From Streptosporangium album (GTDB lineage: Bacteria; Actinomycetota; Actinomycetes; Streptosporangiales; Streptosporangiaceae), in NCBI RefSeq assembly GCF_014203795.1, contig NZ_JACHJU010000003.1:310001-374000 (forward strand): a stretch of 64,000 nucleotides of DNA, read 5' to 3'. Within the stretch, counting starts at the first letter, position 1, and each line of letters opens with the position of its first letter. Position numbers and translations under genes: made by a program. Shown one piece after another: positions 1-64,000 of this stretch. The notes beneath the pieces are model-generated. The model ran no database searches and was not told where the DNA came from. It saw nothing but the letters and a program-made list of their open reading frames with translations.

Positions 1-152
1 GCCGCCAGGACCAGGAAGCCGGTGACGTAACGGTCGCCGAGCGCCCCGGAGGAGCCCGGCAGCACCGGCACGATCAGCAACGTGATGATCGCGCCCACGG
101 TGGCGAGCAGGAAGAGGCGCGTCTGGATGCGCCCCGCCAGAGTCGGAACCAC
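1..152 (-). CDS. Membrane protein, N-terminal part only (runs off the window start)
   Basis: The reading frame starts at a GTG at 152 and continues past base 1, so about 50 residues are visible. They contain a short polar start (MVPTLAGRIQTRLFLL) followed by a hydrophobic segment around residues 13-34, so this looks like a membrane protein with an N-terminal transmembrane helix. An AAGGAG ribosome site lies at 162-167, nine bases before the start, and it overlaps the stop codon of the upstream flavoprotein-like gene, so the two genes are probably translationally coupled. The family cannot be named from this fragment. Confidence 0.6.
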   Translation of the reverse strand, partial: MVPTLAGRIQTRLFLLATVGAIITLLIVPVLPGSSGALGDRYVTGFLVLA

Positions 153-165
153 GGGAGAACGCTCC

Positions 166-1701
166 TTACACCGGTGAGTTGAAAGCCCATTTGAACCACT
201 GCGAGGTCGACCGCAACGGCCCCATCCTGCGGACGAACCCCCGTCGCGCCAGGTCGTCGGCGATCTCCTGAGCCGCGATCTGCAGCCCCAGGAAGGTGTC
301 GACGCCGGGGAAGTAACCTCCGAGCGTCGCGGAGCCGGAGGCGTAGAGGGCGCCGTCGCCGCTCGCCGTCCCCTTCACCTCGAAGTGGCGCTCCACCTCC
401 AGCCTGCCGACCGGGTTGCGGTACGCCCCGCCGTACCGGAGCAGGTCGTCGTAGATCCGGTGCTCGGCGATGTCGGCCTCCAGGCCGGTGCAGTCGATGA
501 TGTAGTCGGCCACCGGCTCACGGACGGTGCCGTCGCCGCTGCGCACGTAACTGATCAGCCGCCCGTCGGGGGCGCGCTCCACCCGGTCCACGGTGCCCTG
601 CACCGGGTGGTAGTAGCCGCCGCTGCGGCCCGCCCGCATCTGCTCCTGCCAGCGCCGGCGGTAGGGGGTGTTGGTGCCGCCCATCTCCTTGTACTTCGCC
701 GCGCGCTCGGCGCCCTCCAGCTTGCGCATCTGCGCCTTGAGCTGGCCGCCCCACACCGACTTGGGGTAGTTGAAGCCCTGGTAGGCCCATCCGTCGCCGC
801 CCTTCCGGCGCGCCCAGACGTGCGGGCCGTGGGAGCCGGCGACGAAGGTCCGGAAGATGTGCACGATCTGGGTCCGCAGCCCGAGCCTCTCCCGGTCGTC
901 GAACAGGCGCTGCAACACGCGGGAGGCCACGATGCCTCCGCCCCGGATGACCACCGTGCCGGGGCGGGTCTTGAGGAACTCGTAGACCTGCTCGTGCGGC
1001 TCGTAGGCGTTGACCACGTGCTGGTAGTCGGCGTGCTTGGTGCGGAACTCCTGCAGGTCGGGGAGGAACTTCAGCCCCGGGTAGCCGATCGCGATGTGCA
1101 CGAAGCGCGAGCGGAAGACGATCCGCTTGGTCGGCGCCGTGCCCTCCGGCGGGGTGACCACGGTGAAGTAGCCGCCGCCCGCCCGGCGCCGCACCATCCG
1201 GACCTGCCCCTTGACCAGCATGTTCCAGTAGTCGATGCGCCTGGCCTCGCGTTCGAGGCTTTCGAAGACCGTGCCGGCGCGCGGCGTCCAGTAGTCGTTC
1301 AGAATCGGCTCGGTCAGCAGCTGCCACAGGTAGGCCGGGGTCTTGTCCTTCCAGGTCTCCTGCAGGGCGTAGGAGGGGAATCCCCAGATGTTGTCGGGCC
1401 GCGAGGAGGAGTCGGAACGGATCCGCTCGGATCGGGGGATCTGCGAGCACCTGGTCAGGAACTCGTAGGTCTGCCATGGGGTGTCGATATTGGACAGCAC
1501 CCGCATCTGGGAGGTGGGCACACCGTAGATCCGCAGGTAGTCCAGCGTCACGAAGGATCCCATGCCTCCGCCGACGGTCAGGAAGGGAACGTCGTATACG
1601 GGGATTCCGGCAGCGGCGACCAGTCGATCGTCCCATTCGGGCGTGCCGAGTAACTCAGGGGTGAGATCACCGGCCGAGGTCGGCGTGTTGGGGGGTGCCA
1701 A
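166..1701 (-). CDS. FAD/NAD(P)-binding oxidoreductase-like protein
   Basis: A 511-residue protein with a glycine-rich dinucleotide-binding motif near the N terminus (VGGGMGSF, about residues 43-50) and a second one in the middle (VVIRGGGIVASR, about residue 250). The C-terminal part carries a segment typical of flavoprotein oxidoreductases (YIIDCTGLE, then ALYASGSATLGGYFPG). This layout suggests two Rossmann-like folds binding FAD and NAD(P). The substrate is unknown. The TTG start at 1701 is chosen because AAGGGA lies just upstream; the encoded start is MAPPNTPTSAG. The stop codon at 166-168 is embedded in the ribosome site of the next gene, a membrane protein, so both likely form an operon. 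No signal peptide is seen. Confidence 0.6.
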   Translation of the reverse strand: MAPPNTPTSAGDLTPELLGTPEWDDRLVAAAGIPVYDVPFLTVGGGMGSFVTLDYLRIYGVPTSQMRVLSNIDTPWQTYEFLTRCSQIPRSERIRSDSSSRPDNIWGFPSYALQETWKDKTPAYLWQLLTEPILNDYWTPRAGTVFESLEREARRIDYWNMLVKGQVRMVRRRAGGGYFTVVTPPEGTAPTKRIVFRSRFVHIAIGYPGLKFLPDLQEFRTKHADYQHVVNAYEPHEQVYEFLKTRPGTVVIRGGGIVASRVLQRLFDDRERLGLRTQIVHIFRTFVAGSHGPHVWARRKGGDGWAYQGFNYPKSVWGGQLKAQMRKLEGAERAAKYKEMGGTNTPYRRRWQEQMRAGRSGGYYHPVQGTVDRVERAPDGRLISYVRSGDGTVREPVADYIIDCTGLEADIAEHRIYDDLLRYGGAYRNPVGRLEVERHFEVKGTASGDGALYASGSATLGGYFPGVDTFLGLQIAAQEIADDLARRGFVRRMGPLRSTSQWFKWAFNSPV

Positions 1702-1863
1702 TTGTGCGTCCCTTAAGCTCCATGGCCAACCGGTTCAGTTGACCAGAACACTAGCTGTGGCGCGCACCGAAAACGAGTAGGACAAAAGGGGTGATCTTCC
1801 CTCGGGCCGCCCCATCGTCTTGGCACGCATTCACTGAGACGCCCGAAGCCCTCCGGTGGTTCG

Positions 1864-3027
1864 CTACACCCCGCTGAACACCCGGTTCACATCCGACGTC
1901 GCCAGCACCCCGAAGATCTCGCCGCCGCGCTCCACGAGAAGGTATTCCCCGGCCGGTGCCTCGCGCATGGCGTCGATCAGGGACTCCCCCGACAGATCGG
2001 CGGCCAGCACCAGCGACGGCTCGAGGGTGCGGGCCAGCGAACCGGTCGTCACCCAGGGGCGGCGGCTCTCCGGGGTGGCCTCGACCGCGACCTCGTTGAC
2101 GATCCCCGTCGGGTGACCCTCGTGGTCGACCACCACCATCGCCCCCGCCTGGGCCTCCGCGGCCCGGCGCAGGGCCTCGGCCAGCGGCAGGTCTCCGGTC
2201 ACCGCGATGGCCCGCCTGGCCAGGGCGCGGGCGTTCACCTGGGGAATGCGGGCGCGCACCCGGGCGCCGCGCAGCGACTGGGTGGCGCCGAGCCAGATGA
2301 AGGAGGCCAGCAGCACCGGCCAGATGAGCGCGTCCCAGCGTGGCGTCTGCCCGCTCATCAACGCCAGCCCGACGGGCACCGTGACCAGGAGGATGGCCAG
2401 CACGCGGCCTCCCCAGGCCGCCGCGACCGTGCCCGAGGTCGGGTTGCGGGTGATCTTCCAGACGCCGGCGCGCAGCATGCGGCCGCCGTCGAGCGGCAGC
2501 CCCGGCAGGACGTTGAAGACCCCGACGATCAGGTTGGCGAACCAGAGCTGGAAGATCAGGACGCCGACGACGGAGTACGGATCTATGAACTGTGCGGCGG
2601 CGAAACCGGCGGCCGCGAGCCCCAGGGAGAGCAGCGGCCCCACGAAGGCCACCATGAACTCCCGGCCGGGCGTCTCCGGCTCCCGCTCGATCTCCGAGAC
2701 CCCGCCCAGCAGGTAGAGCGTGATGCGGCGGACCGGCAGGCCGTACATCTTGGCCACCACCGAGTGCGCCAGCTCGTGCAGCAGCACCGACACGTAGAGC
2801 AGCACGGCGAAGACGAAGGAGACGAGATACGTCAGCGGGACGCTCAGATCGGGCAGCCAGTCGGCCACCTGCCCCTGGTAGCTGATCGTGATGAACGCCG
2901 CCACGATGAGCCAGGTGGGCGAGACGTACACCGGGATGCCGAACGGCCGTCCCATCCGCAGTCCCGGATTGTCCTGGCGCGGGCTCTCACTGCTCACCGC
3001 TGACTCACCACTCCTCGTCCACTTCAC
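1864..3027 (-). CDS. Site-2 protease family (M50) zinc metalloprotease with CBS domains
   Basis: A 387-residue intramembrane protease. The zinc-binding HELAHS motif lies at about residues 85-90 and the second metal-ligand region is LPLDGGRMLRAG near residue 177. Several hydrophobic segments frame these motifs, as in M50 proteases that cut transmembrane substrates such as anti-sigma factors. The last roughly 130 residues form a tandem CBS region (AMVVVDHEGHPTGIVNEVA and later YLLVERGGEIFGVLATSDV), which usually binds adenine nucleotides and gates activity. The start at 3027 is uncertain; a GTG at 2997 or the ATG beginning MGRPFGIPVYV would also retain the whole fold. The substrate cannot be inferred from neighbours. 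Confidence 0.9.
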   Translation of the reverse strand: MKWTRSGESAVSSESPRQDNPGLRMGRPFGIPVYVSPTWLIVAAFITISYQGQVADWLPDLSVPLTYLVSFVFAVLLYVSVLLHELAHSVVAKMYGLPVRRITLYLLGGVSEIEREPETPGREFMVAFVGPLLSLGLAAAGFAAAQFIDPYSVVGVLIFQLWFANLIVGVFNVLPGLPLDGGRMLRAGVWKITRNPTSGTVAAAWGGRVLAILLVTVPVGLALMSGQTPRWDALIWPVLLASFIWLGATQSLRGARVRARIPQVNARALARRAIAVTGDLPLAEALRRAAEAQAGAMVVVDHEGHPTGIVNEVAVEATPESRRPWVTTGSLARTLEPSLVLAADLSGESLIDAMREAPAGEYLLVERGGEIFGVLATSDVNRVFSGV

Positions 3028-3123
3028 CTTCAGGCCTTGATGCTACGCGCCATCGCGCCACCCGCAGACGTCTCGGACCCACCTCGGGCACAAACTGTCG
3101 TCACTGTGACCTACAGTGCGGAC

Positions 3124-3993
3124 ATGTCACTGACCGAGCCCACGATCATCGGAGCGCTGTCGCCGTCCCGCGCCGGTGACTTCATGACGTGCCCGCTGCT
3201 CTATCGGTTCCGGGTGATCGACCGGCTGCCCGAGCCGCCGTCGCCCGCCGCGGTGCGCGGCACGATGGTCCACTCGGTGCTGGAACGCCTCTACGACCTC
3301 CCCGCTCCCGCGCGGACCGTCGCCGCCGCCCTGGATCTGCTGGAGCCGGAGTGGCGCAGGCTGCTGGCCGAGGATCCCGCCTACGGCGGCATGTTCGCCG
3401 ACGATCGGGAGCAGGCCCAGTGGCTGGACCAGGCCCGCTCCATGCTGGAGCGCTACTTCACCCTTGAGGACCCCACCTGCCTGGAGCCCGCCGACCGGGA
3501 GCTGTATGTGGAGGCGGTGCTCGACAGCGGCCTGATGCTGCGCGGTTACATCGACCGGCTGGACGTCGCGCCCACCGGCGAGGTCCGCGTGGTCGACTAC
3601 AAGACCGGCAGCGCGCCGGGGCCGGCCTTCGAGGCCAAGGCACTGTTTCAGATGAAGTTCTACGCGCTGACACTGTGGCGGCTGCACGGCTCGGTGCCCC
3701 GCCTGCTCCAGCTGATGTATCTGGGGGGCGGCGGCGAGGTGCTGCGCTATGCCCCCGACGAGGCGGACCTGCGCGCCACCGAGCGCAAGGTCCAGGCGCT
3801 GTGGACGGCCATCGCGCGGGCCATGGAGACCGGTGAGTGGCCTCCCAGACCCAGCCGCCTGTGCGACTGGTGCTCCTACAAGGAGCTGTGCCCGCAGTTC
3901 GGCGGCACTCCCCCGCCGCTGCCCGAGCGGCAACCGGGCGACACCGTGCGCAGCACCCGCCGGACCTCCAGGGCGGCCACCGACGAGCTCTGA
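3124..3993 (+). CDS. RecB-family PD-(D/E)XK nuclease (PDDEXK_1)
   Basis: A 289-residue protein resembling the stand-alone C-terminal nuclease domain of RecB/AddB. It begins with LSPSRAGDFMTCPLLYRFRV, the usual SxS-x-x-x-x-x-CP-x-x-Y-R-F opening. The active-site block is VRVVDYKTGSAPG (D and K), followed by QMKFYALTLWRL, and there is a C-terminal cysteine pair region (CDWCSYKELCPQFG) that normally coordinates an iron-sulfur cluster together with the early cysteine. It probably acts in DNA repair. The ATG at 3124 is preferred over upstream in-frame starts because a TACAGT -10 box at 3112-3117 ends six bases before it, so the transcript would be leaderless. Confidence 0.88.
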   Translation: MSLTEPTIIGALSPSRAGDFMTCPLLYRFRVIDRLPEPPSPAAVRGTMVHSVLERLYDLPAPARTVAAALDLLEPEWRRLLAEDPAYGGMFADDREQAQWLDQARSMLERYFTLEDPTCLEPADRELYVEAVLDSGLMLRGYIDRLDVAPTGEVRVVDYKTGSAPGPAFEAKALFQMKFYALTLWRLHGSVPRLLQLMYLGGGGEVLRYAPDEADLRATERKVQALWTAIARAMETGEWPPRPSRLCDWCSYKELCPQFGGTPPPLPERQPGDTVRSTRRTSRAATDEL

Positions 3994-4027
3994 ACGGCAC
4001 GGGAGCTCGCGGGTCATCCGCGGGGAT

Positions 4028-4045
4028 GAGGGGGATATCCCCCTC
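4028..4045. promoter_or_regulatory. Perfect 18-bp palindrome, candidate operator of the two-component system
   Basis: The sequence GAGGGGGATATCCCCCTC is identical to its own reverse complement. It sits about 40 bp upstream of the histidine kinase start and 30 bp upstream of the putative -10 box (TAAATT, 4075-4080). G-run/AT/C-run palindromes of this shape occur as autoregulatory sites upstream of actinobacterial NarL-type two-component operons, so binding by the response regulator encoded at 5280-5963 is a reasonable inference, not shown. Confidence 0.5.
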
Positions 4046-4086
4046 CAGCAGGGTGGCTGCCGGAGCCGGACGCCTAAATTGATTGT

Positions 4087-5283
4087 GTGCGCAACACCCC
4101 CGGCAGCCTGCGGGCCTGGCTCCACGGACATCCCCTGATCCCCGACGTCGCCCTGGCGGTGGCGGTGGCCGCCGCGGCGGTGTCCTGGGCCCACGCCGGC
4201 CTCTTCCCCGGCGCTGCGGGCGACCTGATGGAGCCCGACGCGCTGGGCCTCGCCCTGGTCGTGGCCGGCTGCCTGTCGCCGGCGCTGCGCCGCCACATGC
4301 CCTTCACGATGCTCTTCCTGGTCAGCCTCATCGAGGTGACGCTGGCGTCGCTGAACCAGAGCGGCTCCCTGCTCTGGGTCGCCGCCCTGACGCTGGTCTA
4401 CACGGTCGCCGCCCAGCGCGGCCTGGCGCTCAGCCTGTGCGCGCTGCTGGTGAGCCTGACCTGTCGTGCCCTGCTGGCGGTGGCGTCCGACGGGCTCGGC
4501 GACCGGACGGGCCAGCTGTTCATCGCCGTCCTGACCACGACCCTGTGGATCGCCGGCCGGAGCATCCGGCTGCGCCGCGCCTACCTCGCCGAGCTGCGCG
4601 ACCGGGCCGAGCGGACGGAGCGGGCCCGGGAGTCCGACACCCGGGCGGCGAGAGCCGAGGAGCGCTCCCGCATCGCCCGGGAGCTGCACGACGTGGTCGC
4701 CCATCACGTGAGCGTGATGACCGTCCAGGCCTCGGCGGCACGCCGGGTGCTGGCCACCAACCCCGACGGCGCCCGGGAGGCGCTCTCGGCGATCGAGGAG
4801 ATGGGCCGGACCGCGATGGCCGAGATGCGCAACATCGTGGGCGTGCTCAGGACCGACACGGCGCCGGCCGAGCGCAACCCTCAGCCGGGAGTGCAGGAGA
4901 TCCCCGCGCTGGTCGACCAGATGCGGGAGGCGGGTCTGCGGACGCAGCTGTGGATGGACGGCGCGGAAGGCCCGCTGCCGCCCGGCGTCGACCTGGCCGC
5001 CTACCGGCTGGTTCAGGAGGCCCTGACCAACAGCCTGCGGCACGCGGGTCCGCAGGCCAGCGCCTGGGTCACCGTACGGCAGGGGCCGGGCGAGCTGGCC
5101 GTTCAGGTCGAGGACGACGGCCACGGCCCCGAGATCCCCCGCCCCGCCGGCGACCGGACCGGGCACGGGCTGGTCGGCATCCGCGAACGTGTCGCCCTCT
5201 ATGGTGGAGTTCTGAGAATCGGCCCGCGTCCGGAGGGTGGATTCGAGGTCAATGCCCGGTTTCCCCTCAAGGACGTGCCATGA
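4087..5283 (+). CDS. Sensor histidine kinase, NarL/DesK type (HisKA_3)
   Basis: A 398-residue kinase. Residues 15-160 hold five or so hydrophobic segments, a membrane sensor module with no large extracellular domain. A short coiled linker rich in Glu and Arg leads to the HisKA_3 dimerisation domain, with the phospho-accepting His at about residue 201 in ELHDVVAHHVS. The ATPase domain shows the N box (EALTNSLRHAG) and G box (GHGLVGIRERV). The GTG at 4087 lies six bases after a TAAATT -10 box, fitting a leaderless transcript. The stop codon overlaps the next start (ATGA), so kinase and regulator are coupled. The signal sensed is unknown. Confidence 0.93.
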   Translation: MRNTPGSLRAWLHGHPLIPDVALAVAVAAAAVSWAHAGLFPGAAGDLMEPDALGLALVVAGCLSPALRRHMPFTMLFLVSLIEVTLASLNQSGSLLWVAALTLVYTVAAQRGLALSLCALLVSLTCRALLAVASDGLGDRTGQLFIAVLTTTLWIAGRSIRLRRAYLAELRDRAERTERARESDTRAARAEERSRIARELHDVVAHHVSVMTVQASAARRVLATNPDGAREALSAIEEMGRTAMAEMRNIVGVLRTDTAPAERNPQPGVQEIPALVDQMREAGLRTQLWMDGAEGPLPPGVDLAAYRLVQEALTNSLRHAGPQASAWVTVRQGPGELAVQVEDDGHGPEIPRPAGDRTGHGLVGIRERVALYGGVLRIGPRPEGGFEVNARFPLKDVP

Positions 5284-5963
5284 CGATCAGAGTGCTACTG
5301 GTGGACGACCAGCCACTGCTGCGCACCGGTTTCCGCCTCATCCTGGAGGCCGAACCCGACATCACCGTGGTCGGCCAGGCCGGAGACGGCAAGGCCGCTC
5401 AGGAACAGTCGCGTGCGCTGATGCCCGACGTGGTGCTGATGGACGTCCGGATGCCGGGCGTGGACGGCATAGAGGCGACCCGCCGGATCGTGCGTGAGGC
5501 GTCCGGTGGGGCCCATGTGCCCAAAGTGCTGGTGCTGACGACCTTCGACCTGGACGAATACATCGTGGAGGCGCTGCGCGCCGGGGCCAGCGGCTTCCTG
5601 CTCAAGGACGTCCCACCGGACGAGCTGGTGCAGGCCATCCGGGTAATCGCGGCGGGGGACGCCATCGTCGCCCCGAGCGTCACCCGGCGGCTGCTGGACA
5701 GGTTCGGAGCGCACCTGCCCTCGGCCCATCAGCAGTCCGCCCCGGCCCGGCTGGACCGGCTCACCGAACGCGAGCTGGAGGTGCTGCGGCTGATCGCCCG
5801 CGGCATGTCGAACGCGGAGATCGCCGCAGAGTTGGTGGTGAGCGAGACGACGGTCAAGACCCACGTCGGCAACGTGCTCACCAAGCTCGGCCTGCGCGAC
5901 CGCGTCCAGGCCGTGGTCCTGGCCTACGAGACCGGCCTGATCACCCCGGGCGCCATCTCCTAG
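5280..5963 (+). CDS. Response regulator, NarL/LuxR family
   Basis: A 227-residue regulator. The receiver domain (residues 3-118) has the acidic pair DD at 9-10, the phospho-acceptor Asp at about 55 in LMDVRMPG, the switch Thr in VLTTFD and the conserved Lys in LLKDVPP. A linker leads to a LuxR-type helix-turn-helix (about 155-215) with LTERELEVLRLIARGMSNAE and VSETTVKTHVGNVL. The ATG at 5280 overlaps the stop of the kinase by four bases. It likely acts on its own operon through the palindrome at 4028-4045 and possibly on other targets; none of the adjacent genes is an obvious efflux pump, the common target for this family. Confidence 0.94.
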   Translation: MTIRVLLVDDQPLLRTGFRLILEAEPDITVVGQAGDGKAAQEQSRALMPDVVLMDVRMPGVDGIEATRRIVREASGGAHVPKVLVLTTFDLDEYIVEALRAGASGFLLKDVPPDELVQAIRVIAAGDAIVAPSVTRRLLDRFGAHLPSAHQQSAPARLDRLTERELEVLRLIARGMSNAEIAAELVVSETTVKTHVGNVLTKLGLRDRVQAVVLAYETGLITPGAIS

Positions 5964-6092
5964 CGATCCTTGGCCGCCGGCCTCCGGCGCTCCAACGGTG
6001 ACCGGGCGTTCGGATGAAGCCGTCACGCGGCACGCTGGAATGCGCCGACCGCCCGCGGCGCGGCGGTGCTCGCAGGAAAGGCAGGGAACGGG

Positions 6093-6947
6093 TCAGAGCC
6101 CGGCGAGGATGCGGGCGAGCACCGGCCGGGTGTCGGCGCGCCGCCAGGCGACGGCGGTGGTGCAGCGGCGGTCGCCGTCGAGCAGGACGAACACCACCCC
6201 GGCGCGGGCGTAGTGCTCGTCGGTGCCCTGCGAGAGCAGGGCGATGCCCCGGCCGGCCGCGACCAGCTCCAGGGTCTCCTCGATCGCCCCGGAGCCGACC
6301 TCGCCCGCCACGTCGGTCACGCCGATGGAGCCCGGGTGGCGGAAAGCCCGCCAGAGCGGATCGGGGCTGCGGGGCACCACCCAGACACGGCCGGCCAGGT
6401 CGTCGGGGCACGCCACGGCCAATCCCGCGAGCGGATCGCCGACCGGCACGGCGACAGCCCTCCGGTCGCTGCCCAGGACGAGCACGTCCAGCGCGTCACC
6501 GGTGGTCAGGGGCGGCCACACCACGGCCAGGTCACTGGTCCCGGCCAGCAGGCCGCAGGCCGGATCGTCGAAGTCGAAGCGGCGCAGCCGTACCTCCCTG
6601 CCGGAGGCTCGGCGCACTCCTTCGAGCAGCAGGGAGGTGCGCGCGCCCGCCGCCTCGCCCATGAAACCGACCGTCAGCTCGGAGGTCTCCCCGGCCAGCA
6701 GCGCCTCAAGCTCGTCGGCGGCGGCCGTCACCGTCACCGCGTGGGTCAGCACCCGGCCGCCCAGCTCGGTCAGGCGCACGCCGTCGCGGTCGCGGATCAG
6801 CAACGGCTGTCCGGCGGTGGCCTCCAGGCGTTTCACGGCGACGCTCACGGTCGGCTGACTGATCCCGAGCGAGGCGGCCGCGCCCCGGAACGATCCGGCG
6901 CGCGCGACGGCCACGAACGCCCGGACCCCGGGCAACGTAACGTCCAC
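6093..6947 (-). CDS. LysR-family transcriptional regulator
   Basis: A 284-residue regulator with an N-terminal winged helix (VRAFVAVARAGSFRGAAASL then ISQPTVSVAVKRLE) and a substrate-binding domain of the LysR type in residues 88-284. The GTG at 6947 starts MDVTLPGV. It is transcribed away from the azlC/azlD remnants at 7239-7593, the usual position of a LysR activator next to branched-chain amino acid exporter genes, so it probably once controlled them; that pairing is an inference. The inverted repeats at 6956-6981 immediately upstream are its likely binding site. Confidence 0.9.
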   Translation of the reverse strand: MDVTLPGVRAFVAVARAGSFRGAAASLGISQPTVSVAVKRLEATAGQPLLIRDRDGVRLTELGGRVLTHAVTVTAAADELEALLAGETSELTVGFMGEAAGARTSLLLEGVRRASGREVRLRRFDFDDPACGLLAGTSDLAVVWPPLTTGDALDVLVLGSDRRAVAVPVGDPLAGLAVACPDDLAGRVWVVPRSPDPLWRAFRHPGSIGVTDVAGEVGSGAIEETLELVAAGRGIALLSQGTDEHYARAGVVFVLLDGDRRCTTAVAWRRADTRPVLARILAGL

Positions 6948-6955
6948 CCGTTGAT

Positions 6956-6981
6956 GATAGCCATCGGCTATCGAGATAGCC
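6956..6981. promoter_or_regulatory. Inverted repeats between lysR and the azlCD remnant, candidate LysR operator
   Basis: GATAGCC and GGCTATC form a perfect 7-bp inverted repeat separated by three bases (6956-6972), and GATAGCC occurs again at 6975-6981, giving a second inverted pair. ATAGC-N5-GCTAT fits the T-N11-A dyad used by LysR proteins. The site is nine bases upstream of the regulator's GTG, where it would support negative autoregulation and control of the divergent promoter. Confidence 0.5.
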
Positions 6982-7027
6982 GCAAACTATTGCGCTGTCC
7001 CGGAGCCGCCGGCGGAGGATGGCACCC

Positions 7028-7230
7028 TTGACATCCTCCCCTCCCCGAAGGGAGGGGATTCCCACGGTCACCCGTGAGACTTCCTGCTTCACCGCCGGTC
7101 GCCCGCCCAGAAGGATCTCCGTTGAGGTCTTACACCAGCTCCACAGGCGTTTCACCTCTCCGCCAGCCCAGCGGCGAGGGTAGTGCCGATCACGCAAACA
7201 GCGGCTTGGTTATCGCCGCCGCCGAACACG
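7028..7230 (-). mobile_element. Orphan right end of an IS605/IS1341-type element (TnpB 3' end and terminal hairpin)
   Basis: On the minus strand the region ends with GGGGAGGATGTCAA (7028-7041), the typical right boundary of TnpB-carrying IS605/IS1341 elements in actinobacteria, preceded by a 9-bp G-rich hairpin (TCCCCTCCC-TTCG-GGGAGGGGA, 7037-7058). Upstream on the same strand, one frame reads as a TnpB-like C-terminal tail (WSWCKTSTE, later AVKQEV). No transposase catalytic domain remains and no left end is visible, so only the terminal part survives, the part that in active elements templates the guide RNA scaffold. It abuts the truncated azlC fragment. The assignment rests on recalled motifs, not on a search. 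Confidence 0.55.
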
Positions 7231-7238
7231 TTACCGAA

Positions 7239-7406
7239 TCGCACGCCGCCGCGCTGCTGGTCCCCCTGCTCCGCACCCGTCGCGACGTGGCCGTCGCAGC
7301 CGGGGCGGCCGTCCTGGCGCTGGTCTCATCATGGTTGGTGCCACCGGGTCTGCCGGTCCTCCTCGCCGCCCTGGCCGCGGTCCCGGCCGCGCTGAGGTCG
7401 TCGTGA
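7239..7406 (+). pseudogene. azlC: azlC remnant, C-terminal about 55 residues of a branched-chain amino acid exporter subunit
   Basis: The frame ending at the TGA at 7404-7406 reads AAALLVPLLRTRRDVAVAAG and then a hydrophobic stretch ending in LAALAAVPAALRSS, matching the last helices of the AzlC family (normally about 230 residues). The upstream three quarters of the gene are missing and replaced by the TnpB-type end at 7028-7230. The stop overlaps a following GTG (GTGA), the usual azlC-azlD junction. Divergent LysR upstream supports the identification. The gene cannot encode a functional permease. Confidence 0.5.
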
Positions 7407-7593
7407 ACACCGCGCTGTCCGAGCCTGCCCGCGCGGACGCCGCGCCGCCCGCGGCGGCCGCGGCGGCCGCCCGGCACTCCACCTGGCCGTCGCCGCCCTC
7501 GTGGCGGGAGTAGCCGCCCGACGCCTCGGGTTCCTGCCCGCCATGCTCCTCGGCACCGCCGCCGGAGCCCTTGTCACCATTGGAGACCTTTAA
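7403..7593 (+). pseudogene. azlD: azlD remnant, frameshifted and internally deleted
   Basis: A GTG at 7403 overlapping the azlC stop begins MNTAL, as AzlD proteins often do, but the frame then runs into low-complexity Ala/Pro codons and stops at a TAG (7511-7513). A different frame resumes with LHLAVAALVAGVAARRLG and ends LLGTAAGALVTIGDL at the TAA at 7591-7593, resembling the C-terminal helices of AzlD (normally about 105 residues). The middle of the protein is missing. The TAA directly abuts the GTG of the acetyltransferase gene, so that gene was or is the third gene of this operon. Confidence 0.45.
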
Positions 7594-8415
7594 GTGATCA
7601 TTCGTGAGTTGACCACCGACGACCTCGGCGCCTGCCTGCGGCTCGCGGAGGACCGCCAGTGGGGACGTGAGGAGCGCAAGTGGCTGTTCCTGCTCCAGGG
7701 AGGGGAGGGCTACGGGATCCTGGGCCCCGAGGGGGAACTGGTGGCAAGCGCCGTCCTGACCCGGTACGGCACCCGTACCGCCGCGATCAGCATGGTGCTG
7801 GTGGCCTCCCGGCACGGGCGTCAGGGATTGGGCGGCCGTCTGATCCGCCATGTGCTGGACCAGACCCGCGGCGCGACCGTCTTCCTGAACGCGACCGGGG
7901 CGGGCCGCCCTCTCTATGAGAGGCTCGGCTTCCGCGTGACGAGCCCGGTCGCCATGCATCTGGGGACCTTCACCGGCGAGGCGGCCGGCGCGTCCCGCGT
8001 CGCCGTACCGGAAGATCTGAAGGCGATCACCGACCTCGACGCGGAGGTCGTCGGGGCCGACCGGTCCGCTCTCCTGGCAAGGCTGTCCGGCTTCGCCGAG
8101 CAGATCCGGGTGATCGAGGACGGGCGACGGGTCACGGGGTACGCCGGAATGTGGCGCAACGTGACCAACACGGTTGTCGGGCCGGTGATCGCCGCAGACC
8201 CGCAGGACGCCCGGAGACTGATCGCCGACCTCGCCTCCCAGGTCGGCGGCCCGGTCCGGATCGAGGTCGAGGAGTGCCGCCGGGAGCTGGCGGAGTGGCT
8301 GACCGGACACGGCATGGTCGCGGGGATGCGGACCTCCGACATGGTGGCCGGCGGCCGGGTGCTGCCCGGCGACCGGACCCGGTACTTCGCCCCGGTCATG
8401 TCGGCCCTGGGGTGA
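7594..8415 (+). CDS. GNAT-family N-acetyltransferase with two GNAT-like halves
   Basis: A 273-residue protein. Residues 1-135 form a typical GNAT fold with the acetyl-CoA-binding motif A ([18 protein letters not shown]) and motif B ([11 protein letters not shown]). The C-terminal half (about 140-273) resembles the second GNAT-like domain of YitH-type acetyltransferases. The GTG at 7594 follows the TAA of the azlD remnant without a gap and is preceded by GGAG at 7582-7585, so it belonged to the azlCD operon. Substrate unknown. The 3' end overlaps the convergent ABC gene by 20 bp. Confidence 0.85.
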
Positions 8416-9459
8416 CGGGGGCGCCGACCTCGGTGGCGGCGGGGTCGTGGGCGCCCGCGGCGGCCCGGATCCGGCCCGCCGCGATCTCCTCCACCCAGTG
8501 ACAGGCGACCCTGCGGCCGGGGCGCGCCTCCCGGAGCCCGGGCGGCTCGTCGGCGCAGCGCGTCGGCTGCCGGAACGGGCAGCGGGTGTGGAATCGGCAG
8601 CCGGGCGGGACATCCATCGGAGACGGCAGATCGCCGGTGAGCAGGATCCGCCTCCTGCGCTCCTCGACATCGGGGTCCGGGATCGGAATCGCCGACATCA
8701 GCGCGATCGTGTAGGGATGGAGCGGCTCGGCGTACAGTTCGCTGGAGGGGGACTCCTCCACCAGCGCCCCGAGATACATCACACCGATGACGTCGCTGAC
8801 ATGGCGCACCACCGCCAGGTCGTGGGCGACCACGACGTAGGTGAGGCCCAGCTGCTCCTGAAGGTCCTCCAGCAGGTTGACGATCTGCGCCTGGATCGAG
8901 ACGTCCAGCGCGGAGACGGGCTCGTCGGCGATGATCAACCGAGGGTTGAGGGCGATCGCCCGGGCGATGCCGATCCGCTGACGCTGGCCACCGGAGAACT
9001 CGTGGGGATAGCGGCTCGCGGACCCGGCGGGCAGTCCCACGATGTCGAGCAGCTCCCGCACCCGCCGGAGGCGGTCCCCGGTGAAGCCGTGGGTCCGGAG
9101 CGGTTCGGTGAGCACCGACTCCACGCTCTGCCGGGGGTCCAGGCTGGCGAGCGGGTCCTGGAAGACCATCTGCATGTGCCGCCGGAGCAGGCGGAGCCGT
9201 TCCGGGTCCTGTGCCCCGACGTCGACGCCGTCGAACAGGACGGTCCCGGCCGTGGGCTCGACCAGCCTCAGCACGGCCTTGCCGAGCGTGCTCTTGCCGC
9301 AGCCCGACTCCCCCACCAGCCCGTAGGTCATGCCCTGCGGCACGTCGAGGTCGACACCGTCGACGGCCCTGACCTGGCCGACGACCCGCTCCAGCAGCAC
9401 GCCCTTCTTGACCGGGAAGTGCACCTTCAGCCCGCGGATCGACAGCAGCGGCTCGGAGC

Positions 9460-9463
<4 letters not shown>
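8396..9463 (-). CDS. dppF: Oligopeptide/dipeptide ABC transporter ATP-binding protein (DppF/OppF type), operon 1
   Basis: A 355-residue ATPase. Walker A is GESGCGKST, the signature is [16 protein letters not shown], Walker B is [12 protein letters not shown] and the H-loop is [12 protein letters not shown]. The C-terminal oligopeptide-transporter domain follows ([18 protein letters not shown], then CRFHTRCPF), whose cysteines bind an iron-sulfur cluster in some relatives. The TTG at 9463 overlaps the stop of the upstream ATPase (TTGA) and has a G-rich ribosome site just ahead; longer starts would overlap that gene heavily. Last gene of a five-gene minus-strand importer operon. Confidence 0.92.
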
Positions 9464-10440
<977 letters not shown>

Positions 10441-10443
10441 GCT

Positions 10444-11343
10444 TCACCGCCGGTATTTGGGGTCGAGAGACTCGCGCAGCGACTCCCCCAGCAGGGTGAA
10501 GCCGAGCGCGGCGAAGACGATGGCCAACCCGGGGAAGACCGCGAGCAGCGGCGCACTGGACAGATAGCGCTGGGTGTCGGCCAGCATCCGGCCCCATTCG
10601 GGGATGCTGGGGTCGTTGCTGGACAGGCCCAGGAAGGCCAGGCCGGCCGCGTCCACGATGGCGGTGGCGAGGGTGAGCGTGCCCTGCACGATGACGGGGG
10701 TCAACGAGTTGGGCAGGATGTGGCCGAGCACGATCCGCCACCGTCGAACGCCGACCGCCCTGGCCGCCAGCACGTAGTCGGACTGGCGCTGGGCCAGCAT
10801 CTGGCCGCGCAGCAACCGGGCGAAGATCGGCACGTTCACCACCGCGATGGCGATCATCACGGAGTCCAGCCCCGCTCCCAGCATGGCGGCGATGCCGATG
10901 GCGAACAGCAGGCCGGGGATCGACAGCACCATGTCGACGAAACGCATCACGATGGTGTCGACCAGGCCGCCGAAGGCCCCGGCGAGCAGTCCGAGCAGCA
11001 GCCCGCCCGCCATGCCGAGCAGCAGCGAGACCACGCCGATGACCAGGGACCAGCGAGCGCCCCACAGAACGCGGGTGAGCTCGTCACGGCCCAGGTCGTC
11101 GAGGCCGAACCAGTGCTCGGCGGACGGGCCGGGGATGGAGGTGGGGGTGACCTGGCCGACCGGCTTGTCCGGGGGGAAGGGGGCCAGCCACGGAGCGAGC
11201 AGGGCCACCGCGACGAACAGGATCACCAGGACGGCACCCGTGATCGCGATCGGGTTGCGCCGCAGCCGGCGCCAGGCGTCCCTGCCGAGACTGCCACCGG
11301 CCTCGTCCGGGATGACGGCCGCTTCGGCCTGGGAGAGGCTCAT
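10444..11343 (-). CDS. dppC: Peptide ABC transporter permease (DppC/OppC type), operon 1
   Basis: About 300 residues with an N-terminal helix (ITGAVLVILFVAVALLAPWL), a periplasmic region containing HWFGLDDLGRDELTRVLWGA, which is the signature of DppC-type permeases, and five further helices. The EAA cytoplasmic loop is AARAVGVRRWRIVLGHILPN. The ATG at 11343 is chosen because GGGGTGG lies a few bases upstream; a GTG at 11352 is possible. It sits between the DppB-type permease and the two ATPases. Confidence 0.92.
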   Translation of the reverse strand: MSLSQAEAAVIPDEAGGSLGRDAWRRLRRNPIAITGAVLVILFVAVALLAPWLAPFPPDKPVGQVTPTSIPGPSAEHWFGLDDLGRDELTRVLWGARWSLVIGVVSLLLGMAGGLLLGLLAGAFGGLVDTIVMRFVDMVLSIPGLLFAIGIAAMLGAGLDSVMIAIAVVNVPIFARLLRGQMLAQRQSDYVLAARAVGVRRWRIVLGHILPNSLTPVIVQGTLTLATAIVDAAGLAFLGLSSNDPSIPEWGRMLADTQRYLSSAPLLAVFPGLAIVFAALGFTLLGESLRESLDPKYRR

Positions 11344-11374
11344 GTGGTCCACCCCGTCACGACGTCGTGTCCGT

Positions 11375-12379
11375 TCACGCGACCCTCACCCTCGGGTCGA
11401 TGAGCCCGTAGGCGATGTCGACCAGCAGGTTCACCAGGACGAAGACCACGGCGGTGAACAGGATGAAGCCCTGCAGTACCGCGTAGTCCCTGGCCATGAT
11501 CGAGTCGGCGATGAACTTGCCGAAACCCGGGAACGCGAAGACGGTCTCGGTCAGCACGGCGCCGCCGAGCAGCAGTCCGACCTGGAGACCGATGATCGTG
11601 ATGACCGGGAGCATGGCGTTGCGCAGCACGTGACGCCCCCGGACCGTGGCCGGTCGCAGCCCCTTGGCCTCGGCGGTGCGCACGTAGTCCTCGTGGAGCA
11701 CGTCCAGCACCGAGGCGCGGGTGATGCGCACCACGATCGCCAGCGGGATGGTCCCGAGGGTGACACCGGGCAGGACCAGGTGCGCCAGCGCGTCCCAGAA
11801 CGCTCCGGGGTATCCGGTGACCAGGCCGTCCAGCACGTAGAACCCGGTGGGGTGCACGGTGTCGATCAGCGGGTCCTGGCGGCCGTCGGTGGGCAGGATC
11901 CCGAATTTCTCGGCGAAGACGAACTTCAGCATGTAGCCCAGGAAGAAGACCGGGACCGTGATGCCGAAGAGCGATCCGGCGACCGAGACATGGTCGAGCC
12001 AGGTACCGTGACAGCGGGCCGCGAAGTAGCCGAGGGGGATGCCCACCCCCACCGCGAAGATCATCGCGGTGAGGGCGAGCTCCACCGTGGCCGGGAAGGT
12101 CCGGAGCAGCTCCTCCAGGACCGGATGCTGGGTCCGGCTGGACACGCCGAGGTCTCCGTGCAGGAGGTTGCCCACCCAGGTGACGTACTGCTCGTACCAG
12201 GAGCGGTCCAGGCCGTAGAGCCTCCTGACCCGCTCGACGGCCTGCGGCGTGGCCCGCTCACCGAGGAGGGCCTCGGCGGGCCCTCCCGGCAGTGCCCTGA
12301 CCCACAGGAACAGCAGGATCGACAGTCCCACCAGGATCGGGACGAGCAGGAGCAGCCGTCTGACGACGAACCTCAGCAT
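11375..12379 (-). CDS. dppB: Peptide ABC transporter permease (DppB/OppB type), operon 1
   Basis: A 334-residue inner-membrane permease starting MLRFVVRRLLLLVPIL, the usual DppB opening with one helix, then six helices. The EAA loop is RTAEAKGLRPATVRGRHVLR followed by NAMLPVITIIGLQ. The C terminus DIAYGLIDPRVRV is typical of the family. The start is three bases after the stop of the binding-protein gene, so translation is probably coupled. Confidence 0.93.
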   Translation of the reverse strand: MLRFVVRRLLLLVPILVGLSILLFLWVRALPGGPAEALLGERATPQAVERVRRLYGLDRSWYEQYVTWVGNLLHGDLGVSSRTQHPVLEELLRTFPATVELALTAMIFAVGVGIPLGYFAARCHGTWLDHVSVAGSLFGITVPVFFLGYMLKFVFAEKFGILPTDGRQDPLIDTVHPTGFYVLDGLVTGYPGAFWDALAHLVLPGVTLGTIPLAIVVRITRASVLDVLHEDYVRTAEAKGLRPATVRGRHVLRNAMLPVITIIGLQVGLLLGGAVLTETVFAFPGFGKFIADSIMARDYAVLQGFILFTAVVFVLVNLLVDIAYGLIDPRVRVA

Positions 12380-12382
12380 CCG

Positions 12383-14062
12383 TCAGGACAGCGAGATCGT
12401 GGCGAAGACGTCGTTGAGCACCGGGCTCGGCACCCAGCCTCGGACGTTCTTGGCGGCCGCGGAGAACGAGGGGCTCTGCGCGTACGGCACGCCCGGCACG
12501 AAGTCGGCGATCAGCGCGTTCGCCTGTTTGTACAGCTCCTCGCGCTTGGCCTGGTCAGGCTCCCGCTCCGCGTCGTTCAGCACCTTGAAGATCGGCTCGT
12601 TCCTGAACGACCACTGGTTGGAGAAGGACTGGAACAGGGTGCCGAGGAAGTTGTCGGGGTCGCCGAAGTCACCGTTCCAGCCGAGCATGTAGAGCGGGCA
12701 GTCACCGGCCTGGGAGATGTTCAGGTAGTCGGGGCTCCAGGGTGAGGTCTTGGGGGTGACCTTGAAGCCCGCGGCCTCCAGGTCGGCCTTCATCAGCTGG
12801 AAGTTCCCGGCCGGATCGACCATGTAGGCGCGGCTGACCCCGCTCGGGTAGCAGAACTCCAGCGTCGGGTCCGTCTCGCCGGAGGCGGCGATGAGCTGCT
12901 TGGCCTTGTCCACGTTGTAGTCGTACTTGGCGAAGTCCTCGGTGTAGCTCCAGAGACTGTCCGGCATGAACGCGTTGGCGACCTTGGCGCCCGTGGCGTA
13001 CTTGGTCTTCACCACGTTCTCGCGGTTGATCGCGTGGGCGATCGCCTGGCGGATCTTCTGGTTCTGCATGATCTTGGTCTTCTGGCTGAAACCGAGGTAG
13101 CCCATGTTGAACGGCGCCCGTTCGATGACCTGGGTCCCGGCGCTCTTGAGCGACTCCAGGTCGGCCGGGTCGGCATAGTCGAAGGCATGGACCGAGCCCG
13201 CGCGCAGCGCCTGCGCCCGGTCGGCGGCCTTCTCGATGGGCCGGAAGATGATCTTGCTCAGCTTGGCCTTCTCACCCCAGTAGTCGTCGTTGCGGACCAG
13301 CTCCAGCTTGTCGCCGCGGGTCCAGGAAGAGAACTTGAACGGCCCGGTGCCCGTCGGGTGCTCGGTGCCGAAGGTCCCGGTGAACTGGGGTGACTCGGGA
13401 GTCCCGCTCACCTCGTCCGCCTTGTAGCCCTTCAGCGCCTTGGGGCTGGCGATGCCGAACGACGACAGTGTCAGCGCCGACAGCACGGCGGCGGACGGTT
13501 CGGTGAGCTTGAGCTCCACGGTGCTGTCGTCCTTGGCCGTGCACCCGCCGTACAGGCTCTTGCCGAGGCTGTCGGACTCGTTCTTGGCGAAGCCCCGGAA
13601 CACGGTCACCCAGTAGTAGGAGACCGAGTCGGACTGTGCCAGCCCCGTGAAGTTGTACCAGCGCTCGAAGTTGGCGCACACGGCGGCGGCGTTGAACGCC
13701 TCACCGTCATGGAATCTCACCCCTTGGCGCAGCTTGAAGGTGTAGGTCTTGGCGTCCTTGCTGACCTCCCAGCTCTCGGCCAGTCCCGGCGCGACCTCGG
13801 TGCCCCCGACTTCGGTGGCCACCAGCGTCTCGAATATCTGGTTGGTCACCCGGGAGGACTCGCCGTCACTGTGGTAGGCCGGATCGAGGATGCTGGGGTC
13901 CGCCGAGGAGGCGAAGATGAAAGTCGAGTCCTTCGGCGCGCCGGCCGCGGTGGCCCCCGGCGCCGCCCCGCCTCCGCCACCGCACGCCGCCACCGAGATG
14001 ATCAGGGCCGCGCCCAGGATCACCGCCGCCGTGCTGCGCAAGGGCATACCGTCTCGTCGCAT
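12383..14062 (-). CDS. dppA: Peptide-binding lipoprotein (SBP_bac_5), operon 1
   Basis: About 559 residues with a lipoprotein signal peptide ending in SVAAC followed by a Gly/Ala linker, so it is anchored to the outer face of the membrane. The body is a family 5 extracellular solute-binding protein (TFIFASSADPSILDPAYHSD at the start, IRQAIAHAINRENVV in the middle). It would deliver peptides or a similar ligand to the permeases encoded downstream. The ATG at 14062 is preferred over one at 14074 because GAGG lies six to nine bases before it. First gene of operon 1; the ligand is not predictable from sequence. Confidence 0.92.
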   Translation of the reverse strand: MRRDGMPLRSTAAVILGAALIISVAACGGGGGAAPGATAAGAPKDSTFIFASSADPSILDPAYHSDGESSRVTNQIFETLVATEVGGTEVAPGLAESWEVSKDAKTYTFKLRQGVRFHDGEAFNAAAVCANFERWYNFTGLAQSDSVSYYWVTVFRGFAKNESDSLGKSLYGGCTAKDDSTVELKLTEPSAAVLSALTLSSFGIASPKALKGYKADEVSGTPESPQFTGTFGTEHPTGTGPFKFSSWTRGDKLELVRNDDYWGEKAKLSKIIFRPIEKAADRAQALRAGSVHAFDYADPADLESLKSAGTQVIERAPFNMGYLGFSQKTKIMQNQKIRQAIAHAINRENVVKTKYATGAKVANAFMPDSLWSYTEDFAKYDYNVDKAKQLIAASGETDPTLEFCYPSGVSRAYMVDPAGNFQLMKADLEAAGFKVTPKTSPWSPDYLNISQAGDCPLYMLGWNGDFGDPDNFLGTLFQSFSNQWSFRNEPIFKVLNDAEREPDQAKREELYKQANALIADFVPGVPYAQSPSFSAAAKNVRGWVPSPVLNDVFATISLS

Positions 14063-14228
14063 GCTGCACCTCATAGCCGTCTCGCGGCCAGGTCATGGCC
14101 ATCGTGCGGAATTCCGGTGATCGCAGGATCCATGCGACGGGCATGGCTGACCAGCCCCTGCGGAAGGCTGTGGCACAAATGTGACAGTCGGCAGTAAAGC
14201 CTGGCAATGGAACGTTTCAGAAACGAGA

Positions 14229-14266
14229 ACGCCTGTGCTGTACGGCATGCCGCACAGCACAGGCGT
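14229..14266 (-). terminator. Long-stem terminator after ABC operon 2
   Basis: ACGCCTGTGCTGT (14229-14241) and ACAGCACAGGCGT (14254-14266) are perfect complements over 13 bp, and the intervening bases contain GGCATGCC, which extends the stem. It lies 12 bases past the stop of the last operon 2 gene and is followed, in the minus-strand direction, by TTCTCGTTTC. It separates operon 2 from operon 1. Confidence 0.75.
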
Positions 14267-14277
14267 CCGTCAGGCGC

Positions 14278-15333
14278 TCAGGCCGAGACGGTCCCCGCGG
14301 CCGCGGACTCCCCGGCGGCGGGGGCGTTCTCCGGGAAGTGGCAGGCGACCTGGTGGCCGGTCGCGAGTTCGACCAGCGGCGGCTCCACCGTCTTGCAGAC
14401 CGCCTGGGCCTTCCAGCAGCGGGTGTGGAACCGGCAGGCGGGCGGCGGGTTGAGCGGGCTCGGCACGTCACCCTGGAGCCGGATGCGCTCGCGGTCCTTG
14501 CGCCGGGCCGGGTCGGGGACCGGGACCGCCGACATCAGGGCCGTGGTGTACGGGTGCATGGGCGACTCGTACAGGGCCTTGCGGTCGGCCAGCTCGACGA
14601 TCTTGCCGAGGTACATCACCGCCACCCGGTCGCTGATGTGCCGGATGACCGACAGGTCGTGCGCGACGATGACGTAGGTCAGGTTGAGCTCGTTCTGCAG
14701 GTCCTCCAGGAGGTTGACCACCTGGGCCTGGATGGAGACGTCCAGAGCGGAGACCGGCTCGTCGGCGATGATGAGCTTGGGCTTGAGCGCGAGCGTGCGG
14801 GCGATGCCGATGCGCTGGCGCTGGCCGCCGGAGAACTCGTGCGGGTAGCGGTTGTAGTGCTCGGGGTTGAGCCCGACCAGCTCCAGGATCTCCTGGACCG
14901 CCTTCTTGGTGCCCTGCTCGGTCTGGACGCCCTGGATGCGGTACGGCGCGCCGACGATGGCGCCCACCGTGTGCCGGGGGTTGAGCGACGAGTAGGGGTC
15001 CTGGAAGATCATCTGTATGTCACGGCGGAGCGGCCGGATCTTGGCCTGCGACATGTGGGTGATGTCGTGGCCCTCGAAGACGATCTTCCCTGCGGTGGGC
15101 TCCAGCAGGCGGGTGATCAGGCGGCCGGTGGTGCTCTTGCCGCAGCCGGACTCGCCCACCAGGCCGAGCGTCTCGCCCTCGCGGACGGAGAAGCTGACGC
15201 CGTCGACCGCCTTGACCGCGCCGACCTGACGCTTGAGCAGGCCCTTGGTCACCGGAAAGTGCTTCTGCAGGCCCTGGACGGACAGCAGCGCCTCGGGATC
15301 GGTCACAGCCGCGCCCTTGTCATCAACCGTCAC
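14278..15333 (-). CDS. dppF: Oligopeptide/dipeptide ABC transporter ATP-binding protein (DppF/OppF type), operon 2
   Basis: A 351-residue ATPase with Walker [10 protein letters not shown], signature [16 protein letters not shown], Walker [13 protein letters not shown], and the oligopeptide C-terminal domain ([28 protein letters not shown]). The GTG at 15333 overlaps the stop of the preceding ATPase (GTGA), which fixes the start although the frame stays open for another 50 codons. Closely similar in layout to the operon 1 copy, but the two differ at many positions, so they are paralogues rather than a recent duplication. Confidence 0.92.
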
Positions 15334-16370
15334 GTGCTCTCCATCATCGGTTTGATCTCGTTTTCCCAGATGGCCCGTCGCTCCGCACGCGGCAGATGGC
15401 ATCGGACCAGATGCCCACCCTCGATCTCCAGGAGCTCGGGCACCTCGGTGGTGGCCTTGCCTCCGGTTCGGTCCTCGAAGGTGCACCGGGGGTGGAAGGC
15501 ACAGCCGGACGGCACGTTGATCAGAGAGGGCGGAGTGCCCTTGATCGGCAGCAGCCGCTCGGTGGGCTCACGGTCCAGGCGGGGCATCGATCCCAGCAAA
15601 CCCCAGGTGTAGGGGTGCTCGGGCCGGTAGAAGATGTCCTCGGCGGAGCCGTACTCGATGCACTTGCCGCCGTACATCACCAGGATGTCGTCCGACAGCT
15701 CCGCGACGACGCCCAGGTCGTGGGTGATGATGATCAACGCGGAGTTGAACTCGCGCTGCAGGTCCAGCATCAGGTCCAGGATCTGCGCCTGGACCGTCAC
15801 GTCGAGGGCGGTGGTCGGCTCGTCGGCGATCAGCAGCTCGGGGTCGCACGACAGCGCCATGGCGATCATGGCGCGCTGGCGCATGCCGCCGGAGAACTCG
15901 TGCGGGTAGCTGTCGACGCGCTTGTCGGGCTGCGGGATGCCCACCCGGCCGAGCAGGTCGATCGCGTGCTTGCGGGCGACCGCCTTGCTGACGTCGTGGT
16001 GAATCCGGTAGGCCTCGACGATCTGGGCGCCGACCGTGTAGAAGGGGTGCATCGCCGACAGCGGATCCTGGAAGATCATCGCCATCTTCTTGCCGCGCAG
16101 CGTCCGCACGTGGTCGGTGCTCGCGCTGACGAGCTCCTCGCCGTCCAGCCAGATCTCGCCGGAGATCTTGGCCCGGCCGCCCTTGTGCAGACCGAGGATG
16201 CCGAGGCTGGTGACACTCTTACCGGAACCCGACTCGCCCACGATGCCCAGGGTCTTGCCCCGGTCGAGCTTGAAGGACAGGCCGTCGACGGACTTGACCA
16301 GGCCGTCCTCGGTCGGGAAGTGGATGCGCAGGTCGCGCAGTTCCAGGAAGGAGTCGGGCGCAGTCGTCAT
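15330..16370 (-). CDS. dppD: Oligopeptide/dipeptide ABC transporter ATP-binding protein (DppD/OppD type), operon 2
   Basis: A 346-residue ATPase with Walker [10 protein letters not shown], signature [16 protein letters not shown], Walker [13 protein letters not shown] and H-loop [13 protein letters not shown]. The C-terminal region [15 protein letters not shown] is the oligopeptide extension. The ATG at 16370 overlaps the permease stop by four bases. Confidence 0.93.
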
Positions 16371-17380
16371 GACAGCCTCACCCTCGGGTCGACCACCGCG
16401 TACAGGACGTCCACGATGAGGTTGGCCAGGACGATGAAGAAGGCGGCGAACAGGGTCACGCCCAGCACCACCGGAAGGTCGTTGCCCCGGATCGCGTCGA
16501 TGACCAGCTTGCCGATGCCGGGGATGGAGAAGGTGCTCTCGGTGAGCACCGCACCGCCCAGCAGCAGCCCGAGGTCGAGGCCGAAGATGGTGAGGATCGG
16601 GGTCAGCGTGGCGCGCAGGGCATGCTTGGTGACGACCGTGCGCTCCTTGAGACCCTTGGCGCGTGCCGTGCGGATGTAGTCCTCACCCATGGTCTCCAGC
16701 ATGCCCGCCCGGGTGAGCCGGGCGTAGAGGGCGGCGTAGAGGAACGCCAGGGTGATCCAGGGCAGCACGAGTGACTGGAACCACATGAGCGGATTCTCGG
16801 TGATCCCGATGTAGCTGCCACCGCCGGGGAAGATCCCGAGGGTGTAGGCGAACACCGACAGCGAGACCAGGCCGGTGAAGTAGACCGGCAACGACACTCC
16901 GGCGAGCGCCACGGTCATGGCGGCACGGTCGAGCGCGCTGCCGCGTCTCAGCGCGGAGACGACGCCGATGCTGACCCCGACGACGAGCCAGGTGATCGCC
17001 GCGCCCGCGGCGAGCGACAGCGTCGCGGGGAGCCGGTCGAGCAGCGTCGGCCAGACCGGCTGGTTGTTGTTGAAGGAGAACCCAAAGCACGGCGCCGGAC
17101 ACTTGGCGGGCTTGGGGCCCAGTGAGTAATCCTGGCCGACGACGATGCCCTGGGCGAACCGGCCGTACTGCACGATGAGCGGGTCGTCCAGGTGGAGCCT
17201 CTTGACAGCGCCCTGGATCGCCTCGGGCGTGGCATCCCGTCCGACGTAGCGCGACGCCATGCCCTCAGGGGTCTGTCCCAGGGCGCGCGGGATGAGAAAG
17301 AAGATCGCGAAGGTGGCCACGCTGACGATGACGAGCATCAGCACGGCGGCGATCACGCGGCGGACGATGAAAGCGACCAC
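16367..17380 (-). CDS. dppB: Peptide ABC transporter permease (DppB/OppB type), operon 2
   Basis: About 337 residues starting MVAFIVRRVIAAVLMLVIVS, with six predicted helices and an EAA loop RTARAKGLKERTVVTKHALR. The C terminus [14 protein letters not shown] is characteristic. An unusual periplasmic insertion after the first helix carries two cysteines (KCPAPCFGFSFNNN). The GTG at 17380 is chosen because the open frame upstream to 17422 runs through a strong hairpin (17395-17423) that is unlikely to be coding. Confidence 0.9.
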   Translation of the reverse strand: MVAFIVRRVIAAVLMLVIVSVATFAIFFLIPRALGQTPEGMASRYVGRDATPEAIQGAVKRLHLDDPLIVQYGRFAQGIVVGQDYSLGPKPAKCPAPCFGFSFNNNQPVWPTLLDRLPATLSLAAGAAITWLVVGVSIGVVSALRRGSALDRAAMTVALAGVSLPVYFTGLVSLSVFAYTLGIFPGGGSYIGITENPLMWFQSLVLPWITLAFLYAALYARLTRAGMLETMGEDYIRTARAKGLKERTVVTKHALRATLTPILTIFGLDLGLLLGGAVLTESTFSIPGIGKLVIDAIRGNDLPVVLGVTLFAAFFIVLANLIVDVLYAVVDPRVRLS

Positions 17381-17394
17381 GATCGTTCGGCCGG

Positions 17395-17423
17395 GGTGCC
17401 CGGGAGGATCGCTCCCGGGCACC
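17395..17423 (-). terminator. Intercistronic hairpin between binding-protein and permease genes of operon 2
   Basis: GGTGCCCGGGAG and CTCCCGGGCACC form perfect 12-bp arms around a five-base loop. It lies 36 bases after the binding-protein stop and 15 bases before the permease start, without a T-run. Such structures commonly stabilise the upstream message and reduce read-through, giving more binding protein than membrane components. Confidence 0.7.
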
Positions 17424-17458
17424 GTCAGGCCTTCACCTGCCTTTGGCTTAGAGAAGGA

Positions 17459-19237
17459 CTACTGCTTGACACCGAGCCACGTGTAGTCGTACATGCCGTA
17501 GGCCGGGTGCACGTACACGTTGGTCAGGTTGGCGGGGCGGAAGATGAGGGTCTTCTCGTAGACGAACGGCAGGAACGCCGCCGACTCCATGACCTTCTTG
17601 TCCACTTCGGACCAGATCTCGTTGCGAGCGGCGGTGTCGGTGGTCTGGATGCCCTTGTCGAGCAGCTCGTTGACCGACTTGTCGTTGAGCTCCATCATGT
17701 TGTAGTTGCCGGAGGCCTTGATGAAGCGGCCGTCGACGATCTGCGACAGGAAGCCGAACCCGGACGGCCAGTCGGAGCCCCAACCGGCGATCATGATGCC
17801 CAGGCCGTTCTTGTGCACGAAGTCCGGCTTGCCGGCGTACTGCGCGCTCCAGTCACCCGAGGGGTACTTCTTGATGGTGGCCTTGATGCCGACCCGGTCG
17901 AGCGAGGCCTGCAGGGCCTCGGCGACCTGGACTTCCTTGGTCCGGTCACCGCGGACCGCGATGTTGGTCTCGAAGCCGTTGGGCTGACCGCAGGCCGTCA
18001 GGGCCTCCTTGGCCTTGGCCAGGTCGCCCTTGTGGTCGGCACCGTTGGGGTACAGGTCGAACGGCTTGTAGCCGACCGTGGTCGGGGTCATCGCGGTGGT
18101 GCCGATATCGCCGCCGAGCGGGCCACCCCACGGCGCCTGGGTGGCGACCTTGTCGGTGGCATACTGGACGGCCTTACGGCAGTCGATGTTGTCGAACGGC
18201 TTGATCGCCGTCGAGATCATCGCGTAGCGGTTGAACGGCGTGAACGGGTTGTCCGTCGAGTCCTTCAGCTTGGGGTCGCCGACGATCTTGGCGCGGGCCG
18301 CGGTCTGGACGCCGGTGCCGGCGAGGTCGACCTGGATCTGCCCGGCGATCAGGCGCTGGTCGATGTCCTCGGCGTTCTGCTTGAACTGCACCTCGATGCG
18401 GTCCGGCATCTGCTTGCGGGTGGTGTCGGTGGCCGGGTCCCAGTTCTCGTTCTTCACGAGGTTGAACTGCTTGCCGACCTCGTGGCTCTCGATCTTGTAG
18501 GGACCGGTCGAGGCGACGGTCTTCTCGTAGTCGAGACCGGTGTCCTTGGCCTGCGGCACCGGCGCGGACTGCGGGTTGGCGACCAGGAAGTCGAACTCCG
18601 CGAACGGGTCCTTGAGCTTGAAGACGACGGTGTAGTCGTCCGGGGTCTCGACACCCTTGAAGTCGTCGAGGTTCTTGTCCTTGTACGGACCCTTGTAGTC
18701 GCCGGCGTCGAGGTACTGCGCGAAGTACTTCGGGCCGTCGGTGAGCTCGGAGGTGAAGTTGCTGCGGGCGATGGCGTACTTGACGTCCGCGGCCTTGACC
18801 TCGGTGCCGTCGTCGTACTTGATGCCCTTCTTCAGCTTGTAGGTCCAGGTCTTGCCGTCGGCGCTGGCCTCACCGGGCCCCTCGGCCAGGTCCGGGACGA
18901 GCTTCAGGCCGTTCTCGCCGGGCGAGGGGTTGTAGGTCATCAGCGGGCGGGCGTACAGACGCGAGAAGTTCCAGTTCCACGCGTAGTAGGTGTTGCCCGG
19001 GTCCATCGAGTCCGGCTCGTCCGACAGGGCGAACTTGAGCGTGCCGCCCTTGGCGTCGGAGGCGTTGACGACCTTGGTGTAGCCGTCGTTGTGCTTGGCG
19101 GTGGAGGCCGCGGCACCGGCGCCGTTGTTCCCGGAGCCCGTGTTGCCGCCTCCACCGGCCGTGCCGCCACAGGCGGCGAGACCCATGGTCAGCGCGGTAC
19201 CCAGCGCGGCGAGCGCCAGAGCGTTGGTCTTCCTCAT
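17459..19237 (-). CDS. dppA: Peptide-binding lipoprotein (SBP_bac_5), operon 2
   Basis: A 592-residue lipoprotein. The signal peptide (MRKTNALALAALGTALTMGL) ends in a LAAC lipobox and is followed by a Gly/Asn/Ala-rich linker. The family 5 solute-binding fold starts at TLKFALSDEPDSMDPGNTYY and includes CRKAVQYATDKVA. Unlike operon 1, this gene is second, after a DppC-type permease, and is followed by a hairpin that probably raises its expression relative to downstream genes. Ligand unknown; peptides are most likely by family. Confidence 0.92.
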   Translation of the reverse strand: MRKTNALALAALGTALTMGLAACGGTAGGGGNTGSGNNGAGAAASTAKHNDGYTKVVNASDAKGGTLKFALSDEPDSMDPGNTYYAWNWNFSRLYARPLMTYNPSPGENGLKLVPDLAEGPGEASADGKTWTYKLKKGIKYDDGTEVKAADVKYAIARSNFTSELTDGPKYFAQYLDAGDYKGPYKDKNLDDFKGVETPDDYTVVFKLKDPFAEFDFLVANPQSAPVPQAKDTGLDYEKTVASTGPYKIESHEVGKQFNLVKNENWDPATDTTRKQMPDRIEVQFKQNAEDIDQRLIAGQIQVDLAGTGVQTAARAKIVGDPKLKDSTDNPFTPFNRYAMISTAIKPFDNIDCRKAVQYATDKVATQAPWGGPLGGDIGTTAMTPTTVGYKPFDLYPNGADHKGDLAKAKEALTACGQPNGFETNIAVRGDRTKEVQVAEALQASLDRVGIKATIKKYPSGDWSAQYAGKPDFVHKNGLGIMIAGWGSDWPSGFGFLSQIVDGRFIKASGNYNMMELNDKSVNELLDKGIQTTDTAARNEIWSEVDKKVMESAAFLPFVYEKTLIFRPANLTNVYVHPAYGMYDYTWLGVKQ

Positions 19238-19294
19238 CGTGGTTGTACACCCCTTGTCATGAGTGACGGTGATATTGAGGACCGGAAGCGGTCG

Positions 19295-20305
19295 CTACCG
19301 GGCTCGGGGGTCGAGGGCGTCCCGGAGCCCGTCGCCCAGCAGGTTGAAGGCCATCACGGTGATGAAGATCGCGAGGCCCGGGACGATCATGAAGTGCGGG
19401 GCTATCTGGTAGTAGTCGACCGCTCGGGTGAGCATGCCGCCCCAGGACGCCTGGGGCTCGTTCACACCCACGCCGAGGAACGACAGCGCGGCCTCGAAGA
19501 GGATGTTGGTGGGGATGAGCAGCGTCGAGTAGACGAGGATCGGCGCCACGAGGTTGGGGAGCATCTCACGGAAGATGATGTAGGCGTTCCCCGCGCCCAG
19601 CGACCGTGCCGCGTCCACGAACTCCCGCTCGCGCAGCGACAGGGTCTGACCGCGCACGATGCGCGCGATGTAGGGCCAGCTGAAGAAGCCGATGATGAAC
19701 ACGATCACCGCGATCCGCAGGCCGTTGCCCGAGAGGCCGAGCGCGCGGTCGGGCAGTGCGCCCACGATGGCGATCGCGAACAGCAGCAGCGGGAAGGCCA
19801 GGAAGATGTCCATCAGGCGGCTGATGACCGTGTCGATCCAGCCGCCGAAGTAGCCCGCGACGACGCCCAGCAGCGAGCCGAGCACAACCGAGACCAGTGT
19901 GGCGAGGAAGGCCACCAGCAGCGAGATCTGCGCGCCGGACAGGATCCGGGCGAAGATGTCACGGCCGTTGACCGGCTCGAGGCCGAACGGGTGCTCCAGG
20001 CTGATGCCGCCCCAGGCCCCTACCGGAGCACTGGTCATCGGATCGACGAGGTCGTTGTTGGGAAGGTTCGGCGGGTCGCCGAACAGCGCGATCAGGCCGC
20101 CGAAAGGGCGCTCGGCGAAGATCGCGACCAGCGTCAGGAAGACCACGACGAAAGCGCCGATGATCGCGATCTTGTCGCGCTTGAGGCGCATCCAGGCGAT
20201 CTGGCCGAGCGAACGGCCTTCGATGGCCTTTCCGCCCGCCCCTTGAAGCACGGCCTCCGGCTGGGCCTCCATGGCCTCCCCGGAGACATCGAGCGGTGCG
20301 GTCAT
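19295..20305 (-). CDS. dppC: Peptide ABC transporter permease (DppC/OppC type), operon 2
   Basis: A 336-residue permease with a long cytoplasmic N-terminal tail, a first helix at IAIIGAFVVVFLTLVAIF, the DppC signature HPFGLEPVNGRDIFARILSG and an EAA loop DAARSLGAGNAYIIFREMLP. It ends NLLGDGLRDALDPRAR, typical of the family. It is the first gene of operon 2, so the promoter should be in 20306-20571, where short palindromes (TTCACGTGAA at 20471-20480; CACGGTCCCGTG at 20397-20408) are visible but no convincing -35/-10 pair. Confidence 0.92.
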   Translation of the reverse strand: MTAPLDVSGEAMEAQPEAVLQGAGGKAIEGRSLGQIAWMRLKRDKIAIIGAFVVVFLTLVAIFAERPFGGLIALFGDPPNLPNNDLVDPMTSAPVGAWGGISLEHPFGLEPVNGRDIFARILSGAQISLLVAFLATLVSVVLGSLLGVVAGYFGGWIDTVISRLMDIFLAFPLLLFAIAIVGALPDRALGLSGNGLRIAVIVFIIGFFSWPYIARIVRGQTLSLREREFVDAARSLGAGNAYIIFREMLPNLVAPILVYSTLLIPTNILFEAALSFLGVGVNEPQASWGGMLTRAVDYYQIAPHFMIVPGLAIFITVMAFNLLGDGLRDALDPRAR

Positions 20306-20571
20306 ACAGTGGCCCCCTGGATCCCAGACGACGTTGTCCGATGGACGGCGTCCCCCGGGTCGGGGTCGCGCGTCCTGTGTCTACGGGTCCGTTTCACGGT
20401 CCCGTGACGCAGAATCTATGGGCTGATCTGGGCTGACTAGTCCCCTGGAGCGCTATGTGGCCCAACTGTGATTCACGTGAAATTCATTTGTTCTGATCTT
20501 GAGGCGAATGTCCGGAACCCGTGCCGCTTCTGTCTCGGATTTGTGACATTGCACTGACAGGTAACTCAGCG

Positions 20572-21111
20572 TCATCCGATCCCACGACGCTTGAGAATGT
20601 CCTCGATGTCGGAGAAATCGTCGTCCGCGGCAGGCTTCGCAGCGGGCTTCGCGGCAGGCTTCGCAGCGGGCTTCGCGGCGGGCTGCGCCGCGGGCGCCGC
20701 CTTGCGCTGCGGCAACGGCTGGGTGACGCCCCCTCCGGAGGTCACCGGCCCGCCCGGTGCCGCGGGCGTCCGCACCGCGGGGGTTTCGGGCGCCGCGGAC
20801 CGTGCCGTACGGCGGCCGCGCAGCCTGCCGGTGACCAGGAACAGCACCAGGGAGAGCCCGGTCACCGCCACTCCGGCCCACACCATGGGGTTGAACACCA
20901 CCCCGGCGAAGAACCCGGCGATCGCCGTGCCGATCCGCCACAGAGTGGGCAGCGCACCGGTCAGGTAGGCCGCCAGCGGCAGCAGCGACCAGGCCACGCC
21001 GCGTAATCCGGCCACCGCTCCTCTGCGGCGCATCGCCAGGAAACTGAGCACCAGCCCCACACCGGTCACCCCGGCGCAGAGCGGCAACCACGCGATCTGT
21101 TCGAACGACAT
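20572..21111 (-). CDS. Small membrane protein with an (AAKP)n tail, function unknown
   Basis: A 179-residue protein. Residues 1-95 contain four hydrophobic segments (for example WLPLCAGVTGVGLVLSFLAM). The cytoplasmic tail is rich in Ala, Pro and Lys, with five AAKP units, and ends in an acidic and basic motif DDDFSDIEDILKRRGIG. That terminal motif may be a docking or regulatory element. The ATG at 21111 follows GAGGGG; the open frame continues upstream but without family-like sequence. No neighbour suggests a role. Confidence 0.7.
   Translation of the reverse strand: MSFEQIAWLPLCAGVTGVGLVLSFLAMRRRGAVAGLRGVAWSLLPLAAYLTGALPTLWRIGTAIAGFFAGVVFNPMVWAGVAVTGLSLVLFLVTGRLRGRRTARSAAPETPAVRTPAAPGGPVTSGGGVTQPLPQRKAAPAAQPAAKPAAKPAAKPAAKPAADDDFSDIEDILKRRGIG
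20637..20690. repeat. Short in-frame tandem repeat encoding AAKP units
   Basis: A 12-bp unit, alternating between two spellings so that it also reads as a 24-bp repeat (GGCTTCGCAGCG / GGCTTCGCGGCA on the plus strand), is repeated about five times inside the gene at 20572-21111. It encodes Ala-Ala-Lys-Pro on the minus strand. Repeat number is likely variable between strains. Confidence 0.8.
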
Positions 21112-21222
21112 AGCGGACCGCCCCTCGTATCGGCTTACCCGATCCATCCTGGCACGCCGAACCCGGGGAGCTCCTCCTCCCTGGGGAGGGATCATCCCCT
21201 AAGGGGGCGGAGGGCCCGTCTC

Positions 21223-21241
21223 AGGGGGGCGAGGCCCCCCT
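21223..21241 (-). terminator. Hairpin downstream of the HAD phosphatase gene
   Basis: AGGGGGGC and GCCCCCCT form perfect 8-bp arms around GAG, 17 bases past the stop codon. No clear T-run follows. Probable end of the metH-HAD transcript. Confidence 0.6.
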
Positions 21242-21257
21242 CTCAGGGAGACCCCGG

Positions 21258-21908
21258 TCAGGAGTCGCGGGCCGCCAGCGCCCGCAGGACGTCGACGTCG
21301 ATCTCCCTCAGGGACTCGACGACCAGGCGGCCGGGCGCGGCGGGAATCGGCAGCACACTCGGCACCGCCACCACCCGGCAGCCCGCCGCTGTGGCCGAGG
21401 TCACCCCGTTCGGGGAGTCCTCCAGCGCGACGCAGCGCGCCGCGGCCACGCCCAGCAGGCGGGCGGCCGTGAGGTAGGGCTCCGGGTGGGGCTTGGTCCT
21501 CATCACGTCGTCGCCGGTCACCACGTGGTCGAAGTTGTCGACGCCGATCCCCTTCAGGCACGCCTGGGCGATCGGCCGCACCGAGGAGGTGACCAGGGCG
21601 GTGCGCAGGCCCGCCCGCCGTACCGACGCCAGCAGCTCGGCGGCGCCGGGCATCATCTCCACGCCGTCGGCGAGCCTGCTCGTCATGCCCTCCAGCATCC
21701 AGGCCGCCACGTCGTCGGGATGGGCGCCGGCCCCCGAGATCTTGAGCATGTGGGTGACGGCGGCCGTCATGGAGCCGCCCACCAGATATTCCTGGTCGGC
21801 GGTCCCCCAGCGGCCGCCGAGCCGTTCCATCACCTCGCACTCGACCTGGAACCAGATCTTCTCGCTGTCCACGAGAAGGCCGTCCATATCGAAGAGAACC
21901 GCGTCCAT
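21258..21908 (-). CDS. HAD-superfamily hydrolase (beta-phosphoglucomutase-like phosphatase)
   Basis: A 216-residue HAD hydrolase. Motif I is FDMDGLLVDSE (nucleophile and acid Asp), motif II is LVTSSVRP, motif III is the Lys in KPHPEPYL, and motif IV is LEDSPNGVTSA. The cap domain is inserted after motif I, as in subfamily IA phosphatases and beta-phosphoglucomutases. It dephosphorylates a small metabolite that cannot be named here. The ATG at 21908 starts the fold; a GTG at 21932 overlapping the metH stop (GTGA) is also possible, and either way the gene is coupled to metH. Confidence 0.88.
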   Translation of the reverse strand: MDAVLFDMDGLLVDSEKIWFQVECEVMERLGGRWGTADQEYLVGGSMTAAVTHMLKISGAGAHPDDVAAWMLEGMTSRLADGVEMMPGAAELLASVRRAGLRTALVTSSVRPIAQACLKGIGVDNFDHVVTGDDVMRTKPHPEPYLTAARLLGVAAARCVALEDSPNGVTSATAAGCRVVAVPSVLPIPAAPGRLVVESLREIDVDVLRALAARDS

Positions 21909-21928
21909 TCCCCGAAAACCCCTTACGG

Positions 21929-24900
21929 TCACACGTTGAAGTAGCTGGCCTCGGGATGGTGCACGACCAACGCGGAGGTGGACTGCTCGGGGTGGAGCTG
22001 GAACTCCTCCGACAGCTTCACCCCGATCCGGGAGGGGTCGATCAGCTCCATCAGCTGGACCTGATCCTCCAGGTTGGGACAGGCGGGGTAGCCGAAGGAG
22101 TAACGGCAGCCGGTGACGTTGACCTTCAGCATGTCCTCCAGCGACTCGTCACCGCCGATCCCGAGCTCGCTGCGGACCCGCGCGTGCCAGTACTCCGCGA
22201 GCGCCTCGGTCAGCTGCACCGAGAGGCCGTGCAGCTCCAGGTAGTCGCGGTAGGCGTCCTTGGCGAACAGCTCGGCGGCGGCCTCGGAGACCCGGTTGCC
22301 CATCGTGGCGACCTGGAAGGCGACCACGTCGACCTCTCCGGAGTCCTTGGAGCGGAAGAAGTCGGACAGGCACAGGTGCCGGTCGCGGCGCTGGCGGGGG
22401 AAGGTGAACCGGGTCCGCTCGTTGCCCGCGTCGTCCAGGATGATCAGCGAGTCGCCGTCGCTGACGCACGGGAAGTAGCCGTAGGAGACGGCCGCCTCCA
22501 GCAGGCCCTCGGTCTGCATCCGCTCCAGCCACATCCGCAGGCGCGGCCGGCCCTCGGTCTCGACGAGCTCCTCGTAGGAGGGTCCGCTGCCGCCGCGCGC
22601 GGCCTTGAGGCCCCACTGGCCCATGAACGTCGCCCGCTCGTCCAGGAACGCGGCGTAGTCGGCCAGCGGGATGCCCTTGACGATCCGCTCGCCGAGGAAG
22701 GGCGCCGTGGGGACGGGGTTGTCGGCGGCCACGTCGGACCGGGCGGGGAGCTCCGCCTCCGGGGTCCGCACCAGCGTCGCGCCGCTCCGGACCCGCCGCT
22801 CACGCAGCGGCGGCAGGCTCGCGCCGCTCTCGCCCCGCTTGACCGCCATGAAGGCGTCCATCAGGCGCAGGCCCTCGAACGCGTCCCGGGCGTAGCGGAC
22901 GTCGCCCTGGAACAGCTCGGCGAGGTCCTGTTCCACGTAGGCGCGGGTCAGGGCGGCCCCGCCGAGCAGGACGGGGAACTTCTGGGAGATCCCCCGGGAG
23001 TTCATCTCCTCGAGGTTCTCCCTCATGATGACCGTGGACTTCACCAGCAGCCCGGACATGCCGATGACGTCGGCGTTCTTCTCCTCGGCCGCTTCCAGGA
23101 TCGTCGACACCGGCTGCTTGATGCCGAGGTTGACGACCTCGTAGCCGTTGTTGGACAGGATGATGTCGACCAGGTTCTTGCCGATGTCGTGCACGTCGCC
23201 CTTGACGGTCGCCAGCACGATGCGGCCCTTGTTCTCTCCCTCGACCCGCTCCATGTGCGGTTCCAGGTAGGCCACGGAGGTCTTCATGACCTCGGCCGAC
23301 TGAAGCACGAACGGCAGCTGCATCTGGCCCGAGCCGAACAGCTCACCGACGGTCTTCATGCCGTCCAGGAGCACCTCGTTGACGATCTCCAGAGCCGGGC
23401 GCTGCGCCAGCGCCTCGTCGAGGTCGGCCTCCAGGCCCTTGCGCTCGCCGTCGACGATGCGGCGCTTGAGCCGCTCCCACAGCGGCAGGCCGAGCAGCTC
23501 CGCGGCCCGGTCGGCCTTGACCGAGGCGGCGTCCACGCCCTCGAAAAGCTCCATGAACCGCTGCAGCGGGTCGTACCCCTCCCTGCGGCGGTCGTAGACC
23601 ATGTCCAGGGCCACTTGGCGCTGCTCGTCGGGGATGCGCGCCATCGGCAGGATCTTGGAGGCGTGCACGATGGCCGAGTCGAGGCCGGCGTTGACGCATT
23701 CGTTGAGGAAGACGCTGTTGAGGACGATGCGCGCGGCCGGGTTGAGCCCGAAGGAGATGTTGGACAGGCCGAGCACGGTCTGCACGCCCGGGTAGCGCCG
23801 CTTGAGCTCGGCGATGGCCTCGATGGTCTCGACGCCGTCGCGGCGGGTCTCCTCCTGGCCGGTGGCGATCGGGAAGGTGAGGGTGTCGATGAGGATGTCC
23901 TCGACCTTCATCCCCCAGTTGGCCGTCAGGTCCTCGATGATGCGGGTCGCGATCCGGAGCTTCCAGTCGGCGGTGCGGGCCTGGCCCTCCTCGTCGATGG
24001 TCAGCGCCATGACGGCCGCGCCGTGGGACCGGACCAGCTTCATGATCTTGGTGAAACGCGAGTCGGGGCCGTCGCCGTCCTCGTAGTTGACCGAGTTGAT
24101 GATCGCCCTGCCGCCGATCATCTCCAGGCCGGCCTCCAGCACGGCGGGCTCCGTGGAGTCGAGCACGATCGGCAGCGTGGAGGCGGTGGCGAAGCGGAAC
24201 GCCAGCTCCTTCATGTCCTTGACGCCGTCGCGACCCACGTAGTCGACGCACAGGTCGAGCATGTGCGCGCCGTCGCGGGACTGGGCCCGGGCGATCTCGA
24301 CGCACTCCTCCCAGTTCTCGGCGAGCATCGCCTCGCGGAAGGCCTTGGAGCCGTTGGCGTTGGTCCGCTCGCCGATCGCCAGGTAGGAGGTGTCCTGACG
24401 GAACGGGACGTGCTGATACAGGGAGGCCGCACCGGCTTCGGGACGAGGGCGGCGGGGGTGGAGCTCGTTGCCGCGCACCCGCTCCACCACTTTGCGCAGG
24501 TGCTCGGGAGTGGTGCCGCAGCAGCCGCCGACCAGGGACAGGCCGAAGGAGCGGGTGAAGTTCTCGTGGGCGTCGGCGAGCTCGTCCGGGGTGAGCGGGT
24601 AGTGGGCGCCGTCGGAGGTCAGCTGCGGCAGGCCCGCATTGGGCATGCACGACAGCCGCACCCGGGCGTGGCGCGCCAGGTAGCGCAGGTGCTCGCTCAT
24701 CTCGGTGGGGCCGGTGGCGCAGTTGAGGCCGATGACGTCGACGCCGAGCGGCTCGATGGCGGTGAGCGCGGCGCCGATCTCCGAGCCGAGCAGCATCGCG
24801 CCGTTGGTCTCCACGGTCACCTGGGCGATCACCGGCACGTCGCGCCCGGAGTCGGCGATGGCCCGCCTGGCCCCGATGACGGCGGCCTTGACTTGGAGCA

Positions 24901-25393
24901 GGTCCTGGCAGGTCTCGATGATCAGAGCGTCGGCGCCCCCGGCGACGAGCCCGGCCGCGTTGTCGTAGTAGGCGTCGCGCAGCACGGCGTACGGCCTGTG
25001 CCCGAGGGTGGGGAGCTTGGTGCCGGGGCCGATCGAGCCGAGCACGTAACGGGGGTGGTCAGGGGTGGACCAGTGGTCGGCCGCCTCGCGGGCGACCCGG
25101 GCACCGGCCTCCGACAGCTCGTAGGTCCGTGCCGAGATGTCGTACTCGCCGAGGGCGGCGAGGTTGGCGCCGAAGGTGTTGGTCTCGACGCAGTCGACGC
25201 CGACCTCGAAATAGGCGTCGTGCACGGCCCGCACGATGTCGGGGCGGGTGGCGTTGAGCACCTCGTTGCAGCCTTCGTGACCTTCGAAGTCGTCCAGGGT
25301 GACGTCGTGTGCCTGCAGCATCGTCCCCATGGCCCCGTCGGCGACCATGACGCGCTCGGCCAGGACATCACGGAAAGACGGTCTGCTAGTCAT
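21929..25393 (-). CDS. metH: Cobalamin-dependent methionine synthase
   Basis: A 1154-residue protein with all four MetH modules in order: homocysteine-binding domain (VADGAMGTMLQAHDV, zinc cysteines including GGCCGTTPEH), pterin-binding domain (AIGERTNANGSKAFREAML), cobalamin domain with the His ligand in VKGDVHDIGKNLVDII, and a C-terminal activation domain (FGYPACPNLEDQVQLMELID). It transfers methyl from methyltetrahydrofolate to homocysteine. The ATG at 25393 is chosen because a TAAGCT -10 box (25401-25406) ends seven bases upstream, a leaderless arrangement; the frame remains open further but is not family-like. No B12 riboswitch elements were seen upstream. Confidence 0.97.
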   Translation of the reverse strand: MTSRPSFRDVLAERVMVADGAMGTMLQAHDVTLDDFEGHEGCNEVLNATRPDIVRAVHDAYFEVGVDCVETNTFGANLAALGEYDISARTYELSEAGARVAREAADHWSTPDHPRYVLGSIGPGTKLPTLGHRPYAVLRDAYYDNAAGLVAGGADALIIETCQDLLQVKAAVIGARRAIADSGRDVPVIAQVTVETNGAMLLGSEIGAALTAIEPLGVDVIGLNCATGPTEMSEHLRYLARHARVRLSCMPNAGLPQLTSDGAHYPLTPDELADAHENFTRSFGLSLVGGCCGTTPEHLRKVVERVRGNELHPRRPRPEAGAASLYQHVPFRQDTSYLAIGERTNANGSKAFREAMLAENWEECVEIARAQSRDGAHMLDLCVDYVGRDGVKDMKELAFRFATASTLPIVLDSTEPAVLEAGLEMIGGRAIINSVNYEDGDGPDSRFTKIMKLVRSHGAAVMALTIDEEGQARTADWKLRIATRIIEDLTANWGMKVEDILIDTLTFPIATGQEETRRDGVETIEAIAELKRRYPGVQTVLGLSNISFGLNPAARIVLNSVFLNECVNAGLDSAIVHASKILPMARIPDEQRQVALDMVYDRRREGYDPLQRFMELFEGVDAASVKADRAAELLGLPLWERLKRRIVDGERKGLEADLDEALAQRPALEIVNEVLLDGMKTVGELFGSGQMQLPFVLQSAEVMKTSVAYLEPHMERVEGENKGRIVLATVKGDVHDIGKNLVDIILSNNGYEVVNLGIKQPVSTILEAAEEKNADVIGMSGLLVKSTVIMRENLEEMNSRGISQKFPVLLGGAALTRAYVEQDLAELFQGDVRYARDAFEGLRLMDAFMAVKRGESGASLPPLRERRVRSGATLVRTPEAELPARSDVAADNPVPTAPFLGERIVKGIPLADYAAFLDERATFMGQWGLKAARGGSGPSYEELVETEGRPRLRMWLERMQTEGLLEAAVSYGYFPCVSDGDSLIILDDAGNERTRFTFPRQRRDRHLCLSDFFRSKDSGEVDVVAFQVATMGNRVSEAAAELFAKDAYRDYLELHGLSVQLTEALAEYWHARVRSELGIGGDESLEDMLKVNVTGCRYSFGYPACPNLEDQVQLMELIDPSRIGVKLSEEFQLHPEQSTSALVVHHPEASYFNV

Positions 25394-25602
25394 GAGGGGA
25401 AGCTTACTGGGAACCCTCGGAGGAGCATTGTTCTCGACCTTAACTGGACTTGTGGTCCAATTAAGCGATCGAGCGGCCGGGTCCCGCCGCAGACGGGCCG
25501 TGGTGTGCTCATCGTCCACAACGCTCCGGGAAGGTGACGTAAAGGCCCCCTCACCGCATAGGCTTAGCCGGATAGTACGGCGAGGCCAGAAGGAGGCGGC
25601 GC

Positions 25603-26457
25603 GTGATCGAACTCGAAGGTCTACCCGAGCTCGTCGACCCGGTGCTGATCGCCGCGTTCGAAGGGTGGAACGACGCGGGCGAGGCCTCGAGCGGAGTGAT
25701 CGCGCATCTCGAGGGCGAGTGGAAGGCGACCCCGCTGGTCTCCATCGACCCGGAGGAGTATTACGACTTCCAGGTCACCCGCCCCATCGTCGAGATGGGC
25801 GAGGGGCTGACCCGCTCCATCACCTGGCCGACCACCAAACTGTCGGTGGCCAGGCCGCCGGGCGTGGACCGCGACGTGGTGCTGCTGCGCGGCATCGAGC
25901 CCAACATGCGGTGGCGCGCCTTCTGCGAGGAGATCATCGTGGTCTGCCGCGAGCTGGGAGTGGAGCTGGCGGTGCTGCTCGGCGCCCTCCTCAACGACTC
26001 CCCCCACACCCGTCCGGTGCCGATCGTGGGTTCGGCGACCGACGAGGGCCTGGCCCGGGCGATCAATCTGGAGCTGAGCCGCTACGAGGGGGCCACCGGC
26101 ATCGTCGGCGTCCTCCAGCACGCGCTGGGCACCGCCGGGATCAACGCCGTCTCGCTGTGGGCGTCGGTGCCGCACTACGTCGCCCAGCCGCCCAATCCCA
26201 AGGCCACCCTGGCCCTGCTCAGCCGGATGGAGGACCTCCTCGACATCCCGATGCCGCTCGGCACCCTGGCCGAGGAGTCACGGGCCTGGGAGCACGGCGT
26301 GGACGAGCTGGCATCGCAGGACAGCGAGGTGGCCGAATACGTCAAGGAGCTGGAGGAGCGCAAGGACGCCGCCGAGCTGCCCGAGGCGAGCGGAGACGCC
26401 ATCGCCGCGGAGTTCGAGCGCTACCTGCGCCGCCGCGACCGCGACGGCGACGGCTGA
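25603..26457 (+). CDS. PAC2-family protein (proteasome assembly chaperone-like)
   Basis: A 284-residue PAC2 protein, a family common in actinobacteria and related to eukaryotic and archaeal proteasome assembly chaperones. The N-terminal signature is LIAAFEGWNDAGEASSGVI, with later conserved SVPHYVAQPPNPKATLALL. The C-terminal part is charged and probably helical (EYVKELEERKDAAELPEA). The GTG at 25603 has a strong AAGGAGG site at 25590-25596. Function in bacteria is not established; it is often near metH or mshC in actinomycetes, as here. Confidence 0.88.
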   Translation: MIELEGLPELVDPVLIAAFEGWNDAGEASSGVIAHLEGEWKATPLVSIDPEEYYDFQVTRPIVEMGEGLTRSITWPTTKLSVARPPGVDRDVVLLRGIEPNMRWRAFCEEIIVVCRELGVELAVLLGALLNDSPHTRPVPIVGSATDEGLARAINLELSRYEGATGIVGVLQHALGTAGINAVSLWASVPHYVAQPPNPKATLALLSRMEDLLDIPMPLGTLAEESRAWEHGVDELASQDSEVAEYVKELEERKDAAELPEASGDAIAAEFERYLRRRDRDGDG

Positions 26458-26618
26458 GAGACACCCGGCACCCGGTCTGCCCTTTTCGCACCGCTTCGGG
26501 ATGACGACGGGTGCCCGCCCGGTTCCACGGAGTCCCACCGGGCATGGGCGATGTCCCACAACGATTCCACAGCCAGGAAAAACACAGCTCGGTAAACATC
26601 GGTTAAACCACCGGCGCC

Positions 26619-27257
26619 ATGCCGCACATTGGCCATGTGACTGCGCATGTTAGGGCGACGACGTCGGCTCCACAGCTCGACCCGTACCAGAGAGCCCAGG
26701 AGACGCGACGACGCGTCCTCGAGCTGGCCGTGCACATGAAACGTGAGGACGGCGAGGGAGTCCTGTCGCACACGCACCGCCGGGGCGCCCCTCCCGGGCA
26801 CGCGGTCGACATGTTCTTCGCCCTGCTCCAGGATCGGCTCCCGGTCTGGCTCCGCATCCTCGACGAGCTGATGCATCTGGTCGGCAGGGGACGGGTCAGC
26901 GACAATCTGCTGCCCGTCGCGCGAGCCGGCATCGACTACTACCACGAGGTCCAGTCGGCGGCGCTGCCCGCCTTCACCTCTCCCTCGGTCACCGTCCGTT
27001 TCCGCGAGGCGATGCGCGACACCGAGCTGGGGCCGATGGCGGAGATCATCCCGCTGACCGAGTATCTGGCGGCCGAGCAGCGGGCGGGCCGGATCTCGGC
27101 CGAGGTGGACCCCCTGGCCAGCGCCCGGCTGCTGCTGGCCGGCTGCTTCCGCCACGCCTACGACGAGACGTTCGTCGGCGCCGGCTTCCTGCCGTCACGG
27201 GACGACAGCGCCAAGGAGATCATCCGAGAGCTGCGGCTGGACTCCCCGAGGGCCTGA
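26619..27257 (+). CDS. TetR-like ligand-binding domain protein without a recognisable HTH
   Basis: A 212-residue protein. From about residue 65 the helical pattern (MFFALLQDRLPVWLRILDEL through LASARLLLAGCFRHAYDE) resembles the C-terminal regulatory domain of TetR regulators. The N-terminal 60 residues have what looks like the first helix (AQETRRRVLELAVHM), but the helix-turn-helix normally next (IAxxAGVSxxxxYxHF) is absent; a short Arg/Gly-rich stretch replaces it. It may have lost DNA binding through a small in-frame deletion. A GGTAAACATCGGTTAAACC repeat at 26591-26609 upstream could be an old operator. Confidence 0.55.
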   Translation: MPHIGHVTAHVRATTSAPQLDPYQRAQETRRRVLELAVHMKREDGEGVLSHTHRRGAPPGHAVDMFFALLQDRLPVWLRILDELMHLVGRGRVSDNLLPVARAGIDYYHEVQSAALPAFTSPSVTVRFREAMRDTELGPMAEIIPLTEYLAAEQRAGRISAEVDPLASARLLLAGCFRHAYDETFVGAGFLPSRDDSAKEIIRELRLDSPRA

Positions 27258-27263
27258 TCGGAG

Positions 27264-27300
27264 CGCTCCGGTGCGGCCGGACCGTGTCCGCACCGGAGCG
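27264..27300. terminator. Bidirectional terminator between convergent genes
   Basis: CGCTCCGGTGCGG and CCGCACCGGAGCG are perfect 13-bp arms around an 11-base loop, placed in the 81 bp between the ends of the TetR-like gene and the uroporphyrinogen-III-synthase-like gene. Confidence 0.75.
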
Positions 27301-27338
27301 GCCGTGCCGTGGCCCGTGCGCCGGGCCGGAACGTCCCC

Positions 27339-28508
27339 TCACCTGATCTCGTGGCGGTCGCAGGCCAGGCGGTAGCCGCGTTTGACGACCGTCTCGACGA
27401 TGCCCGAGGGGCCCAGGGCACGGCGCAGGCGGGTGATGGCCATCTCGACGGCGTGCTCCGCCGAGTCACGGGACGGGCCACCGGGAAGCACGGTCCGCAG
27501 CTCGGAGCGGGCCACCACATGGCCTGGCTTGCCGGCCAGGCGCTTGAGCACCGCCATCGGCGCGGGCGGCAGCGGCTTGAGCTCGCCGTCCACGGCCACG
27601 GCATGGCCGCGGATCTCCAGCCTGTGACCACCCGCGACCAGTCGGGTGACGCTGTGCTCGGGCAGATGCCGGGCGAGCGTGCGGGCCAGCGCGCCGAGGC
27701 GGGCACGTTCGGGCTGTACGGCCGGCACCCCGCGCGCCAGCAGCGGCCCCGCCGTGACCGGACCCACGCAGGCCGCGACGACCGGTCCGGCGAAGGCCGC
27801 GACCAGCGCGTCCTCCAGGCCCTCGGCACGGGCCGCGCCCAGCATGGCCAGCACCGCCGGGGCGCTGGTGAAGGCCACCGCGTCCACCCCGCCGGAGATC
27901 GCCTGGCTGATCAGGCGGCGTAGCGGCGAGGTGTCGCGGTAGGGCAGCCACCGATAGACCGGCACCTCGATGACCTCGGCTCCCGCCCCGCGCAGCGCGG
28001 CCACGAACCCGGTCAGCGGTTCCCCGTGCAACTGCACGGCGATGCGGCGGCCGCGCAGGTCCTGGGCGAGGAGATACTGCTTCACCTCCTCGCACGACTC
28101 GGTGGACGGCGTCCAGTGGTCGTTCAGTCCGGCGGCCCGGACCGCGCCGCGCGCCTTGGGCCCGCGGGTCAGCAGCCGTGCGGAGGTCAGGTGCTCCGCC
28201 AGGTCGCCCGACAGCCCCCAGCCCTCGGCCGCGGCGATCCAGCCGCGGAAACCGACCCCGGTGGTGACCACCACGTCGTCGATCGGGGCCGCCAGGCTGG
28301 CCCTGGTCGCGGCCAGCAGATCGGCGTCCTCGGCCAGCGGCACCAGCCGGATCGCCGGGGCGCGCACCACTCTGGCGCCTCGCCGTTCCAGCAGCGCGCA
28401 GAACTCCTCACGCCGCCGGGTCGCGGTCACCCCGATCGTGAACCCGGCCAGCGCGTCAGGGGCGGTCTCGGGGGACTCCGCGGGACTGTCCAGCAGGGCG
28501 ATGCTCAT
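27339..28508 (-). CDS. Uroporphyrinogen-III synthase-like protein with C-terminal winged helix
   Basis: A 389-residue fusion. Residues 20-265 are a HemD (HEM4) domain (FTIGVTATRRREEFCALLER, later VDAVAFTSAPAVLAML and ACVGPVTAGPLLARGV). Residues 290-385 are an OmpR/PhoB-type winged helix (PMAVLKRLAGKPGHVVARSE, AVEMAITRLRRAL). This architecture occurs next to assimilatory nitrite reductase genes in actinobacteria, where it is thought either to help make siroheme or to regulate nitrate genes. It is immediately downstream of nirD on the same strand, with 46 bases between. Confidence 0.9.
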   Translation of the reverse strand: MSIALLDSPAESPETAPDALAGFTIGVTATRRREEFCALLERRGARVVRAPAIRLVPLAEDADLLAATRASLAAPIDDVVVTTGVGFRGWIAAAEGWGLSGDLAEHLTSARLLTRGPKARGAVRAAGLNDHWTPSTESCEEVKQYLLAQDLRGRRIAVQLHGEPLTGFVAALRGAGAEVIEVPVYRWLPYRDTSPLRRLISQAISGGVDAVAFTSAPAVLAMLGAARAEGLEDALVAAFAGPVVAACVGPVTAGPLLARGVPAVQPERARLGALARTLARHLPEHSVTRLVAGGHRLEIRGHAVAVDGELKPLPPAPMAVLKRLAGKPGHVVARSELRTVLPGGPSRDSAEHAVEMAITRLRRALGPSGIVETVVKRGYRLACDRHEIR

Positions 28509-28554
28509 CTGTCGTTCACCACTCCTCGTTCACCGTGTCGGGATCTGTGCGCGG

Positions 28555-28908
28555 TCACCTCGCGCTCACCTCCACCGTGCCGTCGGTGACACGGATCGGA
28601 TAGGTCGGCACGGCTACCCTCGGGTCGTCCATGCACCTGCCGGTGACCAGTGAGAACACCTGTTTGTGCATGGGCGAGGCGACGCTTGGCTCGCCCGCCC
28701 TGGTGCCCACGATCCCCCGGGAGAGGATCTGGGCGCCGCTGAACGGGTCCTGGTTGCCGATGGCGAACAGCTCGCCGTCGAAGGTCCGGAACAGCGCGAT
28801 CTGGTGAGGGCCGACGAGCGCGCAGGCACCGCGTTCGGGCAGCAGGTCGGTGTAGGCGCAGACCGGGGTCCAGCCGGTCGTCGTCGCGTACTCGCGAAGG
28901 ACGGTCAT
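28555..28908 (-). CDS. nirD: Nitrite reductase small subunit (NirD)
   Basis: A 117-residue Rieske-like small subunit of NADH-dependent nitrite reductase. It keeps the NirD pattern (WTPVCAYTDLLPERGACAL, IGNQDPFSGAQILSRGIVG, SPMHKQVFSLVTGRCMDDP) and lacks Rieske cysteines, as NirD does. The ATG at 28908 has GGGAG upstream; a GTG at 28971 that overlaps the preceding stop (GTGA) would add 21 residues. It seems intact, but its catalytic partner is reduced to the chimera encoded upstream, so it probably has no function unless another NirB exists. Confidence 0.88.
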   Translation of the reverse strand: MTVLREYATTTGWTPVCAYTDLLPERGACALVGPHQIALFRTFDGELFAIGNQDPFSGAQILSRGIVGTRAGEPSVASPMHKQVFSLVTGRCMDDPRVAVPTYPIRVTDGTVEVSAR

Positions 28909-28967
28909 CGTGGGGAGTCTCCCTTCCATGAGGGTGTCGTCGATGTCTTCGGCCGTGGGCGTCGGCT

Positions 28968-30005
28968 TCACGAGCGGACCACCTCCAGCGGGATGAGGAC
29001 GGGCTTGATCTGGTCGCGTTCGGCGGTGAAGGAGATCGACGGGTCCGGAGTGCCCGGGGCGTTGACGGAGGAGACGAAGCGCCGCAGCTTGTCCGGATCC
29101 TCGATGGCCGTCCGCCACTCGTCGGCGTAGGTGGAGACGTGCCGTTCCATCTGGGCTTCCAGCTCGGCGCAGATCCCGAGCGAGTCCTCCAGGATCACCT
29201 GCCTGACGTAGTCCAGGCCCTGGGCCTCCAGCCAGACCGAGGTCCGCTGCAGGCGGTCCGCGGTGCGGACGTAGAACATCAGGAACCGGTCGATGACGCG
29301 GATCAGCTCCTCGGTGCTCAGGTCACCGGCGAACAGGTCGGCGTGCCGCGGGGTGAATCCGCCGTTGCCGCCGACGTAGAGGTTCCAGCCCTGCTCGGTG
29401 GCGATGACGCCGAAGTCCTTGCTCCGGGCCTCGGCGCACTCGCGCGCGCAGCCGGAGACGGCCGACTTCAGCTTGTGCGGCGAGCGGAGCCCCCGGTAAC
29501 GCAGTTCCAGGGAGATGGCCAGGCCGACGGCATCCTGCACGCCGTACCGGCACCAGGTGGAGCCCGCGCAGGACTTCACCGTGCGCAGCGCCTTGCCGTA
29601 GGCGTGGCCCGACTCGAACCCGGCGTCCACCAGCCGCCTCCAGATCAGCGGGAGCTGCTCCACCCGCGCCCCGAACAGGTCGATCCGCTGACCTCCGGTG
29701 ATCTTGGTGTAGAGGCCGAAGTCGAGCGCCTCGTCCCAGCCGACCGCCTCCCCGTGCAGGAGCGGGGTGGTGAGCCGGCCCTCGCCGGTCAGCAGTTCAC
29801 CCGCGGTCCAGCCCTTCTGGCAGAGTCCGCCCGCGTTGGCCGGGACGTCCTTCCTCGGGGTGATCGTCACCGTCTCGTCCACGGCGACGTTCATGCCGCA
29901 CTGCAGCGCGCAGTAGGGGCAGTGCGTCGCCGTCCCCGCCTTCACAGGCGCCCGGGTGGGAAGTGAGATCGGCATGGGTCCGATGGTGCTTTCAGGCGGT
30001 TTCAC
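28968..30005 (-). CDS. In-frame chimera: N-terminal Fe-S domain of nitrate reductase NasA joined to the siroheme domain of NirB
   Basis: A 345-residue intact frame made from two enzymes. Residues 1-96 are the start of an assimilatory nitrate reductase: [4Fe-4S] motif with Cys 29, 32, 36 and 62 (HCPYCALQCGM, GGLCQKGW), then WDEALDF. From residue 95 (DFGLYTKITGGQRIDLFGA) it is the C-terminal part of NirB: NIR_SIR half-domain and siroheme/[4Fe-4S] cysteines at 146, 152, 186 and 190 (KSCAGSTWCRYG, SGCARECAE). Missing are the molybdopterin domain of NasA and the FAD, NADH and BFD-like domains of NirB. The join falls at the shared residues Asp-Phe, near 29718-29723, suggesting deletion at microhomology. 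Start: GTG at 30005 after GGGGGG. Neither parental activity is expected. Confidence 0.85.
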   Translation of the reverse strand: MKPPESTIGPMPISLPTRAPVKAGTATHCPYCALQCGMNVAVDETVTITPRKDVPANAGGLCQKGWTAGELLTGEGRLTTPLLHGEAVGWDEALDFGLYTKITGGQRIDLFGARVEQLPLIWRRLVDAGFESGHAYGKALRTVKSCAGSTWCRYGVQDAVGLAISLELRYRGLRSPHKLKSAVSGCARECAEARSKDFGVIATEQGWNLYVGGNGGFTPRHADLFAGDLSTEELIRVIDRFLMFYVRTADRLQRTSVWLEAQGLDYVRQVILEDSLGICAELEAQMERHVSTYADEWRTAIEDPDKLRRFVSSVNAPGTPDPSISFTAERDQIKPVLIPLEVVRS

Positions 30006-30083
30006 TGCTGGGTCCCCCCTGTTACCGATGTGCTACAAGCCGCTAACCACGTTCACATTGACGATGGGCCGGGTGTGAGCCGT

Positions 30084-30605
30084 TCACACCCGGGCAGCCG
30101 CGAGGCTCCGCACCGGACCCACGGTCCACAGGTAGCAGGCCCAGGTCAGAAGCGCGCACATCACGTAGAAACCGGCGAAGGCGGCCAGCGCGGGCACCCG
30201 CGCCCCCGGTCGCGGCGATGGAGCTGCCGAATCCCCGGTTGATGAAGAAGCCGCCGAACGCGCCGATCGCGGAGATGATCCCGATGGCGGCGGAGGAGTC
30301 GCGCCGCGGCGGCGAGGGCGGTGTCGTAGGCCGGCGGTCGCCGCGATCAGCAGGAACACCCAGTAGGGGATGCGCAGCGCCGAGCCGACCAGGTTGGGCA
30401 GCGAGACGATTCAGAAGAGCTGGTCGGTGGAGAACTCGTAGGCGCCGAGTTGCACGGCCACGATGCTCCACACCGTCCAGAGCGTGAAGCCGAGGTGCTC
30501 GGCGAAGATGGAGAAGACCAGGTTCCGCCGGGCGATCTTCCGTCCTCCCGCCTCCCAGAAGTCCGGGTCGTCGGGCCGCCACTCGCTGATCCAGCGCTCC
30601 GCCAT
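30084..30605 (-). pseudogene. narK: narK nitrate/nitrite transporter pseudogene
   Basis: The N-terminal fragment (MAERWISEWRPDDPDFWEAG at 30605, then FAEHLGFTLWTVWSIVAVQL) matches the start of NNP/NarK transporters. A TGA at 30411-30413 replaces the Trp expected in STDQLFWIVSLPNLVG; the same frame continues with IVSLPNLVGSALRIPYWVFLL. It then jumps to another frame that reads the late part of the family (RDSSAAIGIISAIGAFGGF), followed by a further frame change into ALAAFAGFYVMCALLTWACY. About half of the roughly 450-residue protein, from helix 2 to near helix 10, is deleted. This is the upstream neighbour of the nasA/nirB chimera and confirms decay of the locus. Confidence 0.75.
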
Positions 30606-30671
30606 CGCTCCTCCTGGTTTCCGAAAAGGGGGGTCATCGCGAAAAACATAGAGGCGGAGGATTACGCACAT

Positions 30672-30710
30672 TAACGCTCCGTGATGGTGCACGGGTTACG
30701 TGTAACTAAC
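30672..30710. promoter_or_regulatory. GlnR-like boxes upstream of the nitrate assimilation remnants
   Basis: On the minus strand the region reads GTTAG-N6-GTAAC (30695-30710) followed about two helical turns later by GTTAA-N6-TAATC (30672-30687 area). This resembles the a-site/b-site pairs bound by the nitrogen regulator GlnR in actinomycetes (GTnAC-N6-GaAAC). It is located 70-105 bp upstream of the narK start, where GlnR would activate nitrate genes. The match is imperfect, so the assignment is tentative. Confidence 0.4.
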
Positions 30711-30841
30711 GCCCGAAATGTGCAATGCACAGGCCGCACATATGTAACGGCCCGGAAATATGGCGATTCCGCCGGTCACGGTTGAGGCAAGGGGGCGAGG
30801 GGAATCGTGTGCGTGTCAGTCCGTCGCCTCGGGGAGTGTGT

Positions 30842-31351
30842 GTGGCCGTCCAGTCGATCCGACCGTTCACAGATCCAGCGCTACGGACCGTAGCCGAGCC
30901 CGTGACCACCTTCGACCGCGGCCTGCGCGACCTGGTCAGGTCCCTTCAGGCCACCATGCGCGCCGGCGCCCACCGTGCGGGCCTGGCCGCCCCCCAGATC
31001 GGGGTCCCGCTCCGGGTCGTCGCCTACGAGTTGGACGGCAGGTCCGGCCATCTGGTCAACCCACGCCTGGAACCGTCCGAGCGGAAGATCGTCGCCGACG
31101 AGGCCTGCCTGTCCGCCCCGGGGCTCTGGTGGCCGCTGGAACGCTCCTACATGGTCACCGCACGAGGCCGTGACATGTTCGGCAAGCCCGTCACCGTCCG
31201 CGCCCTGGGCACGTTCGCGCGGCTCCTGCAGCACGAGGTCGACCATCTCGACGGCCTTCTGTTCATCGACCGTCTCTCCGAGGACGAGCGCGAACGCTTC
31301 CTCCAGAGGCTTTCCCCTGAGTCATCCGCCGCGATGCCGAGCGCGCCCTGA
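30842..31351 (+). CDS. def: Peptide deformylase
   Basis: A 169-residue deformylase that removes formyl from nascent N termini. Motif 1 is AGLAAPQIG, motif 2 is EACLSAPG (Cys metal ligand) and motif 3 is QHEVDHLDG (two His metal ligands and catalytic Glu). Motif 2 has Ala where EGCLS has Gly and motif 1 lacks the usual first Gly (RAGLAAPQ), so this is a divergent, probably secondary deformylase. The GTG at 30842 lies about six bases after GGGGAG. Stands alone between the nitrate remnants and the cold-shock gene. Confidence 0.9.
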   Translation: MAVQSIRPFTDPALRTVAEPVTTFDRGLRDLVRSLQATMRAGAHRAGLAAPQIGVPLRVVAYELDGRSGHLVNPRLEPSERKIVADEACLSAPGLWWPLERSYMVTARGRDMFGKPVTVRALGTFARLLQHEVDHLDGLLFIDRLSEDERERFLQRLSPESSAAMPSAP

Positions 31352-31499
31352 CGGATGCGGAGGCCCGTCGGACCATGAAACCGCCTCCCGCGAGGTGCGC
31401 GCTCCCGGCCTCGCGCCGGGCCTTCCGGCGGATGACCGGACTCCCTCCGGAGGGGGATCGGCCGTGGCGCCCGGGGCCGCCGACCCACCGTGGAGATGT

Positions 31500-31528
31500 T
31501 TGCCCGTCACGTCCGCCGCCTGTATACT
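31500..31528 (+). promoter_or_regulatory. Promoter of the cold-shock gene
   Basis: TTGCCC (31500-31505) and TATACT (31523-31528) are separated by 17 bases, a near-consensus vegetative promoter and the best in the window. Transcription would start about 31535, leaving a 5' leader of about 170 bases before the TTG start at 31709. Long structured leaders are typical of cspA genes and control cold-dependent translation. Confidence 0.75.
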
Positions 31529-31708
31529 TTAATGGTTGCAGTCGTAGTTCTCGCTGGTGCTTGTCATCTCAAGCACTCACAGGAAGACCCCGACAGCGGG
31601 CGTTACAGTTTCTCCGGATGGTTTCCGCGGATGCATGGTAGGGTCCGCAACGCAGCCCCGAGCCGTCGACCTGACGGTTTGGTGAGGCTCCCAATGAGGA
31701 GAAGTAGT

Positions 31709-31912
31709 TTGTCTGAGGGCACTGTTAAGTGGTTCAACGCCGAAAAGGGCTTCGGATTCATCGCGCCGGATGACGGCACCGCCGATGTCTTCGTGCACTA
31801 CTCGGCTATCAACTCCGGTGGTTACCGCACCCTGGAGGAGAACCAGCGTGTCAGTTTCACCACCACGCAGGGCCAGAAGGGCCCGCAGGCCGACCAGGTT
31901 CAGGTCATCTGA
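31709..31912 (+). CDS. cspA: Cold-shock protein (CspA family)
   Basis: A 67-residue single cold-shock domain that binds single-stranded RNA and DNA. RNP1 is KGFGFIAP and RNP2 is DVFVHYSAI; the start is [13 protein letters not shown]. The TTG at 31709 is chosen because it opens the conserved domain and GAGGAG lies nine or so bases before it. A long untranslated leader precedes the gene and a strong terminator follows, so it is monocistronic. Confidence 0.95.
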
Positions 31913-31932
31913 TCTGAGCTAAAAGGCTTCGG

Positions 31933-31974
31933 TCTGAGCCCGCACCGCTTCGGCGGCGCGGGCTCAGATTTTTT
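31933..31974 (+). terminator. Intrinsic terminator of the cold-shock gene
   Basis: TCTGAGCCCGC (31933-31943) pairs perfectly with GCGGGCTCAGA (31958-31968) and is followed by six T (31969-31974). A classical rho-independent terminator, 21 bases after the stop codon. Confidence 0.92.
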
Positions 31975-32092
31975 ACGCCCTCGTGGCGGGTCCAGGATCT
32001 TCGCGCTCCGACGGGCGGATCACCACCGGCTCGGCACGGGCAACCTCCGTGACATGACAGCCGGCCGGAGCGACTCACCCGGCAGCCGTGGG

Positions 32093-32227
32093 TCATGTTT
32101 TCACGGGCGGGCCGTCCTCGTCCGCATCCAGTAGCGGTAGGCGTAGAACGAACCGGGCGCCTCGTGGCGAGCCTTCGATCCGCAAGGTCGCGTGATGGGC
32201 ATGGGCGATGTCGCGGGCGGCGGCTCA
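32093..32227 (-). pseudogene. C-terminal fragment of a sensor histidine kinase
   Basis: One minus-strand frame, closed upstream by a TGA, reads ARDIAHAHHATLRIEGS and then GARFVLRLPLLDADEDG to a TGA at 32093-32095. This matches the last 40 or so residues of HATPase_c domains, where the final strand is typically GxxFxLxLP. No other part of the kinase is present. It lies in the otherwise gene-free stretch 31975-32370. Confidence 0.45.
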
Positions 32228-32313
32228 TCCCCGCCGGCACGGCGCTGACGCGTACGCCGAAACGATCCTCACACGGGCCGCGGGAAACGATCGACCCTCA
32301 GGGATGATCAACC

Positions 32314-32346
32314 AGGTGGGGAGCCAGACGTCCCGGCTCCCCACCT
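32314..32346 (-). terminator. Terminator downstream of mshC
   Basis: AGGTGGGGAGCC and GGCTCCCCACCT form perfect 12-bp arms around a nine-base loop, 25 bases past the mshC stop. Confidence 0.75.
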
Positions 32347-32370
32347 GGGGTCCCGCCCGGAGGACGGCCC

Positions 32371-33597
32371 TCAGAGTTCGATGCCCAGGAGCGCGTCCAC
32401 CATCTCCCTGACGAGCGCGGGCGCCCCGGGGTCGGTCCCGCCCTCCCCGCCCAGCGCCCGTCCGGCCCAGGCGTCGACGACTGCGAGCGCTCCGGGAGCG
32501 TCCAGGTCGTCGGTCATGCGGGCGCGGAGGTCCGCGAGCACGCCCTCCGCCTCGGGGCCGGCCGGCAGGCCCACGGCCGAACGCCAGCGTGCCAGCCGTA
32601 CCTCGGCGGAGGCCAGCTGGTCATCGGTCCACTCCCAGTCGGCACGGTAGTGGTGGGCCAGCAGAGCCAGCCGGATCGCCATGGGGTCGGCCTCCTGGCG
32701 GAGCCGGGAGACGAAGACCAGGTTGCCCTTGGACTTGGACATCTTCTCGCCGTCGAGGGCGACCATGCCCGCGTGCACGTAGGCCTTGGCGAAGGGCCAC
32801 TCGCCACAGGCGACGTGTCCTTCGTGGGCGCCGCACTCGTGGTGCGGGAAGACGAGGTCGGAGCCACCCCCCAGGACGTCGAACCCGCTGCCCAGATTGG
32901 CCAGCGCGATAGCGGTGCACTCGATGTGCCAGCCGGGCCTTCCCTGGCCGAACGGCGATGGCCAGGACGGCTCGCCGGGACGCTCGGCGCGCCAGAGCAG
33001 CCAGTCGAGCGGGTGCTTCTTTCCGGACCGCCCGGGGTCACCGCCGCGCTGGGCGGACAGGTCGAGCAGCCGCTCTTCGGAGTATCCGGAGACCGCGCCG
33101 AACTTGGGCGCCGCGGCGACGTCGAAGTAGACGTCGCCGTCGAGGTCGTAGGTGGCGCCCTTGTCGCGCAGGAGCTCGATCAGCTCGACGACCTGGCCGA
33201 TCACCTCGGTCACACCGACGTACTCACGCGGCGGGAGGATTCTCAGTGCCTCCATGTCCGTCCGGAACAGTTCGATCTCACGCTCGGCCAGCTCCTGCCA
33301 GTCCTGCCCGGTCTGCCAGGCACGCTCCAGGAGAGGGTCGTCCACATCGGTGGCGTTCTGAGTGAAGTGGACCGCGTGGCCGGCGTCCCGCCAGGCGCGG
33401 TTGACCAGGTCGAAGGCGAGGTAGGTGTTGGCATGGCCCATGTGGGTGGCGTCGTAGGGCGTGATGCCGCAGACATACATCCGCGCCGTAGAGCCCGGCT
33501 GGGTGGGGCCGACCTCTCCTGCGGCAGTGTCGAACAGCCGTAGCGGAGCACCAACACCGGGAAGCCGAGGGACCTTCGGCGCAGACCACGATCTCAT
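32371..33597 (-). CDS. mshC: Mycothiol biosynthesis ligase MshC (Cys:GlcN-Ins ligase)
   Basis: A 408-residue relative of cysteinyl-tRNA synthetase that joins cysteine to GlcN-inositol in mycothiol synthesis. It has the class I motifs THMGHANTY and KMSKSKGNL, zinc-ligand Cys and His ([23 protein letters not shown]) and the MshC-type N terminus [14 protein letters not shown]. It is shorter than CysS because the anticodon-binding domain is missing, as expected for MshC. A TAGGCT box (33604-33609) ends six bases before the ATG at 33597, so the message is probably leaderless. The presence of mshC places the organism in the Actinobacteria. Confidence 0.95.
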
Positions 33598-33687
33598 GTA
33601 TTGAGCCTATCCAGCAGACAGACCGCCCCGATCTGCTCGGGGCGGTGGACAAAAGGACACTCATCTCAACCGCCGAAACTCAGTTCA

Positions 33688-34404
33688 TCATTCCGGCAGA
33701 ACGCGGTGGAAGGCCGCGGGGTTGCGTGGATCATCGGTGAAGTCGTAGCGGACACCGCTCGTGCCCAGGCCCAGCAGGGTGACCGACAGGGAACCGAAGA
33801 CCCGTCCGTCGGGCAGCTCGTGACGGACGATCAGAGAGCGGGGATCCCCCACGGGCAGGCCGGCTCCGGTGGCGAGCTCCCGCCAGCTCTCCCACGGAGC
33901 GTCGATGGCCACGGGGCGGCCGGCCTCGGCGAAGCGAGGGCGGAAGAACGCGACGCGCTCGTTGTCCTCACCCCGCTCCCAGCCGCTGTTGACGATCATG
34001 TGGGTCCCCGGGGGGATCTCCTCCTCGGCGAGCGCGTCCCCGTCCCAGTGCCACAGGCGGGCTCCCGCAGGGTCCGCCAGGATCAGGTGGAAGGGGTCGT
34101 AGCGGGCCAGCTCCAGGTCGGGCAGGCGTCCCTGAGCCGCCACCCGGAGCGGCAGGTCGCCCCGGGACCGGCGAGTCTCCTGCGGGGCGGGCACGCCATG
34201 GCCGTTGACCAGAGCACCCACCCGCCGGGCTACGGGGTCGACGGCCAGCCAGGTGCCGCCCGCCTGGAGATCACGTCCACCGATCAGCCCCGGCCAGTGT
34301 TCAGCCGGGGGGACCCGTGGCCGGTCGGTGAACTCATCGCGCACTCCGACGAGGATCAGGGGGATCTCCGCATCCGGATCGATGCTGACGACAACCGTGC
34401 ACAT
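33688..34404 (-). CDS. NRDE-family (TANGO2-like) protein
   Basis: A 238-residue protein beginning MCTVVVSID with the N-terminal Cys typical of the family and a GGRDLQAGGTWLAVD motif. Other conserved parts are VNSGWERGEDNERV and the C-terminal GVRYDF. The family may be Ntn-hydrolase-like, but its bacterial role is unknown. It lies between mshC and the SCO1664-type gene on the same strand. Confidence 0.8.
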   Translation of the reverse strand: MCTVVVSIDPDAEIPLILVGVRDEFTDRPRVPPAEHWPGLIGGRDLQAGGTWLAVDPVARRVGALVNGHGVPAPQETRRSRGDLPLRVAAQGRLPDLELARYDPFHLILADPAGARLWHWDGDALAEEEIPPGTHMIVNSGWERGEDNERVAFFRPRFAEAGRPVAIDAPWESWRELATGAGLPVGDPRSLIVRHELPDGRVFGSLSVTLLGLGTSGVRYDFTDDPRNPAAFHRVLPE

Positions 34405-34437
34405 GCCCGGCAGGGTATGCCCTCACCGGGAACGGCC

Positions 34438-35199
34438 TCAGATCGGGGGCCAGGGAACGGCCGGCCAGTCCTGCGAGGGGAGAGGGTGCAGGCCGGTGTC
34501 GAGAAGCCTCCGGACCCGGAGCCAGGTGGCCTCGACCTCGGCGAGGGTGAGGAGCTCGCGGAGCCGGCGGCCCAGGCGCCCTTCCTCCAGCTCGCGCTCC
34601 AGGCGGGCGAGGACGTTCGTGGCCTCCCGGGACAGCGGCTTGCCACGCCACTGCCAGAGCACGGTGCGGAGCTTGTCCTCGGCGGAGAAGGAGACGCCGT
34701 GGTCCACCCCGTGGATATGGCCGTCGACCATGGGAAGCAGGTGGCCGCCCTTACGGTCGGCGTTGTTGACGACGGCGTCGAACACGGCCATCCGCCGCAG
34801 GGCGGGCTGACGGCTGCGGATCAGCACCATCAGGTCGACCTCCGGGTCGGTGTCGATCCAGAGCTGGCACATGCCGGGCCCGAAGGGGCCGTCGCGGTAG
34901 ACGGTCGGCGGGACGATCCGCCAGCCGGACGCCGCAGAGACCTCGAAGGCGGCCACCTCACGGGCCGCCAGAGTGCCGTCGGGGAAGTCCCAGAGCGGGC
35001 GTTCCCCGCGGACCGGCTTGTAGACGCAGGCCGCTGTGAGCCCGCCAAGCCGGACCGAACAGTAGAGCGTCATGTTGGTCGCCTCGACCAGCCGGCCGGC
35101 GACCTCCAGCCGGCCATCGCGGAGCAGGCGCAGAGCGGTCTCGTCGTCCAGCCCCCCTGCGGGCGCCGCGCTCAGCGTGGGCTCGCTTTCGGCACTCAT
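34438..35199 (-). CDS. SCO1664-family protein (PI3/PI4-kinase-like fold)
   Basis: A 253-residue protein of the actinobacterial SCO1664 family, with a distant phosphatidylinositol-kinase-like fold. Kinase-like landmarks are CVYKPVRGERPLWDFP (Lys of the ATP site), FDAVVNNADRKGGHLLP (catalytic loop) and GVDHGVSF (metal-binding Asp). The ATG at 35199 overlaps the stop of the DUF3090 gene by four bases; the pair is conserved next to mshC in actinomycetes. Substrate unknown. Confidence 0.85.
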   Translation of the reverse strand: MSAESEPTLSAAPAGGLDDETALRLLRDGRLEVAGRLVEATNMTLYCSVRLGGLTAACVYKPVRGERPLWDFPDGTLAAREVAAFEVSAASGWRIVPPTVYRDGPFGPGMCQLWIDTDPEVDLMVLIRSRQPALRRMAVFDAVVNNADRKGGHLLPMVDGHIHGVDHGVSFSAEDKLRTVLWQWRGKPLSREATNVLARLERELEEGRLGRRLRELLTLAEVEATWLRVRRLLDTGLHPLPSQDWPAVPWPPI

Positions 35200-35771
35200 T
35201 CGCCTCCTTCACCCAGTGAAGCGCTACTACCCCGGTAACCATTGAGACGCACGCAAATATGCCCCTCCGCGTCGAGCGGCTGACCACACAGCGGGCAGGG
35301 CGGACGCCCTGCCGCGACGAGGGCCGTGGCGCGCTTGGTGAAGGCCCTGGCCGCCCCGGCGCTGATGTGCACACGCAGCACGGCGGGCTCGATGAGCGGA
35401 GACGGCTCGAACTCCTCGTCCTCGGCGACGACCTCCTGGGCCTCGATCACCACCTGCGCGGCATCATCGTCCCAGGCCAGCGTCATCGTGCCGACCTTGA
35501 AGTCCTCGCTGATCGGCACGTCGAGCGGACCGTTGTCGGTCAGACCGGCCGGGGCGGCCGCCGGCACCTGGGGGGCCCCGCCGCTACGCCTCAGCACCTC
35601 GTCGAGGAGATCGTCCAAGCGGTCGGCCAACGCGGCGACCTGGAATTTCTCCAGCCCCACGGTGGTCAAACGGCCCTGTCCCCGGGCCTGCAGGAAAAAG
35701 GCTCGTGAGCCCGGCTGCCCCACGGCACCGGCCACAAACCTCTCGGGTGGGTCATAGTCGAAGACCGGCAT
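35196..35771 (-). CDS. DUF3090 family protein
   Basis: A 191-residue protein starting MPVFDYDPPERFVAGAVGQP, the hallmark of DUF3090. The C-terminal part has a zinc-ribbon-like CPLCGQPLDAEGHICVRLNG. It is translationally coupled to the SCO1664-type gene downstream, and both likely act together; the function is not known. Confidence 0.87.
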   Translation of the reverse strand: MPVFDYDPPERFVAGAVGQPGSRAFFLQARGQGRLTTVGLEKFQVAALADRLDDLLDEVLRRSGGAPQVPAAAPAGLTDNGPLDVPISEDFKVGTMTLAWDDDAAQVVIEAQEVVAEDEEFEPSPLIEPAVLRVHISAGAARAFTKRATALVAAGRPPCPLCGQPLDAEGHICVRLNGYRGSSASLGEGGE

Positions 35772-35780
35772 AGCCCGACC

Positions 35781-36503
35781 TTACGTGGTCCCGGCTCCGC
35801 CGCCGACTGCGGCATCGCTCCCGGTGAAGTTTTCTCCCCCGTCTTTATGTTCCGAATCCTCCGGAGGCCGGAGACCTGCCACACCTCCCCCGAGGTCGTT
35901 GAGCCTGAGCACGAAGGGACGCAGGGGGGTGTAGCGGATCGCGGTGAGCGACGCGGGATCCACGGTTATCCGCTGGAACTGGTCCAGGTGGAGACCCATC
36001 GCATCCGCCACGATGGCCTTGATCACGTCTCCATGGCTGCAGACGAGATAGACCGCGTCCGGCCCCAGGCGCTCGTTCCACTCTCTGACCGCGGTCACCG
36101 CCCGGTGCTGGACGGCGGAGAGCGACTCCCCTCCGGGGAAGGTCACCGCGCTCGGATGGGTCTGCACGACCTGCCAGAGTGGATCCTTCGACAGCTCGCC
36201 GAGCGGGCGGCCCGTCCAGTCGCCGTAGTGGCATTCCCCGAACCTCTCCTCGGTCAGCACCTCGGCGGGGCGCCCGCCGGCGACCGCCTGGGCGGTCTCC
36301 TGACAGCGCTCCAGCGGGCTGGAGACGATCGCGTCCAGCTCCAGCGGCGCCAGCCGTACGGCCAGCGCGTCCGCCTGCGCCTGACCGGCCTCGCTGAGAT
36401 GGACGTCGGGGGTCCAGCCGGCCAGCACCGGACCGGTGAGATGCGTAAGGCCGTGTCTGGCCAGCAACAAGGTCGTCACGTGCCCAAGTCTTGCAGGCCT
36501 CAC
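35781..36503 (-). CDS. Histidine phosphatase, MSMEG_4193 family (phosphoglycerate mutase-like)
   Basis: A 240-residue phosphatase with the RHG motif LLARHGLTHLTG, the second catalytic region SSPLERCQETAQAV, catalytic Glu in FPGGESLSAV and the late His in CSHGDVIKA. The C-terminal tail is Gly-rich. The GTG at 36503 is seven bases after TAAAAG (36511-36516), consistent with a leaderless message; the GTG at 36479 gives a start closer to the family norm (MTTLLLARHG). It may belong with the DUF3090-SCO1664 genes downstream, nine bases away. Confidence 0.88.
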   Translation of the reverse strand: MRPARLGHVTTLLLARHGLTHLTGPVLAGWTPDVHLSEAGQAQADALAVRLAPLELDAIVSSPLERCQETAQAVAGGRPAEVLTEERFGECHYGDWTGRPLGELSKDPLWQVVQTHPSAVTFPGGESLSAVQHRAVTAVREWNERLGPDAVYLVCSHGDVIKAIVADAMGLHLDQFQRITVDPASLTAIRYTPLRPFVLRLNDLGGGVAGLRPPEDSEHKDGGENFTGSDAAVGGGAGTT

Positions 36504-36544
36504 TCCACTACTTTTAACGGCCCGACCGGTAATCTGGCCGGATC

Positions 36545-37489
36545 ATGGAGCAGCGCTATGTGGGCCGCAGCGGCTTGTCGGTATCCCGCCTTGGACTGGG
36601 GACGATGACATGGGGGCGTGACACCGGAGCCGAGGAGGCCGCGGCGCAGCTCCGCACGTTCGCCGAAGCCGGTGGCACCCTCATCGACACCGCGGACGTC
36701 TACACGGGCGGCGAGGCCGAGAGGCTGCTCGGCCGGCTGATCCGCGACGCGGTACCACGCTCGGAGCTGGTGCTGTCCACCAAGTCGGTGCTCACCCCCA
36801 CCGGCCGCCGGCCGCGCGACGCCTCCAGGAAGCACCTGATCGCCGCCATCGACGCCTCGCTGACCCGTCTCGGGGTCGACGAGGTGGAGTTGTGGCAACT
36901 CCATGCCTTCGACCCGGATGTGCCCCTGGAGGAGACCCTGGCCGCGGTGGACGCCATCGTGTCCTCGGGACGGGCGGCCTACGCCGGGGTGTGCGACTAC
37001 ACCGGCTGGCAGCTGGCGGTCGCCGCCGCCGGCCAGCGTGCGGTCCCCGGCCGGGTGCCGATCGTCGCGGCCCAGGTCGAATACTCCCTGCTGGCCAGGG
37101 AGGCCGAACGCGAGCTGATCCCGGCAGCCGAGCACGTCGGCGCCGGGGTGCTCGCCTGGTCGCCGCTCGGCCGGGGCGTCCTCACCGGCAAGTACCGCAC
37201 CGGCATTCCCGCCGACTCCCGGGCGGCCACCCCCCACTTCGCCGACTTCGTCACGCCCTATCTGGACGAGAGGTGCCGCCGGGTCGTGGAGTCGGTGACG
37301 ACCGCAGCCGAGGGGCTCGGCGTCTCGCCGCTGTCGGTCGCCCTGTCCTGGGTCCGTGACCAGCCGGGAGTGACGTCCGCCATCGTCGGCGCCCGCACCC
37401 AGGCCCAGCTGGCCGGCGTGCTCCTGGCAGAGGACCTCACCCTGCCCGTGGAGATCAGGGAGGCGCTCGACGACGTCTCGGCCGACTGA
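36545..37489 (+). CDS. Aldo/keto reductase
   Basis: A 314-residue NADPH-dependent oxidoreductase of the AKR superfamily. The catalytic tetrad is visible: Asp and Tyr in LIDTADVYTGGEAE, Lys in LVLSTKSV and His in VELWQLHAFD. The C-terminal cofactor-binding part is VTSAIVGARTQAQLAGVL. Close to YghZ/Tas-like reductases by the opening YVGRSGLSVSRLGLGTMTWG. Substrate unknown. A TAATCT box (36530-36535) lies nine bases before the ATG, so the leader is almost absent; the gene is divergent from the phosphatase. Confidence 0.92.
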   Translation: MEQRYVGRSGLSVSRLGLGTMTWGRDTGAEEAAAQLRTFAEAGGTLIDTADVYTGGEAERLLGRLIRDAVPRSELVLSTKSVLTPTGRRPRDASRKHLIAAIDASLTRLGVDEVELWQLHAFDPDVPLEETLAAVDAIVSSGRAAYAGVCDYTGWQLAVAAAGQRAVPGRVPIVAAQVEYSLLAREAERELIPAAEHVGAGVLAWSPLGRGVLTGKYRTGIPADSRAATPHFADFVTPYLDERCRRVVESVTTAAEGLGVSPLSVALSWVRDQPGVTSAIVGARTQAQLAGVLLAEDLTLPVEIREALDDVSAD

Positions 37490-37674
37490 GATCGGGAAGG
37501 CCGGACGAGAGATGGAGACAGAACGAGAATCCGTCTCACTTATCACTACTCGATACCGAATCGCAACTTCGCCTGGAAAGTCCGAGCCTCCCCGTAACAC
37601 TGTCGATGGAGTTGACGGGCGGGGGCGCCCGGGTCTCGGTAAGACTCCGTCGTTGATCGGCGAGGGGGGGACAG

Positions 37675-38550
37675 GTGCGGACCGCGATCTTTGCCGGTGT
37701 GCTGATGCTGACGTTGGGCGGCGGAATCACCGTGGTCACGGCCACTTCCGCGGCCGCCGTCACGCAGGCCGACTGTGACGGCGGCGGGCTGCTCGGCGGG
37801 ATAACCAGCGGGCTCTGCAGGGCCGTGGGCACCGTCGGCGACGTCGTGAACGGGCTCACCGGCACCGGTGCGTCCCCCGGCCCCGACGGCGGCGGCCCCG
37901 GCACCGCCCAGGAGACCACCGCCGACGACGCTCGGCCCTCCTCCGCCCCGGACACCAAGGCCGCGACGGACGGAGCCGGGAACGACGGGCTACTGCCCAA
38001 GACCCTCGACGACGTCTGCCTCCCGCTGGTGGCCTCTCCCGAATGCATGGGCCCGTCGGCGATCTCCGCCCCGGAGAGGACGGAGAACGCGCAGGAGACG
38101 GAGAAAGCAGAGGAACCGGCCACGCGATCGCGTCCCCGTCCCTCGCGGACCGCCGAGCCGGAGCCGGAGCCGGACAGAGACAAGGCCGCGCCGTTGCCGA
38201 CCGAGCCACTGCGCCCGCCGGAGCCCCGGACGCGCACCGCCGACATGGACGACCCGGTGGTCCCTCAGCCGTCTCCCGTGATCGACGCCGAGGCGCCCCG
38301 GGTCGATCTGCTGTGGCCGGGAACGGCCATGCAGGAGTTCCAGAGACGCATGCAGGAACTCCTGAAGGGAACGCCGCCGGGCGAGCGGGCCGTCACCCCC
38401 ACCCGGTCATCGGACACGCTGGGCACCGTGCTCACCACCATCCTGCTGATCGCGGCGATCCTCGCCGTCCGCGTGTTGTACACCAGGCGGACCGGCGAGG
38501 AGTCGATACCGCTGGAACCTTTCAAGGCGGGGCGGCACCGGACGGCCTAG
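37675..38550 (+). CDS. Secreted/membrane-anchored protein of unknown function
   Basis: A 291-residue protein. It has an N-terminal signal peptide (FAGVLMLTLGGGITVVTATS then AAAV), a short region with four or five cysteines (ADCDGGGLLGGI, GLCRAV, DDVCLPL, SPECMG), a long Pro/Glu/Arg-rich low-complexity stretch and a C-terminal transmembrane helix (VLTTILLIAAILAVRVLY) with a basic tail. This is the layout of a cell-surface protein. The GTG at 37675 follows a GAGGGGGG ribosome site. No family is recognised. Confidence 0.75.
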   Translation: MRTAIFAGVLMLTLGGGITVVTATSAAAVTQADCDGGGLLGGITSGLCRAVGTVGDVVNGLTGTGASPGPDGGGPGTAQETTADDARPSSAPDTKAATDGAGNDGLLPKTLDDVCLPLVASPECMGPSAISAPERTENAQETEKAEEPATRSRPRPSRTAEPEPEPDRDKAAPLPTEPLRPPEPRTRTADMDDPVVPQPSPVIDAEAPRVDLLWPGTAMQEFQRRMQELLKGTPPGERAVTPTRSSDTLGTVLTTILLIAAILAVRVLYTRRTGEESIPLEPFKAGRHRTA

Positions 38551-38583
38551 CCATACTCCGCCGGGCGCCGAGCCCCGCCGAGG

Positions 38584-39348
38584 CTAGGCGCCGATCGCGT
38601 GCATGCCACCGTCGACGTGCACGATCTCGCCCGTCGTGGCCGGGAACCAGTCAGACATCAGCGCCAGGCAGGCCTTGGCCGCGGGCACGGTGTCACCCAG
38701 GTCCCAGCCGAGGGGCGCCTTCTCCGGCCAGCTGTCCTCGAACTCCTTGAAGCCGGGGATGCTCTTGGCCGCCATGGTGCGCAGCGGCCCGGCCGCCACC
38801 AGGTTGACGCGGATCGCGTGCTTGGCGAGATCACGGGCCAGGTAGCGGGAGCACGACTCCAGGCCCGCCTTGGCCACGCCCATCCAGTCGTACACGGGCC
38901 AGGCCTTGCTGGCGTCGAAATCGAGCCCGACGACCGCGCCGCCCTCCTTCATCAGGGGCAGGCAGGCGACCGCCAGCGACTTGAACGAGTAGGTCGAGAT
39001 GTGCAGGGCGGTCGCCACGTCCTCCCACGGGGTGTTCAGGAAGTTGCCGCCGAGGCAGCTCTGGGGGGCGAAGCCGATGGAGTGGACCACGCCGTCGAGG
39101 CCGTCCAGGTGCTCGCCGACGCGATCGGCCAGCGAGTCGAGGTGCTCGATGTTCTGCACGTCCAGCTCGATCACCGGCGGCGGCTCGGGGAGCCGCTTGG
39201 CGATGCGCTCGACCAGGCTGAGGCGGCCGAAACCGGTCAGCACGACCTGCGCGCCCTCTTCCTGGGCCAGCTTGGCGACGGAGAAGGCGATGGAGGCGTC
39301 GGTGAGGACGCCGGTGACCAGAATGCGCTTGCCTTCGAGGATTCCCAT
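38584..39348 (-). CDS. fabI: Enoyl-[acyl-carrier-protein] reductase (FabI/InhA)
   Basis: A 254-residue NADH-dependent enoyl-ACP reductase, the last step of the fatty acid elongation cycle. Opening MGILEGKRILVTGVLTDASI and the catalytic Tyr-x6-Lys in YDWMGVAKAGLE match mycobacterial InhA, the isoniazid target. C terminus GEIVHVDGGMHAIGA is conserved. The ATG at 39348 lies two bases after the fabG stop, so the two are one operon, the same order as mabA-inhA in mycobacteria. Confidence 0.95.
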   Translation of the reverse strand: MGILEGKRILVTGVLTDASIAFSVAKLAQEEGAQVVLTGFGRLSLVERIAKRLPEPPPVIELDVQNIEHLDSLADRVGEHLDGLDGVVHSIGFAPQSCLGGNFLNTPWEDVATALHISTYSFKSLAVACLPLMKEGGAVVGLDFDASKAWPVYDWMGVAKAGLESCSRYLARDLAKHAIRVNLVAAGPLRTMAAKSIPGFKEFEDSWPEKAPLGWDLGDTVPAAKACLALMSDWFPATTGEIVHVDGGMHAIGA

Positions 39349-39349
39349 G

Positions 39350-40117
<768 letters not shown>

Positions 40118-40131
40118 TTAGGATCGTCGAC

Positions 40132-41631
40132 ATGCGCCAGATCGATCCCGATTTCCTCGCTCTGCCCATGAGGCGGCTGGCGGACGCGGCCCTGCAGCGC
40201 GCCCGCGACCTCGGCGCCGAGCACGCCGACTTCCGGCTTGAACGCGTCCGCGCGGAGACCCTGCGCCTGTCCGACGCGTCGCTCGAAGGCTCCATCGACG
40301 CCGACGATCTCGGCTACGCCGTACGGGTCGTCAAGAACGGCACGTGGGGTTTCGCGTCCGGAATCGACCTCACCCCCGAGGCGGCCGTGAAGGTCGCCGA
40401 GCAGGCCGTGGAGGTGGCCGTCATCTCCGCGGCCGTCAACCGCGAGCCCATCGAGCTGGCTCCCGAACCGGTCCACTCCGACGTCACCTGGGTCTCGGCC
40501 TACGACGTCGATCCGTTCGAGGTGCCGATGCGCGACAAGGTCACCCTGCTCGCCGGCTGGTCCGACGGCCTGTTGAGAGATCCGCGCGTGGACCACGTGC
40601 AGGCCTCGCTGCAGCAGGTCAAGGAGCAGAAGTTCTATGCCGACACCGCAGGCACCTCCACCACCCAGCAACGGGTGCGCCTGTACCCCGAGCTGGAGGT
40701 GATGAAGACGGCGGACGGGCGTTTCGAGACGATGCGCACCCTGGCCCCCCCGGTCGGCCGGGGGTACGAATACCTCACCGGCACCGCCTGGGACTTCCCC
40801 GGCGAGCTCGCCCGGCTTCCCGAGCTCCTGGAGGAGAAGCTCAGGGCGCCGTCCGTCGAGGCGGGACAGTACGACCTTGTCGTCGACCCGTCCAACCTGT
40901 GGCTGACGATCCACGAGTCCATCGGGCACGCCACCGAGCTGGACCGTGCCCTCGGCTACGAGGCCGCCTACGCCGGCACCAGCTTCGCCACCTTCGACCA
41001 GCTCGACAAGCTCGTGTACGGCTCGCAGGTCATGAACGTGGTCGGCGACCGCACGACGGAGCACGGCCTGTCCACGATCGGCTACGACGACGAGGGGGTG
41101 GCGACCAGACGGTTCGACATCGTCTCCGGCGGAGTCCTGACCGGTTACCAGCTTGACCGGCGGATGGCGCGTCTGAAGGGCCTCGGCGCCTCCAACGGCT
41201 GCGCCTTCGCCGACTCACCCGGCAACATGCCGATCCAGCGCATGGCCAACGTCTCGCTGCTGCCGGCCCCCGACGGTCCCTCCACCGAGGGGCTGATCTC
41301 CGGGGTGGAGCGCGGCATCTACGTCGTGGGCGACAAGAGCTGGTCCATCGACATGCAGAGGTACAACTTCCAGTTCACCGGCCAGCGGTTCTACCGGATC
41401 GAGAACGGCCGGCTCGCCGGCCAGGTCCGCGACGTCGCCTACCAGGCCACGACCACCGACTTCTGGCGGTCCATGGCTGCCGTCGGCGGACCGCAGACCT
41501 ACGTGCTGGGCGGCGCGTTCAACTGCGGCAAGGGCCAGCCCGGGCAGGTCGCCCCGGTCAGCCACGGCTGCCCGTCGGCGCTCTTCCGCAACGTGCGCAT
41601 CCTCAACACGCTGCAGGAGAGTGGGAAGTGA
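40132..41631 (+). CDS. tldD: TldD metalloprotease subunit
   Basis: A 499-residue TldD. The zinc-binding motif HESIGHATELD lies at about residues 262-272, and the conserved GYDDEGVATRR and later NVSLLPAPDGPSTEGL are family signatures. TldD and TldE form a heterodimeric protease that processes peptides such as microcin B17 and the CcdA antitoxin in Escherichia coli. A TAGGAT box (40119-40124) ends seven bases before the ATG, so the message is probably leaderless. The stop overlaps the TldE start (GTGA). Confidence 0.94.
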   Translation: MRQIDPDFLALPMRRLADAALQRARDLGAEHADFRLERVRAETLRLSDASLEGSIDADDLGYAVRVVKNGTWGFASGIDLTPEAAVKVAEQAVEVAVISAAVNREPIELAPEPVHSDVTWVSAYDVDPFEVPMRDKVTLLAGWSDGLLRDPRVDHVQASLQQVKEQKFYADTAGTSTTQQRVRLYPELEVMKTADGRFETMRTLAPPVGRGYEYLTGTAWDFPGELARLPELLEEKLRAPSVEAGQYDLVVDPSNLWLTIHESIGHATELDRALGYEAAYAGTSFATFDQLDKLVYGSQVMNVVGDRTTEHGLSTIGYDDEGVATRRFDIVSGGVLTGYQLDRRMARLKGLGASNGCAFADSPGNMPIQRMANVSLLPAPDGPSTEGLISGVERGIYVVGDKSWSIDMQRYNFQFTGQRFYRIENGRLAGQVRDVAYQATTTDFWRSMAAVGGPQTYVLGGAFNCGKGQPGQVAPVSHGCPSALFRNVRILNTLQESGK

Positions 41632-43052
41632 ACGGACACGGCACAGCGACGGACGCCTCGGCCGGCCGTCGCGAAGGGAGCGGGATGAGCCCTCAGGAGA
41701 TGATCGAAAAGGCCCTGGACCTCTCCACGGCCGACGACGTCGTCGTGATCGTGGACGAGCGCTCCAGCGCGAACCTGCGCTTCGCGGGCAACACGCTCAC
41801 CACCAACGGCGTGGGCCGCTCCGCGCAGCTCACGGTGATCTCGGTCGTGGGACGGGGGGTGGGCGTGGTGTCGCGGGCGGCGGTCCGCCCCGAGCAGCTC
41901 GCCGACATCGTCGCGGCGGCCGACCACGCCGCTGAGGACGCGCCCCCGTCCGAGGACGCCCGGCCTCTGGTCGAGGGGACCCGCTCCGCCGACTGGGACC
42001 TGCCCGCCGAGCCCACGTCCATCGGGGTGTTCGGCGCCTTCGCCCCCGCCCTGGGTGACGCCTTCGCCAGGGCCGAGGCGGGCGGGCGCAAGCTGTACGG
42101 CTTCGCCGAGCACATCGTCACCACCACCTTCGTGGGCACCTCGGCCGGGGCCCGGCTCCGGCACGCCCAGCCCACCGGCCGACTGGAGCTCAACGCCAAG
42201 TCTCCGGACATGAAGCGCTCGGCGTGGACGGGCGTGGCGACCCGCGACTTCGCGGACGTGGACGTGGCGGCACTGGACGCCTCGCTCGCCCAGCGGCTGG
42301 AGTGGGCGAAGAACCGGATCGACCTGCCCGCGGGCCGGTACGAGACGCTCCTGCCGCCGACGGCCGTGGCCGACCTGATGATCTACCTGTACTGGACCGC
42401 CGGCGCCCGGGACGCCTTGGAGGGCCGTACGGTCTTCTCCAAGCCCGGAGGCGGGACCCGCGTCGGAGAGACCCTCTCCCCGCTGCCGATCCGCCTGTAC
42501 AGCGATCCGGCCGCACCGGGCGTCGCGTGCGCGCCGGCCGTGGTGGCGCACACCTCCGGCCGGCAGAGCTCGGTGTTCGACAACGCCCTGCCGCTGGCGC
42601 CCACCGACTGGATCGCCGACGGCACCCTGGCGAGCCTGATCCAGACCCGGCACTCGGCCGAGCTGACCGGGCTGCCGGTGACCCCGGCGATCGACAACCT
42701 GATCATGGAGGGGGCCGGGGACGGCCGGTCGCTGGAGGAGATGATCTCCTCCACCGAGCGCGGTCTGCTGCTCACCTGCCTGTGGTACATCCGCGAGGTC
42801 GACCCGCAGAGCCTGTTGCTCACCGGGCTGACCCGTGACGGCGTCTATCTGGTGGAGAACGGGAAGGTCGTCGGCGAGGTGAACAACTTCCGCTTCAACG
42901 AGAGTCCCGTGGACCTGCTCGGCCGTCTCACCGAGGTCGGCGCCGCGGAGCAGACCCTGCCGCGTGAGTGGAACGACTACTTCACCCGCACGGTGATGCC
43001 CGCACTCCGGGTGCCCGACTTCAACATGTCGACGGTCAGCCAGGCCAATTAG
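41628..43052 (+). CDS. tldE: TldE/PmbA metalloprotease subunit
   Basis: A 474-residue partner of TldD. It lacks the HExxxH motif, as TldE should, and carries the family patterns VVIVDERSSANLRFAGNTLT and LTRDGVYLVENGKVVGEVNN. The GTG at 41628 overlaps the TldD stop and has GGAG upstream; an ATG at 41685 with AAGGGAG just ahead gives a shorter form that still covers the domain. The 3' end overlaps the convergent hydrolase gene by four bases. Confidence 0.92.
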   Translation: MNGHGTATDASAGRREGSGMSPQEMIEKALDLSTADDVVVIVDERSSANLRFAGNTLTTNGVGRSAQLTVISVVGRGVGVVSRAAVRPEQLADIVAAADHAAEDAPPSEDARPLVEGTRSADWDLPAEPTSIGVFGAFAPALGDAFARAEAGGRKLYGFAEHIVTTTFVGTSAGARLRHAQPTGRLELNAKSPDMKRSAWTGVATRDFADVDVAALDASLAQRLEWAKNRIDLPAGRYETLLPPTAVADLMIYLYWTAGARDALEGRTVFSKPGGGTRVGETLSPLPIRLYSDPAAPGVACAPAVVAHTSGRQSSVFDNALPLAPTDWIADGTLASLIQTRHSAELTGLPVTPAIDNLIMEGAGDGRSLEEMISSTERGLLLTCLWYIREVDPQSLLLTGLTRDGVYLVENGKVVGEVNNFRFNESPVDLLGRLTEVGAAEQTLPREWNDYFTRTVMPALRVPDFNMSTVSQAN

Positions 43053-44095
43053 AGCTGGGAGAGCGGGATGGTGTGCACCCGCTCCCAGCGTTTGGCCGTC
43101 ACCACGTGGGCGGTCGCGTCGGTGAGGTCGTAGACGACCGACCAGCGGGTGTGTCCCTGGGCCACCCGCTGGAGCAGGTCCATCCCGTCTTGCCGGCTCT
43201 TCGCCGAAGGTAGTCCCGCGGCGAGTCTGCCGTACCTGGTGTCGGCCATCCGCTGCTCGCCGGAGGTGCCGGTCATGGTGAAGTTGGTCAGGACCCGGTC
43301 CTCGATGACGTTGAGCTTGCCGCCGGCGAACTCCACGACGGCGGACTTCCCGCCGGCGTCGGCGAGCAGGTAGTGGACCTGCGGGCCGGAGCTGAAGTCG
43401 ACGTTGTAGCGGCGCATGATCGCCACCGCTCCGTCCACGGTCTCGGCCTTGTCCAGCATCATCCGGATGATCCGCACGCTGCTGACCGTCGGGCGTCCGC
43501 TCATCTTGGGGGGCAACTCGCCGTAGGGCACCGCGGCCATCCCGACCGCCAGCCCTTTCTCGTTCACCCCGTCGAAAGGGGTGAGCACGGCGTGGGCCAG
43601 CCTGCGGCGGATCCCGGGGTCGGACAGGTCGGGAGTGCCGGTGCCGGCACCGGTGCCGCGGAGCATGTAGGCCAGGTCGACCATGGACACCGAGGCGTAG
43701 CCGTCGGGGGGGTCGGCGTGCACGACCATCGCCGGGTTGGGGTCCCAGTCGAAGTTCCGGCCGAACATCGGCCGGTCCCCCCGCAGGTGGAACAGCGAGC
43801 AGGCCCAGCCGTCAGCGCGTCCGGCGAGGTCCTCCTCACCGACGGAGGCCTCCCTGTCGTAGGTCCCGTGGAAGGTCATCTCGTACAGCGGCAGGTCGTC
43901 CACCTGGCGCAGGCTCCGGACCGTCCGCTGGATGTCGGCGGCGGTCTGGTCGAGCGCGACGCCGCGATTGACAGAGGGGGCGGACGGGGAGGCGGACGGG
44001 GCGGTCACCTGTCCTTCCGGCGGGGTTGAGCATCCGGTGAGCAGCAGCAGTCCGGCGGCCAGCGCGGCTCCCCTGACCCGGTGTCGATCTCTCAT
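43049..44095 (-). CDS. Lipoprotein with linear amide C-N hydrolase (Ntn, choloylglycine-hydrolase-like) domain
   Basis: A 348-residue protein. The lipobox LLTGC follows an N-terminal hydrophobic segment. The catalytic domain starts near ADGWACSLFHLRGDRPMFGR, where the Cys would be the N-terminal nucleophile after self-cleavage, and continues with NFDWDPNPAMVV and GVNEKGLAVGMAAVPYG, as in penicillin V acylases and bile salt hydrolases. Extracytoplasmic lipoprotein forms of this family are less common. The ATG at 44095 is the natural start of the signal peptide. Possible roles are quorum-signal or penicillin hydrolysis; unproven. Confidence 0.82.
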   Translation of the reverse strand: MRDRHRVRGAALAAGLLLLTGCSTPPEGQVTAPSASPSAPSVNRGVALDQTAADIQRTVRSLRQVDDLPLYEMTFHGTYDREASVGEEDLAGRADGWACSLFHLRGDRPMFGRNFDWDPNPAMVVHADPPDGYASVSMVDLAYMLRGTGAGTGTPDLSDPGIRRRLAHAVLTPFDGVNEKGLAVGMAAVPYGELPPKMSGRPTVSSVRIIRMMLDKAETVDGAVAIMRRYNVDFSSGPQVHYLLADAGGKSAVVEFAGGKLNVIEDRVLTNFTMTGTSGEQRMADTRYGRLAAGLPSAKSRQDGMDLLQRVAQGHTRWSVVYDLTDATAHVVTAKRWERVHTIPLSQL

Positions 44096-44133
44096 GCCCA
44101 AAGTCTGTGTCTCCGGAGGCCCCGGCGTACAGG

Positions 44134-44346
44134 TCAGGTGTCTTCCAAACGGAATCCGACTTTCATGCCGACCTGGAAGTGGCCCACCTCTCCGTCGACG
44201 ATGTGCCCTCTGACCTCGGTCACCTCGAACCAGTCGAGGTGGCGTAGGGTCTGGGAGGCACGGCGGACGCCGTTGCGAATGGCCGCCTCGAGGCTCTCCT
44301 CCGAGGTGCCGACGATCTCGGTCACCCGGTATGTGCGATCCGTCAT
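44134..44346 (-). CDS. Dodecin family flavin-storage protein
   Basis: A 70-residue dodecin with the family pattern YRVTEIVGTSEESLEAAIRN, a Trp that stacks on the flavin (LDWFEVTEVRG) and the C-terminal FQVGMKVGFRLED. Dodecins form hollow 12-mers that bind flavins. Single gene between the lipoprotein hydrolase and divergent DUF3099 genes. Confidence 0.93.
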   Translation of the reverse strand: MTDRTYRVTEIVGTSEESLEAAIRNGVRRASQTLRHLDWFEVTEVRGHIVDGEVGHFQVGMKVGFRLEDT

Positions 44347-44440
44347 GCGTCATCCCTACCCGGAGCGCATGATCACACGCCCTCCGCGCCGGTCCGAGGG
44401 CGGAGTTGGACCCGCCCCTCCCGGCGACTAGGTTGGAATT

Positions 44441-44752
44441 GTGAAGGTATGGCACAAGCGCCAGGTAGTTCACCGGGTCACCGATGCCCAGCCGTCGCTG
44501 AGCGAGGACATCGGGAAGCGAGAGAAAAGCTACTTCATCAAAATGGGGATCCGGCTGGCCTGCCTGATTCTGGCTTTCGCGGTGCCCGCCCCATTGCCCG
44601 TCCGGCTGCTGCTCTTCGCCGGGGCGATCTTTTTACCATACGTTGCGGTGATCGGGGCGAACGCCCCTCCTCGAGGGAAGTCGATCGCCCCTGACGTGAC
44701 GGAATCCGACCAGAGCGAGATCCCACTCCATCGACGCGAGATCGGGTCGTGA
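44441..44752 (+). CDS. DUF3099 membrane protein
   Basis: A 103-residue actinobacterial protein with two hydrophobic segments (GIRLACLILAFAV and RLLLFAGAIFLPYVAVIGAN) and the DUF3099 opening HRVTDAQPSLSEDIGKREKS. The GTG at 44441 is six bases after TAGGTT (44429-44434), itself 17 bases from TTGGAC (44406-44411): a clear leaderless promoter. Function unknown. Confidence 0.88.
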   Translation: MKVWHKRQVVHRVTDAQPSLSEDIGKREKSYFIKMGIRLACLILAFAVPAPLPVRLLLFAGAIFLPYVAVIGANAPPRGKSIAPDVTESDQSEIPLHRREIGS

Positions 44753-44797
44753 CTAAGTCTTGACGCATCCCAGGGGGAGGAGGTGTACGCTTTAGCC

Positions 44798-44911
44798 AAG
44801 TGCCCTGGTCCCCCGTCGGGGCACTGGTGCCGGCGTTCCGGGCCCCCGTCGGAACGCCGATGAAGCGGCGCCGGGTGGTTTGCCCCCGTAACCACCCGGC
44901 GTCGCCCTTTT
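44798..44911 (+). ncRNA. 6C-like small RNA
   Basis: Three stems in a row, each with a cytosine-rich loop: GTGCCC/GGGCAC (44800-44824) enclosing CCCCCGTC, GGCGTTCC/GGAACGCC (44832-44858) enclosing CCCCCGTC, and a 12-bp CGCCGGGTGGTT/AACCACCCGGCG (44869-44901) enclosing CCCCCGT, followed by a T-run (44908-44911). This is the architecture of the actinobacterial 6C RNA, whose loops hold runs of C. A -35 box TTGACG (44760-44765) and a -10-like TACGCT (44786-44791) lie upstream. The last stem acts as a terminator. The loops here have five, not six, consecutive C. Confidence 0.75.
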
Positions 44912-44919
44912 CCGGACCT

Positions 44920-45177
44920 TTACCTGTCGCCTGTCGTCTCGGCGGCGGTCCTCTCCCACTCCCGGGCCAGCGCGGTCAGCCGTTCCACCGCATCCTGCGG
45001 CGCCGAACCCGCCCCCTGGGCCAGCCCCAGCAGATACGCCGTCAGCGGCGCCGCCGGCCGTGTCACTCCGTGGGCGACCTCCTTGGTCAGGTCCAACAGC
45101 GCGTCACGGTCGACCTTCGCCGGATCGACGCCCAGCTCCCGGCAGACCAGCGCGGTCCATTCCGCCAGCACGTTCAA
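44920..45177 (-). CDS. DUF6457 protein linked to molybdenum cofactor genes
   Basis: An 85-residue helical protein (LAEWTALVCRELGVDPAKVD, later YLLGLAQGAGSAPQDAVERL). Small proteins of this family sit next to mobA or moaA in actinomycetes. The TTG at 45177 is chosen because GGAGGTG ends four bases upstream. It lies 46 bases downstream of mobA on the same strand; role in cofactor synthesis is inferred from position. Confidence 0.75.
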   Translation of the reverse strand: MNVLAEWTALVCRELGVDPAKVDRDALLDLTKEVAHGVTRPAAPLTAYLLGLAQGAGSAPQDAVERLTALAREWERTAAETTGDR

Positions 45178-45223
45178 CGAACACCTCCATCGTGGGGTCT
45201 CCCCCGGGCTCATCCGCGGGCCG

Positions 45224-45826
45224 TCACTCCCCGATCCTGCCCCCGGGCATGTCCACCCGGGTTCTCACCGGGGGTTCACACCTGCGTTCCCGGGCCCGGT
45301 GCAGATCCTCCGCCGTGTCGCAATCGAACCACGGTTGCCCGGCGAGATGGAGCGTGACGGGGGCCAGCGGGGCGAGCAGCCCGTGCAGCGACCGCCCCTC
45401 GTAGCGGGCGAGTGCCCCGGTGAGCTCCGCCGTACGCCAGACTCCGGCCAGCCACTGCTCCCGTCCGCCGTCGTCGACGAGCACCGCCCCGGTCTCCGCC
45501 GCGTCCAGCAGCGCCGACACGTGCCCGGCGGTCAGGAACGGCAGATCGGCCGCGAGCAGTGCCACCCACGGCGCGGTCACCTCGGCCAGTCCGGCCCGCA
45601 ACGCCGGAACCGGGCCACCACCCGGTGGGTCCTCCCGCACGAAGACGGCCTTCGGCAGTCCGGGACGGCGCGCCCCGACGACGATCAGTCTCCCGGCGTC
45701 CGGTACGGCGGCCGCCACCGACTCGATCAGCGGGCGGCCGGCGACGCGCAGGCCCGGCTTGTCACGCCCGCCGAGCCGCCGGGCCAGGCCGCCCGCCAGG
45801 ATGCACGCGTCGTGGCGGGCGGTCAT
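45224..45826 (-). CDS. mobA: Molybdenum cofactor guanylyltransferase (MobA-like)
   Basis: A 200-residue nucleotidyltransferase with the family opening ILAGGLARRLGGRDKPGL and the metal-binding region LLAADLPFLT. MobA attaches GMP to molybdopterin for DMSO-reductase-family enzymes such as nitrate reductase. The start overlaps the moaA stop by four bases, so the genes are co-translated. With NasA destroyed in this window, other molybdoenzymes must use the product. Confidence 0.85.
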   Translation of the reverse strand: MTARHDACILAGGLARRLGGRDKPGLRVAGRPLIESVAAAVPDAGRLIVVGARRPGLPKAVFVREDPPGGGPVPALRAGLAEVTAPWVALLAADLPFLTAGHVSALLDAAETGAVLVDDGGREQWLAGVWRTAELTGALARYEGRSLHGLLAPLAPVTLHLAGQPWFDCDTAEDLHRARERRCEPPVRTRVDMPGGRIGE

Positions 45827-46812
45827 CCGCCGATGGCGGACATCGGGCGGGACGGCTGCAGGAAGGCGGGGTCGTCGATGCCATGGCCGGCCTTCTTGCC
45901 GCGGACCGCGGCCAGCCAGCGCTCGGCGAGCTCGTCGTCGTCGGCCCCCGAGCGCATGGCGGCTCGCAGGTCGGACTCGTCGGTGGCGAACAGGCAGTTG
46001 CGGATCTGGCCGTCGGCGGTCAGCCGTACGCGGTCACAGGCACCGCAGAACGGCCGGGTGACCGAGCCGATCACCCCGACCCGGGCGGGCCCGCCCGCGA
46101 CGAGGAACAGCTCGGCCGGAGCGCTGCCTCGCTCCAGCGGATTGTCGTCGGTCAACTCGAAGGCGTCCCGCAGCCGGGCGAGGATCTCGTCGGCTGTGAT
46201 CATGTTCTCCCGGCGCCAGCCGTGCTGGGCGTCCAGCGGCATCTGCTCGATGAAGCGGAGTTCGTAGCCCCGCTCAAGGCAGTAGTCGAGCAGGGCTACG
46301 GCCTCGTGGTCGTTGACGTCGCGCATCAGCACCGCGTTGACCTTGACCGGACGCAGCCCGGCGGCGTCGGCCGCGGCGAGACCGTCGAGCACGTCGGCCA
46401 GCCGGTCGCGATGGGCGAGCTTCTTGAACGTCTCCCGGTCGAGGGTGTCGAGGGAGACGTTGACCCGGTGCAGGCCGGCCTCGGCGAGCGGGGCGGCCAG
46501 CCGGGCCAGTCCGATACCGTTGGTGGTGAGCGAGACGTGGGGCAGGGGGCGGAGAGCCGCGGTGCGGGCCACGACCTCCACCAACTCCCGGCGGAGCAGG
46601 GGCTCGCCGCCGGTGTAGCGGACCTCGGTGATGCCCAGGCGCTCCACCCCGATGGTGACCAGCCGGACGATCTCGTCGGCGGTCAGCAGCTCGGGCTTGG
46701 GCAGCCATTCAAGGCCCTCGGGTGGCATGCAGTAGGAACATCGCAGGTTGCAGCGGTCGGTGAGGGACACCCGCAGATCAGTCGCCACCCGGCCGAACGA
46801 GTCCTGCAACAT
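45823..46812 (-). CDS. moaA: GTP 3',8-cyclase MoaA
   Basis: A 329-residue radical SAM enzyme starting molybdenum cofactor synthesis. The N-terminal cluster cysteines are in DRCNLRCSYCMPPEG (residues 21, 25, 28), the C-terminal cluster cysteines in CGACDRVRLTADGQIRNC, and the protein ends in the conserved Gly-Gly (MSAIGG). The ATG at 46812 has a strong GAGGAGGTG upstream. Confidence 0.96.
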   Translation of the reverse strand: MLQDSFGRVATDLRVSLTDRCNLRCSYCMPPEGLEWLPKPELLTADEIVRLVTIGVERLGITEVRYTGGEPLLRRELVEVVARTAALRPLPHVSLTTNGIGLARLAAPLAEAGLHRVNVSLDTLDRETFKKLAHRDRLADVLDGLAAADAAGLRPVKVNAVLMRDVNDHEAVALLDYCLERGYELRFIEQMPLDAQHGWRRENMITADEILARLRDAFELTDDNPLERGSAPAELFLVAGGPARVGVIGSVTRPFCGACDRVRLTADGQIRNCLFATDESDLRAAMRSGADDDELAERWLAAVRGKKAGHGIDDPAFLQPSRPMSAIGG

Positions 46813-46944
46813 GGGGCGTCACCTCCTCGTCTCATCCTTGACCGGACAGGAGGCCAGCCTAAGGCCGACCCCCTCCTCCGCCCAAAGTCAGGCCGTATCC
46901 GCCAACAACATCATCAAGCGATTGATTCCTTGATGATCCGCCGT

Positions 46945-48132
46945 TCAGCCCTTGATGCAGATGAGCTGCCGGAGGCGGGCGACCACCTCCACCAGGTCGG
47001 TCTGCGCCGCCATGACCGACTCGATGTCCTTGTAGGCGCCGGGAATCTCATCGATCACCCCGGTGTCCTTACGGCACTCGACGCCGTCGGTCTGCGCCTT
47101 GAAGTCCGTCAGGGTGAAGGTCTTCTTGGCCTTGGTCCGGCTCATCCGGCGACCGGCACCGTGTGAGGCGGAGTTGAACGCATCGGCGTTACCCCGGCCC
47201 TTCACGATGTAGGTGCCGGTCGCCATGGAGCCGGGGATGATGCCGAACTCGCCGGATCCCGCGCGGATCGCGCCCTTGCGGGTGACGAGCACATCCACGT
47301 CGTCGTACCGCTCCTCGGCCACGTAGTTGTGGTGGCAGGAGATCGGCTGCTCGAAGGTGATGCCCGAGAGGTGGCGCCGGAGCACGTCGCAGGCCAGGGC
47401 CATCATGACGGCCCGGTTGCGCCGCGCGTAGTCCTGCGCCCAGAACAGGTCACGCCGGTAGGCGTCCATCTGCGGCGTGCCCCCGACGAACACCGCGAGA
47501 TTACGGTCGGGAAGATCCTGGTTGTGCGGCAGCCCCTGGGCCTGCCCGATGTGGAACTCCGCCAGCTCCTTGCCGATGTTGCGCGACCCGGAGTGCAGCA
47601 CGACCCAGACCACGCCCTCGTCGTCGGCGCAGAGCTCCAGGAAGTGGTTGCCGCCGCCCAGGGTGCCCATCTGCACCTCGGCGCGCTCCCTCTTGGGGTG
47701 CACGGCCGGGGCCAGGGCGTCGAAGTCCTTCCAGAAGCCCGCCCAGTCGGCGGTCTTCAACCCGTGCAGCCGGGTCGGGTCGACCGGCCTCTTGTGGTGC
47801 CCGAACCCGACCGGGACCGCCTGCTCCAGCTTCGAACGCAGGTAGGCCAGGTTGTCGGGCAGGTTGCCGACCTTGAACGAGCTCTTCACCGCGCTCATCC
47901 CGCACCCGATGTCCACCCCCACGGCCGCCGGCGAGACCGCGTCCCGCATCGCGATGACCGATCCCACCGTCGCCCCCATCCCGTGGTGCACGTCCGGCAT
48001 CACCGCGACCCCCTGCACCCACGGCAGGTTGGCCACGTTGCGCAGCTGCTGCATCACGTTGGGCTCGACCTCGGCCGGGTCGGCCCACATGCGGATTGGC
48101 GCACGGCCACCCATCACCTCGTTGTACGTCAT
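46945..48132 (-). CDS. rtcB: RNA-splicing ligase RtcB
   Basis: About 395 residues. RtcB joins 3'-phosphate or 2',3'-cyclic-phosphate RNA ends to 5'-OH ends with GTP and manganese. Metal-binding and catalytic motifs are MPDVHHGMGATVG, GVDIGCGMS, LGGGNHFLEL, HSGSRNIG, CHHNY and the guanylated His in NSASHGAGRRMSR. The ATG at 48132 fits the family start (MTYNEVMGGRAPIRMWADP); an in-frame GTG at 48138 and TTG at 48177 also exist. No RtcR or rtcA gene is adjacent. Confidence 0.95.
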   Translation of the reverse strand: MTYNEVMGGRAPIRMWADPAEVEPNVMQQLRNVANLPWVQGVAVMPDVHHGMGATVGSVIAMRDAVSPAAVGVDIGCGMSAVKSSFKVGNLPDNLAYLRSKLEQAVPVGFGHHKRPVDPTRLHGLKTADWAGFWKDFDALAPAVHPKRERAEVQMGTLGGGNHFLELCADDEGVVWVVLHSGSRNIGKELAEFHIGQAQGLPHNQDLPDRNLAVFVGGTPQMDAYRRDLFWAQDYARRNRAVMMALACDVLRRHLSGITFEQPISCHHNYVAEERYDDVDVLVTRKGAIRAGSGEFGIIPGSMATGTYIVKGRGNADAFNSASHGAGRRMSRTKAKKTFTLTDFKAQTDGVECRKDTGVIDEIPGAYKDIESVMAAQTDLVEVVARLRQLICIKG

Positions 48133-48601
48133 CCCCACATCGCCTCCCTCCAGCCGATCGATCACCAACGACGACAATGACGCCAGAGAACCACCATCCC
48201 CCGCAACCGAATTAAAAATCTACGGCTCCGTTCACCGGGAAACCGGTCGTCGATCGACAGCGGCGTCACCGCGGACAGGCGCATCACCGGGATGTGCCGC
48301 GCCATGGAACCGGAGGAACCCACGGCCGGAGCCTGTTTCGTGCGTCACGAAAGCCAGGCCGAGGTCGCGATATGGGCGGAGCCCACACGGTGGATCAGCG
48401 CAGGGCGCCGCAGAAGACGTCAAGAGTGATCTCGATGACCTCCGCGGCGCTTGCGACCGCCGCCGCGTGAACGACCGGATCACTCAGCCCCGGGACGGCG
48501 GCGCCGCCGCTCCCCTGTACGGTACGCGCCACGCCCGTGCGGACCTGCTCCGGGTAACCCGCCGGATTCTGCTCGTCCGACGACCTCAAGGGTCGACGAC
48601 C
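48133..48601. other. Intergenic stretch between rtcB and the SARP gene
   Basis: About 470 bases with no convincing gene. One minus-strand frame at 48395-48480 (VVHAAAVASAAEVIEI, then LDVFCGALR and a stop) faintly resembles the last helix of a TetR regulator but is too short to call. The right end holds a 16-bp tandem duplication. The upstream region of rtcB has an AT-rich patch near 48210-48225. Confidence 0.45.
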
Positions 48602-48609
48602 TCAAAGGT
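48578..48609. repeat. 16-bp tandem duplication over the end of the SARP gene
   Basis: CGACGACCTCAAGGGT (48578-48593) is followed directly by CGACGACCTCAAAGGT (48594-48609), one mismatch. The second copy contains the stop codon of the SARP gene; the first lies just beyond it. Probably a small replication-slippage duplication. Confidence 0.85.
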
Positions 48610-49363
48610 CAAGGCCGGGGTCGGCCGTGAGGATCCGCTGGTGGAGTCGCCGTACGGCCATGCCCGGCTCCAGCCCCTGCTCGGCGATCAGCAGCGCCCG
48701 CAGCCTGCCGTACACGGTGAGGGCCTCGCACTGTCTGCCCGACCGGTACAGGGCGAGCATGAGCAGCGCCTGCGAGAACTCGCGCAGCGGATGCGCGGCG
48801 GTGAACTCGCGTAGCGCGGGAATCACCTCCGCATGCCGCCCGAGCTCGACATCGGCCTCCAGGGCGGCCTCGCAGGCCATCAGCCGCGCCTCTTCCAGCC
48901 GGTCGGCGTACGCGCTGATCATCGGGCTGGCGGGCACGTCGGCGAGCGCGGGTCCGCGCCACAGGGCAAGTGCCGCCCCCAGCCGCCGGTGCGCCCGTGC
49001 GGGGTCGCGGGCCAGCAGCGCGCCGCGGCCGTCGGCGAGCAGTCTCTCGAACCGGGCCGCGTCGGTCTCCTGCGGAGCGCCGCGCAACTCGTAGCAGCCC
49101 CCGCGCGTGAGCAGGTCGCCGCCGATCACGCGGCGCAGCCGCCAGACATATCCCTGGAGCGTCTTGCGGGCGAACTTGGGCTCGACGCCCTGCCAGAGCT
49201 CCTCTATGATCCGCTCCACCGAGACGGGCCGCCCCGCGTTGATCGCCAGGATGGCCAGGACGGCGCGGTGCTTGGGCGCGGGGACGAGGATCTCCCCGTC
49301 GCCCCGCAAGACCTGGAGCGGGCCGAGCAGGCCGAATCGGGCCCCGTGAAACATCGCGAGCAT
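48602..49363 (-). CDS. SARP-type transcriptional regulator (BTAD)
   Basis: A 253-residue Streptomyces antibiotic regulatory protein type activator. Residues 5-95 form an OmpR-like winged helix (FGLLGPLQVLRGDGEILV, RKTLQGYVWRLRRVIG), and residues 100-250 the bacterial transcriptional activation domain (DAARFERLLADGRGALLA, ASPMISAYADRLEEARLMAC). SARPs switch on specialised-metabolism clusters, so this gene may control the peptide or phenolic-lipid genes that follow. The ATG at 49363 has AAGGTG upstream. It is divergent from the AfsR-like gene. Confidence 0.92.
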   Translation of the reverse strand: MLAMFHGARFGLLGPLQVLRGDGEILVPAPKHRAVLAILAINAGRPVSVERIIEELWQGVEPKFARKTLQGYVWRLRRVIGGDLLTRGGCYELRGAPQETDAARFERLLADGRGALLARDPARAHRRLGAALALWRGPALADVPASPMISAYADRLEEARLMACEAALEADVELGRHAEVIPALREFTAAHPLREFSQALLMLALYRSGRQCEALTVYGRLRALLIAEQGLEPGMAVRRLHQRILTADPGLDL

Positions 49364-49489
49364 GCCGGATCACCTTCCGAACAGGACCGGTCGGGTCTGT
49401 GTTTTCGGACGAGACCAATCTCGATCTAGACTGCCAAGATCGGCTTGCGCGGGGCTTGCGCGTCGGATGGGCGGTCCGAAAGGGGCAGG

Positions 49490-50353
49490 TTGGACTTCGG
49501 AATCCTGGGGAATCTGGAGATCTGGCACTACGACGCACGGGTGCCACTGACCGCGCCCAAGCAGCGGGCCCTGCTGGCGATCCTGCTCGTCCAAGCCGGC
49601 CAGGTCGTCTCGACCGCGCGCCTGGTCGACGAGCTGTGGGGGACATCGCCGCCGAGCAGCGTGGAGAGCACCCTCTACTCCCTGGTCTCCCGCCTGCGTG
49701 GCCGGTTGACGCACGGGCCTCAGCTGGTCCGGGAGCCCGGCGGCTACCGGCTGTGCCTGGAGGGCATGACGCTGGACGCGCACATCGTCGCGCTGCGCAG
49801 CGTCGGCACCGTCTTCTGGCTGCTCGGCCGGTACGGCGAGGCCCTCACCGAACTGGGTGAGGCGCTGCGCGTCAACGAGAGCACAGGCGACGACCACGCC
49901 GCCGGCGGGACGCTGAACCTGCTCGGCATCGTGTCACGCCACCTGGGCCACCTGGAGGAGGCGGTCTCCCACTACGAGCGTGCGCTGGCCGTCCACCGGC
50001 GCACGGGCGACTCCCAGGGCGAGGCCAACGCGCTCAACAACCTGGGTGTCGCCCGCGAGGAGCAGGAACGCTACGCCGAGGCCCTGGACCTCTACCAGGA
50101 GGCGCTGGCGCTACGCCGCGAGGCGGGCCTGTACCACCGCCTCGGGCGTCACGAGGAGGCGTTCGCCCACTTCGCCCGGGCGCTGCGCATCCGCACCGGC
50201 CTGGGCGACCGCCGAGGCCTCGCCGAGACCCACCGGGATCTCGGCGAGGCACACGCCGACCTGGGCGACGCCGTCAATGCCCGGCCTCACCTGCACTCCG
50301 CGGAGGAGATCTTCAGCGAGCTCGGCGTCGTCACGCGCCCGCGGGAACGATGA
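49490..50353 (+). CDS. AfsR-like regulator reduced to a winged helix and TPR repeats
   Basis: A 287-residue protein. Residues 1-90 are an OmpR-type DNA-binding domain (APKQRALLAILLVQAGQVVS, then LVSRLRGRLTHG). The rest is TPR-like, with repeats such as LGRYGEALTELGEALRVNES, LGHLEEAVSHYERALAVHRR and YAEALDLYQEALALRRE. AfsR proteins normally carry a BTAD and an NB-ARC ATPase between these parts, about 500 residues, absent here; the join lies near GYRLCLEGMTLDAH. The last TPR block also appears shortened (RREAGLYHRLGRHEEA). The TTG at 49490 follows AGGGGCAGG. The 3' end overlaps the convergent gene by 23 bp. Could still bind DNA, without nucleotide control. Confidence 0.65.
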   Translation: MDFGILGNLEIWHYDARVPLTAPKQRALLAILLVQAGQVVSTARLVDELWGTSPPSSVESTLYSLVSRLRGRLTHGPQLVREPGGYRLCLEGMTLDAHIVALRSVGTVFWLLGRYGEALTELGEALRVNESTGDDHAAGGTLNLLGIVSRHLGHLEEAVSHYERALAVHRRTGDSQGEANALNNLGVAREEQERYAEALDLYQEALALRREAGLYHRLGRHEEAFAHFARALRIRTGLGDRRGLAETHRDLGEAHADLGDAVNARPHLHSAEEIFSELGVVTRPRER

Positions 50354-51494
50354 GCCCGGCCGACAGCAGGTCCGCCACGCCTGAGCCCAGCCGGTCGGCG
50401 TCGCCCGATCCCGCCACCTGCCGGTATCCCTCGCGCAACGACGGCAGGTCGCGGCCGTCACACAGGGCGTAGATCAGCCATGCGTGGTCGTTCAGCCACC
50501 GGAACCTCGGCGGATCCGGGGAGAGCGCCACCAGCTGCCCCTGCGCCGGGGTCGGGCATACCCGCACCGGTTGTGCCTGGCGGTATCCGCGCGCGTCCAG
50601 CTCCACCTCTTTCACGGACCTCACGGCGGCGGCCACGGCCGGAGCCCGTTCGGACAGAATTCCGGGGGCGATGGGCGCCACCGCGCCGAGCAGCCAGTCG
50701 ACGAACCGCCTGCCCCGGGGGGTGAGCATCTCGCCGTACACCTGGGCGGCCTGTCGCCCGAGATAGTGACGCGCTCCAGGCCGGTGGTGAACCCACCCCC
50801 GGCGGCCGCCTGACTGCCGGGGGTGGGCACGTCCACGAACTCGGTCGCCGGCGGCTCGCCGTACCGTGCGCGAAGGCCCGGGCTCGTCGTCGCGGACGAA
50901 TCCGGCCAGGGAGATGTGCGGCAGCACGCCGGCGCCCGTGTGGGGCAGCAGCTCGGCGAGGAGCGCGGCACCCTGGCCCAGCCCGGCCAGCATGCCGGCG
51001 TCGGGGGTCACCCGGCTGCCGGAGCCGTTCTCCGAGAGCGTCCCGGCCAGCAGCGTCTCCAGGCGCCGGGCCAGCACGCGCTCGGGTTCGGAGCCCGGTT
51101 CGAGATCGGTCCACACCCACGAGACGCCACGGTCGGGCCAGGGGCGTACCCGGGGGCGGGCCAGGCGCTCGCAGGGCCCGAGCCCGTCGAATGAGTCCGC
51201 GATGCCCCGCTCCAGGTACCAGACCAGCCCGTGTGACCTGTCGGCCCCGTTCTCCAGGGCGGTCATATCGTCTTCGAAGGCGTTGCGCAGCACGGGGTCG
51301 TACATCAGCGGGCGGAGTTCGGCGTCGGCCGCCCCGCACAATCGCTCCAGCCGGTCGGCGGCGCGGGGGTGGCACCCGGCCAGCACCCGCAGGCCCAGCC
51401 GATAGCGGGCGAGGTTTCTCACCTCGATCGCCTCGGCCGAGCCGAACTGCGGGTCCGAGCCGAGCATCAGATCGATGGTCGATACGGGAGTCAA
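50331..51494 (-). CDS. Candidate RiPP-associated protein with C-terminal PqqD-like domain (frame disturbed in the middle)
   Basis: A 387-residue frame not matched to a named family. The last 70 residues (FRWLNDHAWLIYALCDGRDL, then LLSAGLIVPAG) look like a PqqD-type RiPP recognition element, the domain that binds leader peptides. The N-terminal part is helical (IEVRNLARYRLGLRVLAGCH). Between about 50880 and 50762 the frame has poor third-position GC and reads as Arg-rich nonsense, whereas the neighbouring frame reads smoothly (RARYGEPPATEFVDVPTPGS, GFTTGLERVTIS), so two compensating indels are likely. The TTG at 51494 follows GAGGTGA. It is the next gene after the 41-residue peptide, separated by a strong hairpin. 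Confidence 0.5.
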   Translation of the reverse strand: MTPVSTIDLMLGSDPQFGSAEAIEVRNLARYRLGLRVLAGCHPRAADRLERLCGAADAELRPLMYDPVLRNAFEDDMTALENGADRSHGLVWYLERGIADSFDGLGPCERLARPRVRPWPDRGVSWVWTDLEPGSEPERVLARRLETLLAGTLSENGSGSRVTPDAGMLAGLGQGAALLAELLPHTGAGVLPHISLAGFVRDDEPGPSRTVRRAAGDRVRGRAHPRQSGGRRGWVHHRPGARHYLGRQAAQVYGEMLTPRGRRFVDWLLGAVAPIAPGILSERAPAVAAAVRSVKEVELDARGYRQAQPVRVCPTPAQGQLVALSPDPPRFRWLNDHAWLIYALCDGRDLPSLREGYRQVAGSGDADRLGSGVADLLSAGLIVPAGA

Positions 51495-51522
51495 AGACTG
51501 TCACCTCGATTTCACCGGCGGG

Positions 51523-51552
51523 GGCCGGCGGCGGGACATCCCGCCGCCGGCC
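51523..51552 (-). terminator. Strong hairpin between the peptide gene and the PqqD-domain gene
   Basis: GGCCGGCGGCGGGA (51523-51536) and TCCCGCCGCCGGCC (51539-51552) are perfect 14-bp complements with a two-base centre. It starts 13 bases past the peptide stop and ends 28 bases before the next start, with no T-run, so it is likely an attenuator that makes the peptide message more abundant, a frequent arrangement in RiPP operons. Confidence 0.7.
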
Positions 51553-51565
51553 CTCTCGTTCTCCG

Positions 51566-51691
51566 TTACCTGGCGCTGGGAGCCGCGTACGGCGGGTGCC
51601 ACGCGCGCTCGTGCGGAGCGTCGGTGGTCACGCTGGGCAGGGTGTTCATCGCCGGCGGCAGCTGCGGGAGTTCCACGGTCTGAGTCGGCAT
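51566..51691 (-). CDS. Small peptide, candidate RiPP precursor (41 residues)
   Basis: An ATG at 51691 with a near-perfect GGAGGA site six bases upstream encodes 41 residues ending at a TAA. The first 27 residues are leader-like (TVELPQLPPAMNTLPSVTT) and acidic to neutral; the C-terminal part (AWHPPYAAPSAR) has Trp, His, Tyr and several Pro and would be the core. A TATATT -10-like box lies at 51732-51737 on the same strand. The next gene encodes a PqqD-like domain protein. No known precursor family is recognised; the small size means it could still be a non-precursor regulator or chance frame. Confidence 0.55.
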   Translation of the reverse strand: MPTQTVELPQLPPAMNTLPSVTTDAPHERAWHPPYAAPSAR

Positions 51692-51881
51692 GATGCTTCC
51701 TCCATTCGCCTGGGGTTGCTGAGCAATGTCGAATATAGGAAGTCGCGGTGTCGGCCCGGTGTGGCGGCGATCTCCTGCCCGGGCCACTCGGCGACGGTTC
51801 TCACCGGGCCGGATCCGGGCCGCTCCGGACGACGTGGCGCGAGGGCGGCTCCCCGAAAGATCACAGAGAGCGCGGCCGGGA

Positions 51882-52769
51882 TCAGAGTGCGGTGATCTCG
51901 GTGCCCCGGATGAGCAGGAGCACCACGGCGACCGCCGCCACGGCGACCGCGGCCACGAAGGGAACCCTCGGCGACCGTCTTCCCAGCAGCAGCCCGGCTC
52001 CGGCCAGCGCGCAGGCTCCGGCCAGCGCGAGCCAGCCCCCCATGCCGGCCGGCCCCGGCGGCCCGAAGACGAGCAGGCCCGTCGCCAGGAGCAGCGGCAG
52101 GGGGATCAGCGCGCGGACGCGGGCGGTGCCGAGCCGTTGCGGCCAGCCGCGGACCCCGGTGGCGAGGTCTGCCGAGATGTCGGGGAGCACATTGGCCAGG
52201 TGCGCGCCGCAGCCGAGCAGTGCCGCCGCCAGGACCGCCCACCACGCGGGCCACGGATGGCCCGGCAGCCCGAGTGTCACGAACGGCGGCAGCACGCCGA
52301 ACCCCACGACGTAAGGCAGCCACGACAGCGCCGTGGCCTTCAGTCCCAGGTCGTAGCCCCAGGCCGCGGCGACGCCCACGAGGTGGACGGTCCCGGCCGC
52401 AGGACCGGAGGCGAAGGAGAGGGGCACGCAGAGCACCAGGGCGGCGGCCGCGGCGGACCACACCACCCGGACGCTCACCGTGCCGTCGGCGACCGGTTTG
52501 CCGGTGCGGCCCGCTTCGATGTCCCGGCCGGCGTCCACCGCGTCGTTGCACCAGCCGATGGACAGTTGCCCGGTCAGTACGGCGGCGGCCACCAGGACGC
52601 ATCCCGCCACCTCACGCCCGCTCGCCACGGCCAGCGCGGTCACCATGACGGTGACCGCCGCGGTGGGCCCGGGATGGCAGGCCCGCGCCAGCCCCAGGAC
52701 GGTGGAGAGCCCGAACGGCCGCCCCCCGGCCTGGCCCCGCTCCCGGGGTGCGTGCCCGCTCGTCGTCAC
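51882..52769 (-). CDS. UbiA-family prenyltransferase
   Basis: A 295-residue membrane enzyme with eight or nine helices. The first Asp-rich motif is GWCNDAVDAGRDIEAGRTGK and the second is LPDISADLATGVRGWPQRLG, both needed to bind Mg-prenyl diphosphate. UbiA enzymes attach prenyl chains to aromatic acceptors or polyprenyl sugars. The gene is divergent from the type III PKS operon (118 bp between starts), so the phenolic product of that operon is a plausible acceptor; this is an inference. The GTG at 52769 starts MTTSGHAPRERG. Confidence 0.9.
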   Translation of the reverse strand: MTTSGHAPRERGQAGGRPFGLSTVLGLARACHPGPTAAVTVMVTALAVASGREVAGCVLVAAAVLTGQLSIGWCNDAVDAGRDIEAGRTGKPVADGTVSVRVVWSAAAAALVLCVPLSFASGPAAGTVHLVGVAAAWGYDLGLKATALSWLPYVVGFGVLPPFVTLGLPGHPWPAWWAVLAAALLGCGAHLANVLPDISADLATGVRGWPQRLGTARVRALIPLPLLLATGLLVFGPPGPAGMGGWLALAGACALAGAGLLLGRRSPRVPFVAAVAVAAVAVVLLLIRGTEITAL

Positions 52770-52886
52770 GGATCGATCGTAGACGGCATGGACGGCGCAT
52801 CACCGTCCATGCCTGTGAGGCATGCTGCACGCGCAGGTGGGCAAAAGGCAGGTATCCGCTGTCCTTTGCCGGAGGGTAATCATCAC

Positions 52887-53945
52887 ATGACGCGAATCGC
52901 CGCCGTACGCGGCGCGCTTCCGCCTAACCGCCACTCCCAGGCCGAGATCACCGATGCGTTCGCACGCGTGTGCCTACCCGAGGACGCCAGCCGCCGCCTA
53001 CTGGACCGGCTGCACGTCAGCGCGCGGGTCGAACACCGCCATCTGGCCCTGCCCCTGGACCAGTACGCCAAGCTCGACGGTTTCGGGATGGCCAACGACG
53101 TCTTCATCGGCTCGGCGGTCGAGCTGGGGGCCGAGGCGGTCGGCGGCGCGCTGGAGGCGGCCGGGTTCGCACCGCAGGACGTGGACATGATCCTCTTCAC
53201 CTCGGTGACCGGTATCGCCGCCCCCTCGGTGGACGCCAGACTGGTCGGCCGCCTCGGACTGCGCCCCGACGTCAAACGGATCCCGGTGTTCGGGCTCGGC
53301 TGCGTGGCGGGAGCCGCCGGGATAGCCCGCCTGCACGACTACCTGCGCGGCTGGCCGGACCATGTGGCCGTGCTGCTCTCGGTCGAGCTGTGTTCCCTGA
53401 CCCTGCAGCGCGGTGACGCCTCCCCGGCCAACCTGGTCGCCGGCGCCCTGTTCGGCGACGGGGCGACGGCCGTGGTGGCCTGCGGCGACGGACGGCGGCC
53501 CGAGACGGCGGGCCCGTCCGTGCTGGCCACCCGCAGCCACCTGTATCCCGACTCCGAGGACGTGATGGGCTGGGACGTCCGTGACACCGGCTTCCAGGTG
53601 GTGCTCGACGCGAGCGTCCCCGACGTGGTCCGCACCTATCTGGCCGACGACGTGCACGGCTTCCTCGCCGAGCACGGCCTGACGGCGCGGGACGTGACGG
53701 CCTGGGTGTGCCACCCCGGCGGCCCGAAGGTCCTGGAGGCCGTGGCCGAGACGCTCCGACTGCCGGACGGCGCACTGGACCTCACCTGGCGCTCGCTGGC
53801 CGAGGCAGGCAACATGTCCTCCTCCTCCGTGCTGCACGTCCTGCGGGACACCCTCGCCCTGCGGCCACCACCGCCGGGCACGCCGGGCCTGCTCATGGCG
53901 ATGGGGCCCGGCTTCTGCTCCGAGCTCGTCCTGCTGCGCTGGTAG
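52887..53945 (+). CDS. Type III polyketide synthase (alkylresorcinol/alkylpyrone synthase type)
   Basis: A 352-residue chalcone-synthase-like enzyme. The catalytic triad is Cys 139 (VFGLGCVAGAAG), His 276 (WVCHPGGPKV) and Asn 309 (EAGNMSSSSV). Enzymes followed by an isoprenylcysteine-methyltransferase-like gene and a flavin hydroxylase match the srsABC operon of Streptomyces griseus, which makes phenolic lipids from fatty acyl starters and malonyl-CoA. The ATG at 52887 has GGAGGG at 52871-52876. First gene of a three-gene operon; UbiA is divergent. Confidence 0.93.
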   Translation: MTRIAAVRGALPPNRHSQAEITDAFARVCLPEDASRRLLDRLHVSARVEHRHLALPLDQYAKLDGFGMANDVFIGSAVELGAEAVGGALEAAGFAPQDVDMILFTSVTGIAAPSVDARLVGRLGLRPDVKRIPVFGLGCVAGAAGIARLHDYLRGWPDHVAVLLSVELCSLTLQRGDASPANLVAGALFGDGATAVVACGDGRRPETAGPSVLATRSHLYPDSEDVMGWDVRDTGFQVVLDASVPDVVRTYLADDVHGFLAEHGLTARDVTAWVCHPGGPKVLEAVAETLRLPDGALDLTWRSLAEAGNMSSSSVLHVLRDTLALRPPPPGTPGLLMAMGPGFCSELVLLRW

Positions 53946-53953
53946 GGGCCACG

Positions 53954-54496
53954 ATGTCCTGGTACGTGCTACTTGTCCTGTTGGTGGGCGTGGAACGCCT
54001 CGCCGAGCTGGTCGTCGCGCGCCGCAACGCGCAGTGGAGTCTGGCCCGTGGCGGAGTGGTGTCCGGGCGCGGCCACTACCCGTGGATGGTGGCCCTGCAC
54101 ACCGGCCTGCTGGCCGGGTGCCTGCTGGAGGCGGGCCTGGCCGGCCGTCCCTTCGTCCCGGCGCTCGGCTGGCCGATGCTCGCCCTGGTGGTCGCCGCGC
54201 AGGGGCTGCGCTGGTGGTGCATCACCGCGCTGGGCCACCGGTGGAACACCCAGGTGATCGTGGTGCCCGGCCTGCCTCCGGTGACGCGTGGCCCCTACCG
54301 GCTGCGCTGGCTGCGCCACCCCAACTACGTCGCGGTGGCCCTGGAGGGTGCGGCGCTGCCGCTGGTGCACGGTGCCTGGATCACCGCGCTGACCTTCACC
54401 GTGCTCAACGCCGCGCTGATGGTGGTGCGGATCCGGTGCGAGGAGGCGGCCCTCTCCTCGCTCGCCCCGGCGCCCCCCGGGCGGGTGACGACGTGA
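53954..54496 (+). CDS. Isoprenylcysteine carboxyl methyltransferase-like protein (SrsB type)
   Basis: A 180-residue membrane protein with four or five helices and the ICMT motif RGPYRLRWLRHPNYVAVALE, which binds S-adenosylmethionine. In phenolic-lipid operons the homologue O-methylates the alkylresorcinol. It starts eight bases after the PKS stop, and its stop overlaps the start of the monooxygenase gene (GTGA), so the three genes are co-translated. Confidence 0.9.
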   Translation: MSWYVLLVLLVGVERLAELVVARRNAQWSLARGGVVSGRGHYPWMVALHTGLLAGCLLEAGLAGRPFVPALGWPMLALVVAAQGLRWWCITALGHRWNTQVIVVPGLPPVTRGPYRLRWLRHPNYVAVALEGAALPLVHGAWITALTFTVLNAALMVVRIRCEEAALSSLAPAPPGRVTT

Positions 54497-55506
54497 TCGA
54501 CGTCCTGGTCGCCGGCGGAGGACCCGCGGGCCTGGCCACCGCCATCCACGCGGCCCTGGCCGGGATGGAGGCGGTCGTCGTCGAACCCCGGTCCACGCCG
54601 GTGGACAAGGCGTGCGGCGAGGGGCTGATGCCCAGCGGGGCCGCCGCGCTGCGGTCGCTGGGCGTGCGGGTGGAAGGCCGGACGCTGCGGGGCATCCGCT
54701 ACCTGGACGGGCGTCGCCAGGCGCAGGCCGCGTTCCGCGACGGCCCCGGGCTGGGCGTGCGGCGCACCGCGCTGCACGCCGCCCTGTACCGGCGGGCGGC
54801 CGAGCTGGGAGTGGAGATCGTCGCGGGCAAGGTGGACGGGGTGCGTCAGGAATCTGACGGGGTCCGGGCGGCGGGGCTGCGAGCCCGCTGGCTGGTGGCG
54901 GCGGACGGCCTGCACTCCCCGCTACGCGCCCTGCTGGGGCTGGAGCTTCCCGACAGCCGCCCACGCCGGTACGGCCTGCGGCGGCACTACCGGGTCGCGC
55001 CCTGGACGGATTTCGTCGAGGTCCACTGGGCCGCGGACGGCGAGGCGTATGTGACCCCGGTGGGCGAGGACCTCGTCGGTGTCGCCGTGCTGAGTTCCCG
55101 GCGGCGCGGCTACCTGGAGCACCTGGCGGATTTCCCCGCCCTTGTGGCGCGGCTGGAGGGACCGGCCGCGACCCCGGTGCGCGGCGCCGGGCCGCTGCGC
55201 CAGCGGGTGCGCGCCCGGGTCGCCGGCCGGGTGCTGCTGGTCGGCGACGCGGCCGGCTACACCGACGCCCTCACCGGCGAGGGGGTCTCGCTGGCGCTGC
55301 TGTCGGCGCAGACCCTGGTGCGCTGCCTGCGCGCCGGTGCGCCGCAGTCGTACGAGAGCGCCTGGCTGAGGCTGTCACGGCGCCACCGGCTGCTCACCGG
55401 GGCGCTGCTGGAGACACGCCGGCACCGGACGTCCGCACGACTGATCGTCCCGGCGGCCCGCCGGATGCCCTCCCTGTTCGGCGCGGCGGTGCACGCGCTG
55501 GCCTGA
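54493..55506 (+). CDS. FAD-dependent monooxygenase/hydroxylase (SrsC type)
   Basis: A 337-residue flavoprotein with the FAD motif VLVAGGGPAGLATAIHAALA, a GD motif VLLVGDAAGYTDALTGEGVS and DG motif WLVAADGLHSPLR. It resembles geranylgeranyl-reductase/halogenase-type monooxygenases. In the srs model the third enzyme hydroxylates the methylated resorcinol to a quinol that oxidises to a quinone. Coupled to the ICMT-like gene by the four-base overlap. Confidence 0.9.
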   Translation: MIDVLVAGGGPAGLATAIHAALAGMEAVVVEPRSTPVDKACGEGLMPSGAAALRSLGVRVEGRTLRGIRYLDGRRQAQAAFRDGPGLGVRRTALHAALYRRAAELGVEIVAGKVDGVRQESDGVRAAGLRARWLVAADGLHSPLRALLGLELPDSRPRRYGLRRHYRVAPWTDFVEVHWAADGEAYVTPVGEDLVGVAVLSSRRRGYLEHLADFPALVARLEGPAATPVRGAGPLRQRVRARVAGRVLLVGDAAGYTDALTGEGVSLALLSAQTLVRCLRAGAPQSYESAWLRLSRRHRLLTGALLETRRHRTSARLIVPAARRMPSLFGAAVHALA

Positions 55507-55578
55507 CGGCGGTGCGCGCCCCACAGCCGCGCGGAGACCGGTCGAGGGACGCCCGGTCCCGAGACCGGTCCGGGTGGG

Positions 55579-56430
55579 CTACTGCCGGGCCGCCTTGTGG
55601 ACGCGACTCCGGCCGGTGGCGTAGCGCTCTGTCTCCATGAACCGGGCTCGCCACTCGTCGTCGCGGTGCCCCGTCACGGTCCGCAGGAAGTGCCCCTGGT
55701 CGTCGGTCGTGGCCTCGGCCGATTTCGTCCATCTCTCCTGCCCCTCCTCCCGGTGCAGGATCTCGACGGTCTGGCCGGAGAACGGGGCGTAGTCCAGGTA
55801 TCCCTGCGGATCGACCCGGTTCAGCACACCCCTGACCTCCACTCCCGTCCCCTTCCGGAGCGCCTGGACCGAACTGAACTTGGTGTCGCGCCTCAGTTGG
55901 AAGCCGGCATACCGGGTGACCGTGCCACCGTCCACCCCCCTGGCGGTCGCGGCGACGGCCCAGGGCCCGGCCGGATACCAGCGGCTCAGCTTCTTGTCCG
56001 GCTCGAACCGCCAGACCTCCCACTCCCCCGAGGCGGGCCAGGCGGGCCCCACCGGCCGGGCCGCCCGCGGCGGGACGATGGAGGCCACGAAGGGCGACAC
56101 GGAGATCGGACCGGTCTGCGGCGCCGGGCCGGGCCTGGAGACCGGGCCGAGCTGGGCCTCGGGGCGGGCGCCCTCCAGGGGACCGGGCGGCGCGCCCGGA
56201 TCGACCTGGACCGTCATCCCCGCGGAACCCGCGACCCCGCGGGCGACCACCTCGATCACCAGGTGCACCGAGCCGGTCGGACCGACGACGGGGGCACCGG
56301 GGTTCAGGGTTATGGAACGGATCACCAGATCGGAGGAGGGCGGCCAGACCTGCTCCGTACCGGCGGGCGCCCCCGCCGGTACGGCGGTGGCCCCCGCCAT
56401 GAGAACGGGAAGAACGATTCTCAAGGTCAT
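55579..56430 (-). CDS. Secreted protein of unknown function
   Basis: A 283-residue protein with a signal peptide (MTLRIVLPVLMAGATAVPAG) and a beta-rich body, Pro/Gly-rich in the first half. The second half (FSSVQALRKGTGVEVRGVLN, then GQTVEILHREEGQERWTKSA) looks like an Ig-like or surface-associated domain. A TAGCGT box (56438-56443) ends seven bases before the ATG at 56430, so the message is probably leaderless. No family or partner is recognised. Confidence 0.7.
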   Translation of the reverse strand: MTLRIVLPVLMAGATAVPAGAPAGTEQVWPPSSDLVIRSITLNPGAPVVGPTGSVHLVIEVVARGVAGSAGMTVQVDPGAPPGPLEGARPEAQLGPVSRPGPAPQTGPISVSPFVASIVPPRAARPVGPAWPASGEWEVWRFEPDKKLSRWYPAGPWAVAATARGVDGGTVTRYAGFQLRRDTKFSSVQALRKGTGVEVRGVLNRVDPQGYLDYAPFSGQTVEILHREEGQERWTKSAEATTDDQGHFLRTVTGHRDDEWRARFMETERYATGRSRVHKAARQ

Positions 56431-56543
56431 GGACAGGACGCTAGGAACCGGCCGGTAATGATCCAGGAGGCGACACACGTCTGATTGGGCAAAGCGCCGC
56501 CCGCAGGCGCCGGCCCCCGGCGGGCCGGGCGCCTGCCGCGGAG

Positions 56544-58379
56544 TCAGCTCCCGTACATCTCGTCGATGACCCCGGCGTACTTGGCGTGGATGACACGGCG
56601 CTTGAGCTTCAGGCTCGGCGTGAGCTCCTCGGTCTCGGCGGTCCACTCCACCGGCAGCAGACGCCAGCGCTTGACCTGCTGGACGCGGGCGAGTTTCTCG
56701 TTGGCGGCGGTGATCGCGACCTCGACGGTCTTGAGGACGTCGGGGTGCTCGGCGAGCTCGGCCAGGGTGGTGAACTCGATGCCCCGTCCCTGGGCCCAGC
56801 CGGGGGCGACCTCGCCGTCGAGGGTGAGGACCGCCACCGGGTACGGCCTGCCGTCGCCGTAGGCGAGGGCCTGCCCGATGAGGGGGTGCTCCTTGAGGTG
56901 GTTCTCGATGTTGGCCGGGGAGATGTTCTCACCGCCGGAGGTGATGATGAGCTCCTTCTTGCGGTCGACGATGCTGACGAAGCCGTCGTCGTCGATGGAG
57001 CCCACGTCGCCGGTGTGCAGCCAGCCGTCCTCGTCCAGCAGGTCGGCGGTCGCCTCGGGCCGGTTCAGGTAACCGCGGGCGTTGGCCGGGCTACGGGTGA
57101 CGATCTCCCCGTCCTCGGCGATGCGGACCTCGACGCCCGGTCCGGCCTGGCCGACCGTGCCGAGCTTGTAGCGGTCGGGGGCGTTGGCGGTGAAGGCGCC
57201 CGTCGTCTCGGTCATGCCGTACACGTCGAGCACACGCATGCCCAGACCGGCGAAGAAGCGCTGGACCTCCAGCGGCATCGGCGCGGCGGCGCTGGCCAGC
57301 CAGGTCGCGTTGTCGAAGCCGATCATCGACCGGATGACCGACAGCAGCGCGCTGTCGGCCTGCTCGTAGGCGGCCCGCACCTCCGCGGCGGGCGTCCGCC
57401 CGTACTGGGTGGCCTCGACGTAGGCGAGGCCGGCGGTCATGGCGTTGCGCACGTTCTCCTGCTGCTCGGCGGACTGGGTGGACAGCAGCGCCTGCAGACG
57501 GGCCGCCATCTTCTCCCAGACACGTGGGACGCCGAAGAACAGAACCGGTCTGACCTGGCCGAGAGTGGCGCCGAGCTGGGCGAGGTCGGTGCAGAAGTAG
57601 GTGTGGGAGAACTTGAACAGCGGCAGGTAGAGGCTGAGGACCCGCTCGGCGATGTGGGCGTAGGTGAGGTAGGAGATCTGCGTGCCCCCCTCGGGCAGCG
57701 CGACCATCCGGCTGGTGGACACGACCTCGAAGAACACGTTGGTGTGGGTCAGCGGCACCCCCTTGGGGTTGCCGGTGGTCCCCGAGGTGTACAGGACGGT
57801 CAGGGGGTCGTCGGCGGTCACCGCCTGCCAGCGGGCGTCGATCGACGCGGGGTCGGAGGCCAGCCGCTCGCGCCCCAGGGCCAGGAAGTCCTCCCAGCTC
57901 AGGAAACGCTCACCGGACGGAGCGCCCTCCAGCATGACGATCCTGCGGATCTCGGGCAGCCCGTCCAGCACCGGTTCCCACCTGGCCAGCTCGGCCGGGC
58001 CGCCCAGCACCACGATCCTCGCGCCGACGTCACCGGCGACGAAGGCCACCTGGTCGGGGGCGAAGGTGGAGTAGACCGAGCACGACACGCCGCCCGCGTG
58101 CACCGCTCCCAGGTCGGCCAGGACGTGCTCGCTGCGGTTGACCATCATCAGCGCCACCGCCTCGCCCGGCTCCAGCCCGAGGGCGACGAAACCGGCGGCG
58201 ATCTCCAGGACCCGCTGCCGGGCCTCGGCGTAGGTGAGGGTGACCCAGCCTCCGTCGACCGGATCGGAATAGGCGGGGGCGTCGGGATTCTGCTCCGCCG
58301 CCTCCTTCACCCGCGCGCAGACGGTACGGCCCTCGATCTCCCGCTCGATCGCCGCACGCTCTTCAAGGACACCGGCCAT
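56544..58379 (-). CDS. Long-chain fatty acid-CoA ligase (FadD15-like)
   Basis: A 611-residue AMP-forming enzyme. The P-loop-like motif is YTSGTTGNPKGVPLTH, followed by YGMTETTG and GWLHTGDVGSIDDDGF, with the C-terminal GGENISPANIENHLK. It activates fatty acids as acyl-CoA. The ATG at 58379 has AGGAGG six bases upstream; upstream in-frame codons are not family-like. It could supply acyl-CoA starters to the type III PKS 3 kb away, but such ligases are common housekeeping enzymes. Confidence 0.93.
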   Translation of the reverse strand: MAGVLEERAAIEREIEGRTVCARVKEAAEQNPDAPAYSDPVDGGWVTLTYAEARQRVLEIAAGFVALGLEPGEAVALMMVNRSEHVLADLGAVHAGGVSCSVYSTFAPDQVAFVAGDVGARIVVLGGPAELARWEPVLDGLPEIRRIVMLEGAPSGERFLSWEDFLALGRERLASDPASIDARWQAVTADDPLTVLYTSGTTGNPKGVPLTHTNVFFEVVSTSRMVALPEGGTQISYLTYAHIAERVLSLYLPLFKFSHTYFCTDLAQLGATLGQVRPVLFFGVPRVWEKMAARLQALLSTQSAEQQENVRNAMTAGLAYVEATQYGRTPAAEVRAAYEQADSALLSVIRSMIGFDNATWLASAAAPMPLEVQRFFAGLGMRVLDVYGMTETTGAFTANAPDRYKLGTVGQAGPGVEVRIAEDGEIVTRSPANARGYLNRPEATADLLDEDGWLHTGDVGSIDDDGFVSIVDRKKELIITSGGENISPANIENHLKEHPLIGQALAYGDGRPYPVAVLTLDGEVAPGWAQGRGIEFTTLAELAEHPDVLKTVEVAITAANEKLARVQQVKRWRLLPVEWTAETEELTPSLKLKRRVIHAKYAGVIDEMYGS

Positions 58380-58556
58380 GACGCGCCTCCTGAAAGTGCT
58401 CACTTGCATGAGTGGCATGCATCGCACCACACGGCTTCCCTCCGAACAAGACCTCGCGAGTGAGAAGAAGGACCACGATGCGGGACCGCCCCCACCGCCC
58501 CGGCGAGAGATGTACGTAGAGTTATGAGTCGATCACAGGGCGACGGCGGGGGGCAC

Positions 58557-60065
58557 ATGACATCGGGGACAGGCGCTCGGGAGAAAACCTTCTTCGGGCA
58601 TCCAAGCGGCCTCGCCACGCTGTTCGGCACCGAGATGTGGGAACGCTTCAGCTGGTACGGCCTCCGCGCCATCCTGGCCACCTTCATGGCGGCCTCCCCC
58701 GCCATGGGCGGCCTGGGCCTGACGCAGCAGACCGCCACGGCGGTCGTCGGCATCTACGGCGCCCTGATCTATCTGGTCGCCCTGCCCGGCGGCTGGGTCG
58801 CCGACCGCATCCTCGGCGCCCGCAGAGCGGTGCTGTGGGGCGGCTTCATCATCATGTGCGGCCACATCAGCATGGCCATCCCGGTCAGCACGGGCGCCTT
58901 CGTCGCCCTGGGACTGCTTCTCATCATCACCGGGAGCGGGCTGCTGAAGCCCAACATCTCCGCGATGGTCGGCAAGCTCTACCCCGAGGACGACGACGCG
59001 CGCAGGGACGCGGGCTTCTCCATCTTCTACCTCGGCATCAACATCGGCGCCTTCGTCGCCCCCCTGATCGTCGGCTGGCTGGCCGCGGGCGGCCGCTGGC
59101 ACCTGGGCTTCAGCGCGGCGGCGGTCGGAATGGCCCTGGGACTGACCCAGTACGTGCTGGGCCGGCGCCACCTCAGGGGCGTGGGCGATGAGCCCGGCCA
59201 CCGGCTGTCTCCTCGCGAGCGCCGGCACTTCGCCCTCGCCCTCGCCGTCGCCGTCGTCGTCGTCGGCGCCGTCCTTGCCGTCTGGGTGGCCTCCGGCACC
59301 TTCGATCTCGACACCTTCGCGCTCGCGGTGACGGTGATCATCCTCATCGTCCCGGTGGCCTACTTCGGCTACATCCTGTTCGGCAGCCACAACCTGACCC
59401 CGGGTGAGCGCTCGGGGATGAAGGCCTACATCTGGCTGTTCGTCGCCGCCGCCATCTTCTGGATGCTCTACGACCTGGCCCCGACCGTGCTGCTGTTCTT
59501 CGCCCAGGACAGAACCGACCTGACGCTGTTCGGCATCCGGATCACCGCCGCGACGACGCAGGCGTTCAACCCGCTGTTCATCGCGCTGCTGGTGCCGGTC
59601 TTCGCGGCGCTCTGGGTCAAGCTGGGCAACCGGGTGACCGCCCCTCACAAGTTCGTCTTCGCGCTGTTCATGAACGGGCTGAGCTTCGTGGTCATGGCCC
59701 TGGCCGCCCAGCTGGCCGCGCACGGCAGGATCTCCGTGTGGTGGCTGGTGCTGGTCTACCTCGTCCAGGTCTTCGGCGAGCTGGCGATGAGCCCCGTCGG
59801 GCTGTCGATCACCAGCAAGCTCGCCCCGCAGGCGTTCAAGGGGCAGATGCTCGGGGTGTGGTTCATCGCCATCTCCGTGGGCGACGCCGTGGGCGGGCAG
59901 ACCGCCCGGCTGAAGAACTACATGTCGGAACCCATGTATTTCCTCACGCTCGCGGGGATCGCGATCGCGGCCGCCGTGGTCCTTTTCATGTTCGTCGGCA
60001 GGCTCGACGCCATGATCGGCGAGCATCACGAGGAGGCGGCGTCGGCCGGACCCGCCGCATCGTGA
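58557..60065 (+). CDS. Peptide:proton symporter (POT/PTR2 family)
   Basis: About 502 residues and twelve or more helices. The POT motif EMWERFSWYGLRAIL is at residues 25-39, and the MFS loop GGWVADRILGARRAVLWG follows. It imports di- or tripeptides with protons. The ATG at 58557 is preferred over 58524 because GGGGGG lies just ahead and a TAGAGT box (58517-58522) would place the transcript start near 58529, downstream of the earlier ATG. Confidence 0.93.
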   Translation: MTSGTGAREKTFFGHPSGLATLFGTEMWERFSWYGLRAILATFMAASPAMGGLGLTQQTATAVVGIYGALIYLVALPGGWVADRILGARRAVLWGGFIIMCGHISMAIPVSTGAFVALGLLLIITGSGLLKPNISAMVGKLYPEDDDARRDAGFSIFYLGINIGAFVAPLIVGWLAAGGRWHLGFSAAAVGMALGLTQYVLGRRHLRGVGDEPGHRLSPRERRHFALALAVAVVVVGAVLAVWVASGTFDLDTFALAVTVIILIVPVAYFGYILFGSHNLTPGERSGMKAYIWLFVAAAIFWMLYDLAPTVLLFFAQDRTDLTLFGIRITAATTQAFNPLFIALLVPVFAALWVKLGNRVTAPHKFVFALFMNGLSFVVMALAAQLAAHGRISVWWLVLVYLVQVFGELAMSPVGLSITSKLAPQAFKGQMLGVWFIAISVGDAVGGQTARLKNYMSEPMYFLTLAGIAIAAAVVLFMFVGRLDAMIGEHHEEAASAGPAAS

Positions 60066-60103
60066 CGGGAAGCACATAGAGCCGGTCATGGGATGATTTA
60101 TCA

Positions 60104-60715
60104 GTGAATCAGCTGCTGGACCTCGTTGGGATCTTCGTCTTCGCACTCTCGGGCGCCCTCGTCGGCGTCCGCAGGCGGCTGGACGTGGTGGGCATGGCCG
60201 TACTGGCGGAGATGACGGCCCTGGGCGGCGGCATCGTGCGCGACCTGATCCTCAACGTACGGCCCGCCGCCTTCTCCAGCACCGGCTACGTGCTCGTGCC
60301 GATCGCCGCCACGGCGATCGTGTTCTTCTGGCATCCGCACGTACAGCGGGTGATGCCCGCGGTGGACGTGCTCGACGCGGCGGGTCTGGGCCTGTTCTGC
60401 GCGGTCGGCACCGAGAAGGCGATGAACTTCGGCCTCAGCCCCCTGCACGGCGCCCTGCTCGGGGTCACCACGGCGGTCGGCGGCGGCATCCTGCGTGACA
60501 TCCTGGCCGGGCAGATCCCGAACCTGCTGTACGACCGCCAGCTCTACGCGGTGCCCGCCATGCTCGGCTCGGCGGTCATGGCCGTGCTCTACACCCTGGA
60601 CCTGCACGGCTGGCCGGCCACGCTGGCCGCCGCCGTGCTCGCCTTCGGGCTGCGCATCGCGGCCATGCGGCTGCGGCTGCGCGCCCCGCTGGCGCGCGGC
60701 GTCACCTCGGAGTAG
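60104..60715 (+). CDS. TRIC-family (UPF0126) cation channel protein
   Basis: A 203-residue protein of two homologous three-helix halves, each ending in a GGG-x-x-RD motif (GGGIVRDLI and GGGILRDIL), with a seventh helix at the C terminus. Bacterial TRIC proteins are potassium-permeable trimers. The GTG at 60104 begins MNQLLDLVGIFVFALSGALV. It follows the POT gene by 38 bases and may be co-transcribed. Confidence 0.92.
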   Translation: MNQLLDLVGIFVFALSGALVGVRRRLDVVGMAVLAEMTALGGGIVRDLILNVRPAAFSSTGYVLVPIAATAIVFFWHPHVQRVMPAVDVLDAAGLGLFCAVGTEKAMNFGLSPLHGALLGVTTAVGGGILRDILAGQIPNLLYDRQLYAVPAMLGSAVMAVLYTLDLHGWPATLAAAVLAFGLRIAAMRLRLRAPLARGVTSE

Positions 60716-60722
60716 GCGCCCC

Positions 60723-62192
60723 TCACAGCGCCGGGGTGAGCGGCCGGGCGGGAGGGGCGCCGCGGGCGCCCCTGACCCTGGCCTGGGCGATGCGGTCCAC
60801 CGCCTCGATGAGGACCTGCGGCGGCTGGGTGAAGGGCAGGCGCAACCGCCCCTCCAGCGTGCCGTCCACGCCGAACCAGGGGCCGGGCGCGAGCCGCACA
60901 CCGTGGCAGCCCGCCGCGTCGGCCAGCGAGGTGGCCGACGGGCCCGCCAGCCGCACCCAGAGCGAGCCTCCCCCCTTGGGCACGGTGAAGCCCCAGTCGG
61001 GCATCCGTGCCCTCACCGCCGCCACCAGCGCGCCCCTGGAGGCGCGGAGCGTGTGGCGGCGCTCGGCCCTGGCCTCCTCGATGTCCTCGAACAGCCTCGT
61101 CACGACCAGTTGCTCGAAGAGGGGGCTGGCGATGTCCACACCCGCGCGGAGCACGGCCAGCCGGCGGACCATGGCGGCGGTGGTGCGGATCCAGCCGATG
61201 CGCAGCCCGCCCCACCACAGCTTGGAGGCCGACCCGATGCTGATCACCCGTCCGTCGGTGTCGAACGCGGCCAGCGGCGCGGTCTGCGGCACCTCGTCGA
61301 TCGTCAGCTCGGTCCAGGTCTCGTCCACGATCAGCGTGGTGCCGTACTGCCTGGCCGCGCCGACCAGGGCCGCCCGGCCGGCGTCGTCCATCAGATGCCC
61401 GGTCGGATTCTGGAAGTCGGGGATCACGTAGGCGAGACGGGCCGCCGACTGGCGCATCGCGCAGGTGAGCAGGTCCAGGTCCCAGCCGTCGTCGGGGACG
61501 CCGACCGGGACGATCCGGGCGCCACGCGTCCTCGCCACCTCCAGCGCGTGCGGGTAGGTGGGCGACTCCAGCAGCATCGCGTCACCGGCGGAGAGCAGCA
61601 TCGTGGTCAGCAGGTGCAGCGCGTGCTGGGCGCCCGCGGTCACCAGGATCTGCTCGGGGCGGGTGGCCAGCCCCCGGGCGGTGTAGCGGGCCGCGACCGC
61701 CTGGCGCAACGGCGCGATCCCGACGGGGTCGTAGCCGATGCCGAACGCGTGGCGCCGGTAGTGCTCGGTGGCGAAGGCGATCGCCGGGGGGAGCATCGGG
61801 GTCGCGAGCGGGGCGGCGGCGTGCAGCGGCAGCAGCCCGTCGTCGCCCGCGGCGAGCCACGGGTTCTCCGTACCCAGCGAGCCCGGATCGGGCAGCGCGG
61901 TCCAGCTGCCCGCGCCCTGCCTGCTCTCCAGGTAGCCCTGCTCGCGGAGGCGGTCGTAGGCGGCGGTCACGGTGGTACGGCTGACGCCCAGGGCCTCGGC
62001 CAGGTGGCGCTCGGCCGGGACGCGTATCCGCGCGGGCAGCCGCCCGTCGAGGATCAGCGACCGCACGGCCTGGGCCAGGGCGCTGTAGTACGGCCTGGTG
62101 CCGGGGTCGATCGCCACCAGCCGGGCAAGCTGGGGTCCGCTCAGATACCGGTCCATCGGCAGACGGGGGTGCGGCTCCCGAGGGCCCGGCAC
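60723..62192 (-). CDS. MocR-type GntR/aminotransferase regulator
   Basis: A 489-residue fusion of a GntR winged helix (residues 35-100: VPAERHLAEALGVSRTTVTA) to a class I aminotransferase fold, with the PLP-binding Lys in SIGSASKLWWGGLRIGW. MocR proteins sense PLP or amino-type ligands and often control a neighbouring transporter, here perhaps the ABC genes that end 40 bases upstream. The GTG at 62192 follows GAGGGGG; a TAGATT -10 lies at 62229-62234 on the minus strand. Confidence 0.9.
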   Translation of the reverse strand: MPGPREPHPRLPMDRYLSGPQLARLVAIDPGTRPYYSALAQAVRSLILDGRLPARIRVPAERHLAEALGVSRTTVTAAYDRLREQGYLESRQGAGSWTALPDPGSLGTENPWLAAGDDGLLPLHAAAPLATPMLPPAIAFATEHYRRHAFGIGYDPVGIAPLRQAVAARYTARGLATRPEQILVTAGAQHALHLLTTMLLSAGDAMLLESPTYPHALEVARTRGARIVPVGVPDDGWDLDLLTCAMRQSAARLAYVIPDFQNPTGHLMDDAGRAALVGAARQYGTTLIVDETWTELTIDEVPQTAPLAAFDTDGRVISIGSASKLWWGGLRIGWIRTTAAMVRRLAVLRAGVDIASPLFEQLVVTRLFEDIEEARAERRHTLRASRGALVAAVRARMPDWGFTVPKGGGSLWVRLAGPSATSLADAAGCHGVRLAPGPWFGVDGTLEGRLRLPFTQPPQVLIEAVDRIAQARVRGARGAPPARPLTPAL

Positions 62193-62231
62193 CCCGTTCC
62201 CCCTCCCATTGCGTGCGCTCGTATGGTGAAT

Positions 62232-63017
62232 CTACTCCCGGGTGTCGGCGAAGCGGGTGAGGACCAGCGCTTCGACGACCCCCACGACCGCGTACGCGAG
62301 GATCGACACGGTGGTGACGGCCACGATGTCGGCCCAGACCTCGTCGTAGCGGAAGCCGCCGATCGCGCGGAGGATCTCGGCTCCGACCCCCTCGCCGGTG
62401 GCCAGCCACTCGGCGATGAGCGCGCCGATGATCGAGGAGGGCACGGAGATCCGGGCGGAGGCGAACACCGCGGGCATCGCCGTCGGCACGGCGACCTTGC
62501 GCAGGACGGTCAGGCGCCCGCCGCCGTAGGCCATGATCAGGTCGGTCGCCTGCGGAGAGGCCGACCGCAGCCCGAAGGCGATGTTGACCAGGGCGGGGAA
62601 GAAGACCACGATCCCGCCGATGACGGCGACACCGAGAAGCTCCCGCCCGAACACGAGAGTGATCAACGGCGTCATCACCACGAGCGGCACCGAGCGCAGC
62701 AGCATCGCCACCGGCATGAAGGTCTGCTCGACGGCGCTGAAGAGCACGAACATCATGGCGACGGCCATCGCCGCGATCATGCCGGTGGTGAACCCGACGG
62801 CCGCGTCCCTGACCGTGACGCCGAGGGTGGCGAGGACCGCCTCACGATGGGCTCCCGAGTCGGCCGCGGTGAACAGGTAGGCCCAGACCTGAGGGGGGCG
62901 CTTGCCGACCAGCGGGCTGATGGCGAACGCCTCCAGGAACAGCCACCACCCGGCCACGACGATGAGCACGGAGGGCAGCAGCGGGCCGACGACCCGCAGA
63001 ACGGTACGGCCGATCAC
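62232..63017 (-). CDS. ABC transporter permease (NMT1/ThiX-like importer), second permease
   Basis: A 261-residue permease of the SsuC/TauC type with six helices and an EAA loop FGLRSASPQATDLIMAYGGG followed by RLTVLRKVAVPTAMPAVF. The GTG at 63017 overlaps the stop of the upstream permease (GTGA). Longer open frame upstream is antisense-like and rejected. Together with the other permease and ATPase it forms an importer for a small solute such as a thiamine precursor or sulfonate; the substrate is unknown because the binding protein is outside the window. Confidence 0.88.
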   Translation of the reverse strand: MIGRTVLRVVGPLLPSVLIVVAGWWLFLEAFAISPLVGKRPPQVWAYLFTAADSGAHREAVLATLGVTVRDAAVGFTTGMIAAMAVAMMFVLFSAVEQTFMPVAMLLRSVPLVVMTPLITLVFGRELLGVAVIGGIVVFFPALVNIAFGLRSASPQATDLIMAYGGGRLTVLRKVAVPTAMPAVFASARISVPSSIIGALIAEWLATGEGVGAEILRAIGGFRYDEVWADIVAVTTVSILAYAVVGVVEALVLTRFADTRE

Positions 63018-63778
63018 AGGGAGGTCCTCGTTTCCGCGCCGCCGCGCGACCAGGGGGTGACCAGCCGGGCGACGAGCGTGACGACCCCGTAGCCGAGGCC
63101 CGCGATCAGGCCCGCCACGAGCGCCAGTCCCCATGTGCGGGGGACCTGGAACTGCTGCTGGGAGATCATCAGGGAGACGCCGAGCCCCTGGTCGTTGCTG
63201 CCGAGGTACTCTCCGATGATCGCGCCGAGCAGTGCGGAGGGAGCCGAGATCTTCAGCCCGGCGAACGTGCTCGGCAGGGCCGCGATGACCTGGACGTGGC
63301 GGAGCTTGGCCAGGCGGCCCCCGCCGTACACGGTGATGAGGTCGAGGCTGGTCCGCTCGGCCGAGCGCAGGCCGAGCAGGGCGCCGATGAGCGTGGTGAA
63401 GAAGACCGAGATGGCGGCCAGGAACACCACCGTGGCCGGGCCGCCGAAGACGACCAGGATGATCGGGCCGACGGCCAGCAGCGGGATGCAGTAGCTGATC
63501 ACGGCGAGCTGGGTGGCCACGGCCTCCAGCCGCGGGACGAGCAGCACGATCAGGGCGACGGCGATCGCCAGTCCGTTGCCCCAGGCGAAGCCCTGCAGGG
63601 CCGCGGTCACGGTGGCCGACACGTTGGGCCCGTAGAAGGCCCAGCCGTCCTTCTGCATCGCGGCCAGCACCGCCCACGGGGTCGGCACCGCGCCGTCGCC
63701 CGCGAAGACGGTCACCGCCAGCACCCACCACAGGCCGATCAGGACGACGACGCCGAGGAGGCCGTACACCCGCCTCAT
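63014..63778 (-). CDS. ABC transporter permease (NMT1/ThiX-like importer), first permease
   Basis: A 254-residue permease with six helices (VYGLLGVVVLIGLWWVLAVT onward) and an EAA loop LGLRSAERTSLDLITVYGGG, RLAKLRHVQV. It pairs with the permease encoded downstream, to which it is similar in the EAA region, making a heterodimeric channel. The ATG at 63778 shares one base with the stop of the ATPase gene. Confidence 0.88.
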   Translation of the reverse strand: MRRVYGLLGVVVLIGLWWVLAVTVFAGDGAVPTPWAVLAAMQKDGWAFYGPNVSATVTAALQGFAWGNGLAIAVALIVLLVPRLEAVATQLAVISYCIPLLAVGPIILVVFGGPATVVFLAAISVFFTTLIGALLGLRSAERTSLDLITVYGGGRLAKLRHVQVIAALPSTFAGLKISAPSALLGAIIGEYLGSNDQGLGVSLMISQQQFQVPRTWGLALVAGLIAGLGYGVVTLVARLVTPWSRGGAETRTSL

Positions 63779-64000
63779 CAGCCACCCTGCCCGTGACCGA
63801 AGAGCAGGTCGCTGAGGTGGTCGTGGAGCGCGTGGAACTCCGGGGTACGCATCATCTCGGGGGTGCGCGGGCGCGGCAGGTCGATCTCCACCAGTTCGAC
63901 GACGCGGCCCGGCCGCGGGCTCATGACCGCGACGACGTCGGAGAGGAAGATCGCCTCGCCTATGCCGTGGGTGACCATCAGCGTCGTCGCGGGCTTCTCG
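63778..64000 (-). CDS. ABC transporter ATP-binding protein, C-terminal part (runs off the window end)
   Basis: The last 73 or so residues of an SsuB/TauB-type ATPase. The H-loop is [20 protein letters not shown], followed by [20 protein letters not shown], the usual end of this family. The Walker motifs are beyond base 64000. The stop shares a base with the permease start. Confidence 0.88.

Follow-up and report, generated by a model that had tools for sequence, protein, structure and literature searches.

Analysis of a 64,000-nucleotide stretch of the Streptosporangium album genome (the window; NZ_JACHJU010000003.1, positions 310,001 to 374,000) revealed what is most likely a compact RiPP cassette of actinomycetes in a copy that has recently been inactivated, a reading to which a probability of about 0.68 is assigned. 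The cassette region (positions 50331 to 51764, minus strand) comprises, in transcriptional order, a promoter region, a 41-codon precursor gene, a 14-bp hairpin, and an open reading frame (ORF) for a protein of 387 amino acids. Neither the peptide nor the 387-aa protein matched a Pfam or NCBIfam model at E ≤ 1. Comparison with homologous loci suggests that the ORF is best read as a remnant of a PqqD-tailed enzyme of the known aKG-HExxH hydroxylase family that has lost its catalytic core. The damage appears to be recent or, less likely, an artefact of assembly.

Thirteen loci were compared after removal of duplicates: the window, L005, L006, L008, L009, L010, L011, L012, L013, L014, L015, L016, and L031. 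Two of 41 related genomes matched, namely that of the window and one other, with a match in three parts that leave a gap in the query. Streptomyces plasmid records yielded seven matches, one of them annotated "PqqD family protein" (two of the seven were looked at closely). A scan of genome contigs with two short motifs, which members without these motifs escape, as L031 did, yielded nine loci, one of which was G001 again. L031 was added by the family-level search, in which 9 of 150 genomes matched at E ≤ 1e-15, four of them with members of the same subfamily. The genus search gave matches in 2 of 16 genomes, and 6 of 54 genomes matched in the genus of G168; these six share the ORF lengths of L010, L011, L013, L014, L015, and L031 and were counted as the same loci. 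At the class level, a single genome of 197 matched at E ≤ 1e-60, and it was the window's own. Distant HExxH relatives from five genomes of the family (L033 to L037) gave no match to the PqqD tail region of the profile, and they were not counted among the 13. Intact relatives occur in Nonomuraea (e.g., L010), Streptosporangium, Microtetraspora, and Streptomyces, and precursor and enzyme genes stand together in 12 of the 13 loci (11 of 12 without the window). The cassette is best read as patchily distributed among actinomycetes.

The precursor gene (51566 to 51691, minus strand) encodes 41 amino acids and is preceded by a ribosome-binding site, GGAGG, at 51699 to 51703 (minus strand), 7 nt ahead of the ATG. 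The peptide begins with the leader-like sequence MPTQTVELPQ and has a conserved C-terminal part, D24...ERAW-x-P-x-Y..P38. A preliminary description of this DNA, made from the sequence alone, had pointed to a small gene with a good ribosome site and had interpreted its product as a RiPP precursor with a leader-like N-terminal part; both proposals agree with the analysis. A homologue of 41 to 45 residues lies upstream of the enzyme gene in 11 of 12 relatives. Alignment of eleven peptides (the window and ten relatives, L031 being left out) revealed the invariant residues M1, P2, P9, P19, D24, E28, R29, A30, W31, P33, and P38, and hence an invariant ERAW-x-P motif; the L031 peptide, read by eye, agrees with this pattern. 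In L016, the start of the peptide is recognisable, the ERAW part is lost, and the enzyme gene is intact. The dN/dS ratio of the peptide was below 1 in 21 of 21 pairs (0.29 to 0.76; 0.43 to 0.76 in pairs with the window), rough values from about 30 synonymous sites in seven genes of equal length (the set excludes L016, whose core is lost, and L005, L006, L008, L009, and L012, whose lengths differ). A second copy of the peptide was not found in the window's own genome, where the next match had an E value of 0.62. Co-occurrence of the peptide with the larger gene, and conservation of its frame among homologous loci, had been proposed earlier as a check. The frame passed this check: 11 of the 12 other loci have it beside a homologous gene, and the idea that it is a chance ORF was rejected.

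The 387-aa ORF (50331 to 51494, minus strand) opens with a TTG start codon. Its product aligned with intact members on either side of a gap, and exactly at this gap 12 of 12 relatives carry an HExxH core. TIGR04267 (aKG-HExxH-type peptide beta-hydroxylase; curated cut-off, 40 bits) matched all six scanned members of the 12 intact ones, with 54.8 to 68.5 bits. The window protein gave no match to this model at E ≤ 1, and its HExxH motif is absent, having been removed by the deletion. A profile of 11 intact members found one sequence in the Protein Data Bank (PDB) at E ≤ 1, ChlH (entry 8s5f; E = 1.3e-4); the match covers profile positions 224 to 301, within the stretch missing from the window. 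The AlphaFold model of the L010 enzyme was of low confidence (pLDDT, 51.7), and its three top Foldseek matches were three chains of 8s5f, with E values of 0.024 to 0.097 and none below 0.001. The enzyme of the intact relatives probably hydroxylates the peptide.

Comparison with L010 located the loss precisely. The window lacks 287 nt at the junction 50887/50886 (minus strand), corresponding to L010 residues 209 to 304 with the HExxH motif among them; L011 and L015 also give 287 nt, and L031 gives 284 nt, so that the estimates span 284 to 287 nt. The N-terminal part (50887 to 51494, minus strand) is in frame and homologous to L010 residues 1 to about 208. Beyond the junction, 121 nt (50766 to 50886, minus strand) keep their homology but are read in another frame, which affects about 40 codons. 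A 1-nt deletion ends this piece, and the total loss is a multiple of three. The 12 intact members share 115 invariant columns. The window lacks 39 of them and keeps the remaining 76 of 76, including 8 of 8 in the frame-shifted piece. When intact members were left out one at a time, they departed at 0 to 7 invariant columns, five of the 12 at none. The dN/dS ratio against L010 was about 0.35 for the N-terminal part and 0.25 for the C-terminal part. The retention of all surviving invariant columns suggests that the damage is very recent or artefactual.

The end of the gene had been described earlier as resembling a RiPP recognition element (RRE), and this proposal found weak backing in the sequence, through a PqqD match; the structural model, of low confidence, had no meaningful counterpart in the PDB. 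The last 81 residues (50334 to 50576, minus strand) are 32 to 72% identical to the tails of ten relatives. The isolated window tail matched PF05402 (PqqD) weakly, at E = 0.068 and 13.9 bits (gathering cut-off, 23.4), and 11 of 11 tail domains, each taken in isolation, reached E ≤ 1 against this model (best E, 4.2e-6). Five of six full-length members matched PqqD, of which only L005 exceeded the Pfam score (23.9 bits); L010 had no match. PqqD/RRE domains adopt a winged-helix fold that has strands at its N-terminal end. For the tail, AlphaFold gave a poor model of helices only (pLDDT, 57.3). Five structures in the PDB matched it at E ≤ 10; none of them reached 1e-3 and none was a PqqD. A tail-profile search of the PDB returned a single chance-like match (E = 1.6). 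The PqqD/RRE-like nature of the tail, suggested by the sequence, is not proven.

The 14-bp hairpin with a 4-nt loop (51522 to 51553, minus strand), a putative attenuator or mRNA-stability element, lies between the precursor and enzyme genes. It was correctly recognised in the preliminary description and is conserved, with compensatory changes. In the window, its 70-nt stretch folds at -44.3 kcal/mol, compared with a shuffle mean of -30.2 kcal/mol (z, -4.55), a value reached by 0 of 200 shuffles. Nine of the 13 loci were folded (all but L011, L014, L015, and L016), and each of the nine has a long hairpin between the two genes, with z scores of the stretch ranging from -1.04 in L013, where 30 of 200 shuffles were as good, to -5.09 in L006. 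In eight aligned hairpins, 95.4% of the cells pair, 4 of 14 pairs carry changes in both arms of the stem (a count reached in 9 of 500 shuffles), and the outermost pair fails in five of the eight. The pair types were equalled in 52 of 500 shuffles and the covariation score in 0 of 500. The structure was read from the same sequences, which gives it an advantage over slid controls. Since a T-run follows the hairpin in L005 and L006 only, termination at this site is unproven.

Upstream of the peptide gene, two 7-mers, CCACACC and CGACACC, with an 11-bp period (51747 to 51764, minus strand) are followed by a putative -10 element, TATATT (51732 to 51737, minus strand), 9 nt past the second 7-mer. 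The sites were aligned in the window and six relatives. According to parts of the text of PMC10936776, SARP promoters have direct repeats of 11-bp period whose 3' repeat lies 8 bp from the -10 element. The spacing in the window becomes 8 nt if the 7-mer is shifted by one, and the box fits the rule as a candidate SARP site. The pattern CCACACC-N4-C(C/G)ACACC, nine nt, TAnnnT, which was derived from the sequences of these same loci, occurs in 7 of the 13 loci, with a single site per locus. L016 has the repeats by themselves, and they are absent from L005, L006, L008, L009, and L012. The 9.02-Mb genome holds a single perfect site. With one mismatch allowed, there are 15 genomic sites against 16 for a reversed control, so that such sites are no commoner than the control. 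At least one match with up to three mismatches was present in 20 of 100 shuffles of the window; the real site has no mismatch.

The SARP and AfsR-like regulators said earlier to flank the locus are present as ORFs and belong with the cassette. A small SARP activator (48602 to 49363, minus strand) is full length, with DNA-binding domain and BTAD, and a small SARP was found in 7 of the 13 loci; in 10 of 13, the gene pair has an AfsR-type gene next to it or close by. The AfsR-type ORF of the window (49445 to 50353, plus strand) is a remnant in which the DNA-binding domain is fused to the TPRs and the BTAD and NB-ARC part is absent. About 630 residues are missing after the DNA-binding domain and about 54 within the TPRs, both in frame. 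Together with the enzyme gene, three long stretches are thus missing from two adjacent genes. Six other AfsR-type proteins have 163 invariant columns in common; the remnant deviates at 21 of these, which may reflect decay or distance, and each of the six at 1 to 9.

The flanks were compared locus against locus over about 8 kb on each side, without gene-by-gene annotation. This comparison of the 13 loci revealed no further gene common to loci across genera, nor did it bring up a protease or an exporter that all of them share. L013 to L015 share most of their flanks, including an upstream ORF that is 35 to 39% similar to the ABC-transporter ATPase encoded in L005 and L006; because this ATPase-like ORF is there, an exporter is still conceivable. 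The UbiA gene (51882 to 52769) does lie upstream on the cassette strand, as had been noted before. It stands beside a divergent type III PKS gene (52884 to 53945) and has no counterpart in the flanks of the other 12 loci, and its membership in the cassette was rejected. ICMT-type methyltransferase and FAD monooxygenase-like ORFs also occur in the UbiA/type III PKS neighbourhood.

In intact copies, the SARP would bind the 11-bp repeats and switch on a short transcript. The hairpin would then limit or stabilise this transcript before the enzyme gene, so that the precursor of 41 to 45 aa would be made in excess. The C-terminal PqqD/RRE-like domain of the enzyme would hold the leader (MPTQxVE-P-Q), while a residue in the part D24...ERAW-x-P33-x-Y/F...P38 would be hydroxylated at the Fe(II)/alpha-ketoglutarate HExxH centre. 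The most likely target would be Pro33 or Asp24; Ala30 of ERAW is a bolder candidate, for cleavage. In the window, with an enzyme lacking the metal site and an AfsR-type regulator lacking BTAD and NB-ARC, the precursor would perhaps be made and left unmodified by this enzyme. Because the metal site is gone, no oxidation is inferred for this copy.

A simple picture of decay has to accommodate that all three long losses keep the frame in sum, that no stop codon appears, and that a long-dead gene would not keep 76 of 76 invariant columns. These columns, with the 8 of 8 retained even in the out-of-frame piece, and the intact HExxH gene of the other 12 loci would be expected if the enzyme and AfsR genes of the strain were intact and the contig collapsed or wrong at this place. 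We consider such an assembly or sequencing artefact unlikely, because it would have to produce three long losses of differing length and a 1-nt loss in two adjacent genes, there is no obvious repeat within 65 nt around the enzyme junction, and the genome, in 14 contigs, is 99.98% complete. Five other genes of the window (RtcB, UbiA, type III PKS, AMP-ligase, and PTR2) also cover most of their Pfam models, a control that is not clean since the FAD monooxygenase-like ORF covers half of its best model only (3 to 175 of 349). Frame-keeping losses, together with an intact precursor, operator, hairpin, and SARP, would likewise suit a functional minimal derivative, in which the truncated protein serves as an RRE-only leader-binding partner or decoy and the peptide either is used without modification or receives it in trans from another HExxH enzyme of the genome. 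The genome does encode two other TIGR04267 enzymes above the cut-off (C1:510419 and C3:123738), but the subfamily profile misses both at E ≤ 1e-3, and they are therefore unlikely to know this leader. About 40 codons in another frame also speak against a functional protein, and open frames are cheap to keep in high-GC DNA. This explanation appears improbable.

The preliminary description had seen no known modifying enzyme class in the body of the protein and had raised the prospect of a new type. That the 387-aa protein is itself an active enzyme of a novel kind would accord with its lack of database matches, but the relatives are aKG-HExxH peptide hydroxylases whose core sits exactly where the window has its gap. 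The body could not be named because the catalytic core is missing from this copy, and a new enzyme class was rejected as scarcely credible. A more daring proposal concerns the intact cassette, which could be a peptide-signal circuit consisting of a SARP-switched precursor and one RRE-tailed iron enzyme, with the AfsR-type regulator sensing the product through its TPR end. The window would then be a rewired version, with enzyme and regulator cut in frame and peptide, operator, and SARP kept. Such a circuit is a long shot. The AfsR-type regulator stands beside the cassette in most of the loci (10 of 13).

On the favoured reading, what had been an anonymous locus becomes a RiPP cassette that can be put to the test and has one recognised modifying enzyme, from a young family. 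The locus would also be a RiPP cassette at an early stage of decay, and it illustrates how annotation overlooks an enzyme that has lost its core. The reactions of aKG-HExxH enzymes (hydroxylation of His, Asp, Phe, Gln, and Pro, and backbone cleavage) are not yet predictable from sequence, and in the intact relatives, with their precursors of 41 to 45 residues, one enzyme and one peptide are directly assayable. The literature searched, mostly open-access main texts, gave no account of ERAW precursors paired with PqqD-tailed aKG-HExxH enzymes, and with that scope one may be in print; none was present in the available sections of PMC12636437, PMC13060819, PMC12257519, PMC12707348, and PMC7726476. 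The ERAW motif likewise returned no paper from the literature searched. As far as seen, the enzyme family is known, the cassette variant is undescribed in that literature, and the window copy is broken.

Among known systems, the HExxH domain of ChlBH, ChlH (PDB 8s5f), is the closest in structure databases, and the intact relatives can be aligned with it over the HExxH stretch and the PWR motif. According to sections of PMC12636437, ChlH/TIGR04267 enzymes act on RiPP precursors, and ChlBH has a fusion to a radical SAM enzyme and a substrate in which a cyclophane is preinstalled. The cassette enzymes have no such fusion and carry a PqqD-like tail. Hydroxylation of His, Asp, Phe, Gln, and Pro by known aKG-HExxH enzymes is described in part of PMC13060819. 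PflC/PosC from Pseudomonas and PesO from Peribacillus, which performs Pro beta-hydroxylation, are aKG-HExxH enzymes clustered with their precursors, as here (portions of PMC12636437 and PMC13060819). The pfl and pes clusters add MNIO and further enzymes, and ERAW-type precursors are not mentioned in those portions. Backbone cleavage by PflC/PosC takes place at an ARMD motif and depends critically on the first position of that motif (from the same sections of PMC12636437). BipH/BpmH of biphenomycin biosynthesis is also an aKG-HExxH hydroxylase, and the Streptomyces griseorubiginosus precursor likewise has 41 aa (parts of PMC12257519 and PMC12707348). The biphenomycin clusters contain an FRF core and radical SAM and MNIO enzymes, whereas the loci compared here have, across genera, only the genes already named in common. 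On the regulatory side, the relatives share with AfsR and small SARP regulators the SARP, NB-ARC, and TPR layout and a promoter with 11-bp repeats near the -10 element. In contrast to AfsR and the small SARPs, the regulators described here are cluster-bound, and the AfsR-type protein of the window is truncated.

The genes adjoining the RiPP remnant at positions 51882 to 60065 of the window encode a type III polyketide synthase (PKS), a UbiA prenyltransferase, an ICMT-type methyltransferase, an FAD monooxygenase-like ORF, an AMP-ligase, and a POT/MFS transporter. Comparison of the type III PKS with NCBIfam models revealed DpgA as the top model, with a score under the cut-off. This segment resembles a biosynthetic cluster for a prenylated polyketide (meroterpenoid). 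An RtcB-family ORF (window 46945-48177) matched the full length of the Pfam RtcB model; the ORF's top NCBIfam model was that of intein-containing RtcB, also with a score under the cut-off.

Two other enzymes matching TIGR04267, the NCBIfam model of aKG-HExxH peptide beta-hydroxylases, are encoded in the window's own genome (G000:C1:510419-510919 and G000:C3:123738-124199), and neither was found by the subfamily profile at an E value of ≤1e-3. The open frame of a distant HExxH relative (L036, 6319-8724, minus strand) runs on into a part that by eye resembles a class I O-methyltransferase, and its sequence suggests a possible HExxH-methyltransferase fusion.

Within the subfamily, the Streptomyces plasmid loci L005 (9596-17201) and L006 (9692-17221) carry, directly after the peptide/HExxH pair, a class I lanthipeptide cluster that includes a sulfotransferase. 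In Kitasatospora sp. Root107 (L016, approximately 7833-8010), the precursor is reduced to the leader end, with the ERAW part lost, and the enzyme gene is intact. This locus represents decay in mirror image of that in the window, the enzyme being whole and the precursor core lost.
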